Below are positions 1 to 64,000 of a stretch of 64,000 nt of DNA, in pieces. The notes beneath the pieces were generated by a model. That model did no database searches, had not been told where the DNA came from, and saw nothing but the letters and a program-made list of their open reading frames with translations. Location of the stretch: positions 62,001-126,000 of the forward strand of contig NZ_WUEH01000001.1 in NCBI RefSeq assembly GCF_010468615.1, read 5' to 3'. Within the stretch, counting starts at the first letter, position 1. Each line of letters begins with the position of its first letter. This DNA comes from Pseudodesulfovibrio sp. JC047 (GTDB taxonomy: Bacteria; Desulfobacterota; Desulfovibrionia; Desulfovibrionales; Desulfovibrionaceae). The translations under genes were made by a program, and so were the position numbers.

Positions 1-744
1 CAAATCCTGCATGATCTCGTTGTGGACCTCGACACGCACACCGACTTCGATGCCACGCTGGGACACGTTGATTCCATGGTTCTGCACCACATGGCCGACC
101 CATTCGGCCCCCACGCGCCCCGGAGCCAAAATGACATTGTTGGCTGTGTAGGTCCCCTTACTGGTGACCACGCCGGTGACCCTACCCTTGTCCACAACCA
201 CGTCCTTCACATTTTCGGAGGTGTGGAACGTGACACCCTTCTCCCGAAGATAATCGGCCATGACAGCGATATGCCCAGGCAGATTGTCACTTCCCAGATG
301 TTTCTGCTTGATGACGAGCAGGTCAATGCCATGCTTGCGGGCGTCCTTGCGGACATCCTTGGCCTTGTCCATATCTGTGGGGAAAACCTGACCATCCATC
401 CCGAAACGGTTGAAAATGGCTTCGGTTTCCTCAATCAGCGCATGGGCCTCGGTCACGCCCACGAATTGGGTCAGATCAGTCTTGCCAAGCTTGTGAATGA
501 AATTCAGTTTGCCGTCCGAGAACAGCCCGGCTCCCCCCACACCGCACAGGATATTGCAGGGCTGACATTTGATGCACTCCTGATCGCCGGACAGCGGACA
601 ATTTCGCTTCAACGACAATTTGCCCTTATCTATAAGTAATACATCCAGGTCGGAATGTTCCGCCAGGTAGTACGCGGCAAAGAGTCCGGCCGGACCTCCA
701 CCAACGATAATCACATCATACGCAGTCTTGATTGCCTTGTTCAT
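1..744 (-). CDS. FAD-dependent oxidoreductase (COG2509-like), 3' end cut by window edge
   Basis: The 248 codons visible are the N-terminal part of a cytosolic flavoprotein; no stop occurs before the window edge, so the C-terminal part lies to the left. The chain opens with a Rossmann dinucleotide-binding motif (VIIVGGGPAGLFAA, about residues 11-24). It continues with a cysteine cluster at C49, C57, C60, C63 and C67, then GVGGAGLFSDGKL. That order is typical of uncharacterised FAD dehydrogenases of the COG2509 group; the cysteines might hold an iron-sulfur cluster, which is inference. The ATG at 744 follows GAGAGGATACA, a good ribosome binding site. The substrate is unknown. The 256 bases between it and folE2 show no clear terminator. 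Confidence 0.75.
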   Translation of the reverse strand, partial: MNKAIKTAYDVIIVGGGPAGLFAAYYLAEHSDLDVLLIDKGKLSLKRNCPLSGDQECIKCQPCNILCGVGGAGLFSDGKLNFIHKLGKTDLTQFVGVTEAHALIEETEAIFNRFGMDGQVFPTDMDKAKDVRKDARKHGIDLLVIKQKHLGSDNLPGHIAVMADYLREKGVTFHTSENVKDVVVDKGRVTGVVTSKGTYTANNVILAPGRVGAEWVGHVVQNHGINVSQRGIEVGVRVEVHNEIMQDL

Positions 745-1000
745 TGTATCCTCTCTGTATCTCGCAAGTATGGCCCGCACTGGGGCAAACTCTCAAAAAA
801 AGGAGTTCACGCAGACGGGCCATGATCGACCGTATGACAGGAATTGCGACGGTGTCAACCCCTCACGTCCAGAGAAAATAACGACGCTCCCCACCACCAG
901 AAAAGACCGTAGTCACGACAAAAAAAGGGACGCTCAAACCGCTTTGACCTCGGCCGATCATCCCCTATGTTCAGACTCACTTTCAAAAATAAACCGCACG

Positions 1001-1777
1001 CTATTCGGAGGGGGTACTGTTCACAACGGCAAATGCGGAATGATTGTGAATGGATTCAAAGCTTTCCACTTCGACCGTGTACCAATCGACCTGCGGATGA
1101 TCGGAAAGGCCTTTTGCCACGGCGCGCACCACGTCTTCCACGAACATCGGATTGTCAAACGACGACTCCGTGACAAATTTTTCATCCTCGCGTTTGAGCA
1201 GGGAATAGACCGGACTGGACCCGGCGGATTCACCGATCTCGATGAGATCTTCCAACCACAGAAAACCATGAAACCTGGTTCGGATGCGAATTTCAGCCCG
1301 CTGCGAATGCGCTCCCTGATCGGAAATGGCCAAGGAACAGGGACAGACCGTCATGACCGGCACATCCGCACCGAGCGTGAACCGCAATTCGCCGTCCTTG
1401 AGATACCCATCCACACGACAGGTATAATCCATCAGGCACGATGCCCCGCTCTTGGGCGAACGCTTGTGTTGAAAATAGGGAAAAACGAAGCGGACATGGG
1501 CACTCCTGGCCTGAAGTCGGACCACGACATCTTCGAGCAATGTCCGAAACGAGGTGTAATCGAGATCGCCTGACCAATGTTTCAGGGCCTCGACAAAACG
1601 GCTCATATGCGTGCCCTTGAATTCAGCGGGCAAATCCACGGACAGGGAAACATCAGCAACCGTGTGCTGGGTGCCGGATTCCTTATCCCGAACAATTATG
1701 GGATGACGCAGGCCCTTGACGCCCACCCGGTCGATGGGCATGGCGATCGTGGCTTGCTGCTTCTGAACATCTTCCAT
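1001..1777 (-). CDS. folE2: GTP cyclohydrolase FolE2 (type IB)
   Basis: FolE2 converts GTP to 7,8-dihydroneopterin triphosphate, the first step of folate (and queuosine) synthesis, in the cytosol. The 258 residues match the family's usual length. Family landmarks are all present: GTHMSRF near residue 55, the metal/catalytic cysteine region VCPCSLAIS (C145, C147), SQRAEI, and IHNHSAFAV near the C-terminus. FolE2 differs from FolE in not strictly needing zinc, and in some bacteria it replaces FolE under zinc limitation; no Zur-like site was recognised here. The ATG at 1777 follows GGAGG by about 10 bases. nikR lies 58 bases upstream on the same strand, so read-through is possible. Confidence 0.93.
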
Positions 1778-1835
1778 GAAAATACAGCCTCCGGCAGTCC
1801 TGTCCCGCCTCGATTGCAGGCAAGGAACTTCGGTT

Positions 1836-2255
1836 CTAGATCAAGTTCTTTCCAGTGGTGGTCAACGCAAGGTTTCCGTGCTTGACCCCTTTGGTCGAGA
1901 TCAGTTTTTGTCCCAATGCCTTGATGATATCAGCATCCCCTTTGAGGATAATGACTTCCAGGCAGTTATGGTGATCCAAATGCACATGCAGCGAGGACTG
2001 GATGACATCGTGATGGTCATGTTGAATCTCGGTCAACCGTTGAGACAGCCCGGACTTATGATGATCGTAGACCAGAGTCAATGTTCCAGCCAGATCGCCC
2101 TCGGCCTGCTCCCACTCCCGCTGTACCAATGTATTGCGAATCAGGTCGCGAATGGCCTCGGACCGGGTCTGATAACTGCGTTCCTCACAATGACTGTCAA
2201 ACTTACTCAACAGATCCGAATCAAGCGAAACGCCAAATCGTATTGTCTTGCCCAT
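1836..2255 (-). CDS. nikR: Nickel-responsive regulator NikR
   Basis: NikR is a nickel-dependent ribbon-helix-helix repressor that controls nickel uptake and nickel enzymes. The N-terminal 45 residues form the DNA-binding arm ([13 protein letters not shown], then [10 protein letters not shown]). The C-terminal ACT-like domain carries the high-affinity nickel ligands, seen as H79, H90, H92 and C98, which line up with E. coli H76, H87, H89 and C95. The length of 139 residues is normal. I chose the ATG at 2255 because GGAGG sits 5 bases upstream; an in-frame GTG at 2267 lacks such a site. The gene follows the methyltransferase with only 12 bases between, so the two are almost certainly co-transcribed from the promoter with the NikR-like site at 2989-3016. 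Confidence 0.95.
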
Positions 2256-2267
2256 GATTTCCTCCAC

Positions 2268-2963
2268 TCAGGGAATTGTGATTTCCCACAGATTCACTGT
2301 TTGATTCTGGCCGCACAGGGCCACTTTTTCCACTGTTATCTTGACAGGGGCGAATCCCTGCGCTCGCAACTCGTCCCAGACCGGGCGGGAGACCGTGCGC
2401 ACCGGCTCACCGATCCAGATGGAACCACCGGGCTTGAGCGCATGACGAAACAGCTGCATCAACGGTTCGAAAAACCGCTTTTCATACAGAATGTCTCCAC
2501 CCCACATATACTCGAAGGATGCGGCTGGAAGTGCGGGCTGTCGCCAATCCATGACCATCCATAACGGATGAGGGACACCGTTTAGGTCAGCATTATGGCG
2601 GGCAAAACGAACTGCGGGCCACTCGTAATCAAACGCCACCACGTCCGCGCCGACCGAACTGGCGATCATGCCGGTCAATCCCAACCCGCAACCGAGATCA
2701 AGGCACTTCCTGCCCCGCAAACGGTCCGTGTTCCGCACGATGTGTCGCCCAAGCAACACGCTCGCTGGCCAGACTTCAGCCCAGTACGGCACCCTGTCGT
2801 CGTCGCCGAGATCGGCTTCGTCCATCTGGTCCCAGAGGGCTTCCAGATCAGCGGCCCGGTCGAGAAGCCAGGTCTTTCCCTCCACCTCGACACGCACTTG
2901 CGAACCGGGATCAGGGAAGGAAAAGGGGTCATCAACCGGACTCTTTTTGATTTCTTTCGTCAT
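2268..2963 (-). CDS. Class I SAM-dependent methyltransferase
   Basis: A 231-residue protein with a Rossmann methyltransferase fold of the METTL21/NNMT-like type. The SAM-binding motif I is CLDLGCGLGLTG at about residues 87-98, preceded by the WAEVWPAS segment (61-68) usual in protein-lysine and nicotinamide-N-methyltransferase-like families. An acidic residue ends strand 2 (FDYEW, near 111). The substrate cannot be told from sequence. It is the first gene of an operon with nikR, which suggests but does not prove a link to metal homeostasis. The ATG at 2963 has no Shine-Dalgarno site, and the predicted promoter would place the transcript start within a few bases, so it may be leaderless; no better start was found. 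Confidence 0.8.
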   Translation of the reverse strand: MTKEIKKSPVDDPFSFPDPGSQVRVEVEGKTWLLDRAADLEALWDQMDEADLGDDDRVPYWAEVWPASVLLGRHIVRNTDRLRGRKCLDLGCGLGLTGMIASSVGADVVAFDYEWPAVRFARHNADLNGVPHPLWMVMDWRQPALPAASFEYMWGGDILYEKRFFEPLMQLFRHALKPGGSIWIGEPVRTVSRPVWDELRAQGFAPVKITVEKVALCGQNQTVNLWEITIP

Positions 2964-2972
2964 AGGCGAAAA

Positions 2973-3016
2973 AAGATACGCCCCACTCGTGTTATCGTCA
3001 ATACAATTCGTAATAC
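2973..3016 (-). promoter_or_regulatory. Predicted promoter with NikR-like operator for the methyltransferase-nikR operon
   Basis: On the minus strand TTGACG (2996-3001) and TATCTT (2973-2978) are separated by 17 bases, a good sigma-70 fit. On the plus strand GTGTTAT (2989-2995), 14 bases and GTAATAC (3010-3016) form an imperfect inverted repeat over the -35 box. It resembles the Desulfovibrio NikR motif GTGTTAC-N13/14-GTAACAC that I recall from comparative genomics. Nickel-dependent autorepression is inferred. Confidence 0.6.
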
Positions 3017-3275
3017 CTTCCGTGCCAGTAGCAACCGATTAGTATGACTACATATATATACAGAAAAGCCAGTATAACTTTAATATATTGATTTTTTTCA
3101 AAAACGAATCCATTTCAGCCGTCAGGTTTTTGGCGGTTTATTTTTTTTCTCAAATGGCACAAAATAAAACCCACGAAAACGTCATTTTTTTTACAATTTC
3201 CAAAAGACAAAACCCATGGTAAGGACAGCCATCTAAAACTACTGCAAAGCCACTTTTTCCAGAAAAGGAGACGAT
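3017..3275. other. AT-rich leader upstream of gcvH
   Basis: This is the rest of a 312-base gap between divergent genes. It is rich in A and T runs. I looked for a glycine riboswitch, expected upstream of glycine cleavage genes in many bacteria, and saw neither its conserved stems nor its core. A strong ribosome binding site (AAAAGGAGACGAT) precedes gcvH. No clear sigma-70 promoter could be fixed. Confidence 0.5.
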
Positions 3276-3656
3276 ATGATTCCCAAAGATCTTTTGTACG
3301 CCAAATCCCATGAATGGGTCATGGTTGAAGGCGAAATTGCAACTGTTGGCATTTCTCACTTTGCCCAGGAACAACTCGGCGACCTGACCTTTGTCGAGCT
3401 GCCCGAAGTCGGCGACACCTTTGAAGCCGGTTCCGAAATGGGTTCTGTCGAATCCGTCAAGGCCGCCAGCGAAATTTACGCTCCGGTGACGGGCGAAGTC
3501 GTTGAGATCAACACGGCGCTCGAAGACGCTCCCGAAAAAGTCAATGAAGAGCCATACGGCGAAGGCTGGATGCTCAAATTCAAGATAAAAGGCACCCCAG
3601 AGGGGTTGCTGGACGCCGAGGCATACACCGAGGTCGTCGAATCCGAAGCCCACTAA
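3276..3656 (+). CDS. gcvH: Glycine cleavage system H protein
   Basis: GcvH is the small lipoyl shuttle protein of the glycine cleavage/synthase complex. It carries the aminomethyl group between the P and T proteins and is re-oxidised by the L protein. The 126 residues match the family. The lipoylated lysine is K62 in [13 protein letters not shown], within the normal context. The ATG at 3276 follows AAGGAG. It is the first gene of a plus-strand operon with gcvPA, gcvPB and lpdA, but a stem-loop follows it directly, which probably lets gcvH be made in excess of the larger subunits. Confidence 0.97.
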
Positions 3657-3669
3657 CGGGAACTTTCAA

Positions 3670-3700
3670 GGCCGGGGCACACGCTCCGGCCTTCTTCTTT
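3670..3700 (+). terminator. Stem-loop between gcvH and gcvPA (partial terminator)
   Basis: GGCCGGGGC (3670-3678) pairs with GCTCCGGCC (3683-3691) around an ACAC loop; the pairing is complete with one G-T wobble. The pyrimidine tract TTCTTCTTTC follows. Because the rest of the operon lies downstream in the same direction, it may act as an attenuating terminator or RNA-stability element. Confidence 0.65.
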
Positions 3701-3732
3701 CATCACCACGTATTACATCAGTAGGTACAACT

Positions 3733-5067
3733 ATGCCGTATGTTCCTCATACTGAAGATGAAGTCCGGGAAATGCTCGCCACCATCGGTGTCGATTCCGT
3801 GGACGCTCTCTTTGCCGAGATAACGGAAGACATGCGCCCCAAAAGCTTTGATCTGCCCGAGGGGTTGAGCGAGATGGAGGTCCTCTCCAAACTCGAAGCC
3901 ATGGCCGCCAAAAACGCCACGGACAGGATCAGTTTCCTGGGAGCCGGGTTCTATGACCACTATATCCCGGCGGCAGTCGATGCGCTCACCATGCGCGGAG
4001 AATTTTACACGGCCTACACGCCGTATCAGCCCGAAGCGTCCCAAGGCACGCTCCAGGCTATTTTCGAATATCAGACCGCAGTGACCCGCCTGCTCGGCAT
4101 GACCTATGCCAATGCGTCTGTCTACGACGGCGGAACCGCACTGTACGAAGCCATGATGATGGCCGTTCGCAAGACCAAACGCCGCAAGATCGTGGTCTCC
4201 GAAGCACTGAACCCCATTTACCGGGTCATGCTCGATTCCTATACGTCCAACCTCGACGTCAAGTTGGTCACTGTGCCGCACAAGAACGGCATGACCGACA
4301 TCGAAGGATTGAAAAACGCCATCGACAGCGAAACCGCCGCCCTGTTGGTACAAAACCCGAACTTCTTCGGCTCCATCAACGACTTCACGACGTTGTTTGC
4401 CGCAGCCAAGGCCCAGAAGGCCGTGTCGATCATCTCATCATATCCGGTCCTTCAGACTCTGCTGAAAACACCTGGCGACATGGGAGCCGACATCGCAGTG
4501 GCCGAAGGGCAATCGCTCGGGCTGCCCTTGTCGTTCGGTGGGCCCTACCTCGGCATCATGACCTGTACCAAAAAGATGGTCCGTCAAATGCCGGGCCGCA
4601 TGGTTGGCCGGACCAAGGATTCCGAAGGCCGGACCGGCTACGTGTTGACACTCCAGGCTCGCGAACAGCACATCCGTCGTCAGAAAGCGACATCCAATAT
4701 CTGCTCCAACCAATCACTGTGTGCCTTGCGTGCGCTGGTCCACATGTGCGCACTGGGTGAACAGGGCATGAAACGGGCAGCCAGACTGTCCATCGAACGC
4801 GCCCATATCTGTGCCGAAAGACTCACCGCCATCGACGGTGTGGACATGTTGACACAGGGACCGTTCGGCAACGAATTCGCCATCACCCTGCCCACCAACG
4901 CCTTTGATGCCATCGCCAAACTCACGGCACGGGGCTACGTGCCCGGATTCCCGCTGGGTCGCTACTATGAAGGGCTGGAAAACGGACTGCTCGTTGCCTG
5001 CACCGAAAAAACCAGTGAAGAACATATCGGCATCTTTGCCGAGATGCTCAAGGGAGCACTCAAATGA
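3733..5067 (+). CDS. gcvPA: Glycine dehydrogenase (decarboxylating) subunit 1
   Basis: Subunit 1 of the two-part P protein, which decarboxylates glycine with pyridoxal phosphate and passes the aminomethyl group to lipoyl-GcvH. The 444 residues match the GcvPA half of the long single-chain P protein. Recognisable segments are MPYVPHTEDEVREML at the N-terminus, FLGAGFYDHYIPAAV, YTPYQPEASQGTLQAIFEYQ near residue 100, and the GFPLGRYY segment near the C-terminus. The PLP lysine is in subunit 2. The stop overlaps the gcvPB start by 4 bases (ATGA), so translation is probably coupled. Confidence 0.96.
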   Translation: MPYVPHTEDEVREMLATIGVDSVDALFAEITEDMRPKSFDLPEGLSEMEVLSKLEAMAAKNATDRISFLGAGFYDHYIPAAVDALTMRGEFYTAYTPYQPEASQGTLQAIFEYQTAVTRLLGMTYANASVYDGGTALYEAMMMAVRKTKRRKIVVSEALNPIYRVMLDSYTSNLDVKLVTVPHKNGMTDIEGLKNAIDSETAALLVQNPNFFGSINDFTTLFAAAKAQKAVSIISSYPVLQTLLKTPGDMGADIAVAEGQSLGLPLSFGGPYLGIMTCTKKMVRQMPGRMVGRTKDSEGRTGYVLTLQAREQHIRRQKATSNICSNQSLCALRALVHMCALGEQGMKRAARLSIERAHICAERLTAIDGVDMLTQGPFGNEFAITLPTNAFDAIAKLTARGYVPGFPLGRYYEGLENGLLVACTEKTSEEHIGIFAEMLKGALK

Positions 5068-6506
5068 AAACCATATTCGAAAAATCCGTAGCCGGACGCG
5101 AAGGATGCTGGCCCTGCGAAGGTATTGCCGAAGAAGCCTATATTCCCTCCGAATTGCTGCGAGACGGTACCATCGGCCTGCCTTCTGCCAGTGAATTGGA
5201 TGTGGTGCGTCACTTCACCAAACTGTCCCAGTCCAACTACGGTGTGGACGGCAATTTCTATCCCTTGGGATCATGTACCATGAAGTACAATCCCAAATTC
5301 ACCGAAATCGTGGCCGGTCTGCCCGGATTCACCCGGCTGCACCCGGTCCTGCCGCAGTTGCAAGGTGCGGGCGGACTCTGTCAGGGCGCGCTCGAAGTCA
5401 TGTACGAAACCGAACGCCTGCTGGCGGAAATCACCGGCATGGCCGCATACACCATGCATCCCATGGCCGGAGCGCATGGCGAGCTGACCGGGGTCATGCT
5501 CATCGCAGCCTACCACCGGGACAAGGGTAACAAGAAAACCAAAATTATCATCCCGGATTCAGCCCACGGGACCAACCCGGCCTCGGCCACCATCGCGGGA
5601 TATGATATCGTCTCCATCGAATCCAAGGACGGTATTGTTGATCCCGACGCACTGGCCGAAGTGTTGGACGACGAAGTGGCTGGCATGATGATGACGTGCC
5701 CCAACACCTTGGGACTCTTTGAAAAACATCTGCCAGAGATCGTCAAGATGCTCCGAAAAGTGGACGCGCTGCTGTATTACGATGGTGCGAACCTGAATGC
5801 CATCATGGGCAAAATGCGCGTGGGAGATGTCGGTTTTGACGTGGTTCACTGGAATCTCCACAAAACCATGGCCACCCCGCACGGTGGAGGCGGTCCCGGT
5901 TCTGGTCCGGTGGGCGTTTCCGAACGGCTGGTGCCCTACCTGCCCATTTCCCGGGTTGCAAAACAGGAAGACGGCCAATACTTCCTTGATTACAATCACC
6001 CGAAATCCATCGGCTACGTCGCCCCGTTCTATGGCAACTTCGGCGTGTACCTGAAGGCATACGCCTACATCCTGCGACTGGGAGGCACTGGTCTGACACG
6101 TGCTTCGGAAAACGCGGTGCTGGCTGCCAACTACATGCGCAAGCGCTTAAGCGACCACTTTGAAGTCCCTTACGATCGCATTTGTATGCACGAATTCGTT
6201 GCCAGCGCATCGGCTCAAGCCAAGAAAGGCGTACGCGCTCTGGACTTTGCCAAGGGATTGCTCGACAAGGGCCACCACGCCCCGACCATTTACTTCCCGC
6301 TCATCGTCCCCGAAGCGATCATGATCGAGCCGACCGAAACCGAAAACAAGGCAACACTCGACCAATTCATTGATGATCTCATCGAGTTGGCGGAGACAGT
6401 GGATACCAATCCCGAGGCCCTGACCTCGGCACCGGTCAATCTGCCTGTGACCCGTCTGGACGAAACCACAGCCGCCCGCGCCATGGAGCTGACTGATGAT
6501 TTATGA
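5064..6506 (+). CDS. gcvPB: Glycine dehydrogenase (decarboxylating) subunit 2
   Basis: Subunit 2 of the P protein carries the active-site PLP lysine, K267, in NLHKTMATPHGGGGPG. The chain of 480 residues is normal for GcvPB. Other family segments are YPLGSCTMKYNPK (about residues 66-78), MHPMAGAHGELTG, and DSAHGTNPASA. It forms the heteromeric P protein with GcvPA, whose gene overlaps by 4 bases, and its own 3' end overlaps lpdA by 11 bases, a tightly coupled set. In sulfate reducers this complex can also run in the reductive direction to make glycine; direction cannot be read from sequence. Confidence 0.96.
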   Translation: MKTIFEKSVAGREGCWPCEGIAEEAYIPSELLRDGTIGLPSASELDVVRHFTKLSQSNYGVDGNFYPLGSCTMKYNPKFTEIVAGLPGFTRLHPVLPQLQGAGGLCQGALEVMYETERLLAEITGMAAYTMHPMAGAHGELTGVMLIAAYHRDKGNKKTKIIIPDSAHGTNPASATIAGYDIVSIESKDGIVDPDALAEVLDDEVAGMMMTCPNTLGLFEKHLPEIVKMLRKVDALLYYDGANLNAIMGKMRVGDVGFDVVHWNLHKTMATPHGGGGPGSGPVGVSERLVPYLPISRVAKQEDGQYFLDYNHPKSIGYVAPFYGNFGVYLKAYAYILRLGGTGLTRASENAVLAANYMRKRLSDHFEVPYDRICMHEFVASASAQAKKGVRALDFAKGLLDKGHHAPTIYFPLIVPEAIMIEPTETENKATLDQFIDDLIELAETVDTNPEALTSAPVNLPVTRLDETTAARAMELTDDL

Positions 6507-7860
6507 TCTCGTGGTCCTCGGCTCAGGCCCGGGAGGGTTTGACTGTGCCGTTGAAGCCGCCGGACACGGCCTGTCGGTCGCGCTGGTGGAAAAGGACGTT
6601 CTGGGCGGCACCTGCCTTAACCGAGGGTGCATCCCGACCAAGCTTTGGCTCGGAGCAACGTCTGCCATTGATGAACTGCATAACCAGGCCAAGATGAAAG
6701 TCGCATCCGGCGAAATCCATGTGGATTTCGCCGCGTTGCAGGGCCGGGTGGGCAAACACCTGACCGGCACCCGCAAAGCCATGGTCATGCAGCTCAAGAA
6801 ACTTGGTATCGAATACATCGAAGGCACAGGCTCGCTTGCCGGAAAAGGCACACTTTCCATCGCCACTCCCGACGGCGAGCACTCCCTCGAATATAAAAAA
6901 CTCGTTGTCGCCACCGGGTCCAAACCCATTTTCTTTCCAGGCCTGGAGCCGGACAACGACTGCGTGCTTGATTCCGACATGTTCCTTGCCATGGGAACCA
7001 TGCCCGAATCACTCATCGTGGTCGGCGCGGGATTCATCGGACTGGAAATGGCGCAGGTCGCCCACCGGTTCGGCGCACAGGTCACGGTGGTGGATGCCAT
7101 GGACCGTGTGGCCCCGTTGGAGGACCCCGAGGTGTCCAAGGCATTACGTTCCACCTTCAAACGGTGGAAATGGAATATCCTGCTGGAAAAACGCGTGTCC
7201 GGTGTCCGCACCGTGGACGGCAAGGCCGTCCTGACACTCGACTCAGGTGAACAGATAACTGCTGACAAGGCACTGGTCGCAGTGGGCCGTGGTCCGGTCA
7301 CCCAAGGTATCGGCCTTGAAGAAGCGGGTGTCACCCTGAAATTCAACCAGATACAGGTGAACGACCATCTCATGGCCGCACCGGATATCTATGCCATCGG
7401 CGATGCCAACGGCATCATGCAGCTCGCCCATGCCGCAACCCATCAGGCCCACTATGTGGCCGCTCTCATTGCGAGAAAAACCGACGCAGCTTACACGTCC
7501 GGGCCAGTGCCAAGCGTCTTGTACGGTGCTCCCGAGGCCATGCGTGTCGGCACCATGGAAAACGAAGCGTTTCTCAAGGACAACAGCACCTGCCAGACAT
7601 CGCGCGCGCAATTGGCCGCCAATCCCATGGCACAGGCCCATGCGGCCACGCAGGGATTCGTCAAAGTGATCTGGTCCGGTGGAAAAATTGTCGGCATTAC
7701 CGCCGTGGGGCACGATGTGTCCAGACTGGTAACGGCGGCAACCATCATCGTTCAACAGGGCTGGACTGCCGAAGATATCCATTCGATCATCTTCTCCCAC
7801 CCGTCACTGGACGAAGCCCTCTTCATGGCTCTCAAGGCTGAACGAAAGGATATTCAATGA
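6496..7860 (+). CDS. lpdA: Dihydrolipoyl dehydrogenase (L protein)
   Basis: A 454-residue flavoprotein that re-oxidises the lipoyl arm of GcvH with NAD+. It shows the FAD motif VLGSGPGGFDCA at the N-terminus, the redox disulfide GGTCLNRGCIPTK (C40 and C45), a second nucleotide-binding motif VVGAGFIGLEMA near residue 175, the YAIGDANG FAD segment near 300, and the C-terminal HSIIFSHPSLDE with the catalytic histidine-glutamate pair slightly varied from the usual HPT. Position inside the gcv operon (11-base overlap with gcvPB, 4-base overlap with the next gene) marks it as the glycine-cleavage L protein. Confidence 0.93.
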   Translation: MIYDLVVLGSGPGGFDCAVEAAGHGLSVALVEKDVLGGTCLNRGCIPTKLWLGATSAIDELHNQAKMKVASGEIHVDFAALQGRVGKHLTGTRKAMVMQLKKLGIEYIEGTGSLAGKGTLSIATPDGEHSLEYKKLVVATGSKPIFFPGLEPDNDCVLDSDMFLAMGTMPESLIVVGAGFIGLEMAQVAHRFGAQVTVVDAMDRVAPLEDPEVSKALRSTFKRWKWNILLEKRVSGVRTVDGKAVLTLDSGEQITADKALVAVGRGPVTQGIGLEEAGVTLKFNQIQVNDHLMAAPDIYAIGDANGIMQLAHAATHQAHYVAALIARKTDAAYTSGPVPSVLYGAPEAMRVGTMENEAFLKDNSTCQTSRAQLAANPMAQAHAATQGFVKVIWSGGKIVGITAVGHDVSRLVTAATIIVQQGWTAEDIHSIIFSHPSLDEALFMALKAERKDIQ

Positions 7861-8303
7861 TACTCGACCATTTGGATAACGCCAATACCTATATTGACTT
7901 GCACCCGGACTTTGCAGCGGCCTTTGCCCTGTTGCGGCGGACCGATCTGACCTCGCTACCGGAAGGCCGCCATGATCTCAATGACGGCGATTCCTATGCC
8001 TGGATCGCCAAAGGTCCCGGCCGCACACCAGATGAAGCCTCCATCGAAACCCATGACCAATTCATCGACATTCAATATGTTGTCGATGGCGTTGATCACA
8101 TGGGGTGGAAGGCGCGCACGGCCCTCGGCCCTGCAAATGAGGCGTCCGACCCGGACAAGGATCTCGCCTTTTACGATGACGAGCCGACGGTCTGGACCGA
8201 TGTCACTCCCGGCATGTTCGCCATCTACTTTCCGGGAGATGGACATCTCCCCACAATCTCAGATGGTTTCTTACACAAAATCATTCTCAAAATTAAAATC
8301 TAA
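7857..8303 (+). CDS. YhcH/YjgK/YiaL family protein
   Basis: A 148-residue cupin-like protein of the DUF386 family. The family includes E. coli YhcH and TabA and is thought to act on sugars such as sialic acid or other small ligands; the role here is unknown. Characteristic stretches are EGRHDLNDGDSYAW, THDQFIDIQYVVDG (near residue 65), FYDDEPTVW, and FAIYFPGDGHLP near the C-terminus, which contains a likely metal-ligand histidine. It overlaps lpdA by 4 bases and is the last gene before a strong terminator, so it is expressed with the glycine cleavage genes. A direct role in glycine metabolism is not evident. Confidence 0.85.
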   Translation: MILDHLDNANTYIDLHPDFAAAFALLRRTDLTSLPEGRHDLNDGDSYAWIAKGPGRTPDEASIETHDQFIDIQYVVDGVDHMGWKARTALGPANEASDPDKDLAFYDDEPTVWTDVTPGMFAIYFPGDGHLPTISDGFLHKIILKIKI

Positions 8304-8319
8304 CAACTTGACCACAAAA

Positions 8320-8356
8320 AAACGGGAAGTCTCCAAAAGAGGCTTCCCGTTTTTTC
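8320..8356 (+). terminator. Rho-independent terminator of the gcv operon
   Basis: AACGGGAAG-T-CTC and GAG-G-CTTCCCGTT pair around CAAAA, followed by a run of six T. It is placed 17 bases after the YhcH-family stop. A-runs on the other side mean it could also stop minus-strand transcription from 8381. Confidence 0.9.
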
Positions 8357-8380
8357 ATCGCAGACAGTATCGACGACCGC

Positions 8381-8902
8381 TTAATGCAGCGCACGACCTT
8401 CCGGTTCAAGCGCAAAAAAAGATTCTTCCTGTCGAGGGATTTCCAACGCCATCAGGGCTTCCACGGTTAAATCCGGCCCGACCCACAATTCACCGGAAAG
8501 AGTGAGCCCCCGCACCAACCGCTTGGCATGATCAAGGGCAATGGCCACCTGTTGCACATACAGTTCTTTGGGAAAAACGAACTTCGCATCATGGCTCCAT
8601 TCCGGTTTGGGTTCACCCGGAGGCCATGCTATGGGGTTCTTGAGCTTCCAAATGACCACGTCGTCGGTATGCGAAACCATCACGCCCTCATCAATTCCCT
8701 GACAGGCTGGATTCCCGCAATCACAGGTATAAATGAAAAACTCACCGGCCATCGTGGCCGAAGAAACCAGGTCCACCGGGTCGATATACACCCCGGCATC
8801 GTGCAGATACTGCCCATCAACCGACAAATTAAAATCGATATATCCGTCCTCGGGATGCTTTTCATCCAGGGACAATGTCACGGATATCCTGATCTCACTC
8901 AT
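8381..8902 (-). CDS. Conserved hypothetical protein with a CxCG-x3-C motif
   Basis: A soluble protein of 173 residues that I do not recognise by function. The clearest feature is YTCDCGNPACQG in the middle, with three closely spaced cysteines that could bind a metal ion. Around it are segments rich in beta-strand-forming residues, and the C-terminal half has a charged helix (QQVAIALDHAKRLVRG). I chose the ATG at 8902 because AAGGAAAGCGAAT lies directly upstream; an in-frame start at 8977 would add 25 residues without a good ribosome site. It lies 86 bases beyond the CLC gene on the same strand and may be its follower. Similar short proteins of unknown role are common in diverse bacteria. Confidence 0.65.
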   Translation of the reverse strand: MSEIRISVTLSLDEKHPEDGYIDFNLSVDGQYLHDAGVYIDPVDLVSSATMAGEFFIYTCDCGNPACQGIDEGVMVSHTDDVVIWKLKNPIAWPPGEPKPEWSHDAKFVFPKELYVQQVAIALDHAKRLVRGLTLSGELWVGPDLTVEALMALEIPRQEESFFALEPEGRALH

Positions 8903-8988
8903 ATTCGCTTTCCTTAAAAAAAATGCCAGATAGATAATTGAAGGCACGGAAGTAGCACAAACGCCCACACCACTCAATCAAAATCAAA

Positions 8989-10740
8989 TCACCGTCTTCC
9001 GGCAAGCTCTTCCTTGACGATCGCGGAATTGTACGCCGCATTGATCGCGTGCTCAGTCAGGGTTCCAGCCAACTGTCTATCCCGCCCCGATATCAACACG
9101 GGCACTTGAGAAACCCCTCTATCTGTAATCTTATCCAAGGCCTCCTGCACGGTGTCGTCCATGGTCACGGTCACCAGATCCCGCGTCGCAATGTCATGGG
9201 CAATAATCAGATTGAGCAGCCCTTCCTCATTCAGCACCGCTCGAATATCACGAAAAGAAATGATACCAACCAATCGTTTTTCCCCATCAACAACATGGAG
9301 ATATGGTGCATTTTCCGTCTTGAACGTCCAGATGATCTGCGACAGGGGTGCCGCAGCCGGAATGGTCACGAAATCACGGGTCATGACCTCTTTCACCACA
9401 ATATGATCGAGCAAATGCCGTTCACGTCCGGCTTCGATATCGATCCCCCGCCGAAGCAATTTGGTCGTATAGATGGACGCCCGGTCAATCATGGAATTCA
9501 TGACCGTGGCCGTGATACACGTCAGCATGAGCGGCAGGATGATGGAATAATCCGAGGTCATCTCGAAAATAATCAGGATGGCGGTAATGGGGGCATAGGT
9601 TGTTCCGGCAACCACTCCACCCATGGCGACCAGCGCATATGCACCGGGCATGGCGGTAGAGGTCGGAAACAGGAAATGCACCACAAAACCGAAGACTCCG
9701 CCAGTCATGCAGCCCAGAAACAGTGATGGAGCAAAAATACCGCCAGAGCCGCCAGAGCCGAGGGTCACGGACGAAGCCAGAATTTTCACGAAAATCAGGA
9801 TAAACAGAATTTGAAATTCCATCTGGTTGACCAGAGCCAAGTTCATGGCCCCATAGCCAACACCAAACACCTGAGGAAAAACGGCCAATATCCCGCCCAA
9901 CACCGCACCGCCGATGGCGGGCTTGATCCAATCGGGAATGGGGATGGCGTCAAATCCATCCTCAAACCAATAGAGAATCTTGGTAAAGGACAGCCCGACC
10001 AGCCCGGACACAATGCCGAGCAACGGATACAACAGATATTCCCACAGGCTGACAATGGAATAGGCCGGGATATCAAAATGCGGAAAATCTCCAAAATAAT
10101 AGCGGGATATGGCCGTGGCTGTCACCGAAGACAACACCACCGGAGAAAATTGCATCACCCCGAAATCGCCGATGATGATTTCCAAAGCGAACAGGACGCC
10201 GGCAATGGGCGCATTGAAGGTCGCGGCAATACCGGCCGCCGCCCCGCACCCGACCATGGTTTTCATATGTACACTGGGTGTCTTGAAAACCTGACCGATG
10301 GACGACCCGATCGACGCCCCGATCTGCACCATTGGCCCTTCCCGTCCCACGGACCCGCCAGATCCGATGGTCACGGCTGAGGCGAAAATCTTGGCTGCGG
10401 CCACCCTTTTACGAATCCGTCCACCACGAAGGGCAATGGCCTGCATGACCTCGGGGACGCCATGTCCCTTGGCTTCCGCCGCAAAATTGGTGACCACCAA
10501 TCCCACGACGAGACCACCGACCGCTGGCATGAGTATTTTGATCCATAGCGGCACGGAAGTGGCAAAGGTCATGAAGTCACTGGTATTCTGATAAAACACC
10601 CATTGCATGAATTTGAGGACCAATTTGAAAAGAACGGCACCGTACCCGGCAAGCACGCCGATGAGCACGGCCAGAAGCAAATATCTGATGTTCGGTCGCT
10701 TCAATTTCTGAAAGAGCGGTTCACCCCGTTCAACGGCCAT
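8989..10740 (-). CDS. CLC-type chloride channel/antiporter with CBS domains
   Basis: A 583-residue inner-membrane protein of the CLC family, moving chloride or related anions, often in exchange for protons. Selectivity motifs are visible: GHGVPEV (92-98, in place of the usual GSGIP), GREGP (132-136) with the gating glutamate E134, and GSGGSGGIFAPSLFLG near residue 350. A glutamate in GREGP fits both antiporters and gated channels. About ten hydrophobic segments span roughly 20-430. The C-terminal 150 residues hold a pair of CBS-domain-like repeats (VKEVMTRDFVTIP, then HDIATRDLVTV) that may sense nucleotides. Start ATG 10740 follows CTGGAGACTCA; the reading frame runs on to 11055 but the extra part looks non-coding. 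Confidence 0.92.
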   Translation of the reverse strand: MAVERGEPLFQKLKRPNIRYLLLAVLIGVLAGYGAVLFKLVLKFMQWVFYQNTSDFMTFATSVPLWIKILMPAVGGLVVGLVVTNFAAEAKGHGVPEVMQAIALRGGRIRKRVAAAKIFASAVTIGSGGSVGREGPMVQIGASIGSSIGQVFKTPSVHMKTMVGCGAAAGIAATFNAPIAGVLFALEIIIGDFGVMQFSPVVLSSVTATAISRYYFGDFPHFDIPAYSIVSLWEYLLYPLLGIVSGLVGLSFTKILYWFEDGFDAIPIPDWIKPAIGGAVLGGILAVFPQVFGVGYGAMNLALVNQMEFQILFILIFVKILASSVTLGSGGSGGIFAPSLFLGCMTGGVFGFVVHFLFPTSTAMPGAYALVAMGGVVAGTTYAPITAILIIFEMTSDYSIILPLMLTCITATVMNSMIDRASIYTTKLLRRGIDIEAGRERHLLDHIVVKEVMTRDFVTIPAAAPLSQIIWTFKTENAPYLHVVDGEKRLVGIISFRDIRAVLNEEGLLNLIIAHDIATRDLVTVTMDDTVQEALDKITDRGVSQVPVLISGRDRQLAGTLTEHAINAAYNSAIVKEELAGRR

Positions 10741-10927
10741 TGAGTCTCCAGAGTTCACGTTAGCAGGAGATATTGACAAATCATGCACCGTATATACTTC
10801 AACTTGATTGAGATATAACCCGACTTGCCTCCAGAGCGCAACGCATAGTCGTAAAACTTGAGTGGAATCCCGAAAAGAGGTACTCAGAGACCTCCCCAAT
10901 AAACGACATCCCTTCAGGAGAAGATAC

Positions 10928-11449
10928 ATGCCCAAATTTGACATTAGCCCCCTGACCCCCCAGCCAGAATTCGACATGATGTATTTCATGGAAGTTGCCG
11001 GAGAAACTCGGATCGAAGGAGACATCCTTGAGGACTTCGAAACCTTTTGGGACAAATGGGCTCAGGAAAGCCTCAATGCCTATGAATTGTCCAACTCGGA
11101 AGGTGAAGGCAAATTCGTTCTGATCTTTCTCGATGAAGCCGCCGAAGAAACCATTGAAGGCATCTGGCAAGATTCTCCGACCAACGGACTGCTTTTCCAC
11201 GCCCTGGCCATCACCATGGTCATGAGTTCCGCCCAAAGTCTTGTTCCCGAACTGCAAACCGGAAAATGTGCGCCCCTGCCCCGTCCGGGTGAAGGCATCC
11301 TCAGCGCATTCAAGGAACTCGATCTGACCTGGAACGACGAGGGCACGGTCAATCGCAAATACGCAGTGTTGACCCCCTACCCCTATGCGGGCGGTTGCGA
11401 AGTCTGTTATATGAGCGACACCTGTCCCAAAAGCACCGTAAAAAGGTAA
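10928..11449 (+). CDS. Hypothetical protein with C-terminal cysteines
   Basis: A 173-residue acidic, soluble protein without a recognised family. It has a run of acidic residues in its first half and ends with GGCEVCYMSDTCPKS, three cysteines that could bind a metal or form a redox pair; a fourth cysteine lies in TGKCAPLP. The start ATG at 10928 follows AGGAGAAGATAC; an earlier in-frame ATG at 10862 lacks a ribosome site. It precedes cyuA by only 6 bases and is surely co-transcribed with it, so a role linked to cysteine or sulfur metabolism is possible, though unproven. Confidence 0.7.
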   Translation: MPKFDISPLTPQPEFDMMYFMEVAGETRIEGDILEDFETFWDKWAQESLNAYELSNSEGEGKFVLIFLDEAAEETIEGIWQDSPTNGLLFHALAITMVMSSAQSLVPELQTGKCAPLPRPGEGILSAFKELDLTWNDEGTVNRKYAVLTPYPYAGGCEVCYMSDTCPKSTVKR

Positions 11450-11455
11450 AATCAC

Positions 11456-12772
11456 ATGCAGTTCACGGTCAAAGACGTTCTCAGCATCCAGGTCGCCCCG
11501 GCACTCGGCTGTACCGAACCGGTCGCCATTGCGCTTGGCGCGGCCTCAGCCATGTCACTTCTCCCATCACCGACCTTTGACACGCTCGAAGTCGCCGTGG
11601 ACCCCAATGTCTATAAAAACGGGCTGGCCGTTTCCATTCCCGGAGCCAAAGGGCTATCCGGGCTGGATATGGCGGCCGCCCTTGGCGCAACCGGCGGCGA
11701 CCCCGCCTTGCGTCTGGAAGTTCTGCAACCCATCAACGACACCTTCGTGGCTGCGGCCCAAAAAGCCATTGCTGACGGCAAGGTCACCATCACGTTACTC
11801 AAGGATCAACATGGACTCTTGATTCGAAGCAGAGCAACTTCCGGGACCGATATCGCTGAATCCGTCATTGAAGACTTACACGACAACATCACGTCGTTGA
11901 CGCTCAACGGTCTGCCGGTTAACAGTCCGCTGATCGAGCACCGGGAAGAAGGTGCCCCCTCTCCTGTCGCCGAAATGGAAGAATGGCTCAAAGGGCTTTC
12001 GCTCACTGAGCTGATCGCCCTCACCGACCAATTAGACGACGAGGATTACGCATTTCTTCAAGAAGGTGTGGACGTTAACATGCGGTTGGCTGAACAAGGC
12101 TTGAAATACGGTCTTGGTCTGGGTGTCGGCAAAACACTCGAACGCCTCGTCCGTCAGGGGCTTATCAAAAAAGACATGATGTTGGCAGCCCGAATTCTCG
12201 CGTCAGCGGCGGCTGATGCGCGCATGTCCGGGGTCTCGCTCCCCGCCATGAGTTCCGCAGGGTCCGGCAATCATGGACTGACCGCCATCCTGCCCATCTG
12301 GGCCATCAAGGACTATGTGGATGACGTCGAGACCAAGTCCGTCCTGGAAGCCATCGCCCTCTCTCACATCATCACGGCCTACGTCAAAGCGCATACTGGC
12401 AGGCTCTCTGCCATCTGCGGCTGTTCCGTGGCAGCCGGGGCCGGAGCGACCGCCGGTATCACCTTTCTGCTCGGCGGTGACGCCACGCACATTGCCGGGG
12501 CCATCAAGAATCTCATGGAAGATCTGGCCGGTATCATTTGCGACGGTGCCAAGACCGGGTGTGCGCTCAAGCTCGCCACGGCTGCGGGCACAGCGGTTCA
12601 GGCAGCACTGTTCGCGCTTCAAGGTGTCAACGTCCATCACACCGACGGCATCATCGGTCAATCCCCGGAAGAAACCATGCGCAACGTCGGCACGCTGGCT
12701 GTGGACGGCATGATTCAAACAGACAAGACCATTCTGAACATCATGTTGGAAAAACAGTTCAACGAAGTTTGA
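11456..12772 (+). CDS. cyuA: L-cysteine desulfidase family protein (CyuA/YhaM, UPF0597)
   Basis: Members of this family split L-cysteine into sulfide, ammonia and pyruvate using an oxygen-sensitive [4Fe-4S] cluster; others are annotated as serine dehydratase alpha-like. The 438 residues match. Conserved cluster ligands are seen in GCTEPVA (C19), ICGCSVAAGAGATAG (about 320) and ICDGAKTGCALK (about 360-370). The active-site segment MSSAGSGNHG lies near residue 262. Cytosolic. The ribosome site is weak (AAAAAGGTAAAATC) and the gene probably relies on coupling to the hypothetical gene 6 bases upstream. Specific substrate (cysteine or serine) cannot be settled here. Confidence 0.9.
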   Translation: MQFTVKDVLSIQVAPALGCTEPVAIALGAASAMSLLPSPTFDTLEVAVDPNVYKNGLAVSIPGAKGLSGLDMAAALGATGGDPALRLEVLQPINDTFVAAAQKAIADGKVTITLLKDQHGLLIRSRATSGTDIAESVIEDLHDNITSLTLNGLPVNSPLIEHREEGAPSPVAEMEEWLKGLSLTELIALTDQLDDEDYAFLQEGVDVNMRLAEQGLKYGLGLGVGKTLERLVRQGLIKKDMMLAARILASAAADARMSGVSLPAMSSAGSGNHGLTAILPIWAIKDYVDDVETKSVLEAIALSHIITAYVKAHTGRLSAICGCSVAAGAGATAGITFLLGGDATHIAGAIKNLMEDLAGIICDGAKTGCALKLATAAGTAVQAALFALQGVNVHHTDGIIGQSPEETMRNVGTLAVDGMIQTDKTILNIMLEKQFNEV

Positions 12773-12773
12773 T

Positions 12774-12897
12774 CCGATCTTCGGTCGTTTTTTGCCGCCG
12801 GCGGTCCCTCGCCGGGAGGGCGTCTTCGACGACCAGAGAATCTTTTGAAAAAGTTTCTCTGGACGCTCCAAAACTTTTTGGGTCGCTTCGCGAAAGG
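12774..12897 (+). repeat. Structured intergenic element: GC-rich palindrome plus long hairpin
   Basis: After a weak stem (CCGA-TCT-TCGG, then TTTTTT at 12788-12793) comes GCCGCCGGCGG, a second GC-rich stretch, and a 30-base hairpin at 12833-12862: CCAGAGAA-T-CTTTT pairs with AAAAG-T-TTCTCTGG. The segment ends with AAAACTTTTTGG and GGTCGCTTCGCGAAAGG. The order (GC-rich palindrome, then a long hairpin) recalls repeated extragenic elements I associate with Desulfovibrio genomes. A related arrangement on the other strand lies at 44893-44975. Confidence 0.5.
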
Positions 12898-12937
12898 GAA
12901 GGATGAAGCCCTATTACAGAAAAAAAAGGCAGGACCG

Positions 12938-13405
12938 TTAATAATAGGCCAAGTCCTGTGGTGGTGTTTTTTCGATAAAAAACGTTTCGATGCGAGATTT
13001 GTCATCTCGAGATATTTTAAGGTCAGACACTTGAAGGATGGATGCGGAGCCACCATAGGTTTTGACGGCACGGTCGATAAAATCAGCATCCACAAACGCA
13101 CCCTGAATGGTAAAACTCTTTCCTCCCCAGGACACGGTCAACGGCAAATTCGGATCGCGTTCTGGTGCCTTGGTCAGCAAATTTCCGGTCTTGACCAACG
13201 CTTCACGGACCTGATCCGGAAAAACACCCCCCAGCCGTCCCAAAGTTTCGAGAAAGGCAGGCATGACAGCAAGATAATAATGTGGATCGATTTTGCAGAC
13301 CACAGATTTCCCGGGCAGATTCAACAGCCACGGTTCATCGGCGAATCCCCGCCCCAAGGTCTGTTGCAGTCGCTCAACAATGACGGTGTACTCTTTCAAC
13401 GGCAT
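12938..13405 (-). CDS. Hypothetical protein, 155 residues
   Basis: A soluble protein of unknown function with no signal peptide. Segments such as YYLAVMPAFLETLGRLGG and LTVSWGGKSFTIQGAFV suggest a mixed alpha/beta fold. I see no catalytic motif. The ATG at 13405 has no strong ribosome site. Codon usage looks like the neighbours and no other frame is better, so I take it as real. It lies between the repeat-like element at 12774-12897 and a minus-strand terminator, and is transcribed on its own or from the lipoprotein promoter by read-through. Confidence 0.6.
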   Translation of the reverse strand: MPLKEYTVIVERLQQTLGRGFADEPWLLNLPGKSVVCKIDPHYYLAVMPAFLETLGRLGGVFPDQVREALVKTGNLLTKAPERDPNLPLTVSWGGKSFTIQGAFVDADFIDRAVKTYGGSASILQVSDLKISRDDKSRIETFFIEKTPPQDLAYY

Positions 13406-13430
13406 GGTCGCTCCCGGTGTTCACCCTCAC

Positions 13431-13466
13431 ATAAAAAAAACGCCCCGGCGTAATCGAGGCGTTCAT
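13431..13466 (-). terminator. Terminator of the lipoprotein gene
   Basis: On the minus strand ACGCCTCG pairs with CGGGGCGT around ATTACGC, with one mismatch, followed by eight T. It begins a few bases after the stop of the lipoprotein gene at 13472. Confidence 0.85.
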
Positions 13467-13471
13467 GAAAA

Positions 13472-13942
13472 CTAATCGAGTCGCTTCTGAAAACGTTGGA
13501 GATATCGTGCGTTCAACACTTCATCCATTGTGTTGATAATCGCTTCAACCGTCTGATCATTCCCAATTTGCTTGTGCAACTTGGCCAGCTTCTCGGGAAT
13601 AATCCGCTCACAAAATTCGCTCCGCCCATAAGTATTGAAATTGACGTGTATCTCTTCATTCACGGCGTAACACGTCACGACCTTGGCACCATAAAAATTC
13701 TTGTATGCGGCTTCAAAATCACCGGCCTTTTCAGCGCATTGTCCCTTCAAAAAATAGGCATATGCCAAGTCCATCAATTGTTCAGGATCGGCAATTGTCG
13801 CATCCAGATATGGTTGCGCCCCCGCACAATCCCCCTGCTTCACCAGTGCATACCCGTCATCAAGTTCATTTTTCTGCGCCCCACATGCGGCAACCATGAA
13901 CAGCATGGACACCATCGCCACTGCAAACATGACTTTTTTCAT
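13472..13942 (-). CDS. Predicted lipoprotein with TPR-like helices
   Basis: A 156-residue exported protein. The N-terminus MKKVMFAVAMVSMLFMVAAC is a lipoprotein signal peptide with a lipobox VAAC, so C20 is probably lipidated. The mature part is mostly helical (DDGYALVKQGDCAGAQPYL, LAYAYFLKGQCAEKAGDF), a pattern close to tetratricopeptide repeats, and has four further cysteines that could pair in the periplasm. The ATG at 13942 follows GTGAGGATAAG; an in-frame GTG at 13957 is itself part of that site, so I reject it. Function unknown; a scaffold role is a guess from the repeats. Confidence 0.75.
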   Translation of the reverse strand: MKKVMFAVAMVSMLFMVAACGAQKNELDDGYALVKQGDCAGAQPYLDATIADPEQLMDLAYAYFLKGQCAEKAGDFEAAYKNFYGAKVVTCYAVNEEIHVNFNTYGRSEFCERIIPEKLAKLHKQIGNDQTVEAIINTMDEVLNARYLQRFQKRLD

Positions 13943-14018
13943 TTCACTTATCCTCACGGTCTTGGATTCGTCTCATCAATACACTATCTAGCGTATCGTG
14001 ACTGTAAAGTCCAGATAC

Positions 14019-15686
14019 CTATATGGAAATGACCAGTGGAACCACAACAGGATCGCGTCCCAATACCTTGCGGAAAAATCGGCGAAGAGCGGAACGAATA
14101 CGTTCCTTGAGTTTGGTCGTGTCACCCGGCTGAATGTTTTCATGAACATCAAAAATGATGCATTTCGCATCTTCCAGAAGGTGCATATACTGCTGTTCGA
14201 ACACAAAGCCCTTACTCATGATATCCGGTCCCATGGAAATTTCGCCAGTGGCTTCGTCCACCACCATGACCACGATAACCATGCCTTCACCAGCCAGCAG
14301 TTGCCGTTCCTTGAGCACACTCTGTCCCACGTCACCAACGCCCTTGCCATCGACCAAAATCTTTTCAGCCGAGAAACGGGGAGCAAGGACCAGAGATCCC
14401 TCTTCGTCAAATGTTATGGGTTGCCCATTTTCCACGACCAGGGATTTTTCAGCCTCCACCCCACATTCCACGGCCAAACGACGGTGTTTGACCAAATGCC
14501 GATATTCACCATGTACCGGGACAAAATATTCCGGCCGCACGGTTTCCAGCATGAGCGTCAACTCCCCGGCATGAGCATGGCCGGAGGCATGAATACCGTA
14601 CATCTTTTCATAAAGGACTTCGGCCCCCAATCGATACAAATTGTTGATAACCCGATTGATCGCCTTGACATTGCCCGGAATGAAACGGGATGAAAGAATG
14701 ACCAGGTCATCCGGCTTGACCGTCAGTTGTCGATGCTCACCCATGGCCATCCGAGACAATGCGGCCAACGGCTCTCCCTGTGAACCAGTTACCAAAAGCA
14801 CCAATTCGGAATCGCCATACTCATCCAGGCAATCCAAATCGATCAGTATACCTTTCGGGAGTTTGAGGTGTCCCTGATCCAATGCCAGCTCAATATTCCG
14901 GTGCAAAGATTTGCCCGAGATGCCCACCTTTCGGCCTTCGGCATCCGCCAAATCAAAAACTTCCTGTATCCGCTGAATATGGCTGGAAAAAAGAGAAACA
15001 AGAATACGGCCTTTGGCCTTGGAAAAAATTTCACGCAACGACACCTTGATTTCACGCTCGGTCAAGGCAAAACCTTCGGTCTCCACATTGGTAGAATCCG
15101 ACAACATGAGCAGCACGCCATCCTTGGAAAAATCCCGGAATGCGGCCAAATCCGTGGCGTGTCCACCGAGTGGATTTCGATCGATCTTGAAATCTCCGGT
15201 ATGGACAATACGTCCGGCCGGGGTCTCGATTCCCAAACCAAAGCCTTCGATAATTGAATGACATACCGGAATGAAATTGAACCTAAAATCGCCCAAAAGC
15301 ACCCGGTCATACGGTCTGACAGGACGCAGATCGGCCCAACGGTCCAAATCATGTTCCTTGAGTTTATTCTCAACCAGGCCGAGAGTAAATTCAGATCCAT
15401 AGACAGGCACATCCACATTTTGCAACAACCAGGGTAAAGCCCCGATGTGGTCTTCGTGCCCATGGGTCAGGACAATGCCGTGTAACATGCGTTTGTTCTT
15501 GAGCACGTAATCAAAACAGGGAATGACCACGTCCACACCGAAATGGTAATCTTCAGGAAACATAAGACCACAATCCACCATAACCATGGAAGAATGCGTC
15601 TTGTACAACATGCAATTCATGCCGATTTCGCCAAGGCCCCCGAGGGGCAAGAGGCTCAGTGTCGGTTCTGTCGAGTCTCCCATCAT
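14019..15686 (-). CDS. rnj: Ribonuclease J
   Basis: RNase J is a metallo-beta-lactamase/beta-CASP nuclease with endo- and 5'-3' exonuclease activity in mRNA turnover and rRNA maturation. The 555 residues match the family. The metal motif THGHEDHIGALPW has H75, H77, D79 and H80, with later ligands in CHSIIEG and VHTGDFKID. The beta-CASP part includes LLMLSDSTNVE and VTGSQGEP, and HASGHAH near residue 364 is the conserved C-motif. The ATG at 15686 follows CAAGGATAA, which also contains the stop of plsC, so the two genes are translationally coupled. Confidence 0.95.
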   Translation of the reverse strand: MMGDSTEPTLSLLPLGGLGEIGMNCMLYKTHSSMVMVDCGLMFPEDYHFGVDVVIPCFDYVLKNKRMLHGIVLTHGHEDHIGALPWLLQNVDVPVYGSEFTLGLVENKLKEHDLDRWADLRPVRPYDRVLLGDFRFNFIPVCHSIIEGFGLGIETPAGRIVHTGDFKIDRNPLGGHATDLAAFRDFSKDGVLLMLSDSTNVETEGFALTEREIKVSLREIFSKAKGRILVSLFSSHIQRIQEVFDLADAEGRKVGISGKSLHRNIELALDQGHLKLPKGILIDLDCLDEYGDSELVLLVTGSQGEPLAALSRMAMGEHRQLTVKPDDLVILSSRFIPGNVKAINRVINNLYRLGAEVLYEKMYGIHASGHAHAGELTLMLETVRPEYFVPVHGEYRHLVKHRRLAVECGVEAEKSLVVENGQPITFDEEGSLVLAPRFSAEKILVDGKGVGDVGQSVLKERQLLAGEGMVIVVMVVDEATGEISMGPDIMSKGFVFEQQYMHLLEDAKCIIFDVHENIQPGDTTKLKERIRSALRRFFRKVLGRDPVVVPLVISI

Positions 15687-16409
15687 TTATCCTTGTGCCA
15701 GCAGTTCCTTGTAGGCCGAACGCATCATTTCACGCAAATCGTCCTTGAATTTCTCTCGATCCTTGAGCGTATACGCCGATGGGTCGATAATGGGAAGCGC
15801 CTTGACTCGAACCACCGGACGGTTGTCAATGATCATCTGTCCCTTTCCCATAACCAGACCAGTGTTGGTCATGACAATAGGCACCACCGGCAAGCCGGAC
15901 TTCAAGGCGATAATAATACCACCAATCTTGAATTCCATCAGATCTTCAAGCTCGGTATTCCGTGTCCCCTCCGGGAAAATAACCGGAGAGATGCCGTTCT
16001 TCGCGGTCTCCACGGCCTCATTCAAGGACTTCATGGCCGCACGACGGTTTTCCCGGTCAACGCAGATATGCCCGGCATGGGCCAACGCTTTCCCATAGAT
16101 AGGAATCTGAAACAGGCTCTTCTTGGCGACAAATCGAATTCGATTGCCCTTGAGCATATCGAACAAAACGGGAATATCGAGATTTGACTGATGATTACAA
16201 ATAAAAACATAATGACCTTGAGGATCTACATCACCCATATCCGCTTCAATCGTGATGCCGGATAATTTGACCGCGGCATGGCCCCAGGCCAGCCCCCAAC
16301 GATCATACTCTTCAGGTGTGGAGTTGACAGGATCAACCGTCAACATCTTCCGGCTATAAAAAACCGTGACTATCCAAAGATTGAGAACAAAAAATATACG
16401 TCGAAGCAT
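15687..16409 (-). CDS. plsC: 1-acyl-sn-glycerol-3-phosphate acyltransferase
   Basis: PlsC transfers an acyl chain to lysophosphatidic acid, giving phosphatidic acid at the inner membrane. The 240 residues are typical. Catalytic block I is NHQSNLD (N72 to D78, the NHX4D motif), and block III is FPEGTR (145-150); a hydrophobic N-terminal segment (about residues 4-18) anchors the protein. Block II lies around KKSLFQIPIYG. The gene sits directly before rnj with no gap and after the EF-G-like gene's terminator, so plsC-rnj form a two-gene minus-strand operon. Confidence 0.92.
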   Translation of the reverse strand: MLRRIFFVLNLWIVTVFYSRKMLTVDPVNSTPEEYDRWGLAWGHAAVKLSGITIEADMGDVDPQGHYVFICNHQSNLDIPVLFDMLKGNRIRFVAKKSLFQIPIYGKALAHAGHICVDRENRRAAMKSLNEAVETAKNGISPVIFPEGTRNTELEDLMEFKIGGIIIALKSGLPVVPIVMTNTGLVMGKGQMIIDNRPVVRVKALPIIDPSAYTLKDREKFKDDLREMMRSAYKELLAQG

Positions 16410-16472
16410 TCACTTTCCTTATTGTTTAACTCCCCAATGAGTAAACCAATTCGCCCCACGAAACAAGAGAAA

Positions 16473-16502
16473 GAAAAAGGGCGAAAGGTATCCCTTCCGC
16501 CC
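16473..16502 (-). terminator. Terminator of the EF-G-like gene
   Basis: On the minus strand GGGCG-G-AAGG pairs with CCTT-T-CGCCC around GATA with one mismatch, followed by TTTTTC. It lies shortly after the stop at 16526. Confidence 0.8.
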
Positions 16503-16525
16503 TGTAAGAATCATTTTTTATCAGA

Positions 16526-18586
16526 CTAATCAGTCTGTTCCGCCTTTTTGTGTGCGGCAATGACCTTTTCCGTTTCCTGCGGAGGGCATTCCTCATAGGA
16601 TGCGAATTCCATAAAGAACGTTCCCTGACCACCTGTCATGGAATTCAGATCCGGCGCATATTTCAACATCTCGGCCATAGGGACATGGGCCTTGACCTCG
16701 GTCAATCCTGCTTGCGAATCTGACCCCAGTACCTTGCCTCGTCTGGAGGACAGGTCACCAATCACATCGCCCATAAAGGAATCAGGCACTGCAACCGTGA
16801 CGAGCATGACGGGTTCGAGCAAGACCATCTTGGCCTTTTCACAGGCTTTCTTGAAAGCCAGAGACCCTGCCACTTTAAAGGCCATTTCTGAGGAGTCAAC
16901 GTTATGATAACTCCCGTCATACAATGCCACCTGGAAATCAATGATCGGATATCCGGCCAACACACCGCGAGCAGCCACTTCCTGAACGCCTTTGTCCACC
17001 GCGGGGATAAACTGACGCGGAATCGAACCACCAACGATCTTATCTTCAAACTCATAGCCTGCGCCTGAGGGACGGGGGGCGACGTTGATCCAGCAGTCAC
17101 CGAACTGACCACGACCACCGGACTGTTTTTTATGACGCCCCTGCACTTCCTTGGCCCCGGTCTTGAAGGTCTCGCGATACGGAACCTTGGGTGTCTTCAG
17201 AACGATGTCGGCCTTGTACCGACGCCGGGCCTTTTCAACAGAGATTTCAATATGATTCTGGCCCATACCTGACAACAGGATGTCGCTGGATTCTTCATCA
17301 CGGGCCAAGGTCAAAGTGATGTCTTCCACGAGCAACTTGGAAACCGCCGAATACACCTTGTCTTCATCACCTTTTTCAGCCGGAGCCAAGGCAAAGGTAA
17401 TCAACTGGGGTGCAATCTCGGGCTTGACCAGCTTGAACTGATCTTTTTCGACCAGCGTATCGCCGGTATGCGTATTCTTGAGCTTGGCCAGCACCGCAAT
17501 GGAACCGGGTCCCATGGCGTTTTTCACTTGGGTCTGTTCCTTGCCATTCATGACCAGCAGTTGGCCCACCCGCTCTTTTTCATCGTTGGAAGCATTGAGC
17601 AGATGCGAATCAGATTTGAGTTCACCGGACAAAACCCGAACCACGGTCAACTGACCGGCAAACGGATCGGCCTGTGTCTTGAAAACAAAACAGGCCAACG
17701 GCTCATCAGGAGAGCTGGCCCGTTCACCGTCTTCACCTTCCCACACAGGGTGAGCCAGCGGCCCGGGCAACAGATTCTGTACGGTATCAAGGATCATCTG
17801 GCCGCCCTGACAATTCAATGCGGATGCAATGACCACAGGGACAAGCTCACCGGAACTGACACCGGCTTGAAGACCTTTGGTGATGTCCTCGGGAGACAGT
17901 TCGCCATCTTCAAAATATTTTTCCATGAGATCTTCATCACTTTCAGCGATGTTCTCGATCATGGTTTCACGCAGCATTTCAACTTCATCAGCGATGTCAC
18001 CAGGGATATCCCCTTCCGTCACAGCACCGTCTTCGCCAAACATCTGGGCCTTGCCGGACATCATGTCCACCACGCCCTTGAATTCTTCCTTGGAACCAAT
18101 AGGATAATACAAAAGCACCGGGCGAGCACCCAAAGCCTCAGAAATACCATTGAATGCCATATCGAATTCAGCCCGGTCCCGATCCATCTTGTTAATGACA
18201 ATCATGGACGGAAGGCCGTTTTCCTGGACTTTTGCCCATATTTTACGAGTCAGGGGCTTGACGCCATCCACGGCGTCGATAACCATGACCACGCCGTCGG
18301 CTGCGGTCAGGCTGTAGGACAAATCACCTGCAAAATTGGAGTCACCTGGAGTGTCGATCAGGAAATGGTCATTCTTTTTCCATTTGTAACTGGCAAATCC
18401 TGGCTGAATCGAACCGCGCCGCTTGATTTCCTCAGGCTCATAATCGAGAACGGTGTTTCCGTCTTCGACCTTCCCGAGGCGATTTACAACTCCGGCATTG
18501 AAAAGCAACATCTCGGCGACGGACGTTTTACCGCTACCGCCGTGACCGACGAGTGCATAAGTTCTTTGAGTTTTCAAATCAGGCAT
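16526..18586 (-). CDS. Elongation factor G-like GTPase (EF-G2 type)
   Basis: A 686-residue five-domain translational GTPase related to EF-G. The G1 loop is GHGGSGKT (14-21), G3 is DTPGD (78-82), and G4 is NKMD near residue 133. Domain IV keeps ALYDGSYHNVDSSEMAFK. The G3 motif normally reads DTPGH, whose histidine activates water for GTP hydrolysis; here it is D82. It also stands outside the str operon (no rpsL, rpsG or tuf nearby), so I think it is the secondary EF-G-like factor rather than the main translocase. Its exact role (recycling, stress, back-translocation) is not known. The ATG at 18586 follows GTGGAGTGAAGT. A hairpin lies in its leader at 18627-18653. Confidence 0.88.
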   Translation of the reverse strand: MPDLKTQRTYALVGHGGSGKTSVAEMLLFNAGVVNRLGKVEDGNTVLDYEPEEIKRRGSIQPGFASYKWKKNDHFLIDTPGDSNFAGDLSYSLTAADGVVMVIDAVDGVKPLTRKIWAKVQENGLPSMIVINKMDRDRAEFDMAFNGISEALGARPVLLYYPIGSKEEFKGVVDMMSGKAQMFGEDGAVTEGDIPGDIADEVEMLRETMIENIAESDEDLMEKYFEDGELSPEDITKGLQAGVSSGELVPVVIASALNCQGGQMILDTVQNLLPGPLAHPVWEGEDGERASSPDEPLACFVFKTQADPFAGQLTVVRVLSGELKSDSHLLNASNDEKERVGQLLVMNGKEQTQVKNAMGPGSIAVLAKLKNTHTGDTLVEKDQFKLVKPEIAPQLITFALAPAEKGDEDKVYSAVSKLLVEDITLTLARDEESSDILLSGMGQNHIEISVEKARRRYKADIVLKTPKVPYRETFKTGAKEVQGRHKKQSGGRGQFGDCWINVAPRPSGAGYEFEDKIVGGSIPRQFIPAVDKGVQEVAARGVLAGYPIIDFQVALYDGSYHNVDSSEMAFKVAGSLAFKKACEKAKMVLLEPVMLVTVAVPDSFMGDVIGDLSSRRGKVLGSDSQAGLTEVKAHVPMAEMLKYAPDLNSMTGGQGTFFMEFASYEECPPQETEKVIAAHKKAEQTD

Positions 18587-18626
18587 ACTTCACTCCACGT
18601 ACTTTTTTCAGGTTATCCCTATTGTC

Positions 18627-18653
18627 TCGGGAGCCTTCGACTCCCGCGAGAAT
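18627..18653 (-). other. Hairpin in the leader of the EF-G-like gene
   Basis: CGGGAG pairs with CTCCCG around CCTTCGA, with the flanking TCT/AGA extending the stem past a bulge. It has no T run on the minus strand. Its position about 40 bases before the start suggests an mRNA leader structure. Confidence 0.45.
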
Positions 18654-18804
18654 CACAGCACTTGGTTTTTGACAGGTTTAGTCCTATAGGAAGACCAACG
18701 CGAAATTGTCAAGTTACTCACCATGAACACCAACCGCCTATCCATGAAAAATCATTGAGTTTTTTCAATGGATGCATATGATTTCAACACAAATTAAACG
18801 TAAT

Positions 18805-18818
18805 TGCAACCAGTTGCA
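18805..18818 (+). promoter_or_regulatory. Perfect palindrome upstream of the ParB-like gene
   Basis: TGCAAC-CA-GTTGCA is a perfect 14-base inverted repeat whose edge lies 32 bases before the TTG start. Such a position suits an operator or promoter element. The cognate regulator is not known. Confidence 0.4.
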
Positions 18819-18850
18819 TCATTTAAGACAGAAACTTTCAGGAGCAGGAT

Positions 18851-19813
18851 TTGCATTTATCCAATGAGATATTCACGGTTTCAGCCGACACCTTAGACGC
18901 TTCGGGGGCGCATCTGTTCTGGACAGCCAAACCCGAGACATCACTCCTCAATTCCATTGAAGAATTCGGCCAGGCCACACCGATTCTTGTCTGCCAATCC
19001 CCTGAGGGTCTGGTACTCATCGCGGGACACGCTCGCCTGACAGCCCTGAGTACACACGGTCTACCAGTACTTGCCCGAATGGTCGAAGATGTCACCGAGA
19101 TGGACAAAGGATTGCTGTACCTGACAGACAACCTGCATCGTTCACTCGATGACGGAATGCGGCTCAAGGCCCTGGAGTATTTTGCTCCGCTCATGGATGA
19201 CAAGACCCTCAAAAACGATATTCTCCCCAGATTGGGCATCAAGCCGAAATCCAAGGATGCGCGTCTGTTGCTGGAATGGCTGACCATGGATGCGGACTGG
19301 CAGGCCCTCCTGAAAACAGGCCACATACCTTTGGCTCTGGCCACGGTCTTGTCACGCATGACCACCGAAGACAGGGAGGCGATCCATTCTCTATTTACCG
19401 GATTTTCATGGTCTCGCTCCAATGCAGTCAACATGGTAAATTGGCTTTTTGAAACCGCAAAAATGCGTGACAAAGCGGTTCAGGACGTCATGCTTGATGC
19501 GGGAGTGACCACCATCCTCTCGCAAGGACTTTCCCCCAAAGATGCCATCGCCCGCCTCACCACGGCGGCACGACTCGCCCGCTACCCGGAACTGACCAAA
19601 CTTCAGGATCGGTTCACGGCCGCAGCCGGAGAAATCACCTCCGGCACCCGTTGGCGCATGAATCAACCCAACAATTTCGAAACAGGCGGTGCCGAACTCA
19701 CCGTCCAGATCAAAGACGCCGAACAACTCGAACGAGCGGTTGTGGAAATGGCGGATATTGCCAAGGCCTCTGCCTGGGAAAAAGTGTGGAAGCTGGGAAG
19801 TGGCAATGACTAA
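18851..19813 (+). CDS. ParB/sulfiredoxin-like domain protein
   Basis: A 320-residue cytosolic protein. The first 100 residues look like a ParB/Srx N-terminal domain: SLLNSIEEFGQATPILV followed by GLVLIAGHARLTAL, where AGHAR stands at the place of the ParB CTP-binding GERR motif. Residues 100-250 are helical, as in ParB-like DNA-binding proteins, but I see no clear helix-turn-helix. It is not a chromosomal ParB: there is no parA beside it. The TTG start at 18851 follows AGGAG with 6-base spacing. The gene overlaps the SPL-like radical SAM gene by 8 bases, so they are co-translated and probably act together. Confidence 0.7.
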   Translation: MHLSNEIFTVSADTLDASGAHLFWTAKPETSLLNSIEEFGQATPILVCQSPEGLVLIAGHARLTALSTHGLPVLARMVEDVTEMDKGLLYLTDNLHRSLDDGMRLKALEYFAPLMDDKTLKNDILPRLGIKPKSKDARLLLEWLTMDADWQALLKTGHIPLALATVLSRMTTEDREAIHSLFTGFSWSRSNAVNMVNWLFETAKMRDKAVQDVMLDAGVTTILSQGLSPKDAIARLTTAARLARYPELTKLQDRFTAAAGEITSGTRWRMNQPNNFETGGAELTVQIKDAEQLERAVVEMADIAKASAWEKVWKLGSGND

Positions 19814-20918
19814 ACTCCTCCCCTCCCATCTGCGCAAAATCGGCCATGTCTTTGTGGATGAATCCATGCAGGATTCCCCCATCACCCAACGAGTTCAAGC
19901 CACATTGGCTGGCACCGATCAGGAAAACATTCCATGGACGGTAGTCCCACCCGACCAGGATCGCGTGGAATTTGACGAAGGCGACACCCAAGCGTTGTAT
20001 CTTAAGGAATATAAAGGGAAATTTCTTCGATTCTGTCCCGGAACCAGAGCGTACCACTGCTGTGGTTACCGCATCATTCACATCGGCGAAAACTGCCCCA
20101 TGGCCTGCTCCTATTGCATTCTGCAAGCGTATTTTCAGGACCGGGTGCTCAAGATATGGGCCAATCAGGACGCGCTCTTCACGGAATTGGGCAATGCCTT
20201 TGGTGCCGACCCAAACACCCGCTATCGAGTTGGAACTGGCGAATTCACGGACTCGCTGGCACTGGAACACCTGACCGGCTATTCCCATAATCTCATTGGA
20301 TTCCTTGAAAAATATGACAACGTGGTGCTGGAACTGAAATCCAAGGTCGTGGACCTCACTTGGATGAATGCCACCTCTCGGACAGACCGGGTGCTTCCAG
20401 CCTGGTCGCTCAATGCACCGTTCATCAACGAACACGAGGAATTCGACGTTTCCAGCTTGAAAGAACGGCTCGAAGCGGCCCGAACCTGTGCCGAAGCAGG
20501 GTTCAAGGTCTGCCTGCATTTTGACCCGATCATCCACTACCCCGGCTGGCGAGAAGGCTATGCGGAAATCATCGACATGATCTTCGATTATGTTCGTCCT
20601 GAAAACATCGCCTACATGTCACTTGGATCGTTCCGCTGTATGCCGCAACTCAATCCGATTATCGCGGACCATTTTCCCGAGACCACCTATATATATAATG
20701 AATTCATCCCGGGACTTGATGGAAAGGCGCGCCTGCTCCGCCCACTGCGCGTGGAACAATTTACATTCATGGTTGACCGCCTGCGCAAGCACGGCATGGA
20801 CAAACAACTGTATTTCTGCATGGAATCCACAGAAGTCTGGAAGCAGGTCTTTGGCTACGCTCCCAAGGATTTCGGTGGACTGGGCAATCGACTGATGGCC
20901 CGGGCATTTGGTGAATAG
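19806..20918 (+). CDS. Spore photoproduct lyase-like radical SAM protein
   Basis: A 370-residue radical SAM protein of the SPL family. The [4Fe-4S] motif CPMACSYC gives C97, C101 and C104. Downstream are VGTGEFTDSLALEHLTG, then LELKSKVVDL, and LHFDPIIHYPGWREGY near residue 245, all usual in SPL-like proteins. True spore photoproduct lyase repairs a thymine dimer in spore DNA and uses a conserved cysteine (C141 in B. subtilis) as hydrogen donor in a CTSD segment; by my alignment the matching site here reads EFTD, without the cysteine. The host shows no sign of sporulation, so the substrate is unknown. The ATG at 19806 lies within the ParB-like gene's end. Confidence 0.8.
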   Translation: MTKLLPSHLRKIGHVFVDESMQDSPITQRVQATLAGTDQENIPWTVVPPDQDRVEFDEGDTQALYLKEYKGKFLRFCPGTRAYHCCGYRIIHIGENCPMACSYCILQAYFQDRVLKIWANQDALFTELGNAFGADPNTRYRVGTGEFTDSLALEHLTGYSHNLIGFLEKYDNVVLELKSKVVDLTWMNATSRTDRVLPAWSLNAPFINEHEEFDVSSLKERLEAARTCAEAGFKVCLHFDPIIHYPGWREGYAEIIDMIFDYVRPENIAYMSLGSFRCMPQLNPIIADHFPETTYIYNEFIPGLDGKARLLRPLRVEQFTFMVDRLRKHGMDKQLYFCMESTEVWKQVFGYAPKDFGGLGNRLMARAFGE

Positions 20919-21003
20919 CGTGAACTTTCTCCCAAAGGAACACACACTTTCCTCTTGCCAACCATAATTTAATGGGCTAAATACCCCCGACTTCAAATTC
21001 ACA

Positions 21004-21066
21004 CATCCCGCCCATAACTCCGGGTGGTCCGTGATGGCACGGACTCCTTTAATGGACTGCGGGATG
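21004..21066 (+). promoter_or_regulatory. Structured rpsB mRNA leader
   Basis: CATCCCGC (21004-21011) pairs fully with GCGGGATG (21059-21066), enclosing a hairpin GTCCGTG-ATGG-CACGGAC (21027-21044). It ends about 24 bases before the rpsB start. Autoregulation of rpsB-tsf by ribosomal protein S2 through a leader structure is known in gamma-proteobacteria; a similar role here is inferred. Confidence 0.55.
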
Positions 21067-21089
21067 AACGAAAAACCCAGGAGATTATC

Positions 21090-21962
21090 ATGGCTTATGT
21101 TACTATGAAGCAGATGCTGGAAACTGGCGTCCACTTCGGCCACCAGACTCGTCGTTGGAATCCCAAAATGCGTCCGTACATCTTTGGCGCACGCAATGGT
21201 ATCCATATCATGGACTTGCAGCAGACTGTCAAAATGTTTGCCACCGCCCACGACTTCATCGTTGATACCGTCGCCAAAGGCGGCAAAGTGCTGTTCATCG
21301 GCACCAAACGTCAGGCTCAGGAATCCGTCAAGGCGGAAGCTGAACGCGCTGGCATGTTTTTCGTCACTCATCGTTGGATGGGCGGCACACTGACCAACTT
21401 CCAGACCATCAAACGGTCCATTGATCGCCTTAAGCACCTCGAGCAGATGTTCGAAGACGGTTCCATTTCCCGCTACACCAAAAAAGAAGCTGTGGGCATG
21501 AACCGCGAGGTCAAGAAATTGAACTTGGCTCTGGGTGGTATCAAAGAGCTGAAAGAAGCTCCCCGTGCCGCTTTCGTCATTGATCCCAAACGTGAACAAA
21601 TCGCCATTCAGGAATGCCGCAAACTTGGTATCCCGGTTGTGGCCGTTGTCGACTCCAATTGCGATCCCGACATGGTTGACTACATCATCCCCGGTAACGA
21701 CGACGCAATCCGTGCTATCAAGTTGTTTGCCACACACATGGCCGATGCCTGTCTCGAAGGCGCAGCCATGCAGAAAGACTATGCTGCAAAAGCTGAAGCC
21801 GAAGCCAAGGCTGCCAAGGCTGCAAAAGCTCCCGAGGCCCCCAAGGAAAACGGCGTCAAAGTCGAAAGAAAGGTAAGCCCGAAGAAAGAAGCCAAAAAAG
21901 AAGCACAGGTTGAAGCACCTGCCGAGGCACCTGCTGAAGCCCCTGCCGAGGAGACAAAATAA
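21090..21962 (+). CDS. rpsB: 30S ribosomal protein S2
   Basis: S2 sits on the back of the 30S subunit and is added late in assembly; with S1 it supports initiation. The core (about residues 1-230) is typical: [20 protein letters not shown], then [12 protein letters not shown] and [10 protein letters not shown] tail of about 55 residues follows, rich in alanine, glutamate, lysine and proline with a repeated PAEA unit, which makes the chain 290 residues and longer than E. coli S2. Start ATG at 21090 follows CCAGGAG; an in-frame upstream start at 21024 would be inside the leader structure. The stop shares one base with the tsf start. Confidence 0.97.
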
Positions 21963-22771
21963 TGGCTATCACTGCTGCACAAGTTAAAGGACTGCGCGAC
22001 AAGACCGGCGCAGGCATGATGGATTGCAAAAAAGCCCTGGTCGAATCCGGTGGCGATGAAGAAAAAGCAGTCATGTACCTTCGCGAGAAGGGTCTGTCCA
22101 AAGCCGCCAAAAAGGCTGGACGCGCCACTTCCGAGGGACTGATTACTCCCTATATCTCCGAAGACGGCAAAACCGCTGTCATCTCCGAACTGCTGTGCGA
22201 GACCGACTTCGTTGCCAAAGGTGACGACTTCACGGGCTTTGCAAAAGCACTGTCCGAAAAAATTGCCAATCTGGATGTCACCACCGGCTCCGCAGACGAT
22301 CTGCCTGCCGACGTGGCCGATGTCACCGACCTCATCGCCAAACTCGGCGAAAACATGGGTGTCGGCCGTTTTGCCAAAATCACCACTGACGGCGTGTTGG
22401 GTGTCTACCTGCACTCCAACAACAAACTCGCTGCTGTTGTCGAATTGACCGGCACCGAGGATGTGGACTTGGCCAAAGACATCGCCATGCACGTGGCTGC
22501 CATGAACCCCGCCTGCAAGACCTCTGATGAGCTGCCCCAGGATGTCCTGGAAAAAGAAAAGGCACTCTACCTCAAGCAGGCCATGGACGAAGGCAAGCCC
22601 GAAAATATTGCCGAAAAGATCGTCACTGGTCGTCTGAACAAGTTCTTCAAGGAAGTCTGTCTCGTTGAGCAGCCTTTCATTAAAGAAGATAAAAAGACCA
22701 TCAAACAGATCCTTGGTGGCGCCACCGTCGCCAGCTTCCAGCGACTCGCCCTTGGAGAAAAGGCCGAGTAG
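21962..22771 (+). CDS. tsf: Elongation factor Ts
   Basis: EF-Ts exchanges GDP for GTP on EF-Tu. The 269 residues include the N-terminal UBA-like domain with [21 protein letters not shown] (split here as [16 protein letters not shown] then VESGG), the signature [14 protein letters not shown] near residue 80, and the two core subdomains with [20 protein letters not shown] near 200. It is slightly shorter than E. coli EF-Ts. The start overlaps the rpsB stop by one base (TAATG), and a strong terminator follows, so rpsB-tsf form a unit. Confidence 0.97.
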
Positions 22772-22791
22772 TTGGTGCTCGAAAAAATCAA

Positions 22792-22818
22792 AACGGGCCT
22801 CACGGCCCGTTTTTTTTG
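22792..22818 (+). terminator. Terminator after tsf
   Basis: AACGGGCC pairs perfectly with GGCCCGTT around TCAC, followed by further T (eight in a row counting the stem end). It separates rpsB-tsf from pyrH. Confidence 0.92.
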
Positions 22819-22887
22819 TCTGAAAAACATGCTATCGCCTTTGGGCGAGATGAATTTTATCAACTTTCCATACACGACGAGGTAACA

Positions 22888-23607
22888 ATGGAAACAGCGC
22901 GGTACTCGCGAATTCTTCTGAAACTCAGTGGCGAAGCGCTCGCCGGGAATCAGCAATTCGGCATTCAGCCGGAGGCTATCGGTCAATTTGCCAAGGAAAT
23001 TGCAGAGGTTGCATCCTCCGGAATCCAGATTGCTCTGGTCATCGGCGGAGGAAATATCTTCCGTGGCATGGCTGCCAGCGCCAAAGGTATGGACCGCGCC
23101 CAGGGTGATTACATGGGAATGCTTGCCACGATCATGAACGCGCTTGCCGTGCAGGATGCGTTGGAAAAAAACGGATGTGACACTCGTGTCATGACCGCCC
23201 TTTCCATGGCTGACGTGGCTGAACCGTACATTCGCAGACGCGCGCTCCGGCATATGGACAAAGGCCGTGTCGTCATCTGCGCTGCCGGAACAGGCAACCC
23301 GTATTTCACCACCGATTCCGCAGCGGCCCTGCGCGCACTCGAATTAAAGTGTGACGCAATTTTCAAGGCAACCAAAGTGGACGGCGTGTATGACAAGGAC
23401 CCCGCCAAATTTGACGACGCGGTCAGATATGAAACAGTCTCGTACATGGAAACCCTGGAAAAACGGCTCGGCGTCATGGACTCCACCGCCATTTCCATGG
23501 CACGCGACAACGATCTGCCAATTATTGTCTTCAACTTGCATAAGGAAGGCAACATCCGCAGAGCCGCTCACGGCGAAAACATAGGAACGACTGTCCAAGG
23601 AGACTAA
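22888..23607 (+). CDS. pyrH: Uridylate kinase (UMP kinase)
   Basis: PyrH phosphorylates UMP to UDP in pyrimidine synthesis; it is a hexameric amino-acid-kinase-family enzyme, unlike eukaryotic UMP kinases. The 239 residues match. Motifs are LLKLSGEAL near residue 10, IGGGNIFRG near 55, and [19 protein letters not shown] near 130, with [13 protein letters not shown] binding nucleotide. The ATG at 22888 follows GAGGTAACA; a longer in-frame start at 22816 would begin inside the tsf terminator. The frr start follows one base after the stop. Confidence 0.96.
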
Positions 23608-23608
23608 A

Positions 23609-24163
23609 ATGCAATCCGTACTCGATGATGGGAAAAAGAGAATGGCAGGGGCCATTGCAGCTCTTGAAAAAGAATTCGGCAAGCTGCGCACCGGACGCGC
23701 CACAACCGCTCTGGTAGACGGAATCGTCGTGGATTATTACGGCACTCCGACGCCCATCAACCAGCTTTCATCCGTCTCTGTTCCCGACTCCAAGACCCTC
23801 ACCATCCAACCCTGGGACAAAGGGGCTTTCGGTGCGGTCGAAAAAGCGATTCAGACATCCGATCTCGGTCTCAACCCGGTCAATGACGGAAAAATCATCC
23901 GTATCAGCATTCCGCCCCTGACCGAAGAACGCCGTAAAGATTTGGTTAAAGTCGCCAAAAAGTACACCGAAGACGCCAAGATTGCCCTCCGCAATGTACG
24001 TCGAGACATGAACGACATGCTCAAAAAGATGGAAAAAGACAAGGATATCAGTGAAGACGACAAGAAACGTGGTGAATCTGATGTCCAGAAAATGACCGAC
24101 GATTTCGTCAAGAAATCCGAAGAAGTGCTTGGCCTGAAAGAAAAGGAAATCCTTGAAATTTAA
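23609..24163 (+). CDS. frr: Ribosome recycling factor
   Basis: RRF, with EF-G, splits the post-termination ribosome. The 184 residues are normal for the family. The two domains show in [21 protein letters not shown] (domain I/II hinge, residues 26-46, of which [13 protein letters not shown] follows) and the long C-terminal helix with [19 protein letters not shown] and [16 protein letters not shown]. The ribosome site AAGGAGAC overlaps the end of pyrH. The following uppS starts 12 bases after the stop. Confidence 0.97.
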
Positions 24164-24175
24164 CAGGACCACCAC

Positions 24176-24913
24176 TTGAACATCACACATATTCCCGCCC
24201 ATATAGCCATCATCATGGATGGCAACGGCAGGTGGGCCAAACAGCGCGGACTGAAGAGAACCGACGGACACAAAGCCGGTGCCGAAGCAGTTCGCGCTGT
24301 GGTCACACACTGTCGAAAAAAAGGTATCAAGCACCTCACGCTCTACACCTTTTCCAAAGAGAATTGGTCTCGTCCAAAAGATGAAATCAAAAAACTCTTT
24401 GAGCTGCTGACCTCATTTTTATCCAAAGAAGAAAAAAGTCTCAAAAAAGAAGGAATCAGACTCAAGATTCTGGGAGAACTTGCGGACCTGCCATTGACGG
24501 TTCGCCAGCTCTTGAAACACGTCATGTGGCAGACAAGAAACTGCACGGGCATGACACTCAATCTGGCGCTCAACTATTCGGGAAGAGAAGAAATTCTTCG
24601 CGCCACTCGGGCATTGCTGGAAAAAGGAATCGCTCCTGAGGCCGTGACCGAGACCTCGTTTGCCGAAGAGCTTTGGACGACCGGCCAGCCGGACCCCGAT
24701 CTCATAATCCGCACGAGTGGAGAACTGCGAATTTCAAATTACCTGCTCTTCCAGTGCGCCTATTCGGAATTCTACTTCACGGACACCTATTGGCCCGATT
24801 TTACACCGGAAGAACTGGATAAAGCCATCGAAGACCTCAACTCCAGGCAACGACGGTTCGGCAAAACATCCGACCAAATCACCAATCACAACGAAACTGA
24901 GACGATTCGATAA
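24176..24913 (+). CDS. uppS: Undecaprenyl diphosphate synthase
   Basis: UppS is a cis-prenyltransferase making the C55 lipid carrier for peptidoglycan and O-antigen. The 245 residues contain the catalytic and diphosphate-binding motif HIAIIMDGNGRWAKQRG near the N-terminus, then GHKAGAEAVR, TLYTFSKENWSRP near residue 65, and DLIIRTSGELRISNYLLFQ near 195. The start is a TTG at 24176, with AGGA 8 bases upstream; the next in-frame ATG would remove the active-site aspartate, so the TTG is needed. Confidence 0.95.
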   Translation: MNITHIPAHIAIIMDGNGRWAKQRGLKRTDGHKAGAEAVRAVVTHCRKKGIKHLTLYTFSKENWSRPKDEIKKLFELLTSFLSKEEKSLKKEGIRLKILGELADLPLTVRQLLKHVMWQTRNCTGMTLNLALNYSGREEILRATRALLEKGIAPEAVTETSFAEELWTTGQPDPDLIIRTSGELRISNYLLFQCAYSEFYFTDTYWPDFTPEELDKAIEDLNSRQRRFGKTSDQITNHNETETIR

Positions 24914-25009
24914 TTGTTTTGCACGGCGAGTTGCCCCCGCTTTCCAAATAGCGTACATAAACAGAATTCGCATATATTTATCAATCACATGTAACCGTCG
25001 AAATCATAT

Positions 25010-25813
25010 ATGGATATCTCCCCACACAAACAACGAATTACGACGAGTATCGGACTGGCGGTCCTTCCGGCCATGGCACTTATCTTTCAAGGTTGGGTCC
25101 TGTTCGCAGTACTCGCCCTCTTTTGTGTCCTGACGCTTTGGGAATTCTATTCCATGTTCCGCCCCATCCAATCCATGACGGCCTTCAAATCCCTTGGTGC
25201 GGCCTTTACCTTCCTGCTTCTGGGCGCGTTCACCACAGACAATATTCACTACCCGGCAGCCGTATTGCTCATCGCATTCTGGGCTTCCGGATTCATTTTC
25301 CTCATCAGATATAGCAAGGATATCACCGCTTCGTACCGACATGCGGCCATTTTCCTCGCCGGTCTGGTCTACATTCCACTCAATTTCCATTTCTTCCTGA
25401 CCATGCACACGCTCGAAATCATCCTCGTAATCGGTGCAGCGGCCATCTCCGACACCACGGCCTTTTATGCAGGCACGCTCTGGGGCAAGAAAAAAATATG
25501 GCCACGGGTCAGCCCAAAAAAATCCTGGGTCGGTTCACTCAGCGGTCTTGCCGTTTGTACCATTGCCGTGACAGCCTATGGCATCACCTGTGGCTCGGCC
25601 GCATGGTGGCAATGGATACTGCTTGGCATGGCACTCAACATTGCCGCCCAATTCGGTGATTTCTTCGAATCCGCCTTGAAACGGACACTGGACATCAAGG
25701 ACTCGGGGGTCATCTTGCCTGGACATGGCGGTCTTCTGGACCGAGTGGACAGCCTTTTGTTGGCAATCCCGACCTATGGATTGATTTCCATGGTCCATCC
25801 TTTCTTCAAATAA
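25010..25813 (+). CDS. cdsA: Phosphatidate cytidylyltransferase
   Basis: CdsA makes CDP-diacylglycerol from phosphatidic acid and CTP in the inner membrane, feeding phospholipid synthesis. The 267-residue chain has about seven hydrophobic segments. The family signature near the C-terminus is SALKRTLDIKDSGVILPGHGG followed by LLDR (about residues 220-245), and SPKKSWVGSLSG near 165. The ATG at 25010 lacks a clear ribosome site and lies 96 bases after uppS, the widest gap in this part of the cluster; no nearby better start was seen. Confidence 0.93.
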   Translation: MDISPHKQRITTSIGLAVLPAMALIFQGWVLFAVLALFCVLTLWEFYSMFRPIQSMTAFKSLGAAFTFLLLGAFTTDNIHYPAAVLLIAFWASGFIFLIRYSKDITASYRHAAIFLAGLVYIPLNFHFFLTMHTLEIILVIGAAAISDTTAFYAGTLWGKKKIWPRVSPKKSWVGSLSGLAVCTIAVTAYGITCGSAAWWQWILLGMALNIAAQFGDFFESALKRTLDIKDSGVILPGHGGLLDRVDSLLLAIPTYGLISMVHPFFK

Positions 25814-25832
25814 TGACAGAACCGGGACTCTC

Positions 25833-27041
25833 GTGAAATCCTATATTTCCCTTTGGCCTGAAAAAGCCCAGCTCCCGGACTTTCCTCGTGCCATCAGCAT
25901 CCTTGGAGCGACAGGGTCCATTGGAACGTCTGCCCTCAAAGTCATACGGAAGCACCCGGAACTATTTACCGTCACGGCTCTTGCTGGCGGGCACAACGGC
26001 ACCAAGTTGGCAGAACTTTGTACAGAATTTCGTCCCCAATTCGCTGCGGTGCTGACCAATCAGGCACGCACGGATCTCATGGCAAATCTGCCCACGGACT
26101 ACACCCCTGAAATTCTGGTCGGTCCCGAGGCCTATGTGGAACTGGCCCGACTTGACACGGTCGATCTGGTCCTGTCGAGCATTGTCGGTGCTGCCGGTTT
26201 CGAACCAACTCTCGCCGCGGCCAAAGCCGGAAAGATGATCGGTCTGGCCAACAAGGAATCCCTTGTTCTGGGCGGCCACATCATTCGTGAAACCTGTCAA
26301 AAATCCGGGGCAATCATCCTGCCGGTCGATTCGGAACACAACGCCCTTTTCCAAGGGTTGATGGGGCATATCGAACACTCGGAAAAAGCACTGTCTCGGC
26401 TTATCCTGACCGCATCGGGCGGTCCATTCCGCGGCAAGGATACTGAATTTCTCTCAACCGTGACCCGCAAACAAGCCCTGGCCCATCCGAACTGGTCCAT
26501 GGGTGCCAAAATTTCCATCGATTCGGCAACGCTGATGAACAAAGGACTGGAACTGATCGAGGCCTGCCACCTGTATGGAATGCCTCCGTCCAAGGTGGAC
26601 GTTGTGGTCCACGCCCAATCCATTGTCCATTCGCTGGTGGAATATACCGATGGCTCACAGCTCGCTCACCTTGGAACGCCGGACATGCAGATTCCCATCG
26701 CCCACTGTCTGTGCTTTCCCGATCGGGTCACCGTGGATGTTCCCCAACTGAATCTTGCACACGTCGGCACTCTGACCTTTGAAGAACCGGATGCAACAGC
26801 CTTTCCGTGTCTGCAACTGGCTCGTGATGCGTATGCCGCCAGCCCCAGTCATCCCATCGTCCTCAATGCCGCCAATGAAGTGGCCGTGGCCGCATTCCTT
26901 GACGAAACCATCCGTTTCCTCGATATCCCGGCCATAATCGAATCCGCTCTGGAGCGTCACTCCACGGTTGATGTCACCACTTCAGACGCTGTTCTGTCCC
27001 TGGATCAACAGGTACGCAGAGAAGCATTGAGTACGCTCTAG
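25833..27041 (+). CDS. dxr: 1-deoxy-D-xylulose-5-phosphate reductoisomerase
   Basis: DXR converts DXP to methylerythritol phosphate with NADPH, the committed step of the MEP isoprenoid pathway. The 402 residues match. The NADPH motif ISILGATGSIGTSAL lies at about 20-34, the metal-binding DSEHNALFQ near 169, and the flexible loop GGPFRGKD near 195. MNKGLELIEA near 230 supplies further metal ligands. Start is a GTG at 25833 preceded by ACCGGGACTCTC, a weak site, 19 bases after cdsA. A shorter start inside the frame would lose the Rossmann strand. Confidence 0.95.
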   Translation: MKSYISLWPEKAQLPDFPRAISILGATGSIGTSALKVIRKHPELFTVTALAGGHNGTKLAELCTEFRPQFAAVLTNQARTDLMANLPTDYTPEILVGPEAYVELARLDTVDLVLSSIVGAAGFEPTLAAAKAGKMIGLANKESLVLGGHIIRETCQKSGAIILPVDSEHNALFQGLMGHIEHSEKALSRLILTASGGPFRGKDTEFLSTVTRKQALAHPNWSMGAKISIDSATLMNKGLELIEACHLYGMPPSKVDVVVHAQSIVHSLVEYTDGSQLAHLGTPDMQIPIAHCLCFPDRVTVDVPQLNLAHVGTLTFEEPDATAFPCLQLARDAYAASPSHPIVLNAANEVAVAAFLDETIRFLDIPAIIESALERHSTVDVTTSDAVLSLDQQVRREALSTL

Positions 27042-27107
27042 CCAAATTTTCAAAAATGCTTATATAGATCCGAGCCGTTATCAAAACAGACGGCCTATGA
27101 GGAAAAA

Positions 27108-28166
27108 ATGATAACAAGCATCATCGCCATCGTTCTGGTTCTCGGCGGACTGATATTTTTTCATGAACTGGGTCACTTTGCCGTTGCCCGTGTATTCGGC
27201 ATGGGGGTCAAGGCCTTCTCATTGGGTTTTGGGCCCAAACTCGCCGGCTTCACGTCCGGCAAAACCGAATACAAACTCGCTGCCATCCCGCTGGGAGGCT
27301 ATGTCGCTCTGGCTGGTGAACAAGGCGAAGAAGAAACCGATTTTGCCGATGAAGAACTCTTTGCCAACCGCCCTGCCTGGCAACGCCTGTGCGTGGTTGC
27401 CGCAGGCCCTTTCTTCAACTTCCTGCTCGCCTTTCTCATCTATTGGTTCCTTGCACTGGCCCAAGGGCAGGCGATCATCCTGCCACTCGTTGGCGGCGTG
27501 TTGCCAGACAGCCCGGCTGCTTCGGCAGGCTTCCAGAAAGACGACCTGATCACCTCCATTGACGGAAACCCCATCGCTTCATGGTCGGAAATGGTCCAAT
27601 CCATTCAAACGGCTGAAGGCCAACTTTTGACCGTGGTCGTCAATCGCGGAGAAGCACACATCACCCTGCACGTCACTCCAGAGGTGCAGACGCATAAGAA
27701 TATTTTCGGGGAACCAGTCACCGTTCCCATGGTCGGCATCAACATGAGCGGCCAATTCAGATACGAAGAAACAGAAGGCTCCGGCCTGACCATTGCCCTC
27801 ATGCACACCTGGCATCAATCACAGCAGGTGGTCAAAGGTTTCATTTCCATCATTGAACGACTCATCCCAGTCGAAATGGTCGGCGGTCCTATCATGCTGG
27901 CTCAAATGGTCAGCCACAGCGCCCAGAACGGCGTCTATGAGCTACTCGCCATGATGGCGCTCATTTCCGTCAACCTCGCCATCATCAACCTGTTACCTAT
28001 TCCGGTGCTGGATGGCGGACACATCCTGTTCTTCACGCTGGAAATCATTTTCCGCCGGCCGCTCAATGAAAAATGGAAAGGCTTGTCCATGCGTTTTGGC
28101 CTGCTTATTCTATTGCTGCTCATGGGTCTCGCCATCTTCAATGATGTTCGCAGACTGCTTTCATAA
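27108..28166 (+). CDS. rseP: Site-2 protease RseP
   Basis: RseP is an intramembrane zinc metalloprotease of the inner membrane, cutting anti-sigma factors and leftover signal peptides. The 352 residues show the HExxH motif as HELGH (H19-H23) in the first membrane segment, a PDZ domain (about 120-200, with PDSPAASAGFQKDDLITSI), and the second active-site motif PIPVLDGGHILFF near 300. Only one PDZ domain is evident, while E. coli RseP has two. ATG at 27108 follows TGAGGAAAAA. The anti-sigma target is not in this window. Confidence 0.94.
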   Translation: MITSIIAIVLVLGGLIFFHELGHFAVARVFGMGVKAFSLGFGPKLAGFTSGKTEYKLAAIPLGGYVALAGEQGEEETDFADEELFANRPAWQRLCVVAAGPFFNFLLAFLIYWFLALAQGQAIILPLVGGVLPDSPAASAGFQKDDLITSIDGNPIASWSEMVQSIQTAEGQLLTVVVNRGEAHITLHVTPEVQTHKNIFGEPVTVPMVGINMSGQFRYEETEGSGLTIALMHTWHQSQQVVKGFISIIERLIPVEMVGGPIMLAQMVSHSAQNGVYELLAMMALISVNLAIINLLPIPVLDGGHILFFTLEIIFRRPLNEKWKGLSMRFGLLILLLLMGLAIFNDVRRLLS

Positions 28167-28180
28167 ATCGGAGAGATATC

Positions 28181-28969
28181 ATGGCCGCACCAAAACGAAT
28201 TCAACCACATGACCTCCTGCTTGCCATCGGCGGCAGTGAGGAACGCCTGCAAATGGTTCTGGGACAACCCGGTCCTGACGGATGCACTCTTTTGGTGTCT
28301 CGACAGTGGACTGTCCCCGGACAATCCATCAAATTCCTGATCCCGGGCCTGCAACAAACCCTGGCCAGCTTCGATATCGGAATGGAAACCATCAGCCGTA
28401 TCGCCTGTGTCCGGGGTCCTGGCAGCTTTACCGGGCTTCGGCTCATCCTGGCAGCGGCAGAAGGCTTGGCAGCCGGATACGGACTGCCTCTCGCTGGTCT
28501 GGACTACCTTCCCTTGCTCGCTTCCGGCCCAGCCCCACTCCTTACTGGCCCCATCCATGTGCTGACCTATGCCCGCCGCGGTCTGGTCTATACCCAATCG
28601 TTTGAAGCCCCCGGATTAACTGAGCTGGCACCGCTGGAATCCTGCTCACTGCCGGAAGCCGCGAAACGCATCCAGGAGTTGGGTGATACAGCGTTCATCA
28701 TGGGAAGCGGCGTCAAGAAAAATCCCGAATTTTTCGCAGACCTCATCGCTTCCTGTCCGGGATATACCCTGCTCGACCGGCACTGGGACAACCCGACGCC
28801 GGAAACACTCCTCACCTGTGCCGACACGGCCTTTTTCAGTCAGGAATCCATTGATCCCGTCTATGTCCGCCCGACTGATGCGGAAGACAATCTGGAAGCC
28901 ATTGCGCGCAAACGCGGGCTTGATCCTGTTGAAACCAAAAAGAAACTCGAAGCCCTCCGCAAAAAATAA
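28181..28969 (+). CDS. tsaB: tRNA threonylcarbamoyladenosine protein TsaB
   Basis: TsaB pairs with TsaD (and TsaE) to install t6A at position 37 of ANN-decoding tRNAs. The 262 residues include the family hallmark CVRGPGSFTGLRLILAAAEGL near residue 85 and a Kae1-like fold. The C-terminal part (VYVRPTDAEDN onward) is usual in TsaB. It is the last gene of the long plus-strand cluster; ATG at 28181 follows CGGAGAGATATC. A two-way stem-loop follows. Confidence 0.9.
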   Translation: MAAPKRIQPHDLLLAIGGSEERLQMVLGQPGPDGCTLLVSRQWTVPGQSIKFLIPGLQQTLASFDIGMETISRIACVRGPGSFTGLRLILAAAEGLAAGYGLPLAGLDYLPLLASGPAPLLTGPIHVLTYARRGLVYTQSFEAPGLTELAPLESCSLPEAAKRIQELGDTAFIMGSGVKKNPEFFADLIASCPGYTLLDRHWDNPTPETLLTCADTAFFSQESIDPVYVRPTDAEDNLEAIARKRGLDPVETKKKLEALRKK

Positions 28970-29002
28970 ATTCTGCCTGCCAAAACACAGATACTTCCCC
29001 AT

Positions 29003-29034
29003 AAAAAAAGCCGACATGACGTCGGCTTTGAAAT
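29003..29034. terminator. Stem-loop between tsaB and the second dnaA, stronger on the minus strand
   Basis: AAAGCCGAC (29007-29015) pairs with GTCGGCTTT (29021-29029) around ATGAC. On the minus strand a run of seven T follows, so it should end dnaA transcripts; on the plus strand the T run is short. Confidence 0.85.
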
Positions 29035-29036
29035 TT

Positions 29037-29083
29037 CTCCCGGAACCGACACTTTCAAAATTGAAGAGAACCGGCTCCGGGAG
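29037..29083. other. Inverted repeat next to the tsaB/dnaA terminator
   Basis: CTCCCGGA (29037-29044) and TCCGGGAG (29076-29083) are a perfect 8-base inverted repeat, with CCG/CGG continuing the stem inside. The 31-base spacer is AT-rich. There is no T run; it probably adds to the two-way stop or protects mRNA ends. Confidence 0.5.
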
Positions 29084-29101
29084 ACTCTGTGGGGGGCTGT
29101 A

Positions 29102-30463
29102 TTATGGAGTCAACCGCTGGGTCGTATTTTCGATCTGCCGGCCCAACGGGGTCTGCATCGAAATCTCACGTTCCAGTTTGGTGATTCCCTTAAGCACTGT
29201 GGAATGCCGGCGATTCAACCGTTCACCGATTGCCTTCAGCGACAAATCCGTGTGCTTCCGAGCCAGGAGGAACGCGGTATTTCGCGCCAAAACCACCTGA
29301 CGTTTACGACTTTTCGATTTCAATTCTTCTTCGGAAAGACTGTAACTTTTACAGATAAATTCGATAATATGCGGGAAATCCGGTGTTGAATTCTGGATGG
29401 CATAATTCTCCAACACTTCCCACGCCAGATTCATTGTCACCGCCCTATTGAGCAACCGTGCCTTGAGCACAAGGTTGTTCAAACAGCTCTCCAACTGACG
29501 AATATCCGTGGTAATACGCTCCGCCAACAATTCGGACACGGCAACAGGGACATCAACTTGCAGCTTACGGGCTTTTTCCCGCACAATCCGCAATCGAGTC
29601 TCCATATCCGGTCGATTGATATGCGCCATGAAACCAGAACAGAAGCGGGACACCAACCGGTCGTCAACCCCTTTGAATTCCTTGGGCATAAATGAACTGG
29701 TCAACACAACCTTACACCCCCGCTCTCGCAGGGCGGTCATGGTACCCAACAGTTCCTCCTGCATCTTTTCCTTTCCCTGAAAGAAATGCACGTCTTCCAG
29801 CAAAAGGACATCCAGCCCTTCTCGAAACTGCGCCTTGAACTGATCGATCTGGCGGGATTTGAAAGCCAACACCATACGGGTGGCGAATTCCTCGGAAGAA
29901 AGACATGCGACACGCAGATTCTTGCGATGCGCGGATTTGCACAAATGCTGTCCAACGGACTGGAGCAGATGTGTCTTGCCCAGGCCGGGACCAGAACTCA
30001 AAAAGAGATGATCGGAATTGAATGCCGTCTGCCCAATCGTTTTACTGGCAGCACAGGCGAGTTCATTGGAGGGGCCAACGACGAAATCATCAAAAGAGAA
30101 TCGCCAGTTCGGTGCCTTCAAAGGACGCGGTCCCTGCTCAAGCGGCAGACCAAGATGCTGGGGCACCTGGGTACTCTTCACCTGCTTGCGTCGAGTGGAA
30201 CGGGGTTTCCGGGTTACATTTTTTTTCGCGCCAACTTTGATGGTGATGCGCGGGTCTTCGCCCATCACTTCAGCCGCAGACTCCCTGATGACCCGAAGCA
30301 AACGGTCGCGCACCCAATTGGCGACGAATTCATTGGGCGCAGTCAGAGTGAGCCGTGCTCCATCCACTCGACCCTGTAGGGGTTTAATCCATACAGTGTA
30401 GAGACTCGGAGTCAGGCTCTTTTCAAGAGAGAGCAAAATTTGCTTCCAGGCAGTATCGATCAT
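29102..30463 (-). CDS. dnaA: DnaA-family replication initiator (second, divergent copy)
   Basis: A 453-residue AAA+ protein with full DnaA layout: domain I (residues 1-75, WKQILLSLEKSLTPSLYTVW), a basic linker, an AAA+ core with Walker A GPGLGKTH (158-165) and Walker B LLLEDVHFF, and a C-terminal DNA-binding domain. The signature helix in that last domain reads IGERLNRRHSTVLKGITKLE instead of the usual GxRDHTTV core. Neither dnaN, recF nor gyrB is next to it, so it is probably not the main origin gene; Desulfovibrio genomes often carry two dnaA genes, from my recollection. The ATG at 30463 lacks a Shine-Dalgarno site. It faces a 618-base AT-rich gap. Confidence 0.9.
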   Translation of the reverse strand: MIDTAWKQILLSLEKSLTPSLYTVWIKPLQGRVDGARLTLTAPNEFVANWVRDRLLRVIRESAAEVMGEDPRITIKVGAKKNVTRKPRSTRRKQVKSTQVPQHLGLPLEQGPRPLKAPNWRFSFDDFVVGPSNELACAASKTIGQTAFNSDHLFLSSGPGLGKTHLLQSVGQHLCKSAHRKNLRVACLSSEEFATRMVLAFKSRQIDQFKAQFREGLDVLLLEDVHFFQGKEKMQEELLGTMTALRERGCKVVLTSSFMPKEFKGVDDRLVSRFCSGFMAHINRPDMETRLRIVREKARKLQVDVPVAVSELLAERITTDIRQLESCLNNLVLKARLLNRAVTMNLAWEVLENYAIQNSTPDFPHIIEFICKSYSLSEEELKSKSRKRQVVLARNTAFLLARKHTDLSLKAIGERLNRRHSTVLKGITKLEREISMQTPLGRQIENTTQRLTP

Positions 30464-30841
30464 GTAGTTGGAAATAGTTTATCACCGTTCGAGAGACAAT
30501 TCTCGTAATTCTATGTGAGGCCGAACATCAGCTCAGGTTATTGACAAGCTCTCGCGGGGCTATCTTGCTGTAAAACAAGGTAAAATTTAGAAACCCGCAC
30601 CCCGCCCCTGTTTGGGCCGATCCCCCCGATGAAACAACCGTGTTGCAAGGGTTTTCAGGCTCTAAAACAAGTCTAGAGAGGACTACTTTAAACAACTGTT
30701 AAAAAAGTTTTAAACAGTTTAAAACTAATATTTCATAAAATTACTTAAAATTTCACCAATTTTCTTTTCCATTGATTTTTTTTTGTGACAGCCTTTTCGA
30801 TATAAACCCCTATTGAAACCGACGTGAATTCAGCTAACATC
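30464..30841. other. Long leader/gap upstream of the second dnaA, with AT-rich repeats
   Basis: First part of a 618-base gap without a convincing gene. It holds a short hairpin CGAGA-GACAAT-TCTCG (30490-30505) near the dnaA start, a C-rich patch (30594-30640), and at 30684-30727 a cluster of TTTAAAC/GTTTTAAAC/GTTTAAAAC elements in an AT-rich stretch that could melt easily. I looked for the DnaA box TTATCCACA and its complement and found none; the nearest is TTATCACCG at 30480. An origin-like or autoregulatory role is possible but unsupported by boxes. Confidence 0.4.
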
Positions 30842-30963
30842 TTGATTTTATATATCGAATACTGACAACAACAATTCTCACTCTTATTTACGATCCTCTG
30901 TGGCGGTACGGCATCGACGGAAAAGCCTTGCCCGTCAAAGCCTGACACAAACAGGCCTTTTTT
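30842..30963 (+). ncRNA. Candidate small RNA with its own terminator
   Basis: TTGAAA (30815-30820), 16 bases and TAACAT (30837-30842) suit a sigma-70 promoter. About 120 bases on, a Rho-independent terminator is visible: GCCTG (30940-30944), loop ACACAAA, CAGGC (30952-30956), C, then six T (30958-30963). Before it, GACGG (30916-30920) pairs with CCGTC (30932-30936). No open frame of note exists in the span, and no plus-strand gene lies upstream for the terminator to serve. I infer a roughly 115-125 base untranslated RNA. No known RNA family was recognised. Confidence 0.4.
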
Positions 30964-31081
30964 GAACAACGTTAAGAGACTGAAAAAACAAACAAAACAA
31001 AAACAGACACAAAAATGTCCTAAAAGCACACGGTGTCATACACATGGGAATATATCCCAAGCTTTGGAAAACTTATATTGG

Positions 31082-31810
31082 TTACTTGTCGCGGGTCGGA
31101 TACTTCCCACAAGCGAATTTCGGCGATTCCGGGCAATAACCCAACTGTTCACACCGAGCACCACCGTTCATGAAGATTGCTGGTAATTTTTCCTTGCAGA
31201 TGGCAAGCATCTGATCCGCCATGGCCCGGACTTCCCATTGTGCACGGTTGCAACACCGTAAATGGAAGAAATGATGCAAACTCCGACAGTTCATGGTCAG
31301 GACTATCTTTGTCTCAGCCGCTTGGGGCAATACAAATCGTGCGTCTTCGTTGGCCTTGGCCTTCCGGCCATTGGCGACAAGGATTTCACGCAGGTCGGAA
31401 TATGCAGACTGCACCTCACTCATGAACGCTTCGAATCGTTCCTTGGCTTCGGGAATCTTGGCAATGGCCGGAGGAAGGATGTATTCCATGTCATTTTCGG
31501 CAACATATCGCTGGCTCTGCTGTGAGTACGAAGCGATGCGATGCCGCACGATCTGATGGGAACACGCCCGGGAAATACCCTCGATGGCAAAAGTCATCGA
31601 AACATGCTCGACAGGACTGTCGTGTCCGGACTCCATGGTCTTGGCCACAAAGTCGGCCTGGACTTCGGGATCAATATCGCCAGAAAGCAACTTTGGCCAC
31701 ATATCTGCCACAAATCCAGCATGATAGCACTGGCGAAAAGCAGCATAAATAAGTGACAAAGCGTCAGGAGTCATGGTCATAAGTTCGACCCTGAGTTTCT
31801 TTTCCGGCAT
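31082..31810 (-). CDS. thyX: FAD-dependent thymidylate synthase ThyX
   Basis: ThyX makes dTMP from dUMP using methylene-tetrahydrofolate and reduced FAD, the alternative to ThyA. The 242 residues are typical. The hallmark RHRIASYSQQS follows the RHRx7S pattern (R89, H90, R91, S99). Other family residues include SPVEHVSMTF near 65 and NCRSLHHFFHLR near 180. I chose the ATG at 31810 because GGGAG lies upstream; an in-frame start at 31882 would add 24 residues of unlikely composition. It uses methylene-tetrahydrofolate, the same cofactor fed by the glycine cleavage system. Confidence 0.95.
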   Translation of the reverse strand: MPEKKLRVELMTMTPDALSLIYAAFRQCYHAGFVADMWPKLLSGDIDPEVQADFVAKTMESGHDSPVEHVSMTFAIEGISRACSHQIVRHRIASYSQQSQRYVAENDMEYILPPAIAKIPEAKERFEAFMSEVQSAYSDLREILVANGRKAKANEDARFVLPQAAETKIVLTMNCRSLHHFFHLRCCNRAQWEVRAMADQMLAICKEKLPAIFMNGGARCEQLGYCPESPKFACGKYPTRDK

Positions 31811-31906
31811 GTAAATCTCCCTCTGAATAGTCTGTGTCGCAAGCGAGGTTCTGTGTCTACCGCAAACCGCAACGCATGTCATCCACCCACATGGTCTGAA
31901 ATGGAA

Positions 31907-32434
31907 TTAATACCTGATTTTTTTTACGGCATCGTCAACCAGCGTCTCGACAGGTTGGCTTCCCTGAAGAATGAAATGCAGCACGCTATAAAATATCGGT
32001 TCCATGACGGTCAAACGGGCTGAGAACAATCGCCAAAGCGCTTCTGTATCGTCATTTCCATCTCGGGTCGCCACCCGCTCGGACAGCACCCGAGAGTCTG
32101 CCATAAGATAAAAGACCTTGCCGGCATCATGCACAGACGACTGGACCTCGGCCTCTTCGACCAAGACATCATCGAGTACAACAACACTTGCCGGACCGGT
32201 CAAGACGGCAACCGCTTCGGCTCCATTTTTCGGCATAACCACATCCAGCCCGGTCCGCTCGGCAAGCAATCGGGCAAGCTCGCGTTTTCCCGATCCGGCT
32301 AGGCCAACCAAAACGACCCGACCGGTCTCACGCCAGGCATCCGCATAGTCGCCCCTCTTTTCTCCTGGAGCAAATCCCTTGCTTGCAGAAGGGTCCTCTA
32401 CATTATACTGTTCATTGATAAAATTTTTTGTCAT
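31907..32434 (-). CDS. Shikimate kinase-like P-loop protein, degenerate
   Basis: A 175-residue protein with a Walker A loop GLAGSGKRELARLLAERTG (about residues 44-62). The C-terminal part resembles shikimate kinase: KVFYLMADSRVLSERV, then ARLTVMEPIFYSVLHFIL, and a final helix VETLVDDAVKKI. However, the substrate-binding aspartate/arginine segment and the GGG loop of true AroK/AroL are not recognisable, and the P-loop ends in R rather than T or S. It may have lost kinase activity or changed substrate. Ninety-six bases separate it from thyX on the same strand. It is divergent to the gene at 32517. Confidence 0.6.
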   Translation of the reverse strand: MTKNFINEQYNVEDPSASKGFAPGEKRGDYADAWRETGRVVLVGLAGSGKRELARLLAERTGLDVVMPKNGAEAVAVLTGPASVVVLDDVLVEEAEVQSSVHDAGKVFYLMADSRVLSERVATRDGNDDTEALWRLFSARLTVMEPIFYSVLHFILQGSQPVETLVDDAVKKIRY

Positions 32435-32516
32435 GGATTGTCCTTGAGTCTCTGATAAACGTGAGTACTCCTTGAGTCATATCAAGGAGCAGCCCAAAAA
32501 AGCAAACCGAAAAGTC

Positions 32517-33491
32517 ATGCCAAAAGAACTGATACATTTCAAAACAGCCCTACGAACGGCAACCGGCGTTGCTGATCCCCAACTTTCTGCAGTTCTCTCC
32601 ACACACACTCATGGCCTGCTGCTGGGGTCCATCATCCACGACGCTTTTTTCTACGGTATCCACCGTCAGGGACACACCTTCCAACATCTGGCCCACGCCT
32701 TTCACGGCATTGACGGTCAGGACACATTCACCCTGCTCAAACTCCAGGCCGAGCACGTCCGTTCAACCCCACACACCGAGTTGGCAACAGCCTTGTTTAT
32801 TGGCATGGCATCCCATATTTTCGCAGACGCTACCATGCACCCGATGGTCTGGTACTTGTCCGGAGACTATTTTGCACCGACTCCAAAAGCTCGTTCACTG
32901 GCACGCCAACGTCATCGCGCACTCGAATCGCTAATGGACATGCTCATCTGTCCAGAAATGGTCGGTCGCCCCCTGTTTTCCATCGCCCATCTTCTCAAAC
33001 GCACCGGAGAAGCTCTCTATCAGGCCGTGCCTATCCACCAATTGGCAATGATGTCCAAATGTTCAGCCAACGAGCTTCAAGCCGGATTAAAACAGGCCCT
33101 CACTATTTTCGCGACACTCCAGAAATTCAATTCCCGGCAATGGCTTGCCCGCCCCCTCTATGCGACAACCCCTTTTCTTCCCAGACAGGCCCGTGAAATC
33201 ATTGCCCTGTTCCATGCCCCACAGCTCCTGCGACAAGCGGACACGCTTCGCAATGCGATCACGTATCAACACCCAGTTTCCGGTCTGATGTACACCGAGT
33301 CCATCGAAACCATGATCGATAAGGCTGTTACAAGGACACTGGCCGTTTGTGACACTGACACACCATCATCCTCATCGGACTGGTCACCCCTGTTTACAGA
33401 GAAAGGGCCTTCACTGGAGACAGGTGAAAACGCTTCGAGCACCCAGGACATGCGTCATTTTGCCACGCCACCATTTCCGCAATTACCCTGA
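32517..33491 (+). CDS. Zinc-dependent phospholipase C-like protein
   Basis: A protein of about 324 residues of the PF00882-like family. Histidine/aspartate clusters expected for zinc are present: THTHGLLLGSIIHDAFFYG near residue 30 and ALFIGMASHIFADATMHPMVW near 100 (split as ALFIGMASHIFADATM and HPMVW). No signal peptide is evident, so it may be cytosolic; several bacterial members are of unknown role. The C-terminal 40 residues are rich in serine and threonine and look disordered. The start is uncertain: the ATG at 32517 begins MPKELIHF, a usual family beginning, but lacks a ribosome site; an in-frame TTG at 32472 would add 15 residues. Confidence 0.65.
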   Translation: MPKELIHFKTALRTATGVADPQLSAVLSTHTHGLLLGSIIHDAFFYGIHRQGHTFQHLAHAFHGIDGQDTFTLLKLQAEHVRSTPHTELATALFIGMASHIFADATMHPMVWYLSGDYFAPTPKARSLARQRHRALESLMDMLICPEMVGRPLFSIAHLLKRTGEALYQAVPIHQLAMMSKCSANELQAGLKQALTIFATLQKFNSRQWLARPLYATTPFLPRQAREIIALFHAPQLLRQADTLRNAITYQHPVSGLMYTESIETMIDKAVTRTLAVCDTDTPSSSSDWSPLFTEKGPSLETGENASSTQDMRHFATPPFPQLP

Positions 33492-33572
33492 TTTTCTGTC
33501 TGAACCTGTTGCCCTATAGCCATAAATACCCTACTGTTTTCAAATGGATTTCACCTCAAAAAAGGAGAAAAT

Positions 33573-34352
33573 ATGAAAAAATACATGCTCATTGGCATCG
33601 GTACGCTTCTCGCGGCCATTATTGCCGTCGTCATTCTGGTTGTTCTCAACCTTGGTGACATCATCAAAGTGGCCGTCGAAAAATATGGCCCTCCCATCAC
33701 GAAAACCGAAGTCAAACTCGGCTCGGCCGACATCTCCATTCTTTCAGGTTCAGGGGCCTTATCCGACTTCCTGCTCGGCAACCCCCAAGGATTTTCCATG
33801 CCCAGCGCCATTGAATGCGACACGATTCGGGTCTCAATCGTCAAGGATTCTCTGACAACCGATCGAATCATCATTGAAGAAATATTCGTTGACGGCCCCA
33901 TTATCAGCTATGAAAAGAAGGGCAATACCGACAACTTCAAAACCATTGTCAACAACATAAAAAAGACCGTGGCCAGCGAAGAAAAGCAGGACCAGCACGC
34001 CGAAACAACACCATCGGAAACCGGCTCTGAAAAAACGATTCAGATCAACAATTTCATTGTCAAAAACGGACACATCAACCTTGGTGGCTCCATGTTGAAT
34101 GCCTTTGGTGAACAATCAATGGGCATTGATCTTCCCGACATCCATCTCAAGGACATCGGCAAAGACAAAGAAACCACTCCTGCCGAAGCGTTCGCCCTTG
34201 TCCTGAGCGAAATGACTGGCGACATCACCGGTACGATTTCCCAGGTCGGCAAACAGCTTCAGAAGGAATTGGGCAAAGCGGTAGACGGCGTCACCAATGG
34301 TGCAGGCTCTGCCGGAGGCGTTCTCAAGGGGCTCTTCGGTTCTGACGAATAA
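33573..34352 (+). CDS. AsmA-like membrane-anchored protein
   Basis: A 259-residue protein with one N-terminal membrane segment (residues 5-27) and the rest facing the periplasm. Sequence such as ITKTEVKLGSADISILSGSG, then RVSIVKDSLTTDRIIIEEIFVDGP recalls the N-terminal repeats of AsmA/DUF748 proteins, which may form lipid-conducting grooves between membranes. It is much shorter than full-length AsmA. A charged linker with glutamate and lysine (about 130-150) precedes a second beta-rich part with FIVKNGHINLGGSML. The C-terminus is glycine- and alanine-rich. The ATG at 33573 follows AAAAAGGAGAAAAT. It is followed by a hairpin. Confidence 0.65.
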   Translation: MKKYMLIGIGTLLAAIIAVVILVVLNLGDIIKVAVEKYGPPITKTEVKLGSADISILSGSGALSDFLLGNPQGFSMPSAIECDTIRVSIVKDSLTTDRIIIEEIFVDGPIISYEKKGNTDNFKTIVNNIKKTVASEEKQDQHAETTPSETGSEKTIQINNFIVKNGHINLGGSMLNAFGEQSMGIDLPDIHLKDIGKDKETTPAEAFALVLSEMTGDITGTISQVGKQLQKELGKAVDGVTNGAGSAGGVLKGLFGSDE

Positions 34353-34359
34353 CACAACA

Positions 34360-34398
34360 GCACGCCTCGAAAGTCATTTTCTTTCGGGGCGTGCCTTT
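34360..34398 (+). terminator. Stem-loop after the AsmA-like gene
   Basis: GCACGCC-T-CGAAAG pairs with CTTTCG-G-GGCGTGC around TCATTTT, a stem of 14 positions with one wobble. Only three T follow, so it might be a weak terminator. Confidence 0.65.
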
Positions 34399-34726
34399 GA
34401 GACACATCAGCTTCTTGCCATTTTCCACCCCAAAGAAATATCACCATCTTATATAATGTATTGAAGCCTTGCCCGCAGCCCCTGCTTTGATCCATAGACT
34501 TGCCCACCGCATTGGACGTGGCACACCCCACCAGAATCCACCAGGTAAATGCCCACGTCGAGCCCAGTGTTTCCAATTTCCTGAGTAGCCCCACCTAAAC
34601 TCATTCCTCCCTTCCAATGCCCCGCTCCGCCGGTCAGATCCAACGCCGGCAAGGACCATTTGCATGCGTGGAAAAACCTTTTCCAAACATTCTCAAAGTT
34701 TGATGCCGAAAAACGCGCATACGCCC
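34399..34726 (-). pseudogene. Possible remnant of an outer-membrane beta-barrel gene
   Basis: Within the 490-base gap before flagellin, the minus-strand frame ending at 34449 reads about 65 residues with alternating polar and apolar residues and glycines: WKGGMSLGGATQEIG, NTGLDVGIYLV, then VYGSKQGLRARLQYII before the stop. That ending resembles the last strands of a barrel. There is no good ribosome site and the upstream part of the frame (cysteine- and leucine-rich) looks non-coding. It may be a decayed 3' gene end or chance. Nothing else is seen between the hairpin and the flagellin promoter. Confidence 0.25.
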
Positions 34727-34753
34727 TAAAGTTTTCCCGCACCCCGACGATAA
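34727..34753 (+). promoter_or_regulatory. Sigma-28 (FliA) promoter of the flagellin gene
   Basis: TAAAGTTT (34727-34734), 11 bases, then GACGATAA (34746-34753) fits the class-3 flagellar consensus TAAAGTTT-N11-GCCGATAA with one change. It lies about 90 bases before the flagellin start. Confidence 0.85.
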
Positions 34754-34842
34754 AGAGGGCAACAAACGAAAGGTTTATCTGAAAAACAGATTTCAGATTG
34801 CAACCTAGGCAAGGAAGCCGCAACAATTTCAAGGAGGAAATT

Positions 34843-35715
34843 ATGTCTCTCGTAATTAACCACAACATGATGGCAATGAATGCATCCCGTAACTTGGGTC
34901 AGTCGTATGGTTCTCTGGAAACGTCCACCCGTCGTCTGTCTTCAGGACTCCGTGTTGGCACGGCTTCTGATGACGCCGCCGGCTTGGCTGTTCGCGAATT
35001 GATGCGCTCTGATGTCCAGTCCCTGAACCAGGGTATCCGGAATGCCAACGATGCCGTCTCCCTCATCCAAACCGCTGATGGTGCTCTCGGCGTTATTGAT
35101 GAAAAGCTGATCCGCATGAAGGAATTGGCCATGCAGGCATCAACGGGTACCTACAACTCCGACCAGCGTCTGATCATTGACTCAGAATATCAGGCCATGG
35201 CTTCGGAAATCACTCGTATCGCCGACTCCACCGACTTCAACGGCATTCACCTGCTCAATGGTGCCTTGGCTGGTGCGCATGACGGAAGCGGCATTGAAGC
35301 GACTGGTATGGTGAAGGTCCACTTCGGTACCGGTAACGACAGCAAGGAAGATTACTACTACGTTGACATTGCCGATTCAAGCGCAGACGCCCTTGGTGTC
35401 GGAAGCGAAGCTGGTAACTCCATTTCAACACAGGCCCTGGCACAGAATTCTCTGGAAACCCTGAATAAGGCAATTATCTCCAAAGATAAGATTCGCGCCA
35501 ACCTCGGTTCCCTGCAAAACAGACTCGAAAACACGGTCACGGTTCTCGGAATCCAGGCTGAAAACGTTCAGGCTGCCGAATCCCGTATCTCTGACGTTGA
35601 CGTCGCAACTGAGATGACGGAATTCGTCCGTAACCAGATCAAGACACAGGCAGCTGTTTCCATGCTGTCTCAGGCCAACTCCATGCCGAGAATGGCTTTG
35701 TCTCTCATCGGTTAA
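34843..35715 (+). CDS. fliC: Flagellin
   Basis: The filament subunit, exported by the flagellar type III system and assembled under the FliD cap. The 290 residues consist almost wholly of the conserved D0/D1 helices: N-terminal MSLVINHNMMAMNASRNLGQ, then RLSSGLRVGTASDDAAGLAV and the C-terminal LGSLQNRLENTVTVLGIQAE and RISDVDVATEMTEFVRNQI with MLSQANSM. The central variable part is short (about residues 135-215). No cysteines occur. The ATG at 34843 follows AAGGAGGAAATT, a near-ideal site for high expression. A sigma-28 promoter and a strong terminator make it a one-gene unit. Confidence 0.96.
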   Translation: MSLVINHNMMAMNASRNLGQSYGSLETSTRRLSSGLRVGTASDDAAGLAVRELMRSDVQSLNQGIRNANDAVSLIQTADGALGVIDEKLIRMKELAMQASTGTYNSDQRLIIDSEYQAMASEITRIADSTDFNGIHLLNGALAGAHDGSGIEATGMVKVHFGTGNDSKEDYYYVDIADSSADALGVGSEAGNSISTQALAQNSLETLNKAIISKDKIRANLGSLQNRLENTVTVLGIQAENVQAAESRISDVDVATEMTEFVRNQIKTQAAVSMLSQANSMPRMALSLIG

Positions 35716-35748
35716 TCGTAAAGCACACCGCTTTACAGCGAGCATCTG

Positions 35749-35782
35749 GGCCGAACTCTTTTCCGGAGTTCGGCCTTTTTTT
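35749..35782 (+). terminator. Terminator after flagellin
   Basis: GGCCGAACTC pairs perfectly with GAGTTCGGCC around TTTTCCG, followed by seven T. Confidence 0.93.
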
Positions 35783-35805
35783 CAAACTGAAAACGCCGTT
35801 GACTG

Positions 35806-35821
35806 TGGCACTAGGATTGCA
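35806..35821 (+). promoter_or_regulatory. Sigma-54 promoter upstream of fliD
   Basis: TGGCACTAGGATTGCA fits the -24/-12 consensus TGGCAC-N5-TTGCA exactly. It lies 55 bases before the fliD start, just beyond the flagellin terminator. An enhancer-binding activator would be needed; none is in the window. Confidence 0.85.
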
Positions 35822-35875
35822 AGTGCAGTGATGACCTAATGGAATGGGAAAAATATTCCGATCAAGGAACACACT

Positions 35876-37621
35876 ATGGTAGAAAGCACATACTCATCAG
35901 GCGCAATCAATTTTGCCGGTCTTGGAAACGGGACAGACTTCAACAAACTCATCGACAGTCTCGTCGAAGTTGAAGAAAAGCGTGTCACCAGACTGGAAAA
36001 CTGGAGGGCGTCATGGGAAATCAAAAATGGACAATTCCAGAATTTGAATACCCAGATGCTCACCTTGAAAACGACCCTGGAAGGATTCGATAGCGTCAAC
36101 GAATTCATGTCCAAAGCCGTAACAAGCACCAACTCAAGTGTCCTTGTCGCCACGGCAAATGCCGACGCTCAGGCAGCCTCTCACACCGTTGAAGTTGGTC
36201 AATTGGCCACCAACGACGTCCTCATTACCACCTCAGGGGCCAGTGCCCTGAATTCGGTCATGACCTCCACCGACACCTCTTTCACCTACTCCTATGGAGG
36301 AGAAAGCTTCACTATCGATAATATTGCTGCCGGGACAACGCTCGAAAATTTTGTGAATATCATTAACAATCATCCAGATTCGCGAAACAACATCCGTGCG
36401 TCCACCATCTACGACGGATCGACCTATCACCTACAGCTTACCGGCATCGATCAGGGAGCAGACAATCAAATAGTCATCTCCAATGCGGGAACACTCGCGT
36501 TCGGCTCAGGAGACTTCATCCAGACACAGGACGCACAAAACGCACAAATCCGAATCAACGGATTTCCCGCCCCCGGTACGGGCTGGCTTGAACGGTCCAC
36601 CAATACCATCGACGACGCCATTGAAGGACTGACACTCGACCTGAAAGATGCCGCTCCGGGAAGTACTATCGGCATCAGCGTCACCACAGACAAGCAGGCG
36701 ATGCAGGACACGGTCACCGCATTTGTCGAAGCCGTCAACACGGTCCGCGCACAGATTCTCGCCATTACCAAGGTCGATGAGACAAAAGGGACAACCAGTA
36801 CAGGCGGCGAGTCACTGGTTGACCCCACAGAAACCAAAGGTTCCATCCTGACTGGCAACTATGGTATTGACATTATTTCACAAAATCTCAAGAATATCAC
36901 TGCCGACATGGGCATTGGATTTTCTGCCTGGGATAAAGACACCCTGACGGGTGACGCCTATTCCGCCCTGTCTCAATTGGGCATCATGACCGATGCGGAA
37001 CAAGGCTCGCCGACATATGGTCTTTTAAAAATTGATTACGAAGACCTTTCCAAGGCATTGGATGAAAACCCGGACGCGGTCGCCTCGCTCATCTCGTCAG
37101 AATGCCGAGGAAAAAGCCTATCGCCGGACATTTCATTCAAATCACTACTGGACGGTTCGACCAAGCCCGGTTTTTATGACATTGAAGTCGTCAGCGACGG
37201 AAGCCAAATCACCAGTGCCACGATCAATGGCGAACCAGCCTCGATCAATGGCTGGGAAATTACCGGCATGAAAGGCGATGCGGTTGGTATGGCCATTCGG
37301 CTCGACAACACGGCGGCAGGCACTCATTCGGGCAAGATCGCCATCCAGCAAGGCAAAGCAGGCGAACTTATCGATGAATTGAAAGAACTGACCAAACCAT
37401 ACAACAAATTTACATTTGAGGGCGGTCCCCTCTCGGTCTTGCAAAACAATTACAACGACATCATGAGTTCAATTGATGACAAGATCGCCTATGAAAACGC
37501 TCGTATCAGCAAGATGGAATCAACCATGCGTCTGAAATTTGCCCGTCTGGATGCACTGTTAGGGCAATACAGTCTCAAACAGGGACAACTCGATTCGGCA
37601 ATCGGACAGCTTGGCAAGTAG
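35876..37621 (+). CDS. fliD: Flagellar hook-associated protein 2 (filament cap)
   Basis: FliD forms the cap at the filament tip and folds flagellin into place. The 581 residues include the N-terminal FliD region with INFAGLGNGTDFNKLIDSLVE followed by EEKRV (residues 11 onward), a central variable part, and C-terminal helices (NNYNDIMSSIDDKIAYENAR, then LDALLGQYSLKQGQL). Coiled-coil character at both ends is normal. The start ATG at 35876 follows AAGGAACACACT. It leads the fliD-fliS operon from the sigma-54 promoter; fliS starts 12 bases after the stop. Confidence 0.95.
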   Translation: MVESTYSSGAINFAGLGNGTDFNKLIDSLVEVEEKRVTRLENWRASWEIKNGQFQNLNTQMLTLKTTLEGFDSVNEFMSKAVTSTNSSVLVATANADAQAASHTVEVGQLATNDVLITTSGASALNSVMTSTDTSFTYSYGGESFTIDNIAAGTTLENFVNIINNHPDSRNNIRASTIYDGSTYHLQLTGIDQGADNQIVISNAGTLAFGSGDFIQTQDAQNAQIRINGFPAPGTGWLERSTNTIDDAIEGLTLDLKDAAPGSTIGISVTTDKQAMQDTVTAFVEAVNTVRAQILAITKVDETKGTTSTGGESLVDPTETKGSILTGNYGIDIISQNLKNITADMGIGFSAWDKDTLTGDAYSALSQLGIMTDAEQGSPTYGLLKIDYEDLSKALDENPDAVASLISSECRGKSLSPDISFKSLLDGSTKPGFYDIEVVSDGSQITSATINGEPASINGWEITGMKGDAVGMAIRLDNTAAGTHSGKIAIQQGKAGELIDELKELTKPYNKFTFEGGPLSVLQNNYNDIMSSIDDKIAYENARISKMESTMRLKFARLDALLGQYSLKQGQLDSAIGQLGK

Positions 37622-37633
37622 GAGGATATATAC

Positions 37634-38233
37634 ATGGCCAACCCAGCGAAGGCATACCTCGCAACACAGATCGAAACAACGACACAGGGAGAATTACTCC
37701 TCATGCTCTATGAGGCAGCGATCAAATTTCTGAAACGTGCCAAGGTGGAGATCGACAAAAAAGATTATGCCAAGAAAGGCATTTACATTTCCAAGGCCAT
37801 GGCGATCATCCATGAATTATCCGAAAGCCTGAACAAGGAAAAAGGCGGCGACATCACGCCACGCCTCGCTTCGCTGTACCAATTTTGTACCTCGCAACTG
37901 CTCCAGGCAAATATTCGTCTGGACAACAAACGCATTGATGACGTCATCAATATTCTGGACGGACTCCGTTCAGCGTATGCTCAGATCATTCCGGGACACG
38001 AAGGGAAAAGTACCTCGCCACAAGGCACGGCTGACGCTTCGGTTCAATCTCAAAAGGAAGCGACCACGCCAACTGCATCGACCAGCACCACGCAACAGGC
38101 CGCCCCTCTCGCGAAAAAGCCCCTTACGTCACCACAGCCTCCCACGGCGCCACAACAACCACTCAAAATGCGCTCTGCCGCTGCTGCCGCCAAGTTTCGT
38201 GCGGCCAATGCCTACAGCAATTCTAATCGATAA
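37634..38233 (+). CDS. fliS: Flagellar export chaperone FliS with C-terminal extension
   Basis: FliS binds the C-terminus of unassembled flagellin and stops early polymerisation in the cytosol. Residues 1-125 are the usual five-helix protein: ANPAKAYLATQIETTTQGELL, LLMLYEAAIKFLKRA, then LRSAYAQII. A tail of about 75 residues follows, rich in proline, glutamine, threonine and alanine and probably disordered; most FliS proteins stop near 130. The ATG at 37634 follows AGGAGGATATATAC. A strong terminator follows 46 bases after the stop. Confidence 0.93.
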   Translation: MANPAKAYLATQIETTTQGELLLMLYEAAIKFLKRAKVEIDKKDYAKKGIYISKAMAIIHELSESLNKEKGGDITPRLASLYQFCTSQLLQANIRLDNKRIDDVINILDGLRSAYAQIIPGHEGKSTSPQGTADASVQSQKEATTPTASTSTTQQAAPLAKKPLTSPQPPTAPQQPLKMRSAAAAAKFRAANAYSNSNR

Positions 38234-38279
38234 AAAAGTCGCACTGACACACCCCGTTTTCTCGTCAGACACACATATC

Positions 38280-38311
38280 GCCTCGGAAGCCATCTGCTTC
38301 CGAGGCATTTT
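38280..38311 (+). terminator. Terminator after fliS
   Basis: GCCTCGGAAGC pairs perfectly with GCTTCCGAGGC around CATCT, followed by ATTTTC. The T run is short but the stem is strong. Confidence 0.82.
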
Positions 38312-38388
38312 CAGGCCAACCCCCTTTTTTCTTTCCGAGACGCATCGGACATGTTTACAAGAGACCGACCGTATGTCACCTTTCGCCC

Positions 38389-39462
38389 ATGGTTGATTCT
38401 CCTGTTCGCGTCCTGCACGTCACCAAATCGCTGACCCTTGGCGGCACGGAAAAAGTCATGCAACTTTTTGTCGCCAATCTGGACCCCACCCAATTCGAGG
38501 TGGCCGTCTTCAGTCCTCGCGATGGCGAACGGGGCCAACAAATTCGAGCACTCGGTATTCCGACCTATATCAACCCGGATCTGCTCACGGTCCTCGACCG
38601 ATTCAGACCCCATATCGTCCATGTTCATCGAGCGGGCTGGCCGGAACCCGAACTGCTTATCCCCATGAAACGCGCACGAACGCCCATCGTGGTCGAAACC
38701 AACGTCTTTGGCCGGCACGACCCCAGTCCATCCGCCGCCATCATCGACCGCACCTTGTTTGTCTCTCGATTCTGTCTAGACCGATATGCCGCAACCACTG
38801 GCATCCCGACGAATACGTCTCGCTATTCCTTTCTTTACAACCCGGTCGATACGGATTTCTTCACGACAGTCGCACGCAAGGACAGGGATTTTTCCACCCC
38901 GACAGCCGGACGCATCTCTCGGGCCGATCCCGGAAAATGGTCACATCTGGCTCTGGAATTTCTTCCCATGGTGGTTCGCGATATCCCGGATTTCACCTAC
39001 CATATCATCGGGGCCATCCCCGAAGCCCGAGCCTTTGTCGCCGACCACGGCCTCTCGAACCATGTCGTCTTTCATGATCCGGTCCAAACCGATGTGCAAA
39101 TATCCAATTTTCTTGACACCGTCTCACTCCTGGCCCATGCCAACGACACAGGTGAATCCTTTGGATTGGTCATCGCCGAAGCCATGGCGTGTGGTCTTCC
39201 GGTCATCACCCACCCCTGCGAAGGATTGAAAGACAACGCACAACTGGAATTGGTGGAGCACATGAAGACTGGACTGGTGGCCCGAAATGCCGAAGAATAC
39301 GCCAATGCCGTCATCTTTCTCTTGGCCCACCCGGAAACAGCCCGCCGCATGGGAGTGGCCGGACAGGAAAAAGCCACCCGACTCTACCGTGCGCAAACCG
39401 TGACTCGTCAACTCGAAACCATCTATCAGGATCTGCTTCTTCGCAAAGGACTGCTTTCATGA
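38389..39462 (+). CDS. Family 4 glycosyltransferase
   Basis: A 357-residue GT-B enzyme using a nucleotide-sugar donor. The N-terminal domain begins VRVLHVTKSLTLGGTEKVMQL, usual in group 1 transferases, and the C-terminal domain has ESFGLVIAEAMACGLPVITH near residue 260, with the donor-binding glutamates, and RISRADPGKWSH near 178. The acceptor is unknown. The ATG at 38389 has no clear ribosome site; upstream in-frame codons offer none better. It overlaps the next gene by 4 bases. Its place after fliC-fliD-fliS makes flagellin glycosylation a fair guess, but cell-surface polysaccharide is equally open. Confidence 0.85.
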   Translation: MVDSPVRVLHVTKSLTLGGTEKVMQLFVANLDPTQFEVAVFSPRDGERGQQIRALGIPTYINPDLLTVLDRFRPHIVHVHRAGWPEPELLIPMKRARTPIVVETNVFGRHDPSPSAAIIDRTLFVSRFCLDRYAATTGIPTNTSRYSFLYNPVDTDFFTTVARKDRDFSTPTAGRISRADPGKWSHLALEFLPMVVRDIPDFTYHIIGAIPEARAFVADHGLSNHVVFHDPVQTDVQISNFLDTVSLLAHANDTGESFGLVIAEAMACGLPVITHPCEGLKDNAQLELVEHMKTGLVARNAEEYANAVIFLLAHPETARRMGVAGQEKATRLYRAQTVTRQLETIYQDLLLRKGLLS

Positions 39463-40664
39463 GTACACTGATATCCCACTATACCGACGCTGTGCTGGCC
39501 TTCACTTTCACAGAGGGGAAAGATCAAGCGCCCTGTGCTGCCACGACACAGGATATTCCGGCCTTCACAGAACGAATGCTGAAAATATTTCAAAAAAGCC
39601 ACGCCAAAACCATGGTGCTTTTCGGGCTGGAAGACGGAGCGCACGCACTTGCCCTCCGTGACGCACTTCCCGAAACAGCACATCTCTTTGTCTGTGAAAC
39701 CAATACACAAAAAGCGCGTGATTTCCTGCAATCCAACCCCGAATGGATATCCCCTGACGCACAGGCCCAACTGATCTGCGATACGTCGCCATGGGCACAC
39801 TTATATCTTCTGGCTCTTGCCAATGTCACCCCGGCATCGGCCACCCTTGCCCTGAATCCCGCATTGGATGAAAAAAACAAACACCAGTACCAGTCCCTGC
39901 AACGACTTTTTTCACAAACCAAACCACATCAGGCCATCAACAGCTCCTATCTGAGCCATGTGGGCGTGGCTGCGCCTGATCTGTCAGTCGGTGCCATTCT
40001 CAGCCCGGATGAACCCAATCTGGATATCTATTTCAACCAATTCCCGGATTGGGTCAAAGAAGTGGTCGTGGTCTGGGATAGTGAAACCATCCCGGAAATC
40101 CCCATTTCCTGCGCGGTTCCGATCCGCCATTTCGCCCATCCACTGGATGATTTTGCCGCACAACGCAACCGAATGCTCGACCACTGCGAAGGCGACTGGG
40201 TGCTGTATCTGGATGGTGACGAACGGTTCAGTGAAGACGTCTGGGACCTCTTTCCGGCCTGTATGCTCGTCAAACGCCTGGAAGCCTGCTATTTTCCACG
40301 GATGACCCTGTATCCAAACGAACACCACACCAAGGTGGGCTACGGCCTATGGCCCGACCTCCAATTACGTTTGTTCAAAAACATGGACGGCATCCGTTTC
40401 GAACGCCCAATTCATGAACGACTGACCGGAATTCAGGGACGCACGGCCCTTGCTTTGGACGCGCCAATTCTGCATTCCAGCAACCTCCTCAAATCACCGG
40501 ACATGCTGGCCGCCAAATTGAAACGTTTCGACGCAGCCGGCGGCAACACGGTCAAACACCTGTTAAATGAAGAATATCCGAGTATTGAACGAAGTCTTTT
40601 TGCCGAAGCATCACTCCTCATGGGAGCGTTACAAATGCTTTTACTCGAAAAAAATCCTGCATAA
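39459..40664 (+). CDS. Family 2-like glycosyltransferase, two-part
   Basis: A 401-residue protein. The second half (about 170-400) is a GT-A domain: residues such as FNQFPDWVKEVVVVWDSETI, AQRNRMLDHCEGDWVLYLDGDE with the metal-binding DGD, and a histidine-rich GIRFERPIHERL near 320. The first 170 residues have no clear family; DALPETAHLFVCETN and the nearby pattern recall a Rossmann-like fold, as in some flagellin-modification proteins. The ATG at 39459 lies in the end of the family 4 gene, so both are co-translated and likely act on one glycan. Confidence 0.75.
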   Translation: MSTLISHYTDAVLAFTFTEGKDQAPCAATTQDIPAFTERMLKIFQKSHAKTMVLFGLEDGAHALALRDALPETAHLFVCETNTQKARDFLQSNPEWISPDAQAQLICDTSPWAHLYLLALANVTPASATLALNPALDEKNKHQYQSLQRLFSQTKPHQAINSSYLSHVGVAAPDLSVGAILSPDEPNLDIYFNQFPDWVKEVVVVWDSETIPEIPISCAVPIRHFAHPLDDFAAQRNRMLDHCEGDWVLYLDGDERFSEDVWDLFPACMLVKRLEACYFPRMTLYPNEHHTKVGYGLWPDLQLRLFKNMDGIRFERPIHERLTGIQGRTALALDAPILHSSNLLKSPDMLAAKLKRFDAAGGNTVKHLLNEEYPSIERSLFAEASLLMGALQMLLLEKNPA

Positions 40665-40754
40665 TCCTGCACGGATTTGCAGACGACTTGATTGTTGCGT
40701 ACAAAATGGCTAGGACCTCTCAACGTCACTATTCAAGTCATTCAAGGAACGACA

Positions 40755-41954
40755 ATGCAGATACTATGCCCCAAATGCAATTTCGCCCGCGAAGTGGACG
40801 AAAGCAAGATACCTCCCCATTCGCAGGTTGCTACCTGTCCAAAATGTCATACAAAATTTAAATTCCGCGAGCTTCCTGATCAGGAATTCATTCTGGAAGA
40901 CCCGGCCCCCTCTGTTCAGGAATCACACCATGCGGCCCCGGACCACTCCGAAACACTTCCAACAGGCACGGGCGAGCACCCAATTTCACCCCGGCCCACA
41001 TCTGGGGAACCACCAACTGAAGACCTCTGGAATAGATTGGACTCCATGGCCCCGCCCGTGTCCCAACATCAGGGACAGACTCCCGATGGACAGCCCCCCA
41101 GAGTGTCCCATCAGGACCACGAAAAAAAAGACGTCGACCATCCGCGTAAAACCGAAACAGACACCTTTGGTTCGCTGCGAAATAGTGACAATACATCGTC
41201 TTCAGACCGATCACACACGCCCGAGGAACAGCAGCCGGTTGAAGGCTGGACCGGCGAATTCAATGCGGACTTCCCAGACCCCATGCAAACGGGTTCGGGA
41301 AATTCCACAGACACGGAAAATGTCATGGAAGTCCCACCGCCTTTCGAACAACTGGACCGGTATGGTTTCTTCGGCGGACTCTTCATGACCATCAAACTCG
41401 CCCTGTTTTCACCGCGCCTGTTTTTCTCGGTCATGCCGGTGGGCGGGGGACTCTCCAAACCCCTGACCTTTGCCATTCTGGTCGCCATGATCCAGGCGCT
41501 GGCACAATTCGCCTGGGGCGTTGCCGGCCTGACTCCCAGCATCGACATCACGTCAAATGGGTTGGAAGTCGTTGCATACAACGCGACCAATGGACTGTTC
41601 GAACTGCTGGTCACCCCAGCTTTTGCAGCCATGTCGATCTATTTCATCACCGGATTCTATCACCTCATCCTCAAGGTATTCAAAGCCGGGTCCAAAGGTT
41701 TCGAAGGCTCATTCAGAGCGGTTGCTTACGCCTATGCTCCAATGATTACCGGCATAATTCCCCTGTTGACCTTGCAAATTGTCAGCGTGTGGATGGTGGT
41801 CAATGCCATCTGGGGATTGGTCCTGACCGCCATCGGTCTCAAATACATTCACAAGATATCATACTTCATCATTATTCCTGTCATGCTCATGCCCCTGTTG
41901 ATCGGTTTGATTCTCGCCCTGGTTGGAATGCAAGGGCAAATGCCCACGATGTAG
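40755..41954 (+). CDS. MJ0042-type zinc finger protein with YIP1-like membrane domain
   Basis: A 399-residue protein in three parts. Residues 1-40 are an MJ0042-type zinc ribbon, MQILCPKCNFAREVDESKI then VATCPKCHTKFKF, with two CPxC pairs. Residues 45-210 are low in hydrophobic residues and rich in proline, aspartate, glutamine and histidine, probably disordered. Residues 215-399 hold about five membrane segments with the pattern of YIP1-domain proteins (SPRLFFSVMPVGGG, then FRAVAYAYAPMITGIIP). Start ATG 40755 follows AAGGAACGACA. Such proteins occur in delta-proteobacteria; function unknown. Confidence 0.7.
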   Translation: MQILCPKCNFAREVDESKIPPHSQVATCPKCHTKFKFRELPDQEFILEDPAPSVQESHHAAPDHSETLPTGTGEHPISPRPTSGEPPTEDLWNRLDSMAPPVSQHQGQTPDGQPPRVSHQDHEKKDVDHPRKTETDTFGSLRNSDNTSSSDRSHTPEEQQPVEGWTGEFNADFPDPMQTGSGNSTDTENVMEVPPPFEQLDRYGFFGGLFMTIKLALFSPRLFFSVMPVGGGLSKPLTFAILVAMIQALAQFAWGVAGLTPSIDITSNGLEVVAYNATNGLFELLVTPAFAAMSIYFITGFYHLILKVFKAGSKGFEGSFRAVAYAYAPMITGIIPLLTLQIVSVWMVVNAIWGLVLTAIGLKYIHKISYFIIIPVMLMPLLIGLILALVGMQGQMPTM

Positions 41955-41962
41955 GAGAAGGC

Positions 41963-42298
41963 ATGATCGGTTGGTTTAAAAACAAGATTGAAAGCTTCAA
42001 GGCGCATCGCGAACTGGCCCGCCAGATAGACCCTCGTCATCTCAAGGAGATGGCTCTTGACATACGGGATCTGGCGGTGCTGGCCTCGCAACTCAATCCC
42101 AAAGAACGGGACATCCAAAAATTGATCCGCAATGTCATCATTGAGATGGACCGCCTTTCCAAATTGGCTGACCGGCCTGAATTCAAACGGCTCTCCACCG
42201 GGAAACGGCTGTTACTCCGCCAGGGACTCAAGGAATCACGCGATCAATTGTTAGAATCCATTGAGTCAGCCCCCACCCCGACTCAAACCGTCCAATAA
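41963..42298 (+). CDS. Small helical hypothetical protein
   Basis: A 111-residue, strongly charged protein, nearly all alpha-helical by composition (EMALDIRDLAVLASQLNPKE, then RDIQKLIRNVIIEMDRLSKL). No membrane segment, signal or cysteine. Coiled-coil formation is plausible. I do not recognise the family. The ATG at 41963 follows AGGAGAAGGC and begins 8 bases after the zinc-finger/YIP1 gene, so the two are co-expressed. The longer in-frame reading upstream overlaps that gene and is rejected. Confidence 0.65.
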   Translation: MIGWFKNKIESFKAHRELARQIDPRHLKEMALDIRDLAVLASQLNPKERDIQKLIRNVIIEMDRLSKLADRPEFKRLSTGKRLLLRQGLKESRDQLLESIESAPTPTQTVQ

Positions 42299-42400
42299 TC
42301 TCCGGCACATATATTGCTATAATAAAGCCAGTCTCATCCGTCCCCGCCGTTTTCTTGACGCACAATACTGGACGGTTGTAACCATAAGCCGGTGAATACC

Positions 42401-43534
42401 ATGAAAAAAGTACTACTTTTCGCACTGTTACTCACAGTCTCCGCGTGTGCAAACGTGGACCTGTCCCTGACTGACCAAACGAAGATATACACTGACCCTT
42501 CCGTCAGGAAATCGCCATTACAGGTCTCGGTCCATCCCAAGGGCACACAGCATCGCCCTCTCACCGCCTATTTTTATCCGTTTATCATTCAGCAACAAAC
42601 CAGCGACCATGCCAGCCTGGCTCATTCCTTTGCCCAGATATTCTATTCAGCCTGGGCCGAAGAGCGGCTGTTTCCCATCATGGAAATGCAACCGGGCACT
42701 CGGTATCAAGGGATGACCTCGGCGCTGGAAACCGCTCGGAGACGAGGAGCCGACCTGCTTGTCCTCGGCAAGGTTCCATATTTCTATGCCGGCCATACAG
42801 TGGATGATACCGCAATAACCATCCAGCTCGATATCTACGCGGCAGGCAGTGGCGTCCTGCTCTGGACCATGATGCAATCCGGTCGTCTTGAAGAGCGTCC
42901 GGCGGACGACTATTTCTATTTCAAACATGAATTCAGGATGAGCGAAGCCCCCTTCAATATGATTATCCGAGCGATTGCCAAAGATATGACAATCCCGCTC
43001 AAGGCATGGCTGCCGTCACCGGACACGCAGTATCCGTATGTGGAGACTCCGACACAGGTCAAACCAGCCCTTATGGAACAAGCTCACATGTCCAAGAATC
43101 AGGACGCTCTCGACCCGGGACATGGCGTTGCTCTGCCACCGGATGTCACGCCGGCCACCGTGGTCCGTCCCCATGTGCCGGGAGTCGATCTGAATATCCA
43201 GTTCGACTTTGACAAAATTTCCATCCAGCAAAAATCCTATCCGCTCCTGGACGCCTTGAGCGAGACGCTCACATCCCCGGAACTTCGTGGCAGACACCTC
43301 ATTGTCGGTGGCCATTCTGATGCCAGCGGAAACGCTGCGTACAACCAGACCTTGTCAAAAAAACGAGCAGAGGCGGTCAAGACCTACCTCGTCACCAAGG
43401 GCAGAGTAAATCCGGCACTCATTGAAACCATTGGGTATGGTCAATCCAGACCGCTCAATCAGGGGAAAACCCCCGAAGAACAACGGCAGAACCGGCGTGT
43501 AGAAATCCGTCTGGCCGACCAGGCTGGACAATGA
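42401..43534 (+). CDS. OmpA-domain lipoprotein
   Basis: A 377-residue outer-membrane lipoprotein. The N-terminus MKKVLLFALLLTVSAC ends in a lipobox with C16 as lipidated residue. Residues 20-220 form a region of unknown family with some similarity in style to DUF799-like lipoproteins. The C-terminal 110 residues are an OmpA-like peptidoglycan-binding domain: NIQFDFDKISIQ, VGGHSDASGN, then SKKRAEAVKTYL and IGYGQSRPL, with NRRVEIRL at the end. It probably links outer membrane and cell wall. I chose the ATG at 42401; an in-frame GTG 9 bases before it is less likely. Confidence 0.85.
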   Translation: MKKVLLFALLLTVSACANVDLSLTDQTKIYTDPSVRKSPLQVSVHPKGTQHRPLTAYFYPFIIQQQTSDHASLAHSFAQIFYSAWAEERLFPIMEMQPGTRYQGMTSALETARRRGADLLVLGKVPYFYAGHTVDDTAITIQLDIYAAGSGVLLWTMMQSGRLEERPADDYFYFKHEFRMSEAPFNMIIRAIAKDMTIPLKAWLPSPDTQYPYVETPTQVKPALMEQAHMSKNQDALDPGHGVALPPDVTPATVVRPHVPGVDLNIQFDFDKISIQQKSYPLLDALSETLTSPELRGRHLIVGGHSDASGNAAYNQTLSKKRAEAVKTYLVTKGRVNPALIETIGYGQSRPLNQGKTPEEQRQNRRVEIRLADQAGQ

Positions 43535-43587
43535 CTTCTTGACTTTTGGGCAATAATTCTTAATTTTTCATTCGGAAACGCGTGAAG

Positions 43588-43611
43588 AGGGGCCTTTCCT
43601 GGCCCTTTTTT
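43588..43611 (+). terminator. Terminator after the OmpA-domain gene
   Basis: GGGCC (43590-43594) pairs with GGCCC (43601-43605) around TTTCCT, followed by six T. Confidence 0.85.
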
Positions 43612-43677
43612 GCGCTCTTTCCACTGCGAAAATTATATGTACCTGAGACCTTCATTTCAGCTGAGAGGTTTAATTAA

Positions 43678-44871
43678 ATGATTGGAATATCCAAGCTCTA
43701 CTGCGGAGCAGTAGAACCTTCCGACGCCCTGCGTTATGGCCGTGAATCAGGGCAGTTGCCCTCCCATCTTCTCCAATTTTCCAAAGATAAGAAACCCGTT
43801 GTTGTCTGGAACATGACCCAACGGTGTAACCTTAAGTGTGTCCACTGCTATGCGCAGGCTGTTGATGTCAACGCACACAAGGACCCTATTTCGAATGAAA
43901 AAGCCAAGGAAATGATTGACGATCTGGCCCAATTTGGTGCCCCTGTCATGCTGTTTTCCGGTGGCGAACCGCTGGTCCGGGAAGACCTTGTCGACCTGGC
44001 AAAATACACCACTTCGAAAGGAATGCGTGCGGTCATTTCCACCAACGGCACCTTGATTACCAAGTCCAAAGCCCGTGAACTCAAGGAAGTCGGCCTGTCG
44101 TATGTGGGCATCTCCCTTGACGGCAACGAAGCAGTCCACGACAAATTCCGTGGCGTCTCCGGTGCGTACAAGCTGGCCCTCAGAGGCGTGGAAAACTGTC
44201 AGGCTGAAGGTCTCAAGGTCGGTCTGCGTTTCACCATCAACAAACGCAATGCCGCCGAGATTCCCCACCTCTTCAATCTGATTGAAGATCTGGAAATCCC
44301 CCGCATCTGTTTTTACCACCTGGTCTACTCCGGCCGTGGTTCTGAACTGATCAAGGAAGATTTGAATCATCAGGAAACACGTGATGTCGTCGATTTGATA
44401 ATGGATCGCACCCGGGCCTTGTTCGACAAAGGCAAGCCCAAGGAAGTGCTGACCGTGGACAACCACGCCGACGGCCCATATGTCTATTTCCGTATGCTCA
44501 GAGAAGACCCGGAACGCGCCAAGGAAGTCCTTGAATTGCTCAAAATGAACGAAGGCAACTCCTCGGGACGAGGCATCGGCTGTATCTCCTGGGACGGCAA
44601 GGTTCACGCTGACCAGTTCATGCGTCACCACACCTTCGGCAACATCCTGGAACGTCCTTTCTCCGAGATCTGGACCGATCCCAAGATCGAACTGCTCCAA
44701 AAGCTCAAGGACAAACGCCCCCATGTTGGTGGACGATGCGCCAAGTGTCGCTTCCTCAACATCTGTGGTGGCAACTTCCGCTCCCGCGCAGAGTCCTACT
44801 ACGACGACTTCTGGGCACAGGACCCCGCTTGCTATCTCACAGACGACGAGATTACCGGCGAAAAATTGTAA
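43678..44871 (+). CDS. ahbC: AhbC, 12,18-didecarboxysiroheme deacetylase
   Basis: AhbC is a radical SAM enzyme that removes the two acetate side chains of 12,18-didecarboxysiroheme, giving iron-coproporphyrin III, in the heme route of sulfate reducers and archaea. The 397 residues begin MIGISKLYCGAVEPSDALRYG, close to known AhbC. The radical SAM cluster is C50, C54 and C57 (CNLKCVHC); a C-terminal SPASM-type region has GCISWDG, then CAKCRFLNICGG and C near ACYLTDD for a second cluster. The ATG at 43678 follows CTGAGAGGTTTAATTAA. A hairpin separates it from hemB. Confidence 0.93.
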   Translation: MIGISKLYCGAVEPSDALRYGRESGQLPSHLLQFSKDKKPVVVWNMTQRCNLKCVHCYAQAVDVNAHKDPISNEKAKEMIDDLAQFGAPVMLFSGGEPLVREDLVDLAKYTTSKGMRAVISTNGTLITKSKARELKEVGLSYVGISLDGNEAVHDKFRGVSGAYKLALRGVENCQAEGLKVGLRFTINKRNAAEIPHLFNLIEDLEIPRICFYHLVYSGRGSELIKEDLNHQETRDVVDLIMDRTRALFDKGKPKEVLTVDNHADGPYVYFRMLREDPERAKEVLELLKMNEGNSSGRGIGCISWDGKVHADQFMRHHTFGNILERPFSEIWTDPKIELLQKLKDKRPHVGGRCAKCRFLNICGGNFRSRAESYYDDFWAQDPACYLTDDEITGEKL

Positions 44872-44892
44872 GACGAAAAATGCCTTTCATGG

Positions 44893-44975
44893 CCGGGGAA
44901 CCCTTTTCACAAGGGTTCCCCGGATCCATTTTCCATTTTTCAGTGCTCCGCCTTCGGCGTCGGGGTTATGCGCGA
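44893..44975 (+). repeat. Long hairpin and GC-rich palindrome between ahbC and hemB
   Basis: CCGGGGAACCCTT (44893-44905) pairs perfectly with AAGGGTTCCCCGG (44911-44923) around TTCAC. No T run follows at once, so it is a poor classical terminator. About 25 bases later comes CTCCGCC-TT-CGGCG. Read on the minus strand, the order (GC-rich palindrome, then hairpin with a purine-CTT core) matches the element at 12774-12897, so both may be copies of one repeat class. Confidence 0.5.
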
Positions 44976-45056
44976 GCAAAATCTTGCACGTGTTGGCGGA
45001 ACCGACGAAAACGAGTATAGAAATATTCTCACGAAATTTCTTGATCTGGAGTGCAT

Positions 45057-46037
45057 ATGATTCCCTCTGATTTCTATCGTGGCCGTCGCCTTCGCAGCAG
45101 TCTCACCATGCGTGAGATGGTTCGTGAAAACACGGTGACAGCCAATGATCTCATCATGCCATACTTTGTGGTCGAAACGGACGACGATTCCTTCAAAAAG
45201 GAAATCTCATCCATGCCCGGCCAATATCAATTATCCCTGAAACAATTGAAAAAACAGGTCGGAGACGCTGTGGACAACGGGCTGAGAGCCTGCATCCTGT
45301 TCGGTATCCCGGCTGAAAAAGACGAACTCGGTTCCGGGGCCTATGACGACAAGGGCATTGTCCAAAAGGCCATCCGTCTGCTCAAGGACAGCTTCCCTGA
45401 TCTCATGGTCATCGCCGATACCTGCCTGTGCGAATACACTTCCCACGGTCATTGCGGCATGGTGAAAAACGAGTACGTCCAAAACGATCCCACGCTGAAT
45501 CTTCTGGCAAAAGCCGCCGTTGCCCAGGCCAAGGCCGGTGCCGACATGGTCGCTCCATCTGATATGATGGACGGTCGTGTTGCCGCCATTCGGGCCGCGT
45601 TGGATGACGCAGGATTCACCAATACGCCGATCATGTCCTATGCGATCAAATACGCGTCCGCCTTTTACGGTCCGTTCCGCGAAGCAGCCGAATCCGCTCC
45701 GCAATTCGGAGACCGCAAAACCTATCAGATGGACCCGCCCAATTCCCGGGAAGGGTTGCGGGAAGCCGCTGCCGATTTTGAGGAAGGAGCGGACATTCTC
45801 ATGGTCAAACCGGGCTTGCCGTACCTTGATCTGGTCCGTCAGGTCAGAGACGCGTTTGACACTCCGGTGGCCACCTATCAAGTCAGCGGTGAATATTCGA
45901 TGATCAAGGCCGCAGCCCAGAATGGCTGGATTGATGAAATGGGCGTGGTCATGGAATCCCTGGTCGCCTTCAAGCGCGCCGGGGCAGATCTCATTCTTAC
46001 ATACTTCACGGAAGACGTCTTAAAGGCACTGAAATAA
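45057..46037 (+). CDS. hemB: Porphobilinogen synthase
   Basis: HemB joins two 5-aminolevulinate molecules into porphobilinogen, the common precursor of siroheme, heme, cobalamin and other tetrapyrroles. The 326 residues are typical. The zinc site [14 protein letters not shown] supplies C123, C125 and C133, so this is the zinc type. The Schiff-base lysines lie in [12 protein letters not shown] near residue 196 and [12 protein letters not shown] near 250. The ATG at 45057 follows CTGGAG with 6 bases between; an in-frame GTG at 45051 is less likely. ahbD begins one base after the stop. Confidence 0.96.
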
Positions 46038-46038
46038 C

Positions 46039-47217
46039 ATGAGTGAACATCATCAAGGCCATCCCGGCGGCTGCCCTCCAGAAGGACATCCCGGCGGACA
46101 TCCTCACGGCAAGAGTCATCCCGGTGCTGAAAATGCACCCAAACGTTTCCTCGACGATGGCGTCACCCCCATTTGCCGGCTTATTGCCTGGGAAGTGACC
46201 CGTTCCTGCAACCTCGCCTGCAAGCATTGCCGGGCAGAGGCACACCCGGAACCGTATGAGGGCGAACTGTCCACCGACGAAGCCAAAGCGCTTATCGATA
46301 CATTCCCGGATGTGGGCAATCCGATCATCATCTTTACCGGCGGCGAGCCAATGATGCGGCACGACGTCTATGAACTCGTCGCCTACGCAAAGACCAAGGG
46401 ATTACGGTGTGTCATGGCGCCAAACGGCACCCTCATCACCCCGGAAACCGCCCAACAGATGAAAGATGCCGGCGTTGAACGGTGCTCCATCTCCATCGAC
46501 GCACCAGGAGCAGCCCAACACGACGAATTCCGCGGCGAAGTCGGTGCATTCAAGGCGTCCATGCGTGGCATCCAATATTTGAAGGATGTGGGCATCGAAT
46601 TCCAGATCAACACCACCGTCACCAAAAACAATCTCCACTTGTTCAAGGACATCTTTGACCTGTGCGAAGAAATTGGTGCATCGGCATGGCACATCTTCCT
46701 GCTCGTGCCGACAGGCCGGGCCGTGGAGCTGGGCACAGAAATCATCACGGCCGAAGAGTACGAAGAAGTGCTCAACTGGTTCTACGATTTCCGCAAGACA
46801 ACCGACATGCAGCTCAAGGCGACATGCGCCCCGCATTACCACCGCATTCTGCGCCAACGCGCCAAAGAAGATGGGATTCCGGTCAACTTCGAGAACTTCG
46901 GGCTGGACGCGGTTTCGCGTGGCTGTCTCGGTGGCGTGGGGTTCTGTTTCATTTCCCATCGTGGTCAAGTGCAGCCCTGCGGCTATCTTGATCTTGATTG
47001 TGGTCAGGTCCGTGAAACACCTTTCCCGGACATTTGGAAAAAATCCGAACAATTCCTCAATCTTCGCAATCCGGAAGTCTATGATGGGAAATGTGGCTAT
47101 TGCGAATATGAACGAGTTTGTGGCGGATGCCGAGCACGCGCACAGACCATGAACGGTCACTATCTCAAAGAAGAGCCGCTCTGCTCCTATCAGCCAAAGA
47201 AAAAACCAAAAAAATAG
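46039..47217 (+). CDS. ahbD: AhbD, heme b synthase, with His/Gly-rich N-terminus
   Basis: AhbD is a radical SAM enzyme that converts two propionates of iron-coproporphyrin III to vinyl groups, forming heme b. The 392-residue chain has the cluster motif CNLACKHC (C57, C61, C64), VAYAKTKGLRCVMAPNG, then the SPASM-like C-terminus with CLGGVGFCFISH, CGYLDLDCG and CGYCEYERVCGGCRA for a second cluster. The first 35 residues are unusual: repeated GHPGG/HPHG units with many histidines and one cysteine. That could bind metal or heme, which is inference. It is one base after hemB. Confidence 0.93.
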   Translation: MSEHHQGHPGGCPPEGHPGGHPHGKSHPGAENAPKRFLDDGVTPICRLIAWEVTRSCNLACKHCRAEAHPEPYEGELSTDEAKALIDTFPDVGNPIIIFTGGEPMMRHDVYELVAYAKTKGLRCVMAPNGTLITPETAQQMKDAGVERCSISIDAPGAAQHDEFRGEVGAFKASMRGIQYLKDVGIEFQINTTVTKNNLHLFKDIFDLCEEIGASAWHIFLLVPTGRAVELGTEIITAEEYEEVLNWFYDFRKTTDMQLKATCAPHYHRILRQRAKEDGIPVNFENFGLDAVSRGCLGGVGFCFISHRGQVQPCGYLDLDCGQVRETPFPDIWKKSEQFLNLRNPEVYDGKCGYCEYERVCGGCRARAQTMNGHYLKEEPLCSYQPKKKPKK

Positions 47218-47232
47218 TTGATTTCGATATCT

Positions 47233-47273
47233 GAAGGAAGGGACAACCAATCATGAAGGTTTCCCCTTCCTTC
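47233..47273 (+). other. Hairpin after ahbD
   Basis: GAAGGAAGGG (47233-47242) pairs with CCCTTCCTTC (47264-47273), and ACC/GGT extends the stem inside. No T run follows, so RNA-end protection or partial stop is more likely than full termination. Confidence 0.55.
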
Positions 47274-47358
47274 GGGTTCGTCTATGAGCCCCACTGCCAC
47301 ACACGTTTTTTTGAGACAACGCGTCCGTCATGGTCGTAAAAACTGACACAATTTGGAG

Positions 47359-47389
47359 CCCCTGCACGCGGATTATACATCCACAGGGG
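47359..47389 (+). other. Hairpin in the leader of the siroheme decarboxylase gene
   Basis: CCCCTG (47359-47364) pairs with CAGGGG (47384-47389) across a 19-base loop, ending 6 bases before the GGAG ribosome site region of the next gene. It could influence translation. Confidence 0.4.
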
Positions 47390-47405
47390 TGCCCGGAGAT
47401 ACCGT

Positions 47406-47855
47406 ATGGACAATTACGACAAGAAAATACTCGACATCATCCAATCCCACTTTCCTCTGACTTCCCGCCCATATAAAGATGTTGGCGAACAGGTCGGTCT
47501 CACGGAATCCGAGGTGTTGAACCGCGTGCGCGACTTGAAAAAATCCGGCGTTATCCGGCGCATGGGAGCCAATTTCAGTTCGCACACGTTGGGATGGCAA
47601 TCCACCCTCTGCGCGGCATCCTGCCCGGAAGACAAACTTGACGAGTTCGTAGCCGAGGTCAACAAGCACGATGGCGTGACACATAACTATTTGCGTGAAA
47701 ACGAATTCAATGTCTGGTTTGCCTTGATCGCCCCGGACATGAGCACCGTGGAGGCCATCCTCGCATCCATCACCGTAGCCACTGGAATCAAGGTCTTGAA
47801 TCTGCCAGCCGACAAACTGTTCAAGATCAAGGTCGATTTCAAGATGGACAAATAG
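47406..47855 (+). CDS. Siroheme decarboxylase subunit (AhbA/AhbB type)
   Basis: AhbA and AhbB form a heterodimer that removes the acetate carboxyls at C12 and C18 of siroheme. They have an AsnC/Lrp-like fold. The 149 residues here show a winged-helix-like half (DKKILDIIQSHFPLTSRPYK, VGLTESEVLNRVRDLKKSG then VIRRMGANFSS) and a ligand-binding half (VTHNYLRENEFNVWFALIAP). I cannot tell AhbA from AhbB by eye and leave the symbol empty. The partner subunit is not beside it, so it must lie elsewhere or be absent. Start ATG 47406 follows CCGGAGATACCGT. Confidence 0.88.
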   Translation: MDNYDKKILDIIQSHFPLTSRPYKDVGEQVGLTESEVLNRVRDLKKSGVIRRMGANFSSHTLGWQSTLCAASCPEDKLDEFVAEVNKHDGVTHNYLRENEFNVWFALIAPDMSTVEAILASITVATGIKVLNLPADKLFKIKVDFKMDK

Positions 47856-47867
47856 CTGGAGTCCGAC

Positions 47868-48194
47868 GTGCACAAGATCGTCAAAAGCCTGCTGCTCGGC
47901 TTGGCTGCCGGCATTCTGAACGCCATTCCCATGGCACTTCTCAATACCGAATGGGAACCGATCGTGGCCATCATTCTACATTGGCTCGGGCTTGCCGTTC
48001 TCCTTTCCTACGCCCGATTTCCTCTGAATCATTGGGCAGCCGGAATGCTCTTCGGCGGCCTGACGGCACTGCCTCTGGCCGTCCTCATGCACTCCGGCAT
48101 ACCGATCATTTTTCTGCAAGATATTGTTTTCGCTCTTATTCTCGGTGGATTTCTGGGATATTCAACTGATAAATTCATCAACACGCCGCACTAA
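47868..48194 (+). CDS. Small membrane protein, 108 residues
   Basis: A protein of 108 residues with three to four hydrophobic segments (SLLLGLAAGILNAIPMALL, IVAIILHWLGLAVLLSY, AAGMLFGGLTALPLAVLM, IIFLQDIVFALILGGFLGY). I do not recognise the family. The start is a GTG at 47868 with TGGAG 6 bases upstream, and the gene lies 12 bases after the siroheme decarboxylase gene, so it is probably co-transcribed. A link to heme handling is only suggested by position. Confidence 0.65.
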   Translation: MHKIVKSLLLGLAAGILNAIPMALLNTEWEPIVAIILHWLGLAVLLSYARFPLNHWAAGMLFGGLTALPLAVLMHSGIPIIFLQDIVFALILGGFLGYSTDKFINTPH

Positions 48195-48355
48195 AAGAAT
48201 CTCCAACATCCGCTTCTTGATTGCAAATTCTCCGCTTTTCCTTTCCAAAAGGTCGATTTGCCACTCTTCCACCCTGCTTCACTCGAAAAACTTGCGATCC
48301 GCCACAGGAGCGGGTACACCTCCCATAACAAAATTGACCAAGCGGAGTTGACTGT

Positions 48356-49006
48356 ATGATATTATCACCCTCGATGCTTTCCTCGGATTTCGCCAATATG
48401 GAATCCGAATTGACAGCCCTGAAAAAGGCCGGATTGAAATGGGTTCATCTCGATGTGATGGATGGCAATTTCGTGCCCAACATCACCTTTGGCCCGCCAA
48501 TCATCAAGGCCATGCGTAAAAAATCGGATCTCTTTTTCGACTGCCATCTCATGATCAGCGACCCGGGACGGTATATTCAGGACTTTGCCGACGCCGGAGC
48601 CGATTTGATCTGTGTCCATGCCGAAGCCTGTGACCATCTCGAACGGGTCTGCGCACAGATCGCCGAGACCGGGGCCAAACCAGCGGTCGCCCTAAACCCG
48701 CACACCCCGCTCGAAACGATCAAATATCTCATCCCGCAACTGTCCATGGTACTCATCATGTCCGTGAACCCGGGATTCGGCGGACAGAAATTTATTCCAT
48801 TCTGCCTGGACAAAGTTCGAGAACTGCGCGGCATGATTGATGAAGCCCGAGCTGAAACCCTCATTCAAATTGACGGCGGCGTGACACTGGACAATGCCCG
48901 GGAATTGACTCAGGCCGGTGTGGACGTGCTGGTTTCCGGATCAGCTTTCTTCGGGTATCCCCCGTATGACACGCGATATCAGGCATTTCAGGACATCTGC
49001 GAATAA
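48356..49006 (+). CDS. rpe: Ribulose-phosphate 3-epimerase
   Basis: Rpe interconverts ribulose-5-phosphate and xylulose-5-phosphate in the pentose phosphate pathway. The 216 residues form a TIM barrel: ILSPSMLSSDFANM at the N-terminus, HLDVMDGNFVPNITFGP near residue 31 with metal-binding histidine and aspartate, HLMISDP, then MSVNPGFGGQKFIP near 138 and IDGGVTLDN near 172. Metal- and phosphate-binding positions are intact. The start ATG 48356 follows CGGAGTTGACTGT. A strong stem-loop ends the gene. Confidence 0.95.
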   Translation: MILSPSMLSSDFANMESELTALKKAGLKWVHLDVMDGNFVPNITFGPPIIKAMRKKSDLFFDCHLMISDPGRYIQDFADAGADLICVHAEACDHLERVCAQIAETGAKPAVALNPHTPLETIKYLIPQLSMVLIMSVNPGFGGQKFIPFCLDKVRELRGMIDEARAETLIQIDGGVTLDNARELTQAGVDVLVSGSAFFGYPPYDTRYQAFQDICE

Positions 49007-49032
49007 CTCGGTCGTTTATCAAAAACACTTCC

Positions 49033-49056
49033 GGGGGCTGCTAGCAGCCCCCTTTT
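49033..49056 (+). terminator. Terminator after rpe
   Basis: GGGGGCTGC pairs perfectly with GCAGCCCCC around a TA loop, followed by TTTT. Confidence 0.85.
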
Positions 49057-49071
49057 CAATGGATAGGTATC

Positions 49072-50994
49072 ATGGCTCTTGTTTCCCTGCGCGACATCTC
49101 AATCAACTTCACCGGCACCCGACTGTTGGACTCCGTGTCCATGCAGATCGAACCGGGTGAACGGGTCTGCCTGCTCGGCAGAAACGGAGAAGGCAAGTCC
49201 ACCCTGCTCTCCATTATCGAAGGCATTACAGCTCCGGACACAGGCAGTGTCGATTACGCGCGGGGCACCCGTGTCGCCATGCTGCCACAGGAAGTTCCGC
49301 AGGACTTGCGCGGCACGGTCTATGACGTCACAGCGGCAGGACTGGGGGCGGTGGGCACCCATTTGACGACCTATCATGCAGCGTCACGGGCACTGAATGA
49401 CGCGACAGACGCTGACGAAAACACGCTGGTTGCCAAGCTGGAACAAGCGCAAGAGGCACTGGAAAAAGCCGGAGGATGGCCACACCATCAGACCATCGAA
49501 ACCGTCCTCTCACACCTCAAACTCAATGGCGACGAACGTTTTTCCTCCCTGTCTGGTGGAACCAAACGTCGGACCATGCTCGCTCGGGCACTGGTTTCCA
49601 ATCCGGATCTGCTCATCCTTGACGAACCGACCAACCATCTGGATATCGACTCCATCGACTGGCTGGAAGACTTCCTTCTGCGTCAAACAACAGCCCTGTT
49701 GTTCGTCACCCATGATCGGACCTTTTTACGAAAAATTGCCACGAGAATCGTGGAACTTGATCGCGGATCACTTTTCAATTGGGATTGCCCGTATGCGACG
49801 TACCTTGAACGCAAGGATGCGGCCCTCGACGCCGAGGCCAAACAAAACCATAATTTCGATAGAAAGCTGGCCGAAGAAGAGCGATGGATTCGCCAGGGCA
49901 TCAAGGCCCGCCGTACCCGCAACATGGGGCGTGTCCGCGACCTTCGAAAAATGCGGGAAGAACACAAGGCGCGTCGAGATCGTGTCGGTTCCGTCAACAT
50001 GGTCATTCAGGAAACAGAACGCACCGGAAAACTGGTTGTCGAGGCAAACTCGCTCTGTTTCGGATTCGATGACACACCCCTTATCTCGAATTTTTCTACC
50101 ACCATCATGCGTGGCGACAAGGTCGGTTTGATCGGTCCGAACGGTGTGGGCAAAACCACACTGCTCAAAATTCTGCTGGGGGAACTCGAACCGCAAAGTG
50201 GCTCCATCAGACACGGTGTCAATCTCCAGATCAACTATTTCGACCAGCTTCGCGACCAACTCGATGAAACGCAGTCGGCTCGGTACAATGTTGCTGATGG
50301 CAACGATTACGTGACCATCAATGGACAACAGCGGCATGTCATGTCGCATCTGAAAAATTTTCTTTTCACCCCGGACCGTTCAACCGTCCCGGTTTCTGTC
50401 CTGTCTGGAGGAGAACGCAATCGACTCCTGCTGGCCCGACTCTTCACCCGTCCGTCCAATGTCCTGGTCATGGACGAACCGACCAACGACCTTGATGCCG
50501 AGACACTTGATCTCCTTGAAGAGTTGCTCATGGACTACCCCGGCACCCTGCTGCTGGTCAGCCATGATCGGACCTTCCTCAACAACGTTGTCACCTCAAG
50601 CATTGCTTTTGAGGGCAACGGCGTGGTCGCGGACTATGTCGGTGGCTATGACGATTGGCTCAGGCAACGCCCGACGACGCCCGTCACACAGACCAAACCA
50701 GCCAAGCAGAAATCCGCGCCAAAATCGACAAAGAAAAAACTGAGCTATAAAGAAAAATTCGAATTGGAAAAAAAGCGGGAAACACTCAAAACACTGCCCG
50801 CACTCATTGAGACGCTGGAAACTCAGCTCGACGATTTGCAATCCAAAATGTCGCAGCCTGACTATTTCAAAAAAACCCCGCAAACCATGGCTGATGACCA
50901 GAAAGACCTCGAAACGCTTGAGACGAAATTGGACACCACCTATGGACTCTGGGAAGAACTCGAATCCGCCCTTGAAGGCGTTGAACTGGATTAG
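49072..50994 (+). CDS. uup: ABC-F ATPase, Uup type
   Basis: ABC-F proteins have two ATP-binding domains and no membrane part, and act on the ribosome. The 640 residues show Walker A motifs GRNGEGKST (about 36-44) and GPNGVGKTT (about 355), signature motifs LSGGTKRR and LSGGERNR, and Walker B DEPTNHLD and DEPTNDLD. The linker between the domains carries the arginine-rich RRTRNMGRVRDLRKMREEH. The C-terminal 80 residues form a lysine- and glutamate-rich coiled coil (KKLSYKEKFELEKKRE), usual in Uup. ATG at 49072 follows GGATAGGTATC. The GNAT gene follows by 3 bases. Confidence 0.92.
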   Translation: MALVSLRDISINFTGTRLLDSVSMQIEPGERVCLLGRNGEGKSTLLSIIEGITAPDTGSVDYARGTRVAMLPQEVPQDLRGTVYDVTAAGLGAVGTHLTTYHAASRALNDATDADENTLVAKLEQAQEALEKAGGWPHHQTIETVLSHLKLNGDERFSSLSGGTKRRTMLARALVSNPDLLILDEPTNHLDIDSIDWLEDFLLRQTTALLFVTHDRTFLRKIATRIVELDRGSLFNWDCPYATYLERKDAALDAEAKQNHNFDRKLAEEERWIRQGIKARRTRNMGRVRDLRKMREEHKARRDRVGSVNMVIQETERTGKLVVEANSLCFGFDDTPLISNFSTTIMRGDKVGLIGPNGVGKTTLLKILLGELEPQSGSIRHGVNLQINYFDQLRDQLDETQSARYNVADGNDYVTINGQQRHVMSHLKNFLFTPDRSTVPVSVLSGGERNRLLLARLFTRPSNVLVMDEPTNDLDAETLDLLEELLMDYPGTLLLVSHDRTFLNNVVTSSIAFEGNGVVADYVGGYDDWLRQRPTTPVTQTKPAKQKSAPKSTKKKLSYKEKFELEKKRETLKTLPALIETLETQLDDLQSKMSQPDYFKKTPQTMADDQKDLETLETKLDTTYGLWEELESALEGVELD

Positions 50995-50997
50995 ACT

Positions 50998-51489
50998 ATG
51001 AAGAATGTACGTATCCGTATGGCTGAATCACACGACCTCACCGCCTGTCATACCATCGAATGTAAATGTTTCCCCCCATCTGAAGCGGCCCTGATCTCAT
51101 CCATGAACACTCGGATCACCGAATACCCGGAAGGCTATCTCGTCGCCGAACTCGATGGGCATATCGTGGGTCAGGTCAACTCTGGTGCGACCGACAAGGA
51201 CGATATTACCGACGAAGAATTCAAGCAACTTATCGGACATGATCCGGAAGGTAAGAATATCGTCATTTTCTCCCTGTCCGTCCTGCCTGAATTCCAACGA
51301 CGCGGCATTGCCGATCAGCTCATGAAGGCCTTTATCAAACAGGCCCGCAAACTCGACAAACAGCGTATTCTTTTGTTGTGCAAGGACAACCTCATTCCCT
51401 ATTACGCTCGGCATGGTTTCACGGACAGCGGTGTTTCCGAGTCCGATCACGGCGGCGCCGAGTGGCATGAAATGGCCCTGACGCTCTAA
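50998..51489 (+). CDS. GNAT family N-acetyltransferase
   Basis: A 163-residue acetyltransferase. The acetyl-CoA motif A is LSVLPEFQRRGIADQLMKAF (about residues 97-116) with the QRRGIA loop. The N-terminal part (IRMAESHDLTACHTIECKCF) and HGFTDSGVSESDHGG near the C-terminus resemble arylalkylamine-type GNAT proteins; the substrate is unknown. It begins 3 bases after uup, hence co-translated. Strong terminator after. Confidence 0.85.
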   Translation: MKNVRIRMAESHDLTACHTIECKCFPPSEAALISSMNTRITEYPEGYLVAELDGHIVGQVNSGATDKDDITDEEFKQLIGHDPEGKNIVIFSLSVLPEFQRRGIADQLMKAFIKQARKLDKQRILLLCKDNLIPYYARHGFTDSGVSESDHGGAEWHEMALTL

Positions 51490-51518
51490 AAAGGACACTC
51501 CTTCTTTCTTTCAAAAAC

Positions 51519-51560
51519 AACGGGCACGGTGCGTAAAGAAATGCGCCGTGCCCGTTATTC
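51519..51560 (+). terminator. Stem-loop after the GNAT gene
   Basis: AACGGGCACGG (51519-51529) pairs perfectly with CCGTGCCCGTT (51546-51556), with GC/GC extending the stem. T run is short (ATTC). Confidence 0.75.
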
Positions 51561-51923
51561 GTCTGTCCAAACCCCATGCCAACGGCCCCCGATCAAAACA
51601 GCCCTTTCCGATCTTTCCCTTCTCTGTTCACTTTTTTTCGTGCATTCCACACTCAAACAGTCGGTATATTATAAACATGATGCAGAAAACCAAAACACCG
51701 TCTATTAGTATACAAAGGTATCGGTATACAATAGAAGGAGGATGTATCAATCGGGTAATGAAAACATCGGGATAGAACCAGCAAATAAAAAATGCGTCGT
51801 GAATCCGTGCGTTCGCCAAAGGTTGCTTCTCCCGATCAATATCAAATTAATCGGGCTTAAAACCGTGTACAACACGGTATTTCCGCCCCCCCACCATGCT
51901 CATCTGCACGTCTGGAGGACATT
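51561..51923 (+). promoter_or_regulatory. Long leader of the chemoreceptor gene with direct repeats and hairpins
   Basis: Part of a 434-base gap. GTATACAA occurs twice (51708-51715 and 51724-51731), 16 bases apart, as in an operator. An AAGGAGG at 51737 is followed by a 61-codon frame (51742-51927) of odd composition that I do not accept as a gene. Two hairpins follow: CCCGAT/ATCGGG (51831-51855) and ACCGTGT-ACA-ACACGGT (51862-51878). I compared it with the cyclic di-GMP riboswitch and saw no match. CTGGAGGAC gives the chemoreceptor gene its ribosome site. Confidence 0.45.
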
Positions 51924-53807
51924 ATGAAGCTCACCCTGCGTCTTAAATTCATGCTCGCCATCATTCCACTTGTCATCCTCTCAATTTTTTCCGTCACCTA
52001 TGTCGCCTATTCCACCGGAGCTTCGAATCTGGAATTCGAAATGCAAACCATGATGAAAACACTCCGCGACAAAACTCTCAAAGAACTGGATATCTGGACC
52101 CAAAGCATTCTTCGTGACAGCCAAATCATGGTTCACAATGAAAAAGTCATCGAAGATATCCAAAACGGGACGTACACCGGATCGTCACTGTTTCTCGAAC
52201 AAGTGCTTGCCGGTTCCCCCATGTATGAAAATGCCTTTCTCATGACGCCAAACGGAAAAATCGTCGCAGATGGGAAAAAAGGTGCCGCTGTCGGATTAAA
52301 TATCGCCAACGATCCGATATATGCCGAAAATATCCGCCAAAGCAGCACAGGTGATATCAAAATCAGCCCCCCGAGCCTTTCTCCCATGACCAAACGCCCT
52401 ATCGCACTCTTCACCATCCCGATTACGGCCAATGGATCGGTTATCGGCATTTTGGGACTCTCCGCAGAAATTCTCGATTTCAATGAAAAATTTATTGAAG
52501 GCGTTCATATAGGTCAATCCGGATATCTGTATATGATTGACTCACAAGGGCTTATCATTGCCCACCCCAATACGGATATCATCATCCAAACCAACGTCAA
52601 AAAACTCAATTTTGGCAAAGCCCTCCTCGCCACCCCGGAAGGAGCGGCCAACTATACATACAAAGGCATCCGCAAACATCAGGTTTGGGGCACCGACCCA
52701 CTCACGCGCTGGTGCGTTGCGGCCTCCATCAGCCTGGACGACATGTACGCGGCAAGCGATGCAATGGCCTGGAAATGTTTCTGGATAGGTCTGGGGGTCA
52801 CACTCCTCATGATCTGTATCATTCTCCTGGCTACAGGCAGAATCATCATCACTCCGCTTTCGAAAATTGCCACGATTTTCAACCGCATTTCATCTGGAGA
52901 CCTCGATGTGACCGTGGATGTCCAATCCAAGGATGAAATAGGCCAGTTGGGAGACAATCTCCGCACCATGATCGAACGGTTGCGCCATGTTGTCCAAAAC
53001 GTCAAAATGTCCTCGAACCATGTGGCAGGCGGCAGTCAGTCCATGAACACTTCATCTGAAGTCCTGTCCAACGGCGCAACAGAGCAGGCAGCTTCGGTTG
53101 AAGAAATTTCTTCGTCCATGGAACAGATGTCATCCAACATCAGCCACAACGCCGAAAATGCGCTGCAAACCGAACAGATTGCGACCAGCACGGCCACAGA
53201 AGCGCAGGAAAGCGGAAAAGCCGTCATTAAAGCGGTTTCGGCCATGGAAAATATCGCCGAACGCATTTCCATCATTGAAGAGATTGCCCGTCAAACCAAC
53301 CTGCTCGCCCTGAACGCCGCCATTGAGGCCGCCCGGGCTGGCGAGCATGGCAAAGGATTTGCCGTCGTCGCTGCAGAAGTACGCAAGCTGGCGGAACGAA
53401 GCGGACAGGCCGCAGCGGAAATCAGCGAGCTGTCTACATCCAGTGTGAAAATCGCAGAAAAAGCGGGAGAAATGCTCAAAAAGATCGTTCCCGACGTCGA
53501 ACAAACGGCAGAACTGGTCAAGGAAATTGCCACTGCCTGCGCCGAACAAAACGCTGGAGCCGATCAAATCAACATCGCCGTACATCAGCTTGATTCAGTG
53601 GTTCAAGACAATGCCTCCACCGCCGAAGAAATGAATGCCACCTCAGAAGAACTGTCACGACAGGCCCAGCAACTGGCGACCGCAATCGGTTTCTTTTCGA
53701 TACATGACGAAACGACGTCCACCGTGCAAACCATGGTCACGTCACAACCGTCACACACCAAGGCACTCCCACAATCTTCAGGGGAAGATTCTTTCGAACG
53801 GTTTTAG
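51924..53807 (+). CDS. Methyl-accepting chemotaxis protein with Cache sensor
   Basis: A 627-residue membrane chemoreceptor. Membrane segments lie at about 9-30 and 282-304; between them is a periplasmic double-Cache-type sensor ([20 protein letters not shown], then [20 protein letters not shown]) for small organic ligands. A HAMP domain follows ([20 protein letters not shown]). The cytoplasmic tip is the highly conserved [20 protein letters not shown] near residue 455, and then [20 protein letters not shown]. The C-terminus lacks an NWETF-like tether for CheR/CheB. The ligand cannot be deduced. Confidence 0.93.
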
Positions 53808-53827
53808 GACCTCGGCACCTCTCACAC

Positions 53828-53864
53828 AAAAAGCCCTGTCAAAACGTTTCTGACAGGGCTTTTT
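53828..53864. terminator. Two-way terminator between the chemoreceptor gene and putA
   Basis: AAGCCCTGTCA pairs perfectly with TGACAGGGCTT around AAACGTTTC, with A runs before and T runs after, so it works on both strands for the convergent genes. Confidence 0.9.
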
Positions 53865-53881
53865 CACGCAATATCAAGGAG

Positions 53882-56800
53882 TTATTTGACCCATTCGTCA
53901 TCCTCTTCAATTGGAGCAAATCCCCGACGAATGGTATTTTCGCAAACAAGACGCGGGTCCATGAACTGCACGAGATAATCCGGCCCTCCGGCCTTGGACC
54001 CGACACCGGACAACTTGAACCCGCCAAATGCGTGCCGTTCAACAAGCGCACCCACTGACGGTTTATTCAGGTACAGATTCCCCACACGAAACTCACGAGA
54101 CGCAAACTCTAAGTTCCCCGGACTGCGGGAATAAATCGCTCCGGTCAAGGCAAACCGCGTTGAATTGGCGATCTCGACGGCCTCTTTCATGTCCTTGGCC
54201 CGCATGACCGCCAGAATGGGACCGAAGACTTCTTCCTGAGCAAGCCGATGATCCGAAGTAATGCCGTCCACGATTGTCATCGGCACATAGCAACCACCGG
54301 TCGCCTTGAGGTCATCAGACACCTCATGCCGGACCAGGATATTCCCTTCTTCTTCGGCAATCCGAACATACCGTAACACGTTTTCCTGTGCTCCCTTATC
54401 CACCACCGGTCCCATGACATTGGCCGGGTTTTCGGACGGACCGAGTTTGACAGACGTGGCCGCCTCGGAGAGTCGCTTCACGAACCGATCATAAATGGCA
54501 TCGAGCACAATAACCCGGGAACAGGCAGAACACTTTTGCCCCTGAAACCCAAAGGCGGCATACAACACACCCGGCACGGCTTCATCCAAATCGGCGTCAT
54601 CGTCAATAATGGTCGCGTTTTTCCCACCCATTTCCGCAATCACTCGCTTACAATGCTGCTGACCGGGCTGAACGACAGCCGCCCGCTCCTGAATCCGCAA
54701 TCCGACCTCCATGGACCCGGTAAACGCGATCACTGACACATCCGGGTGGTCCACCAGATGATCGCCCATGACCGATCCGCGCCCCGGACAATAATTGAAA
54801 ACACCATCGGGCAACCCTGCTGCATTCCACATGTCGACCAGACGCTGCCCAATACAGGAAGAAAGGCCGGACGGCTTGTACACCACGCTACACCCGGAAA
54901 CGATCGCAGCGGACACCATGCCCACGGAAATGGCCAAGGGGAAATTCCACGGCGCAATGACGGCGGCAACGCCCTTGCCCTGATACATGAGCCGACTCAT
55001 TTCCCCGGGCGCACGCCCCATACGGCGCGGCTGTCCGAGCCGAATCATTTCTCTGGCATAATATTCCAGAAAATCAATGGCCTCGCCCACATCGGCATGG
55101 GCCTGATCCCATTGCTTACCAATCTCCAGTACCTGAAGCGCACACAATTCATGCATATTTTCTTCGAGATACCGGGCGGCCTTGAATAATACGGCTGACC
55201 GTTTTTCAGGGGCCACATCCCGCCATGACAGATACGCCTCGGATGCGGCTTCAATGGCCGTGTCAATTTCATGGACCCCGGCCTGACACACGGACCCGAT
55301 GATCTCAGAGGGATCAGCCGGATTATATGACGCAAGCTGGTCTTCGGTCGTGACGGCCTGCCCGTTGATCCACAAGGGAATCGTCTCGCCCAGCCGTCCC
55401 CGAACCGAGGCAATGGCTGCGGGAAAAGCGCGCCGTTCGGCCTCGATCGTGAAATCAACCACCGGGAAATTGGTAAACCGTGACACGCCTTCCTGCACGG
55501 ATTCTTCAGGCTCTGAACGACCAGCCAACTGCCGACCCAATGTAATTTCAGGATTTTCCAAAAGCCGATCCATGTCGGCCTCATCAACAAATGTCTGTTT
55601 CAGAAAGGATTCGTTGGCCGTGTTTTCAAGCAACCGGCGGACCAGATAGGCCATGCCGGGCAACAGGTCGCCATATGGACAATACAAACGCACACGCCGG
55701 GCAACATTTTTCAAGCCTTTACGGACCGGCTCGGCCATACCGTACAACACCTGAAATTCGTACCGATCCTCCGGCACTTTCAAGGCCGCAGCCGTTTCCA
55801 TGACCGCCGACAGCGTCCGGATATTGTGCGAGGCACAAGCGAAATGACAGATATCCGCATTCTCCAAAATCATCCTAGCCACCCGTTCATACGCCATGTC
55901 CGTTTCCGGCTTATGCGTCCATACCGGCACAGGCCAGCCATTCTGTTTGGCGATGACCGTCTCGTAATCCCAATACGCCCCCTTGACCAGACGAATGGAA
56001 ATCGGCAGTTCGTGCGCACGCGCCCAGTCCAACAAATGCCGAACATCGTCATCCACACTCCGCAAATATGCCTGAAGAACCAACCCGAGATGTGGGTACT
56101 CCGGATATTTTTGACGCAATCGCTTGAACAATTCGACCGTGGCTTCCTTGTATGAAAGCGACTCCATATCAATACAAAGGAACCCGCCCATTTCCATGAC
56201 CTTTTTGTACACGGGTTCGATCCCCGCCATCATGCCCTCGACCGTCCCTTCCAGATCAACCGGCTTGGATTGCGAATAAAAGGCCGACGGTTTCACGGCC
56301 ACATTGACCATGGGAGCATGTCCCCAATCATGGTCATTATCCCCATTATCGAGCGGTTTCCACTTCTTCAACTCCTGCTGAATCGCGTCCAACACTGTCA
56401 GGTATCCATCCCGATAGGCCCGGGATTCAACGCCGGACACCGTGGCCTCTCCCAACAGATCAAGAACAAAGGCAAACCCCTGTTTGCGAAGTTTGCGGAT
56501 TCCCTTGACCGCTTCCTTCGATGTCTGACCAATGATGAATTGACGCGCCATGGATTCGATATTCGACCGAATGGTCTTGTTCAACACCTTGGCGACCAAT
56601 CCGCCACCAAAAGTCGTTTTGGTCGCGCCCCATTTCAAGACATCTGGCAACGAAGTGTCGTCACCGGAAAAATATTCTTCGATATGCCGAGACAGGGATT
56701 CGGCGGTTGTCAAATATGGCAGCACATCCACAAAACGAAACATCTGGACCTTGAAATCCTCATTTTTCATGGCCCAATCCATGACCTTTCCGGTCCACCA

Positions 56801-56902
56801 GCCCTTATTGAAAACAGACGGGGCCTCTCCGGCAATGGATACAAAAAACTCCTTGCCCCGCGCGAGAATCCGCGGGTCCAAGGAGGAAAGTTGCGCTGTC
56901 AT
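53882..56902 (-). CDS. putA: Bifunctional proline dehydrogenase / glutamate semialdehyde dehydrogenase (PutA)
   Basis: PutA oxidises proline to glutamate in two steps with FAD and NAD+, at the inner face of the membrane. The 1006 residues include a PRODH barrel (about 90-440; MVNVAVKPSAF, then RLVKGAYWDYE and EFQVLYGM, with the ending RLYCPYGDLLPGMAYLVRRL typical of PRODH) and an aldehyde dehydrogenase domain (about 500-990) with IAEMGGKNATIIDDDADLDE and the catalytic cysteine in GFQGQKCSACSR near residue 790. The N-terminal DNA-binding domain of E. coli PutA is absent. The gene is 15 bases after the Lrp-type regulator gene on the same strand. Confidence 0.95.
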   Translation of the reverse strand: MTAQLSSLDPRILARGKEFFVSIAGEAPSVFNKGWWTGKVMDWAMKNEDFKVQMFRFVDVLPYLTTAESLSRHIEEYFSGDDTSLPDVLKWGATKTTFGGGLVAKVLNKTIRSNIESMARQFIIGQTSKEAVKGIRKLRKQGFAFVLDLLGEATVSGVESRAYRDGYLTVLDAIQQELKKWKPLDNGDNDHDWGHAPMVNVAVKPSAFYSQSKPVDLEGTVEGMMAGIEPVYKKVMEMGGFLCIDMESLSYKEATVELFKRLRQKYPEYPHLGLVLQAYLRSVDDDVRHLLDWARAHELPISIRLVKGAYWDYETVIAKQNGWPVPVWTHKPETDMAYERVARMILENADICHFACASHNIRTLSAVMETAAALKVPEDRYEFQVLYGMAEPVRKGLKNVARRVRLYCPYGDLLPGMAYLVRRLLENTANESFLKQTFVDEADMDRLLENPEITLGRQLAGRSEPEESVQEGVSRFTNFPVVDFTIEAERRAFPAAIASVRGRLGETIPLWINGQAVTTEDQLASYNPADPSEIIGSVCQAGVHEIDTAIEAASEAYLSWRDVAPEKRSAVLFKAARYLEENMHELCALQVLEIGKQWDQAHADVGEAIDFLEYYAREMIRLGQPRRMGRAPGEMSRLMYQGKGVAAVIAPWNFPLAISVGMVSAAIVSGCSVVYKPSGLSSCIGQRLVDMWNAAGLPDGVFNYCPGRGSVMGDHLVDHPDVSVIAFTGSMEVGLRIQERAAVVQPGQQHCKRVIAEMGGKNATIIDDDADLDEAVPGVLYAAFGFQGQKCSACSRVIVLDAIYDRFVKRLSEAATSVKLGPSENPANVMGPVVDKGAQENVLRYVRIAEEEGNILVRHEVSDDLKATGGCYVPMTIVDGITSDHRLAQEEVFGPILAVMRAKDMKEAVEIANSTRFALTGAIYSRSPGNLEFASREFRVGNLYLNKPSVGALVERHAFGGFKLSGVGSKAGGPDYLVQFMDPRLVCENTIRRGFAPIEEDDEWVK

Positions 56903-56917
56903 AAAAGACTCCTCAGA

Positions 56918-57391
56918 TTATTCGATATCAAAAGGAAGCGGTATCACTCTGGACTCTTTAACCGTGGTCAATACAATCGTCGAATTGGTGTCCCGGACCG
57001 GACCAATGGTTCCGAACTTGGCCAACGTGGCCTGCAATGCCTCGGTATCCTCGACCCGAACCTTGACCAGATAGGAATCCCGTCCAGCCGTATAGTGGAC
57101 TTCAAGCACTTCGGGAAACTCGGCCAGCCGCTGGCCAACCTCCGTGGCCCCAACTCCCTCCTCCACCCGAAGCGAAGTAAACGCGGTCAGCCCTCGGCCA
57201 AGGGTTTTATGGTTCACAATACACTCATACCCCTCAATGACATCGGCCTGCTTCAGCTTCCGCACACGTTCAAGCACTGCAGACGGTGCCTTACCGACCT
57301 TTCTGGCAATTTCTGCGTTGGAAACCTTCCCGTCAGCCTGAAGGATGTTCAAAATTTCCAAGTCCAATTTGTCGATTTTTCTATTATTCAT
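56918..57391 (-). CDS. Lrp/AsnC family transcriptional regulator
   Basis: A 157-residue regulator with an N-terminal winged helix-turn-helix (KLDLEILNILQADGKVSNAE, then IARKVGKAPSAVLERVRKLK) and a C-terminal RAM domain (LEVHYTAGRDSYLVKVRVED). In proteobacteria such regulators next to putA often activate it in response to proline; that role is inferred from position. It leads the putA operon. Start ATG at 57391 has no Shine-Dalgarno site and lies within a perfect inverted repeat, which may allow autoregulation. Confidence 0.9.
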   Translation of the reverse strand: MNNRKIDKLDLEILNILQADGKVSNAEIARKVGKAPSAVLERVRKLKQADVIEGYECIVNHKTLGRGLTAFTSLRVEEGVGATEVGQRLAEFPEVLEVHYTAGRDSYLVKVRVEDTEALQATLAKFGTIGPVRDTNSTIVLTTVKESRVIPLPFDIE

Positions 57392-57407
57392 AGTTAAAAT
57401 GAATAAT
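57383..57407 (-). promoter_or_regulatory. Perfect inverted repeat over the lrp-type start codon
   Basis: ATTATTCAT (57383-57391) and ATGAATAAT (57399-57407) pair perfectly across AGTTAAA. A second, smaller palindrome GAATAATATTC (57401-57411) overlaps it. The start codon CAT/ATG is part of the left arm. It could be an operator for the regulator or an mRNA hairpin that blocks initiation. Confidence 0.5.
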
Positions 57408-57545
57408 ATTCTTTCTATTTTCTGTCAATCCCCCTTCCCAAACTGCATGATTAATCCACATGTCAACCTTTCCATTTTTCAAAACCTCAGCTATTTAAAG
57501 GAGTCGATTCAATCCAAACAGGAGACATACGCAGGACGGCATGGA

Positions 57546-58694
57546 GTGAAAAAACAATCGCAGACACTACACATTTCTGACGCAACGGTGTCCGTTTCCG
57601 ACCACAAAGGCACCCGAATCATCACATTGGGCGGTCGTCTTGACGCGGCTGGTATCGCGGCTATTTGGGACCAGACGCTCTCGATGCTGTCTCCTGTTTC
57701 GTCCTCGGACCTCACTGCCGATTTACGAGACGTCACCTACCTCGACGGGGCCGGGGTTGCCCTTCTTCTCAAACTCAAACAGATGGCAACGGAACACCAT
57801 GCCAAATTTTCGCTGGCCCATCTCCGGGACGAAGATCGACACCTTATCGATCTGGCCTGGAACAGCACCCCCACCGCACAGCCACTGGATGAACAGGACC
57901 GCCCGGGACTGGTCGAATCCATCAACGCACACATCAAAGACGTCTGGCTTGGCATCCATGAAATGATCGCCTTTGTCGGAGAATCTGCGGTACTCCTGAC
58001 TCAGGCCATGATACATCCTCGACAAGTTCGCTGGAAAAATGTTCTCCATTCCTGCATCAACGTCGGTGTGGACTCGCTGTTCATCATCACGCTCATCGGC
58101 TTTCTCATGGGGCTTATCATGTCGTTCCAATCCGCTGTCAGTCTGGAACGCTTTGGTGGCGAAATATTTGTTCCCAACATGCTCGGGCTGGTCATGTTCC
58201 GTGAAATGGGACCACTGGTCACGGCCATTCTGTTGGCTGCCCGATCAGGCTCGGCCTTTGCCGCCGAAATCGGCACCATGAAAATCAACGAAGAACTGGA
58301 CGCCCTGACCACCATGGGACTCTCCCCCATGCGCTTTCTGGTTGTGCCAAAAATCATCGCCACCATGATAGTGGTTCCCTTGATGATTCTTTTTTTCAAT
58401 CTCGCATCGCTGGTCGGCGGGGCCGTGGTCATGCTCTCCATGGGATACCCACTGGTCACGTTTACCTCGCGCGTTTTTTCCTATCTGGATTACAGTGATT
58501 TCTGGAGCGGCATGGGCAAGGGAATCATCTTCAGCTTCCTGGTTGCCGGTGTGGGATGCCTCCGCGGCATCCAGACTCGATCCGGTGCCAGTGCCGTCGG
58601 GTTGTCCACCACCAGCGCAGTGGTCTCCGGCATCATCCTCATCGCCTTTGCCGACGGTATCTTCGCCATGGCATTCTATTATATAGGAATATAG
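57546..58694 (+). CDS. mlaE: MlaE-family lipid ABC permease with N-terminal STAS domain
   Basis: A 382-residue inner-membrane protein. Residues 1-110 are a STAS-like domain (VTYLDGAGVALLLKLKQMA near residue 60, with the usual phospho-serine position occupied by glycine). Residues 130-382 match MlaE: about five membrane segments and the motif MFREMGPLVTAILLAARSGS then AFAAEIGTMKINEELDAL. It forms the permease of a lipid (phospholipid) transporter between the membranes. Start is a GTG at 57546 with AGGA upstream; the frame runs on to 57345 but that part overlaps the lrp gene. ATPase gene starts 2 bases after the stop. Confidence 0.88.
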   Translation: MKKQSQTLHISDATVSVSDHKGTRIITLGGRLDAAGIAAIWDQTLSMLSPVSSSDLTADLRDVTYLDGAGVALLLKLKQMATEHHAKFSLAHLRDEDRHLIDLAWNSTPTAQPLDEQDRPGLVESINAHIKDVWLGIHEMIAFVGESAVLLTQAMIHPRQVRWKNVLHSCINVGVDSLFIITLIGFLMGLIMSFQSAVSLERFGGEIFVPNMLGLVMFREMGPLVTAILLAARSGSAFAAEIGTMKINEELDALTTMGLSPMRFLVVPKIIATMIVVPLMILFFNLASLVGGAVVMLSMGYPLVTFTSRVFSYLDYSDFWSGMGKGIIFSFLVAGVGCLRGIQTRSGASAVGLSTTSAVVSGIILIAFADGIFAMAFYYIGI

Positions 58695-58696
58695 AC

Positions 58697-59503
58697 ATGA
58701 GCGAACACGAAACCGTCATACGCGTCAAAAACCTCACCTGCGGATATGGGGACACTGTCATCCTCAAGGATATCAATTTTGATATCACGAAAGGAGAAAT
58801 CTTCATCATTCTTGGCGGGTCAGGCTGTGGGAAATCCACATTGCTCAAAAACATGATCGGCCTGATCCCCCCCATGCAAGGACACGTCCTGTACGGTGAG
58901 CAGGACCTGACCGCAGCACACGGCGACAAACGCAACGAAATCATCCGTAAATTTGGAGTAATGTACCAGATGGGGGCCTTGTTCGGCTCCATGACACTCC
59001 TGCAAAACGTCATGCTTCCGCTGGAAGAATTCACGGACCTTCCACCAGAGGCCATACGCATCATCGCCACATCCAAACTGAATATGGTGGATCTGGGCAC
59101 TGCGATCCACAAAATGCCCGCAGCCTTGTCCGGAGGCATGAAAAAACGGGCAGCCATTGCCCGTGCCATGGCTTTGGACCCCGGCATTCTTTTTCTGGAC
59201 GAACCAGGAGCTGGGCTTGATCCCATTTCCAGTGCGTCATTGGACCAACTCATCCTCGATCTGTCCAACAACCTTGGCATCACTTTTGTCATCGTCACCC
59301 ACGAGTTGGAATCCATTTACAAAATCGCGGATCGAGTTATCATGCTTGACAAGGACGCTCAATCAATCGTTGCCGAAGGGGATCCCAGAAAACTCAGGGA
59401 CACCTCGGATAACGCATTTGTCAGACGTTTTTTCCGCCGAGAACCGGAGCTGGAAGCCATTGAAGAGGCCCCCTCTCAAACGGCAAACAAGGATATGGAA
59501 TGA
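58697..59503 (+). CDS. mlaF: MlaF-family ABC transporter ATP-binding protein
   Basis: The ATPase for the lipid transporter. The 268 residues show Walker A GGSGCGKST (near 37), signature ALSGGMKKRAAIARAMALDP near 150, Walker B ILFLDEPGAGLDP, and the H-loop VTHELESIYKIADRV. The chain is close in length to E. coli MlaF. The ATG at 58697 follows ATAGGAATATAGAC; the reading frame extends upstream into mlaE but is not used. Stop overlaps the mlaD start by 4 bases. Confidence 0.92.
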   Translation: MSEHETVIRVKNLTCGYGDTVILKDINFDITKGEIFIILGGSGCGKSTLLKNMIGLIPPMQGHVLYGEQDLTAAHGDKRNEIIRKFGVMYQMGALFGSMTLLQNVMLPLEEFTDLPPEAIRIIATSKLNMVDLGTAIHKMPAALSGGMKKRAAIARAMALDPGILFLDEPGAGLDPISSASLDQLILDLSNNLGITFVIVTHELESIYKIADRVIMLDKDAQSIVAEGDPRKLRDTSDNAFVRRFFRREPELEAIEEAPSQTANKDME

Positions 59504-60651
59504 CACGAAAAAGAGAGTATTTCAAATTGGGTTTGTTCATCATCATCGGGATCAGTATGCTCGTCGCCATGGTGATCATCCTCGGAGCAGGACGATATTT
59601 CCAGACGACCTATGCGATGGAAACCTACTTCGACGAATCCATCAACGGCCTCGCTGTCGGCTCACCGGTCAAACTCCGAGGGGTCAATATAGGCCGAGTT
59701 GCGTCTATCAATTTCGTCTCCAACAAATACGAAGACGCCAACCTGGATGATGTCCGATATGTCTATGTGGAATGTGAAATAAATCCGGATCTTTTTGATT
59801 CCATCTCCGAAGAAAAATTCATCGAACTACTCAGAAAAGACGTCAAACGGGGGCTGCGCATCCGCCCCACGTCACTCGGTCTGACCGGGCAACTTTTCCT
59901 GAACATCATTTACGACGACCCCAAAAGCAATCCGCCACTGCCTATCCAGTGGACACCGCAACATGCGTACATCCCGTCCGCCCCTTCAACACTCAGTCGA
60001 GTAGAAGGAGCCATCGCCACCATCAGCAAAACCCTGAGCAGTCTCAAAAAAGAAGACCTAGAATCCATCATCAAGGATGTCAAATCCATCGTCGATTCCA
60101 TCGATAAATTCATGAAAACGGACAGTGGCCGTGAAGCCGGGAAAAAGATGCTGGGCATTCTTGAAAGCACCCGTAGTATTCTGGATAGGACAAACACCCT
60201 GATGGCCGACCCAGCCCTGGACACCATTTTACCCAATGTGGCCGGGACCGTGGAAGGCGCCAATCGAATCCTTGCCGAATCCGCGGATGACATCATCGCT
60301 GCGGCCCATGAGGCAAAAATCGCCATTGCCAGCTTCAAAGAAGTCTCCGATACCTTGAACAAGACACTCAATGATCCGGGCATGAGCACGGCCATGGAAG
60401 AAATCGCCCCGACATTAAACAACATCTCCCAGGCATCGGCCGACCTCACAGCTGCGGTTGCCAAGGTCCACGTGCTGGTCAACCGGCTCAACGGGGTGGT
60501 GGCGTCCGAAGAGACCAATATTCACGCCATCATCACCGATACGCGTGAAATCATGCAGAATGTTAAGGAACTCACGGGAGACGCCAAAAGATACCCCTCC
60601 GGAATGATCTTCGGCACGCCACCAAGCAAATCAAACCCTCAAGACCAGTAA
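59500..60651 (+). CDS. mlaD: MlaD-family MCE protein
   Basis: A 383-residue single-pass inner-membrane protein (membrane segment about 10-30) with one MCE domain (about 40-150; INGLAVGSPVKLRGVNIGRV and the later LGLTGQLFLNIIYDD) followed by a long helical part with coiled-coil character (180-360). MCE proteins form hexameric rings that pass lipids through a central pore. E. coli MlaD is shorter (about 180); this longer helical tail is more like LetB/PqiB-associated or delta-proteobacterial forms. It overlaps mlaF by 4 bases. Confidence 0.9.
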   Translation: MTRKREYFKLGLFIIIGISMLVAMVIILGAGRYFQTTYAMETYFDESINGLAVGSPVKLRGVNIGRVASINFVSNKYEDANLDDVRYVYVECEINPDLFDSISEEKFIELLRKDVKRGLRIRPTSLGLTGQLFLNIIYDDPKSNPPLPIQWTPQHAYIPSAPSTLSRVEGAIATISKTLSSLKKEDLESIIKDVKSIVDSIDKFMKTDSGREAGKKMLGILESTRSILDRTNTLMADPALDTILPNVAGTVEGANRILAESADDIIAAAHEAKIAIASFKEVSDTLNKTLNDPGMSTAMEEIAPTLNNISQASADLTAAVAKVHVLVNRLNGVVASEETNIHAIITDTREIMQNVKELTGDAKRYPSGMIFGTPPSKSNPQDQ

Positions 60652-60664
60652 TCGGGACCATATC

Positions 60665-61282
60665 ATGAAAAAATATGTCATACTCTTTCTTTTCGTGGCC
60701 GTCAGCCTGACATCCGTGGCCTGCGTCAAACTGGGCAGTGAGCCGCTGGACAAGCGATTTTATCAAATAACATCAACACGAAACGCTCCCGCAGTCGAGA
60801 CCGGATATGACATCGTTCTCAAGGTACGACGCCTATCCATATCCCAACTCTACAACACGCGAGAATTAATTTATCGAGGACAAAATGGCCGGATCGAATC
60901 CGACTTTTACAACACGTTTTTTATTCCACCAGCGGACATGCTGACGTCCGAGTTGCGTGCCTGGATCAGAGGAAGTGCGCTTTTTTCTCACATCATTGAA
61001 CCAGGCAGTATGGTTGTGCCGGATTTGACCCTTGAAGGCGTCGTTAACGCGCTCTATGGCGACTATTCGCTTGACACACCAGCCGCTGTAGTGGAAATGC
61101 AGTTCTTCATGGTCGATGAAACGTCAGCGAATAACGACATCATTTTTTCCAAGACCTACAGCGAACGTATCCCCATGGCCGAATCATCGGCTACCGCGCT
61201 GGTCCAGGCCATGACCACGGGGGTACACACTATATATACCAATCTTGAAACCGACCTGATATCAGCAGGCCTGAAGAAATAA
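60665..61282 (+). CDS. ABC-type transport auxiliary lipoprotein (PqiC-like)
   Basis: A 205-residue outer-membrane lipoprotein. The signal peptide MKKYVILFLFVAVSLTSVAC has its lipobox at SVAC. The mature part matches the ABC_trans_aux/PqiC pattern: RFYQIT at the beginning, LKVRRLSISQLYNTRELIYR, then ALVQAMTTGVHTIYTNLETD at the end. PqiC-type lipoproteins are thought to link MCE systems to the outer membrane. It shares one base with darP. No MlaC-like periplasmic carrier is seen, so this protein may take that role in part. Confidence 0.8.
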   Translation: MKKYVILFLFVAVSLTSVACVKLGSEPLDKRFYQITSTRNAPAVETGYDIVLKVRRLSISQLYNTRELIYRGQNGRIESDFYNTFFIPPADMLTSELRAWIRGSALFSHIIEPGSMVVPDLTLEGVVNALYGDYSLDTPAAVVEMQFFMVDETSANNDIIFSKTYSERIPMAESSATALVQAMTTGVHTIYTNLETDLISAGLKK

Positions 61283-61815
61283 TGGCAAAAAGAAACAAAA
61301 TTTACCGCCCCGAAGAATTCGACGAAATTGATGATCGCCCGAGCCGCTCCCAATTAAAACGGGACATGAAGGAATTACAAAAGCTTGGTGCCGACCTCGC
61401 AGCCTTGGGTGATACCATGGTCAAAGAGGCCTGCCTCCCGGCTGAAGTGGAAAAGGCACTGCTGCTCATCAAGAAAATCCCCAAACACGAAGCCAGCCGA
61501 CGACATATGCAATACGTCGGCAAACTCATGCGGACCTTTGATACCACCCATGTTCGGGAAATAGTGGATGCGGCCAAACAAGGGCACTCCATTAAAACCG
61601 CCGAGTTTCATCGTCTTGAGATTATTCGAGAACGATTAATCGATGGTGATGACGATCTTTTGCAGAAACTATTCGACACCAACCCGGAGCAGGGACAACG
61701 ACTGCGCCAACTCACCTTGGGAGCACGCCGGGCAAAGACCAGCGACAAGCCACCAAAAGACGCACGAAACCTGTTCAAACTCCTTCGAACCATGACTTTT
61801 GATGAGGGAAAATAG
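61282..61815 (+). CDS. darP: Ribosome biogenesis factor DarP (YjgA)
   Basis: DarP helps assemble the 50S peptidyl-transferase centre. The 177-residue protein has the family opening (KIYRPEEFDEIDDRPSRSQLKRDMKELQ), shown here in pieces: SRSQLKRDMKELQKLG, then ASRRHMQYVGKLMR near residue 73 and a C-terminal LRQLTLGARRAKTSDKPPKD. It is charged and helical. It starts in the stop of the lipoprotein gene by one base, so co-translated, though its function is unrelated to lipid transport. Confidence 0.92.
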   Translation: MAKRNKIYRPEEFDEIDDRPSRSQLKRDMKELQKLGADLAALGDTMVKEACLPAEVEKALLLIKKIPKHEASRRHMQYVGKLMRTFDTTHVREIVDAAKQGHSIKTAEFHRLEIIRERLIDGDDDLLQKLFDTNPEQGQRLRQLTLGARRAKTSDKPPKDARNLFKLLRTMTFDEGK

Positions 61816-61907
61816 CATTTTCCCCTTGACGAGAGGCTTTTCGGTTTTATCTAGTGTCGATAGAACATGATCGGCGGCTTCTTCCGCCATACTGCAAGGA
61901 GTAACTT

Positions 61908-62177
61908 ATGGTCATTCATGAATATGCCGGAGTTGTCACCGAACTGCCCGACAGAGCTTGCCCGCACTGTGGCAAGATAATGGACGCATGGCTCGCACCG
62001 CCGGAATCCGGCTGGAATGTCATTCTGATTTGCAACAACAACAATTGTTCACATTATCTGGAGTCCGAAGGAGATATTCTCCACAAACGGGACGATTCCC
62101 ATCTGGGATGCCGATATGCAGAAGATCCGGACAATGGATTCAAACCCGTCAATGTTCTTGCCGTCTGCCCGCACTAA
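61908..62177 (+). CDS. Small zinc-ribbon-like protein, 89 residues
   Basis: An 89-residue protein with cysteine pairs suited to a zinc ribbon: RACPHCGKIM near residue 20, then ICNNNNCSHYL near 43, with further cysteines at GCRYAED and the last AVCPH. Function unknown; similar small proteins occur in related sulfate reducers by my recollection. The ATG at 61908 follows CAAGGAGTAACTT. Terminator follows within 25 bases, so it is a single unit. Confidence 0.7.
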   Translation: MVIHEYAGVVTELPDRACPHCGKIMDAWLAPPESGWNVILICNNNNCSHYLESEGDILHKRDDSHLGCRYAEDPDNGFKPVNVLAVCPH

Positions 62178-62198
62178 CCGTTTTTCATAGAACACCGT

Positions 62199-62230
62199 AA
62201 AAAGGGTTTCGTTCTGCGGAACCCTTTTTA
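62199..62230 (+). terminator. Terminator after the small zinc-ribbon-like gene
   Basis: AAAAAGGGTT-T-CG pairs with CG-G-AACCCTTTTT around TTCTG, with the T run formed by the stem end. Confidence 0.8.
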
Positions 62231-62314
62231 TGTTTTCCTCCCCCACTCATTCTTATTCCTTTCCCCACCAATCGATGCTAAATTTTGTGACCATTTGCAA
62301 AAAAGGATACCGCT

Positions 62315-63217
62315 TTGATACAGACGACCGGCCAAACCAAGGCATTTCTGGCTCTCGGCGCAGCCGTCGTGCTCTGGGCCAGCTCATTTATCGTTCTTAA
62401 ATTCGCCTTTCAATACTTTGATCCGATGGTGGTCATCTTTGGACGAATGCTCATTGCCAGTCTCTGTTTTCTGCTAATTTTCAAAAATCTGAAAAATATC
62501 GAATACCGTCCGGGGGATTGGAAACTCCTGCTCTTCATGGGCGTATGCGAGCCGGGTTTCTACTTTGTCTTTGAAGCCATGGCCCTCACCTACACGGATG
62601 CCTCACAGGCGGGCATGATCTGCGCCCTGTTGCCACTCATGGCCGCCGTGGTCGCCCGATTCACCCTCGGCGAACAACTGACCCGCCGCATGGTCGTCAG
62701 CTTCTGTCTCGCCATTGTTGGAGCCGTGGTGCTCTCTGTAGCTGCCGAACCAACAACAACTGCATCCAATCCCGTTCTGGGGAATTTTCTGGAATTCATG
62801 GCTATGGTCTGCGCAGTCGGGTACATGATTTCTCTCAAGAAACTCAGCCCACGATACAATTCATGGTTTTTGACCATGATTCAGGCCTTTATCGGTGCCA
62901 TCTTCTATTTTCCACTCCTGTTCCTGCCAACAACGACACTGCCCACATCCTTTGACCCATTCGGTGTCTTCACCGTCGTCTATCTGGGGATCATGGTCAC
63001 TATCCTGGCCTATGGACTCTACAACTACGGCATGTCGAAAATCCCGGTGGGACAAGCATCCTCTTTCATCAACCTGATTCCGGTCCTCACCCTGATCTTC
63101 GGGATGGTCTTTCTCAATGAACGTCTCAACTGGGTTCAATACGCCGCGTCCGCACTGGTCATTATCGGTGTCTACGTGAGCCAAGGAAAATCCAAAAACC
63201 CAAAAAAAGCGATCTAA
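62315..63217 (+). CDS. EamA-family (DMT) transporter
   Basis: A 300-residue inner-membrane protein with ten hydrophobic segments in two EamA repeats (AFLALGAAVVLWASSFIVLK at the start; GVFTVVYLGIMVTILAYGLY and FINLIPVLTLIFGMVFLNER in the second). It moves a small metabolite, such as an amino acid or nucleoside; substrate unknown. The start is a TTG at 62315, with AAAAAGGAT upstream; there is no ATG before the first membrane segment. The stop TAA overlaps, on the other strand, the stop of mqnD. Confidence 0.85.
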   Translation: MIQTTGQTKAFLALGAAVVLWASSFIVLKFAFQYFDPMVVIFGRMLIASLCFLLIFKNLKNIEYRPGDWKLLLFMGVCEPGFYFVFEAMALTYTDASQAGMICALLPLMAAVVARFTLGEQLTRRMVVSFCLAIVGAVVLSVAAEPTTTASNPVLGNFLEFMAMVCAVGYMISLKKLSPRYNSWFLTMIQAFIGAIFYFPLLFLPTTTLPTSFDPFGVFTVVYLGIMVTILAYGLYNYGMSKIPVGQASSFINLIPVLTLIFGMVFLNERLNWVQYAASALVIIGVYVSQGKSKNPKKAI

Positions 63218-64000
63218 CGGGATTCGGCGGCATGAACCATCCGAAAATCGCCTGGCTCCCCTGACGTCTCGGGCGCAGGGATGAAAAGATCTTCACGCGT
63301 ACAGCCCGCTTCCTTGAGCAATCGAGCCACTGCCTCGACACCGCTATCGCCGACATCCAAACTGTATTCCGTGACAAAGGTCTCGATGTGCGTGGAAATG
63401 ACGGTATCATCCATTTCCTGCGCATAGGACTTGATATAGTCGTGCGCGCCTTCAGGATTTGACCGGGCTTCAAGCACACTCTGACGGATGGCTTCATTCA
63501 TTTGCAATGCGATATCCTGCCCCAATGACCGCTTGATGGCTATAGCCCCCAACGGAATCGGCATTCCGGTATACTCTTCCCACCAGGCACCAAGATCGAG
63601 CACCCGACACAATCCCCTTTCTCCAAAGGTAAACCGTCCTTCGTGAATCACGACCCCAGCGGCCACGTTTCCGGCGTCAACTGCTGGCATGATTTCGTCA
63701 AACACCATTTCGACCAGATCAACGGAAATCCCCGCATCCTTGCAGCACAACCCAAACAACAGATTGGCCGTGGTATGCCGTCCAGGAATGGCGACCCGTT
63801 GCCCATCCAGTGACGCGATGTCACACCCGTCACGCGCAACCACAATCGGACCGACGCCATAGCCCATGGCCCCACCGGCACGCAACAAAATATATTTATC
63901 CAACACCCCGGCAGCAGCAGCCACCGAGATTTTCACCACATCGAGAGAACCGGATGACGCGAGTCCATTCAGCTCTTCGACATCAGCCAAAGTCACATCC
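63214..64000 (-). CDS. mqnD: 1,4-dihydroxy-6-naphthoate synthase, 5' end cut by window edge
   Basis: MqnD converts cyclic de-hypoxanthinyl futalosine to 1,4-dihydroxy-6-naphthoate in the futalosine pathway to menaquinone. The visible 261 residues begin inside the N-terminal domain (DVTLADVEELNGLA) and lack about the first 40. Family segments are DVVKISVAAAAGVLDKYILL, GGAMGYGVGPIVVARDG, VAIPGRHTTANLL, VVIHEGRFTF and LGAIAIKRSL. Fold is a periplasmic-binding-protein-like one, but the enzyme is cytosolic. Convergent with the EamA gene, whose stop overlaps by 4 bases counting both stop codons. Confidence 0.9.
   Translation of the reverse strand, partial: DVTLADVEELNGLASSGSLDVVKISVAAAAGVLDKYILLRAGGAMGYGVGPIVVARDGCDIASLDGQRVAIPGRHTTANLLFGLCCKDAGISVDLVEMVFDEIMPAVDAGNVAAGVVIHEGRFTFGERGLCRVLDLGAWWEEYTGMPIPLGAIAIKRSLGQDIALQMNEAIRQSVLEARSNPEGAHDYIKSYAQEMDDTVISTHIETFVTEYSLDVGDSGVEAVARLLKEAGCTREDLFIPAPETSGEPGDFRMVHAAESR

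Follow-up and report, generated by a model that had tools for sequence, protein, structure and literature searches.

The DNA-repair enzyme spore photoproduct lyase (SPL) is among the closest known relatives of the radical SAM enzyme discussed here. Its hydrogen donor, Cys140/141, is essential in B. subtilis, and a tyrosine (98/99) belongs to its radical relay (PMC3742179). SOS regulation of SplB/COG1533 proteins has been found in several bacteria (PMC8565304). Radical SAM proteins of the SPL type are also present in bacteria that are not known to sporulate, and their role there is largely unexplained. The ParB fold has been surveyed, with mutants in which the arginine of the GxxR motif is changed to alanine serving as the non-binding controls in NTP assays. 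The same survey concluded that the choice of nucleotide cannot be read reliably from sequence (PMC12704722).

The window, by which we mean the whole stretch of 64,000 nucleotides that was analysed, contains an SPL-fold radical SAM gene whose start overlaps the end of a gene for a ParB-like protein. The two genes are kept or lost jointly across the order and are present through much of the phylum, and they therefore probably encode an undescribed two-part enzyme. That they form one inherited two-gene unit is well supported. No description of such a pair was found in the literature covered, a scope that leaves most subscription journals outside.

Organization of the gene pair

The sequence-only reading had described a ParB-like gene and a radical SAM gene that are fused by overlap. 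Both open frames are present where it had placed them (Table 1) and they do overlap, but the frames are separate and there is no fusion. Because the 8-nt overlap is kept in 25 of 27 loci from related genera, it suggests that translation of the two genes is coupled. The ParB-like gene starts with TTG or GTG in the related-genus loci that were read, and a start of this kind may hold the level of the ParB-like protein low relative to that of the enzyme. Rough dN/dS values against relatives are 0.09-0.22 for the ParB-like gene and 0.02-0.05 for the radical SAM gene, which points to purifying selection on both genes that is much stronger on the radical SAM gene, and both look protein-coding. A 798-aa open frame in another genome (G259) was considered as a ParB-radical SAM fusion and was rejected, as it is merely a scaffold gap filled with N.

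Table 1. Positions of the gene pair, its conserved features and the adjoining gene in the window
Feature	Position	Strand	Details and basis
Divergent EF-G paralog	16526..18586	-	NF009381, 1.7e-271
ParB-like partner gene	18851..19813	+	320 aa, TTG start, stop TAA at 19811-19813
ParB N-terminal (ParB/Srx) NTP-binding fold, residues about 1-98	18851..19144	+	Structure matches
GHAR, the GxxR P-motif, residues 59-62 (AGHAR, 58-62)	19025..19036	+	Conservation in relatives
ParB/KorB-type helix-turn-helix, residues about 99-200 (boundaries approximate)	19145..19450	+	Alignment to KorB-DNA and Noc-DNA
C-terminal partner domain, residues about 164-320	19340..19810	+	Stand-alone gene of about 170 aa in two clades
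SPL-fold radical SAM gene	19806..20918	+	370 aa, ATG start at 19806; PF20903, 1.2e-18
8-nt overlap of the two genes, ATGACTAA	19806..19813	+	Same overlap in 25/27 related-genus loci
C77 and C86, invariant, outside the cluster motif (C85 nearly invariant)	20034..20063	+	154/154, 154/154 (C85, 145/154)
CxxxCxxC cluster motif (CPMACSYC, residues 97-104), C97/C101/C104	20094..20117	+	154/154
Glu146, at the position of the SPL hydrogen donor Cys140/141	20241..20243	+	Profile alignment to 4rh0
C338, invariant C-terminal cysteine	20817..20819	+	152/152 rows covering the position

Distribution of the pair

The class was scanned in 297 genomes, all of one order (Desulfovibrionales). The ParB-like gene was found in 106 of these and the radical SAM gene in 110. 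Both genes are present in 106 genomes and neither in 187, and the ParB-like gene is never found alone. The radical SAM gene occurs without it in four genomes, each of them less than 96% complete, and one of these matches is a fragment. The genes are adjacent and on the same strand in 95 of the 106 genomes. Among the 11 non-adjacent pairs, two are perhaps split by contig ends and six belong to a single genus in which the genes lie apart. On an EF-G tree of 68 sampled genomes the presence of the pair changes about seven times, at least three of them on strongly supported branches, and no remnants of the pair were seen beside EF-G in the eight pair-less genomes checked.

A profile scan of 297 genomes drawn from the phylum found relatives of the ParB-like protein in 128, a few of these matches spanning the C-terminal half only, and 124 of the 128 genomes also carry the radical SAM gene (E 1e-30 or better). 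At least 77 of these pairs are adjacent, their matched stretches being separated by 3 to 348 nt, and others are unlinked. The counts in the class and in the phylum are not independent tests since the genomes that carry the pair are related to one another. In both scans the pair behaves as one inherited unit. Genes that mostly lie apart would have spoken against the sequence-only reading. In the order they do not; further out in the phylum a sizeable minority of the pairs is unlinked, but the genes still co-occur.

No homologue was confirmed on viral contigs. Phages and plasmids gave distant SPL-like proteins only, and the partner gene is absent at the three loci examined. In Fusobacterium vincentii a 624-aa frame (L281:1846-3717) consists of a nucleoside-phosphorylase-like part and an SPL-like radical SAM part, and its neighbour is a gene for a short-chain dehydrogenase. 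A similar SPL-like gene and a dehydrogenase are also present in a gut phage record (L280).

The radical SAM enzyme

The radical SAM protein is above the cut-off of the Pfam SPL family PF20903 (67.6 bits, cut-off 27) and below those of the NCBIfam equivalog TIGR04070 (67 bits, cut-off 400) and of TIGR03886 (30 bits, cut-off 437.55). Its predicted structure has a mean pLDDT of 81.4 and is weak around the cluster loop. The model matches SPL structures with TM-scores of 0.71-0.78, far above any other fold.

The residues were counted across a set of 154 non-redundant relatives. At the place of the SPL hydrogen donor, 143 of them have Glu, 10 have Gln and one has Asp, and none has Cys. Residue 105, which motif spacing places at the relay Tyr98/99 of SPL, is Ile in 130, Val in 15, Phe in 8 and Tyr in one. 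Tyr96 of SPL is retained as Tyr103 in all 154 relatives. Two SPL-family proteins that come from other phyla serve as a control, and they have both the donor Cys and the relay Tyr. The protein is therefore SPL-like in fold but lacks key catalytic residues of SPL. The earlier suggestion of a kinship with a DNA-repair lyase is thus right for the fold, but repair by the SPL mechanism is unlikely because the enzyme is without the SPL hydrogen donor. The cysteines C77, C86 and C338, all outside the cluster motif, may bind a second iron-sulfur cluster or act as thiols.

The ParB-like partner

The ParB-like protein falls below the cut-off of Pfam ParB_N (E=0.0011, 19.4 bits, cut-off 26.3). The ParB/Srx domain claimed by the sequence-only reading is nevertheless found in its AlphaFold (AF2) model (mean pLDDT 91.7), which has both the N-domain and the helix-turn-helix fold. 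Over its first 200 residues the model matches KorB, Noc and CDP-bound ParB. Foldseek and VIA matches to the N-domain are M. xanthus ParB-CDP, PadC, Noc and sulfiredoxin. The alignment to KorB-DNA (8qa9) covers 194 residues with a Z of 10.2, and Noc-DNA (7ol9) is also matched. The sole ParB_N match over the cut-off in this genome is on contig C15, away from the pair, and the canonical ParB of the genome is encoded elsewhere.

The AGHAR stretch, which had been placed at the CTP-motif position, does contain the GxxR P-motif, and the motif is conserved in the relatives (G59 in 138/142, R62 in 137/142). The equivalents of Q52 and E93 of M. xanthus ParB are Thr43 and Asp93, and only 20 of the 142 relatives have the Q and 26 the E. 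A CTP-hydrolysing clamp is not predicted because these catalytic residues are not conserved. NTP binding is plausible since GxxR is kept, and its arginine is the residue that was mutated to obtain non-binding controls (PMC12704722).

Many enzyme genes that seem to have no partner are directly preceded by a gene of about 170 aa with its own ATG. This gene corresponds to the C-terminal half of the ParB-like protein alone, and a ParB domain was not detected at these loci. In a quick tree of the enzyme, the loci with the C-terminal-only partner fall into two separate clades (support 100 and 95). Some of the protein's most conserved residues lie in its C-terminal half (P246 in 141/142, E277 in 139/142). 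The domain has no significant match in Pfam, and the whole-protein fold search barely probed it. Because the partner in two clades consists of this domain alone, the simplest reading appears to be that the C-terminal domain is the core partner of the enzyme and the ParB half is a module that was added or lost. The ParB half, which is missing from the partner in those clades, is not the essential part of the system.

Neighbouring genes and the upstream region

The neighbours of the pair in the window are EF-G and open reading frames read as a plsC-type acyltransferase, RNase J and rpsB, and there is no parA among them. The EF-G paralog adjoins the ParB-like gene in most loci of the order. It was considered as a third component and was rejected, as it is present in 294 of the 297 class genomes whether or not they have the pair, and gene order is the likelier explanation. 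In two other families (L210 and L236) the radical SAM gene, which lies apart from its ParB-like partner, adjoins a convergent EF-G gene. In 13 loci of about 10 other families of the phylum (L221, L224, L229, L230, L232, L236, L240, L242, L244, L246, L248, L250 and L253), the gene immediately upstream of that for the ParB-like protein is purC (SAICAR synthase), and the neighbours of unlinked pairs are purC or other genes. These lineage-specific neighbours fit inherited gene order. The presence of EF-G and purC may also link the pair to translation or purines.

The region that separates the EF-G gene from the ParB-like gene contains a block of about 60 nt (18660-18725) that is nearly invariant in the genus and, taken on the minus strand, reads as an EF-G promoter (CTTGACA ... 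TATAGG). It was rejected as a conserved operator for this reason and because it was not seen outside the genus. Nor was any operator that extends beyond the genus seen upstream of the ParB-like gene.

Proposed function and alternatives

In the best-supported reading, which we propose tentatively, the pair forms a radical SAM enzyme of two subunits, one of them an adaptor of the ParB type that would bind an NTP and probably target DNA. The SPL-fold subunit would cleave S-adenosylmethionine at a [4Fe-4S] cluster and carry out radical chemistry, probably on a nucleic-acid base or sugar. The ParB-like subunit would dock on the enzyme through its C-terminal domain. Its N-domain would bind an NTP, its helix-turn-helix would put the complex on DNA, and nucleotide binding would gate or target the radical chemistry. 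What speaks for two subunits is the co-occurrence and adjacency of the genes, both folds, the loss of the SPL residues and the C-terminal domain that stands alone. A nucleic acid target is favoured by the SOS regulation of SplB proteins in several bacteria (PMC8565304), and the SPL fold, a DNA-acting fold, can be counted for it. DNA itself has a roughly even chance of being the target. The DNA-binding half of the partner is absent in two clades, where DNA targeting would not be needed, and the neighbours of the unlinked pairs, purC among them, give no hint of DNA. The DNA-directed repair or modification system of the sequence-only reading is partly supported. The ParB and SPL folds and their belonging to one unit stand, but repair by the SPL mechanism is unlikely, and we infer the DNA substrate.

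It is possible, though doubtful, that the enzyme acts instead on a protein, on RNA (for example in translation) or on a small nucleotide, and that the ParB half is an NTP switch that does not bind DNA. The EF-G genes that adjoin the pair across the order and the unlinked radical SAM gene in two other families would fit this, as would purC in its 13 loci, and ParB/Srx folds are also found in small-molecule and protein enzymes (SerK, sulfiredoxin). However, genomes have EF-G whether or not they carry the pair, the neighbours vary by lineage as inherited gene order would have them do, and the helix-turn-helix fold is retained in most partners (modelled for the window protein, the others being full-length relatives).

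It is unlikely that the pair is a DNA-repair lyase of vegetative cells, reversing a thymine photoproduct or another lesion, with Glu146 or one of the extra cysteines as the substitute donor and the ParB-like protein loading it on DNA. The SPL fold, the retained Tyr103 and the SOS regulation of SplB proteins agree with such a role, but the donor that B. subtilis cannot do without is never Cys here, and the relay tyrosine is replaced in 153 of 154 relatives while two SPL-family proteins elsewhere keep both residues. A search for SOS control found no LexA over the family cut-off in the genome.

In a bolder form of the DNA-targeting proposal, which we consider rather improbable, a nucleotide-gated DNA clamp of the ParB type would move the radical SAM enzyme along DNA to install or remove a modification or lesion of a new kind, and would do so in much of the Desulfobacterota.

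There is little chance that the ParB-like protein is merely the transcription factor of the operon and no subunit of the enzyme. It has a ParB-type helix-turn-helix and its gene adjoins a divergent promoter region, but it co-occurs with the enzyme gene even when the two are unlinked, its conserved core is the C-terminal domain, which persists without the helix-turn-helix, and upstream there is no sign of an operator shared beyond the genus. That inherited gene order alone holds the pair together, with no functional link, is most improbable: most of the genomes compared do share ancestry, but joint presence and absence recur on the EF-G tree, the genes co-occur when unlinked, their overlap is conserved, and independent loss of either gene in many genomes was not seen in the class.

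Comparison with known systems

The two-subunit enzyme proposed here resembles SPL (SplB; PF20903, TIGR04070; Geobacillus 4fhc and 4rh0) in its fold, in the CxxxCxxC motif and in the Tyr at the Y96 position. It differs in that the Cys140 donor has become Glu, Gln or Asp and the relay Tyr98 has become Ile, Val or Phe. It also has the invariant C77, C86 and C338, a dedicated partner subunit and no sporulation context. The proteins of TIGR03886, such as those of Granulicella and Aureimonas, have the radical SAM core and the same fold family, but the window enzyme is far below the cut-off of this family. The two proteins read with that annotation keep the donor Cys and relay Tyr, and no gene for a ParB-like or C-terminal partner was found beside the Aureimonas protein.

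The partner shares the N-domain, the helix-turn-helix fold and the GxxR motif with the CTPase-fold proteins ParB, KorB, Noc and PadC. Unlike them, it is below the ParB_N cut-off, does not conserve the catalytic Gln and Glu, and has another C-terminal domain. It also differs from the ParB of ParABS systems in that its gene is not beside parA. The orphan fusions of the ParB-CTPase fold (PMC12704722) are similar in having the ParB fold with a further domain and in keeping the NTP-binding GxxR, but neither a radical SAM nor a lyase partner is named in the main text of that survey. The domain figure given there is based on PF02195, a family whose cut-off the window protein does not reach.

The radical SAM protein is a variant of the SPL type without the SPL catalytic residues and is inherited with a dedicated ParB-fold partner, and the two are probably a two-part enzyme. 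For the SPL-type proteins found outside sporulation it offers a concrete two-protein system. The product of the enzyme would define a new radical SAM reaction, and the partner would reveal if the NTP-binding fold of ParB is able to guide an enzyme to DNA.
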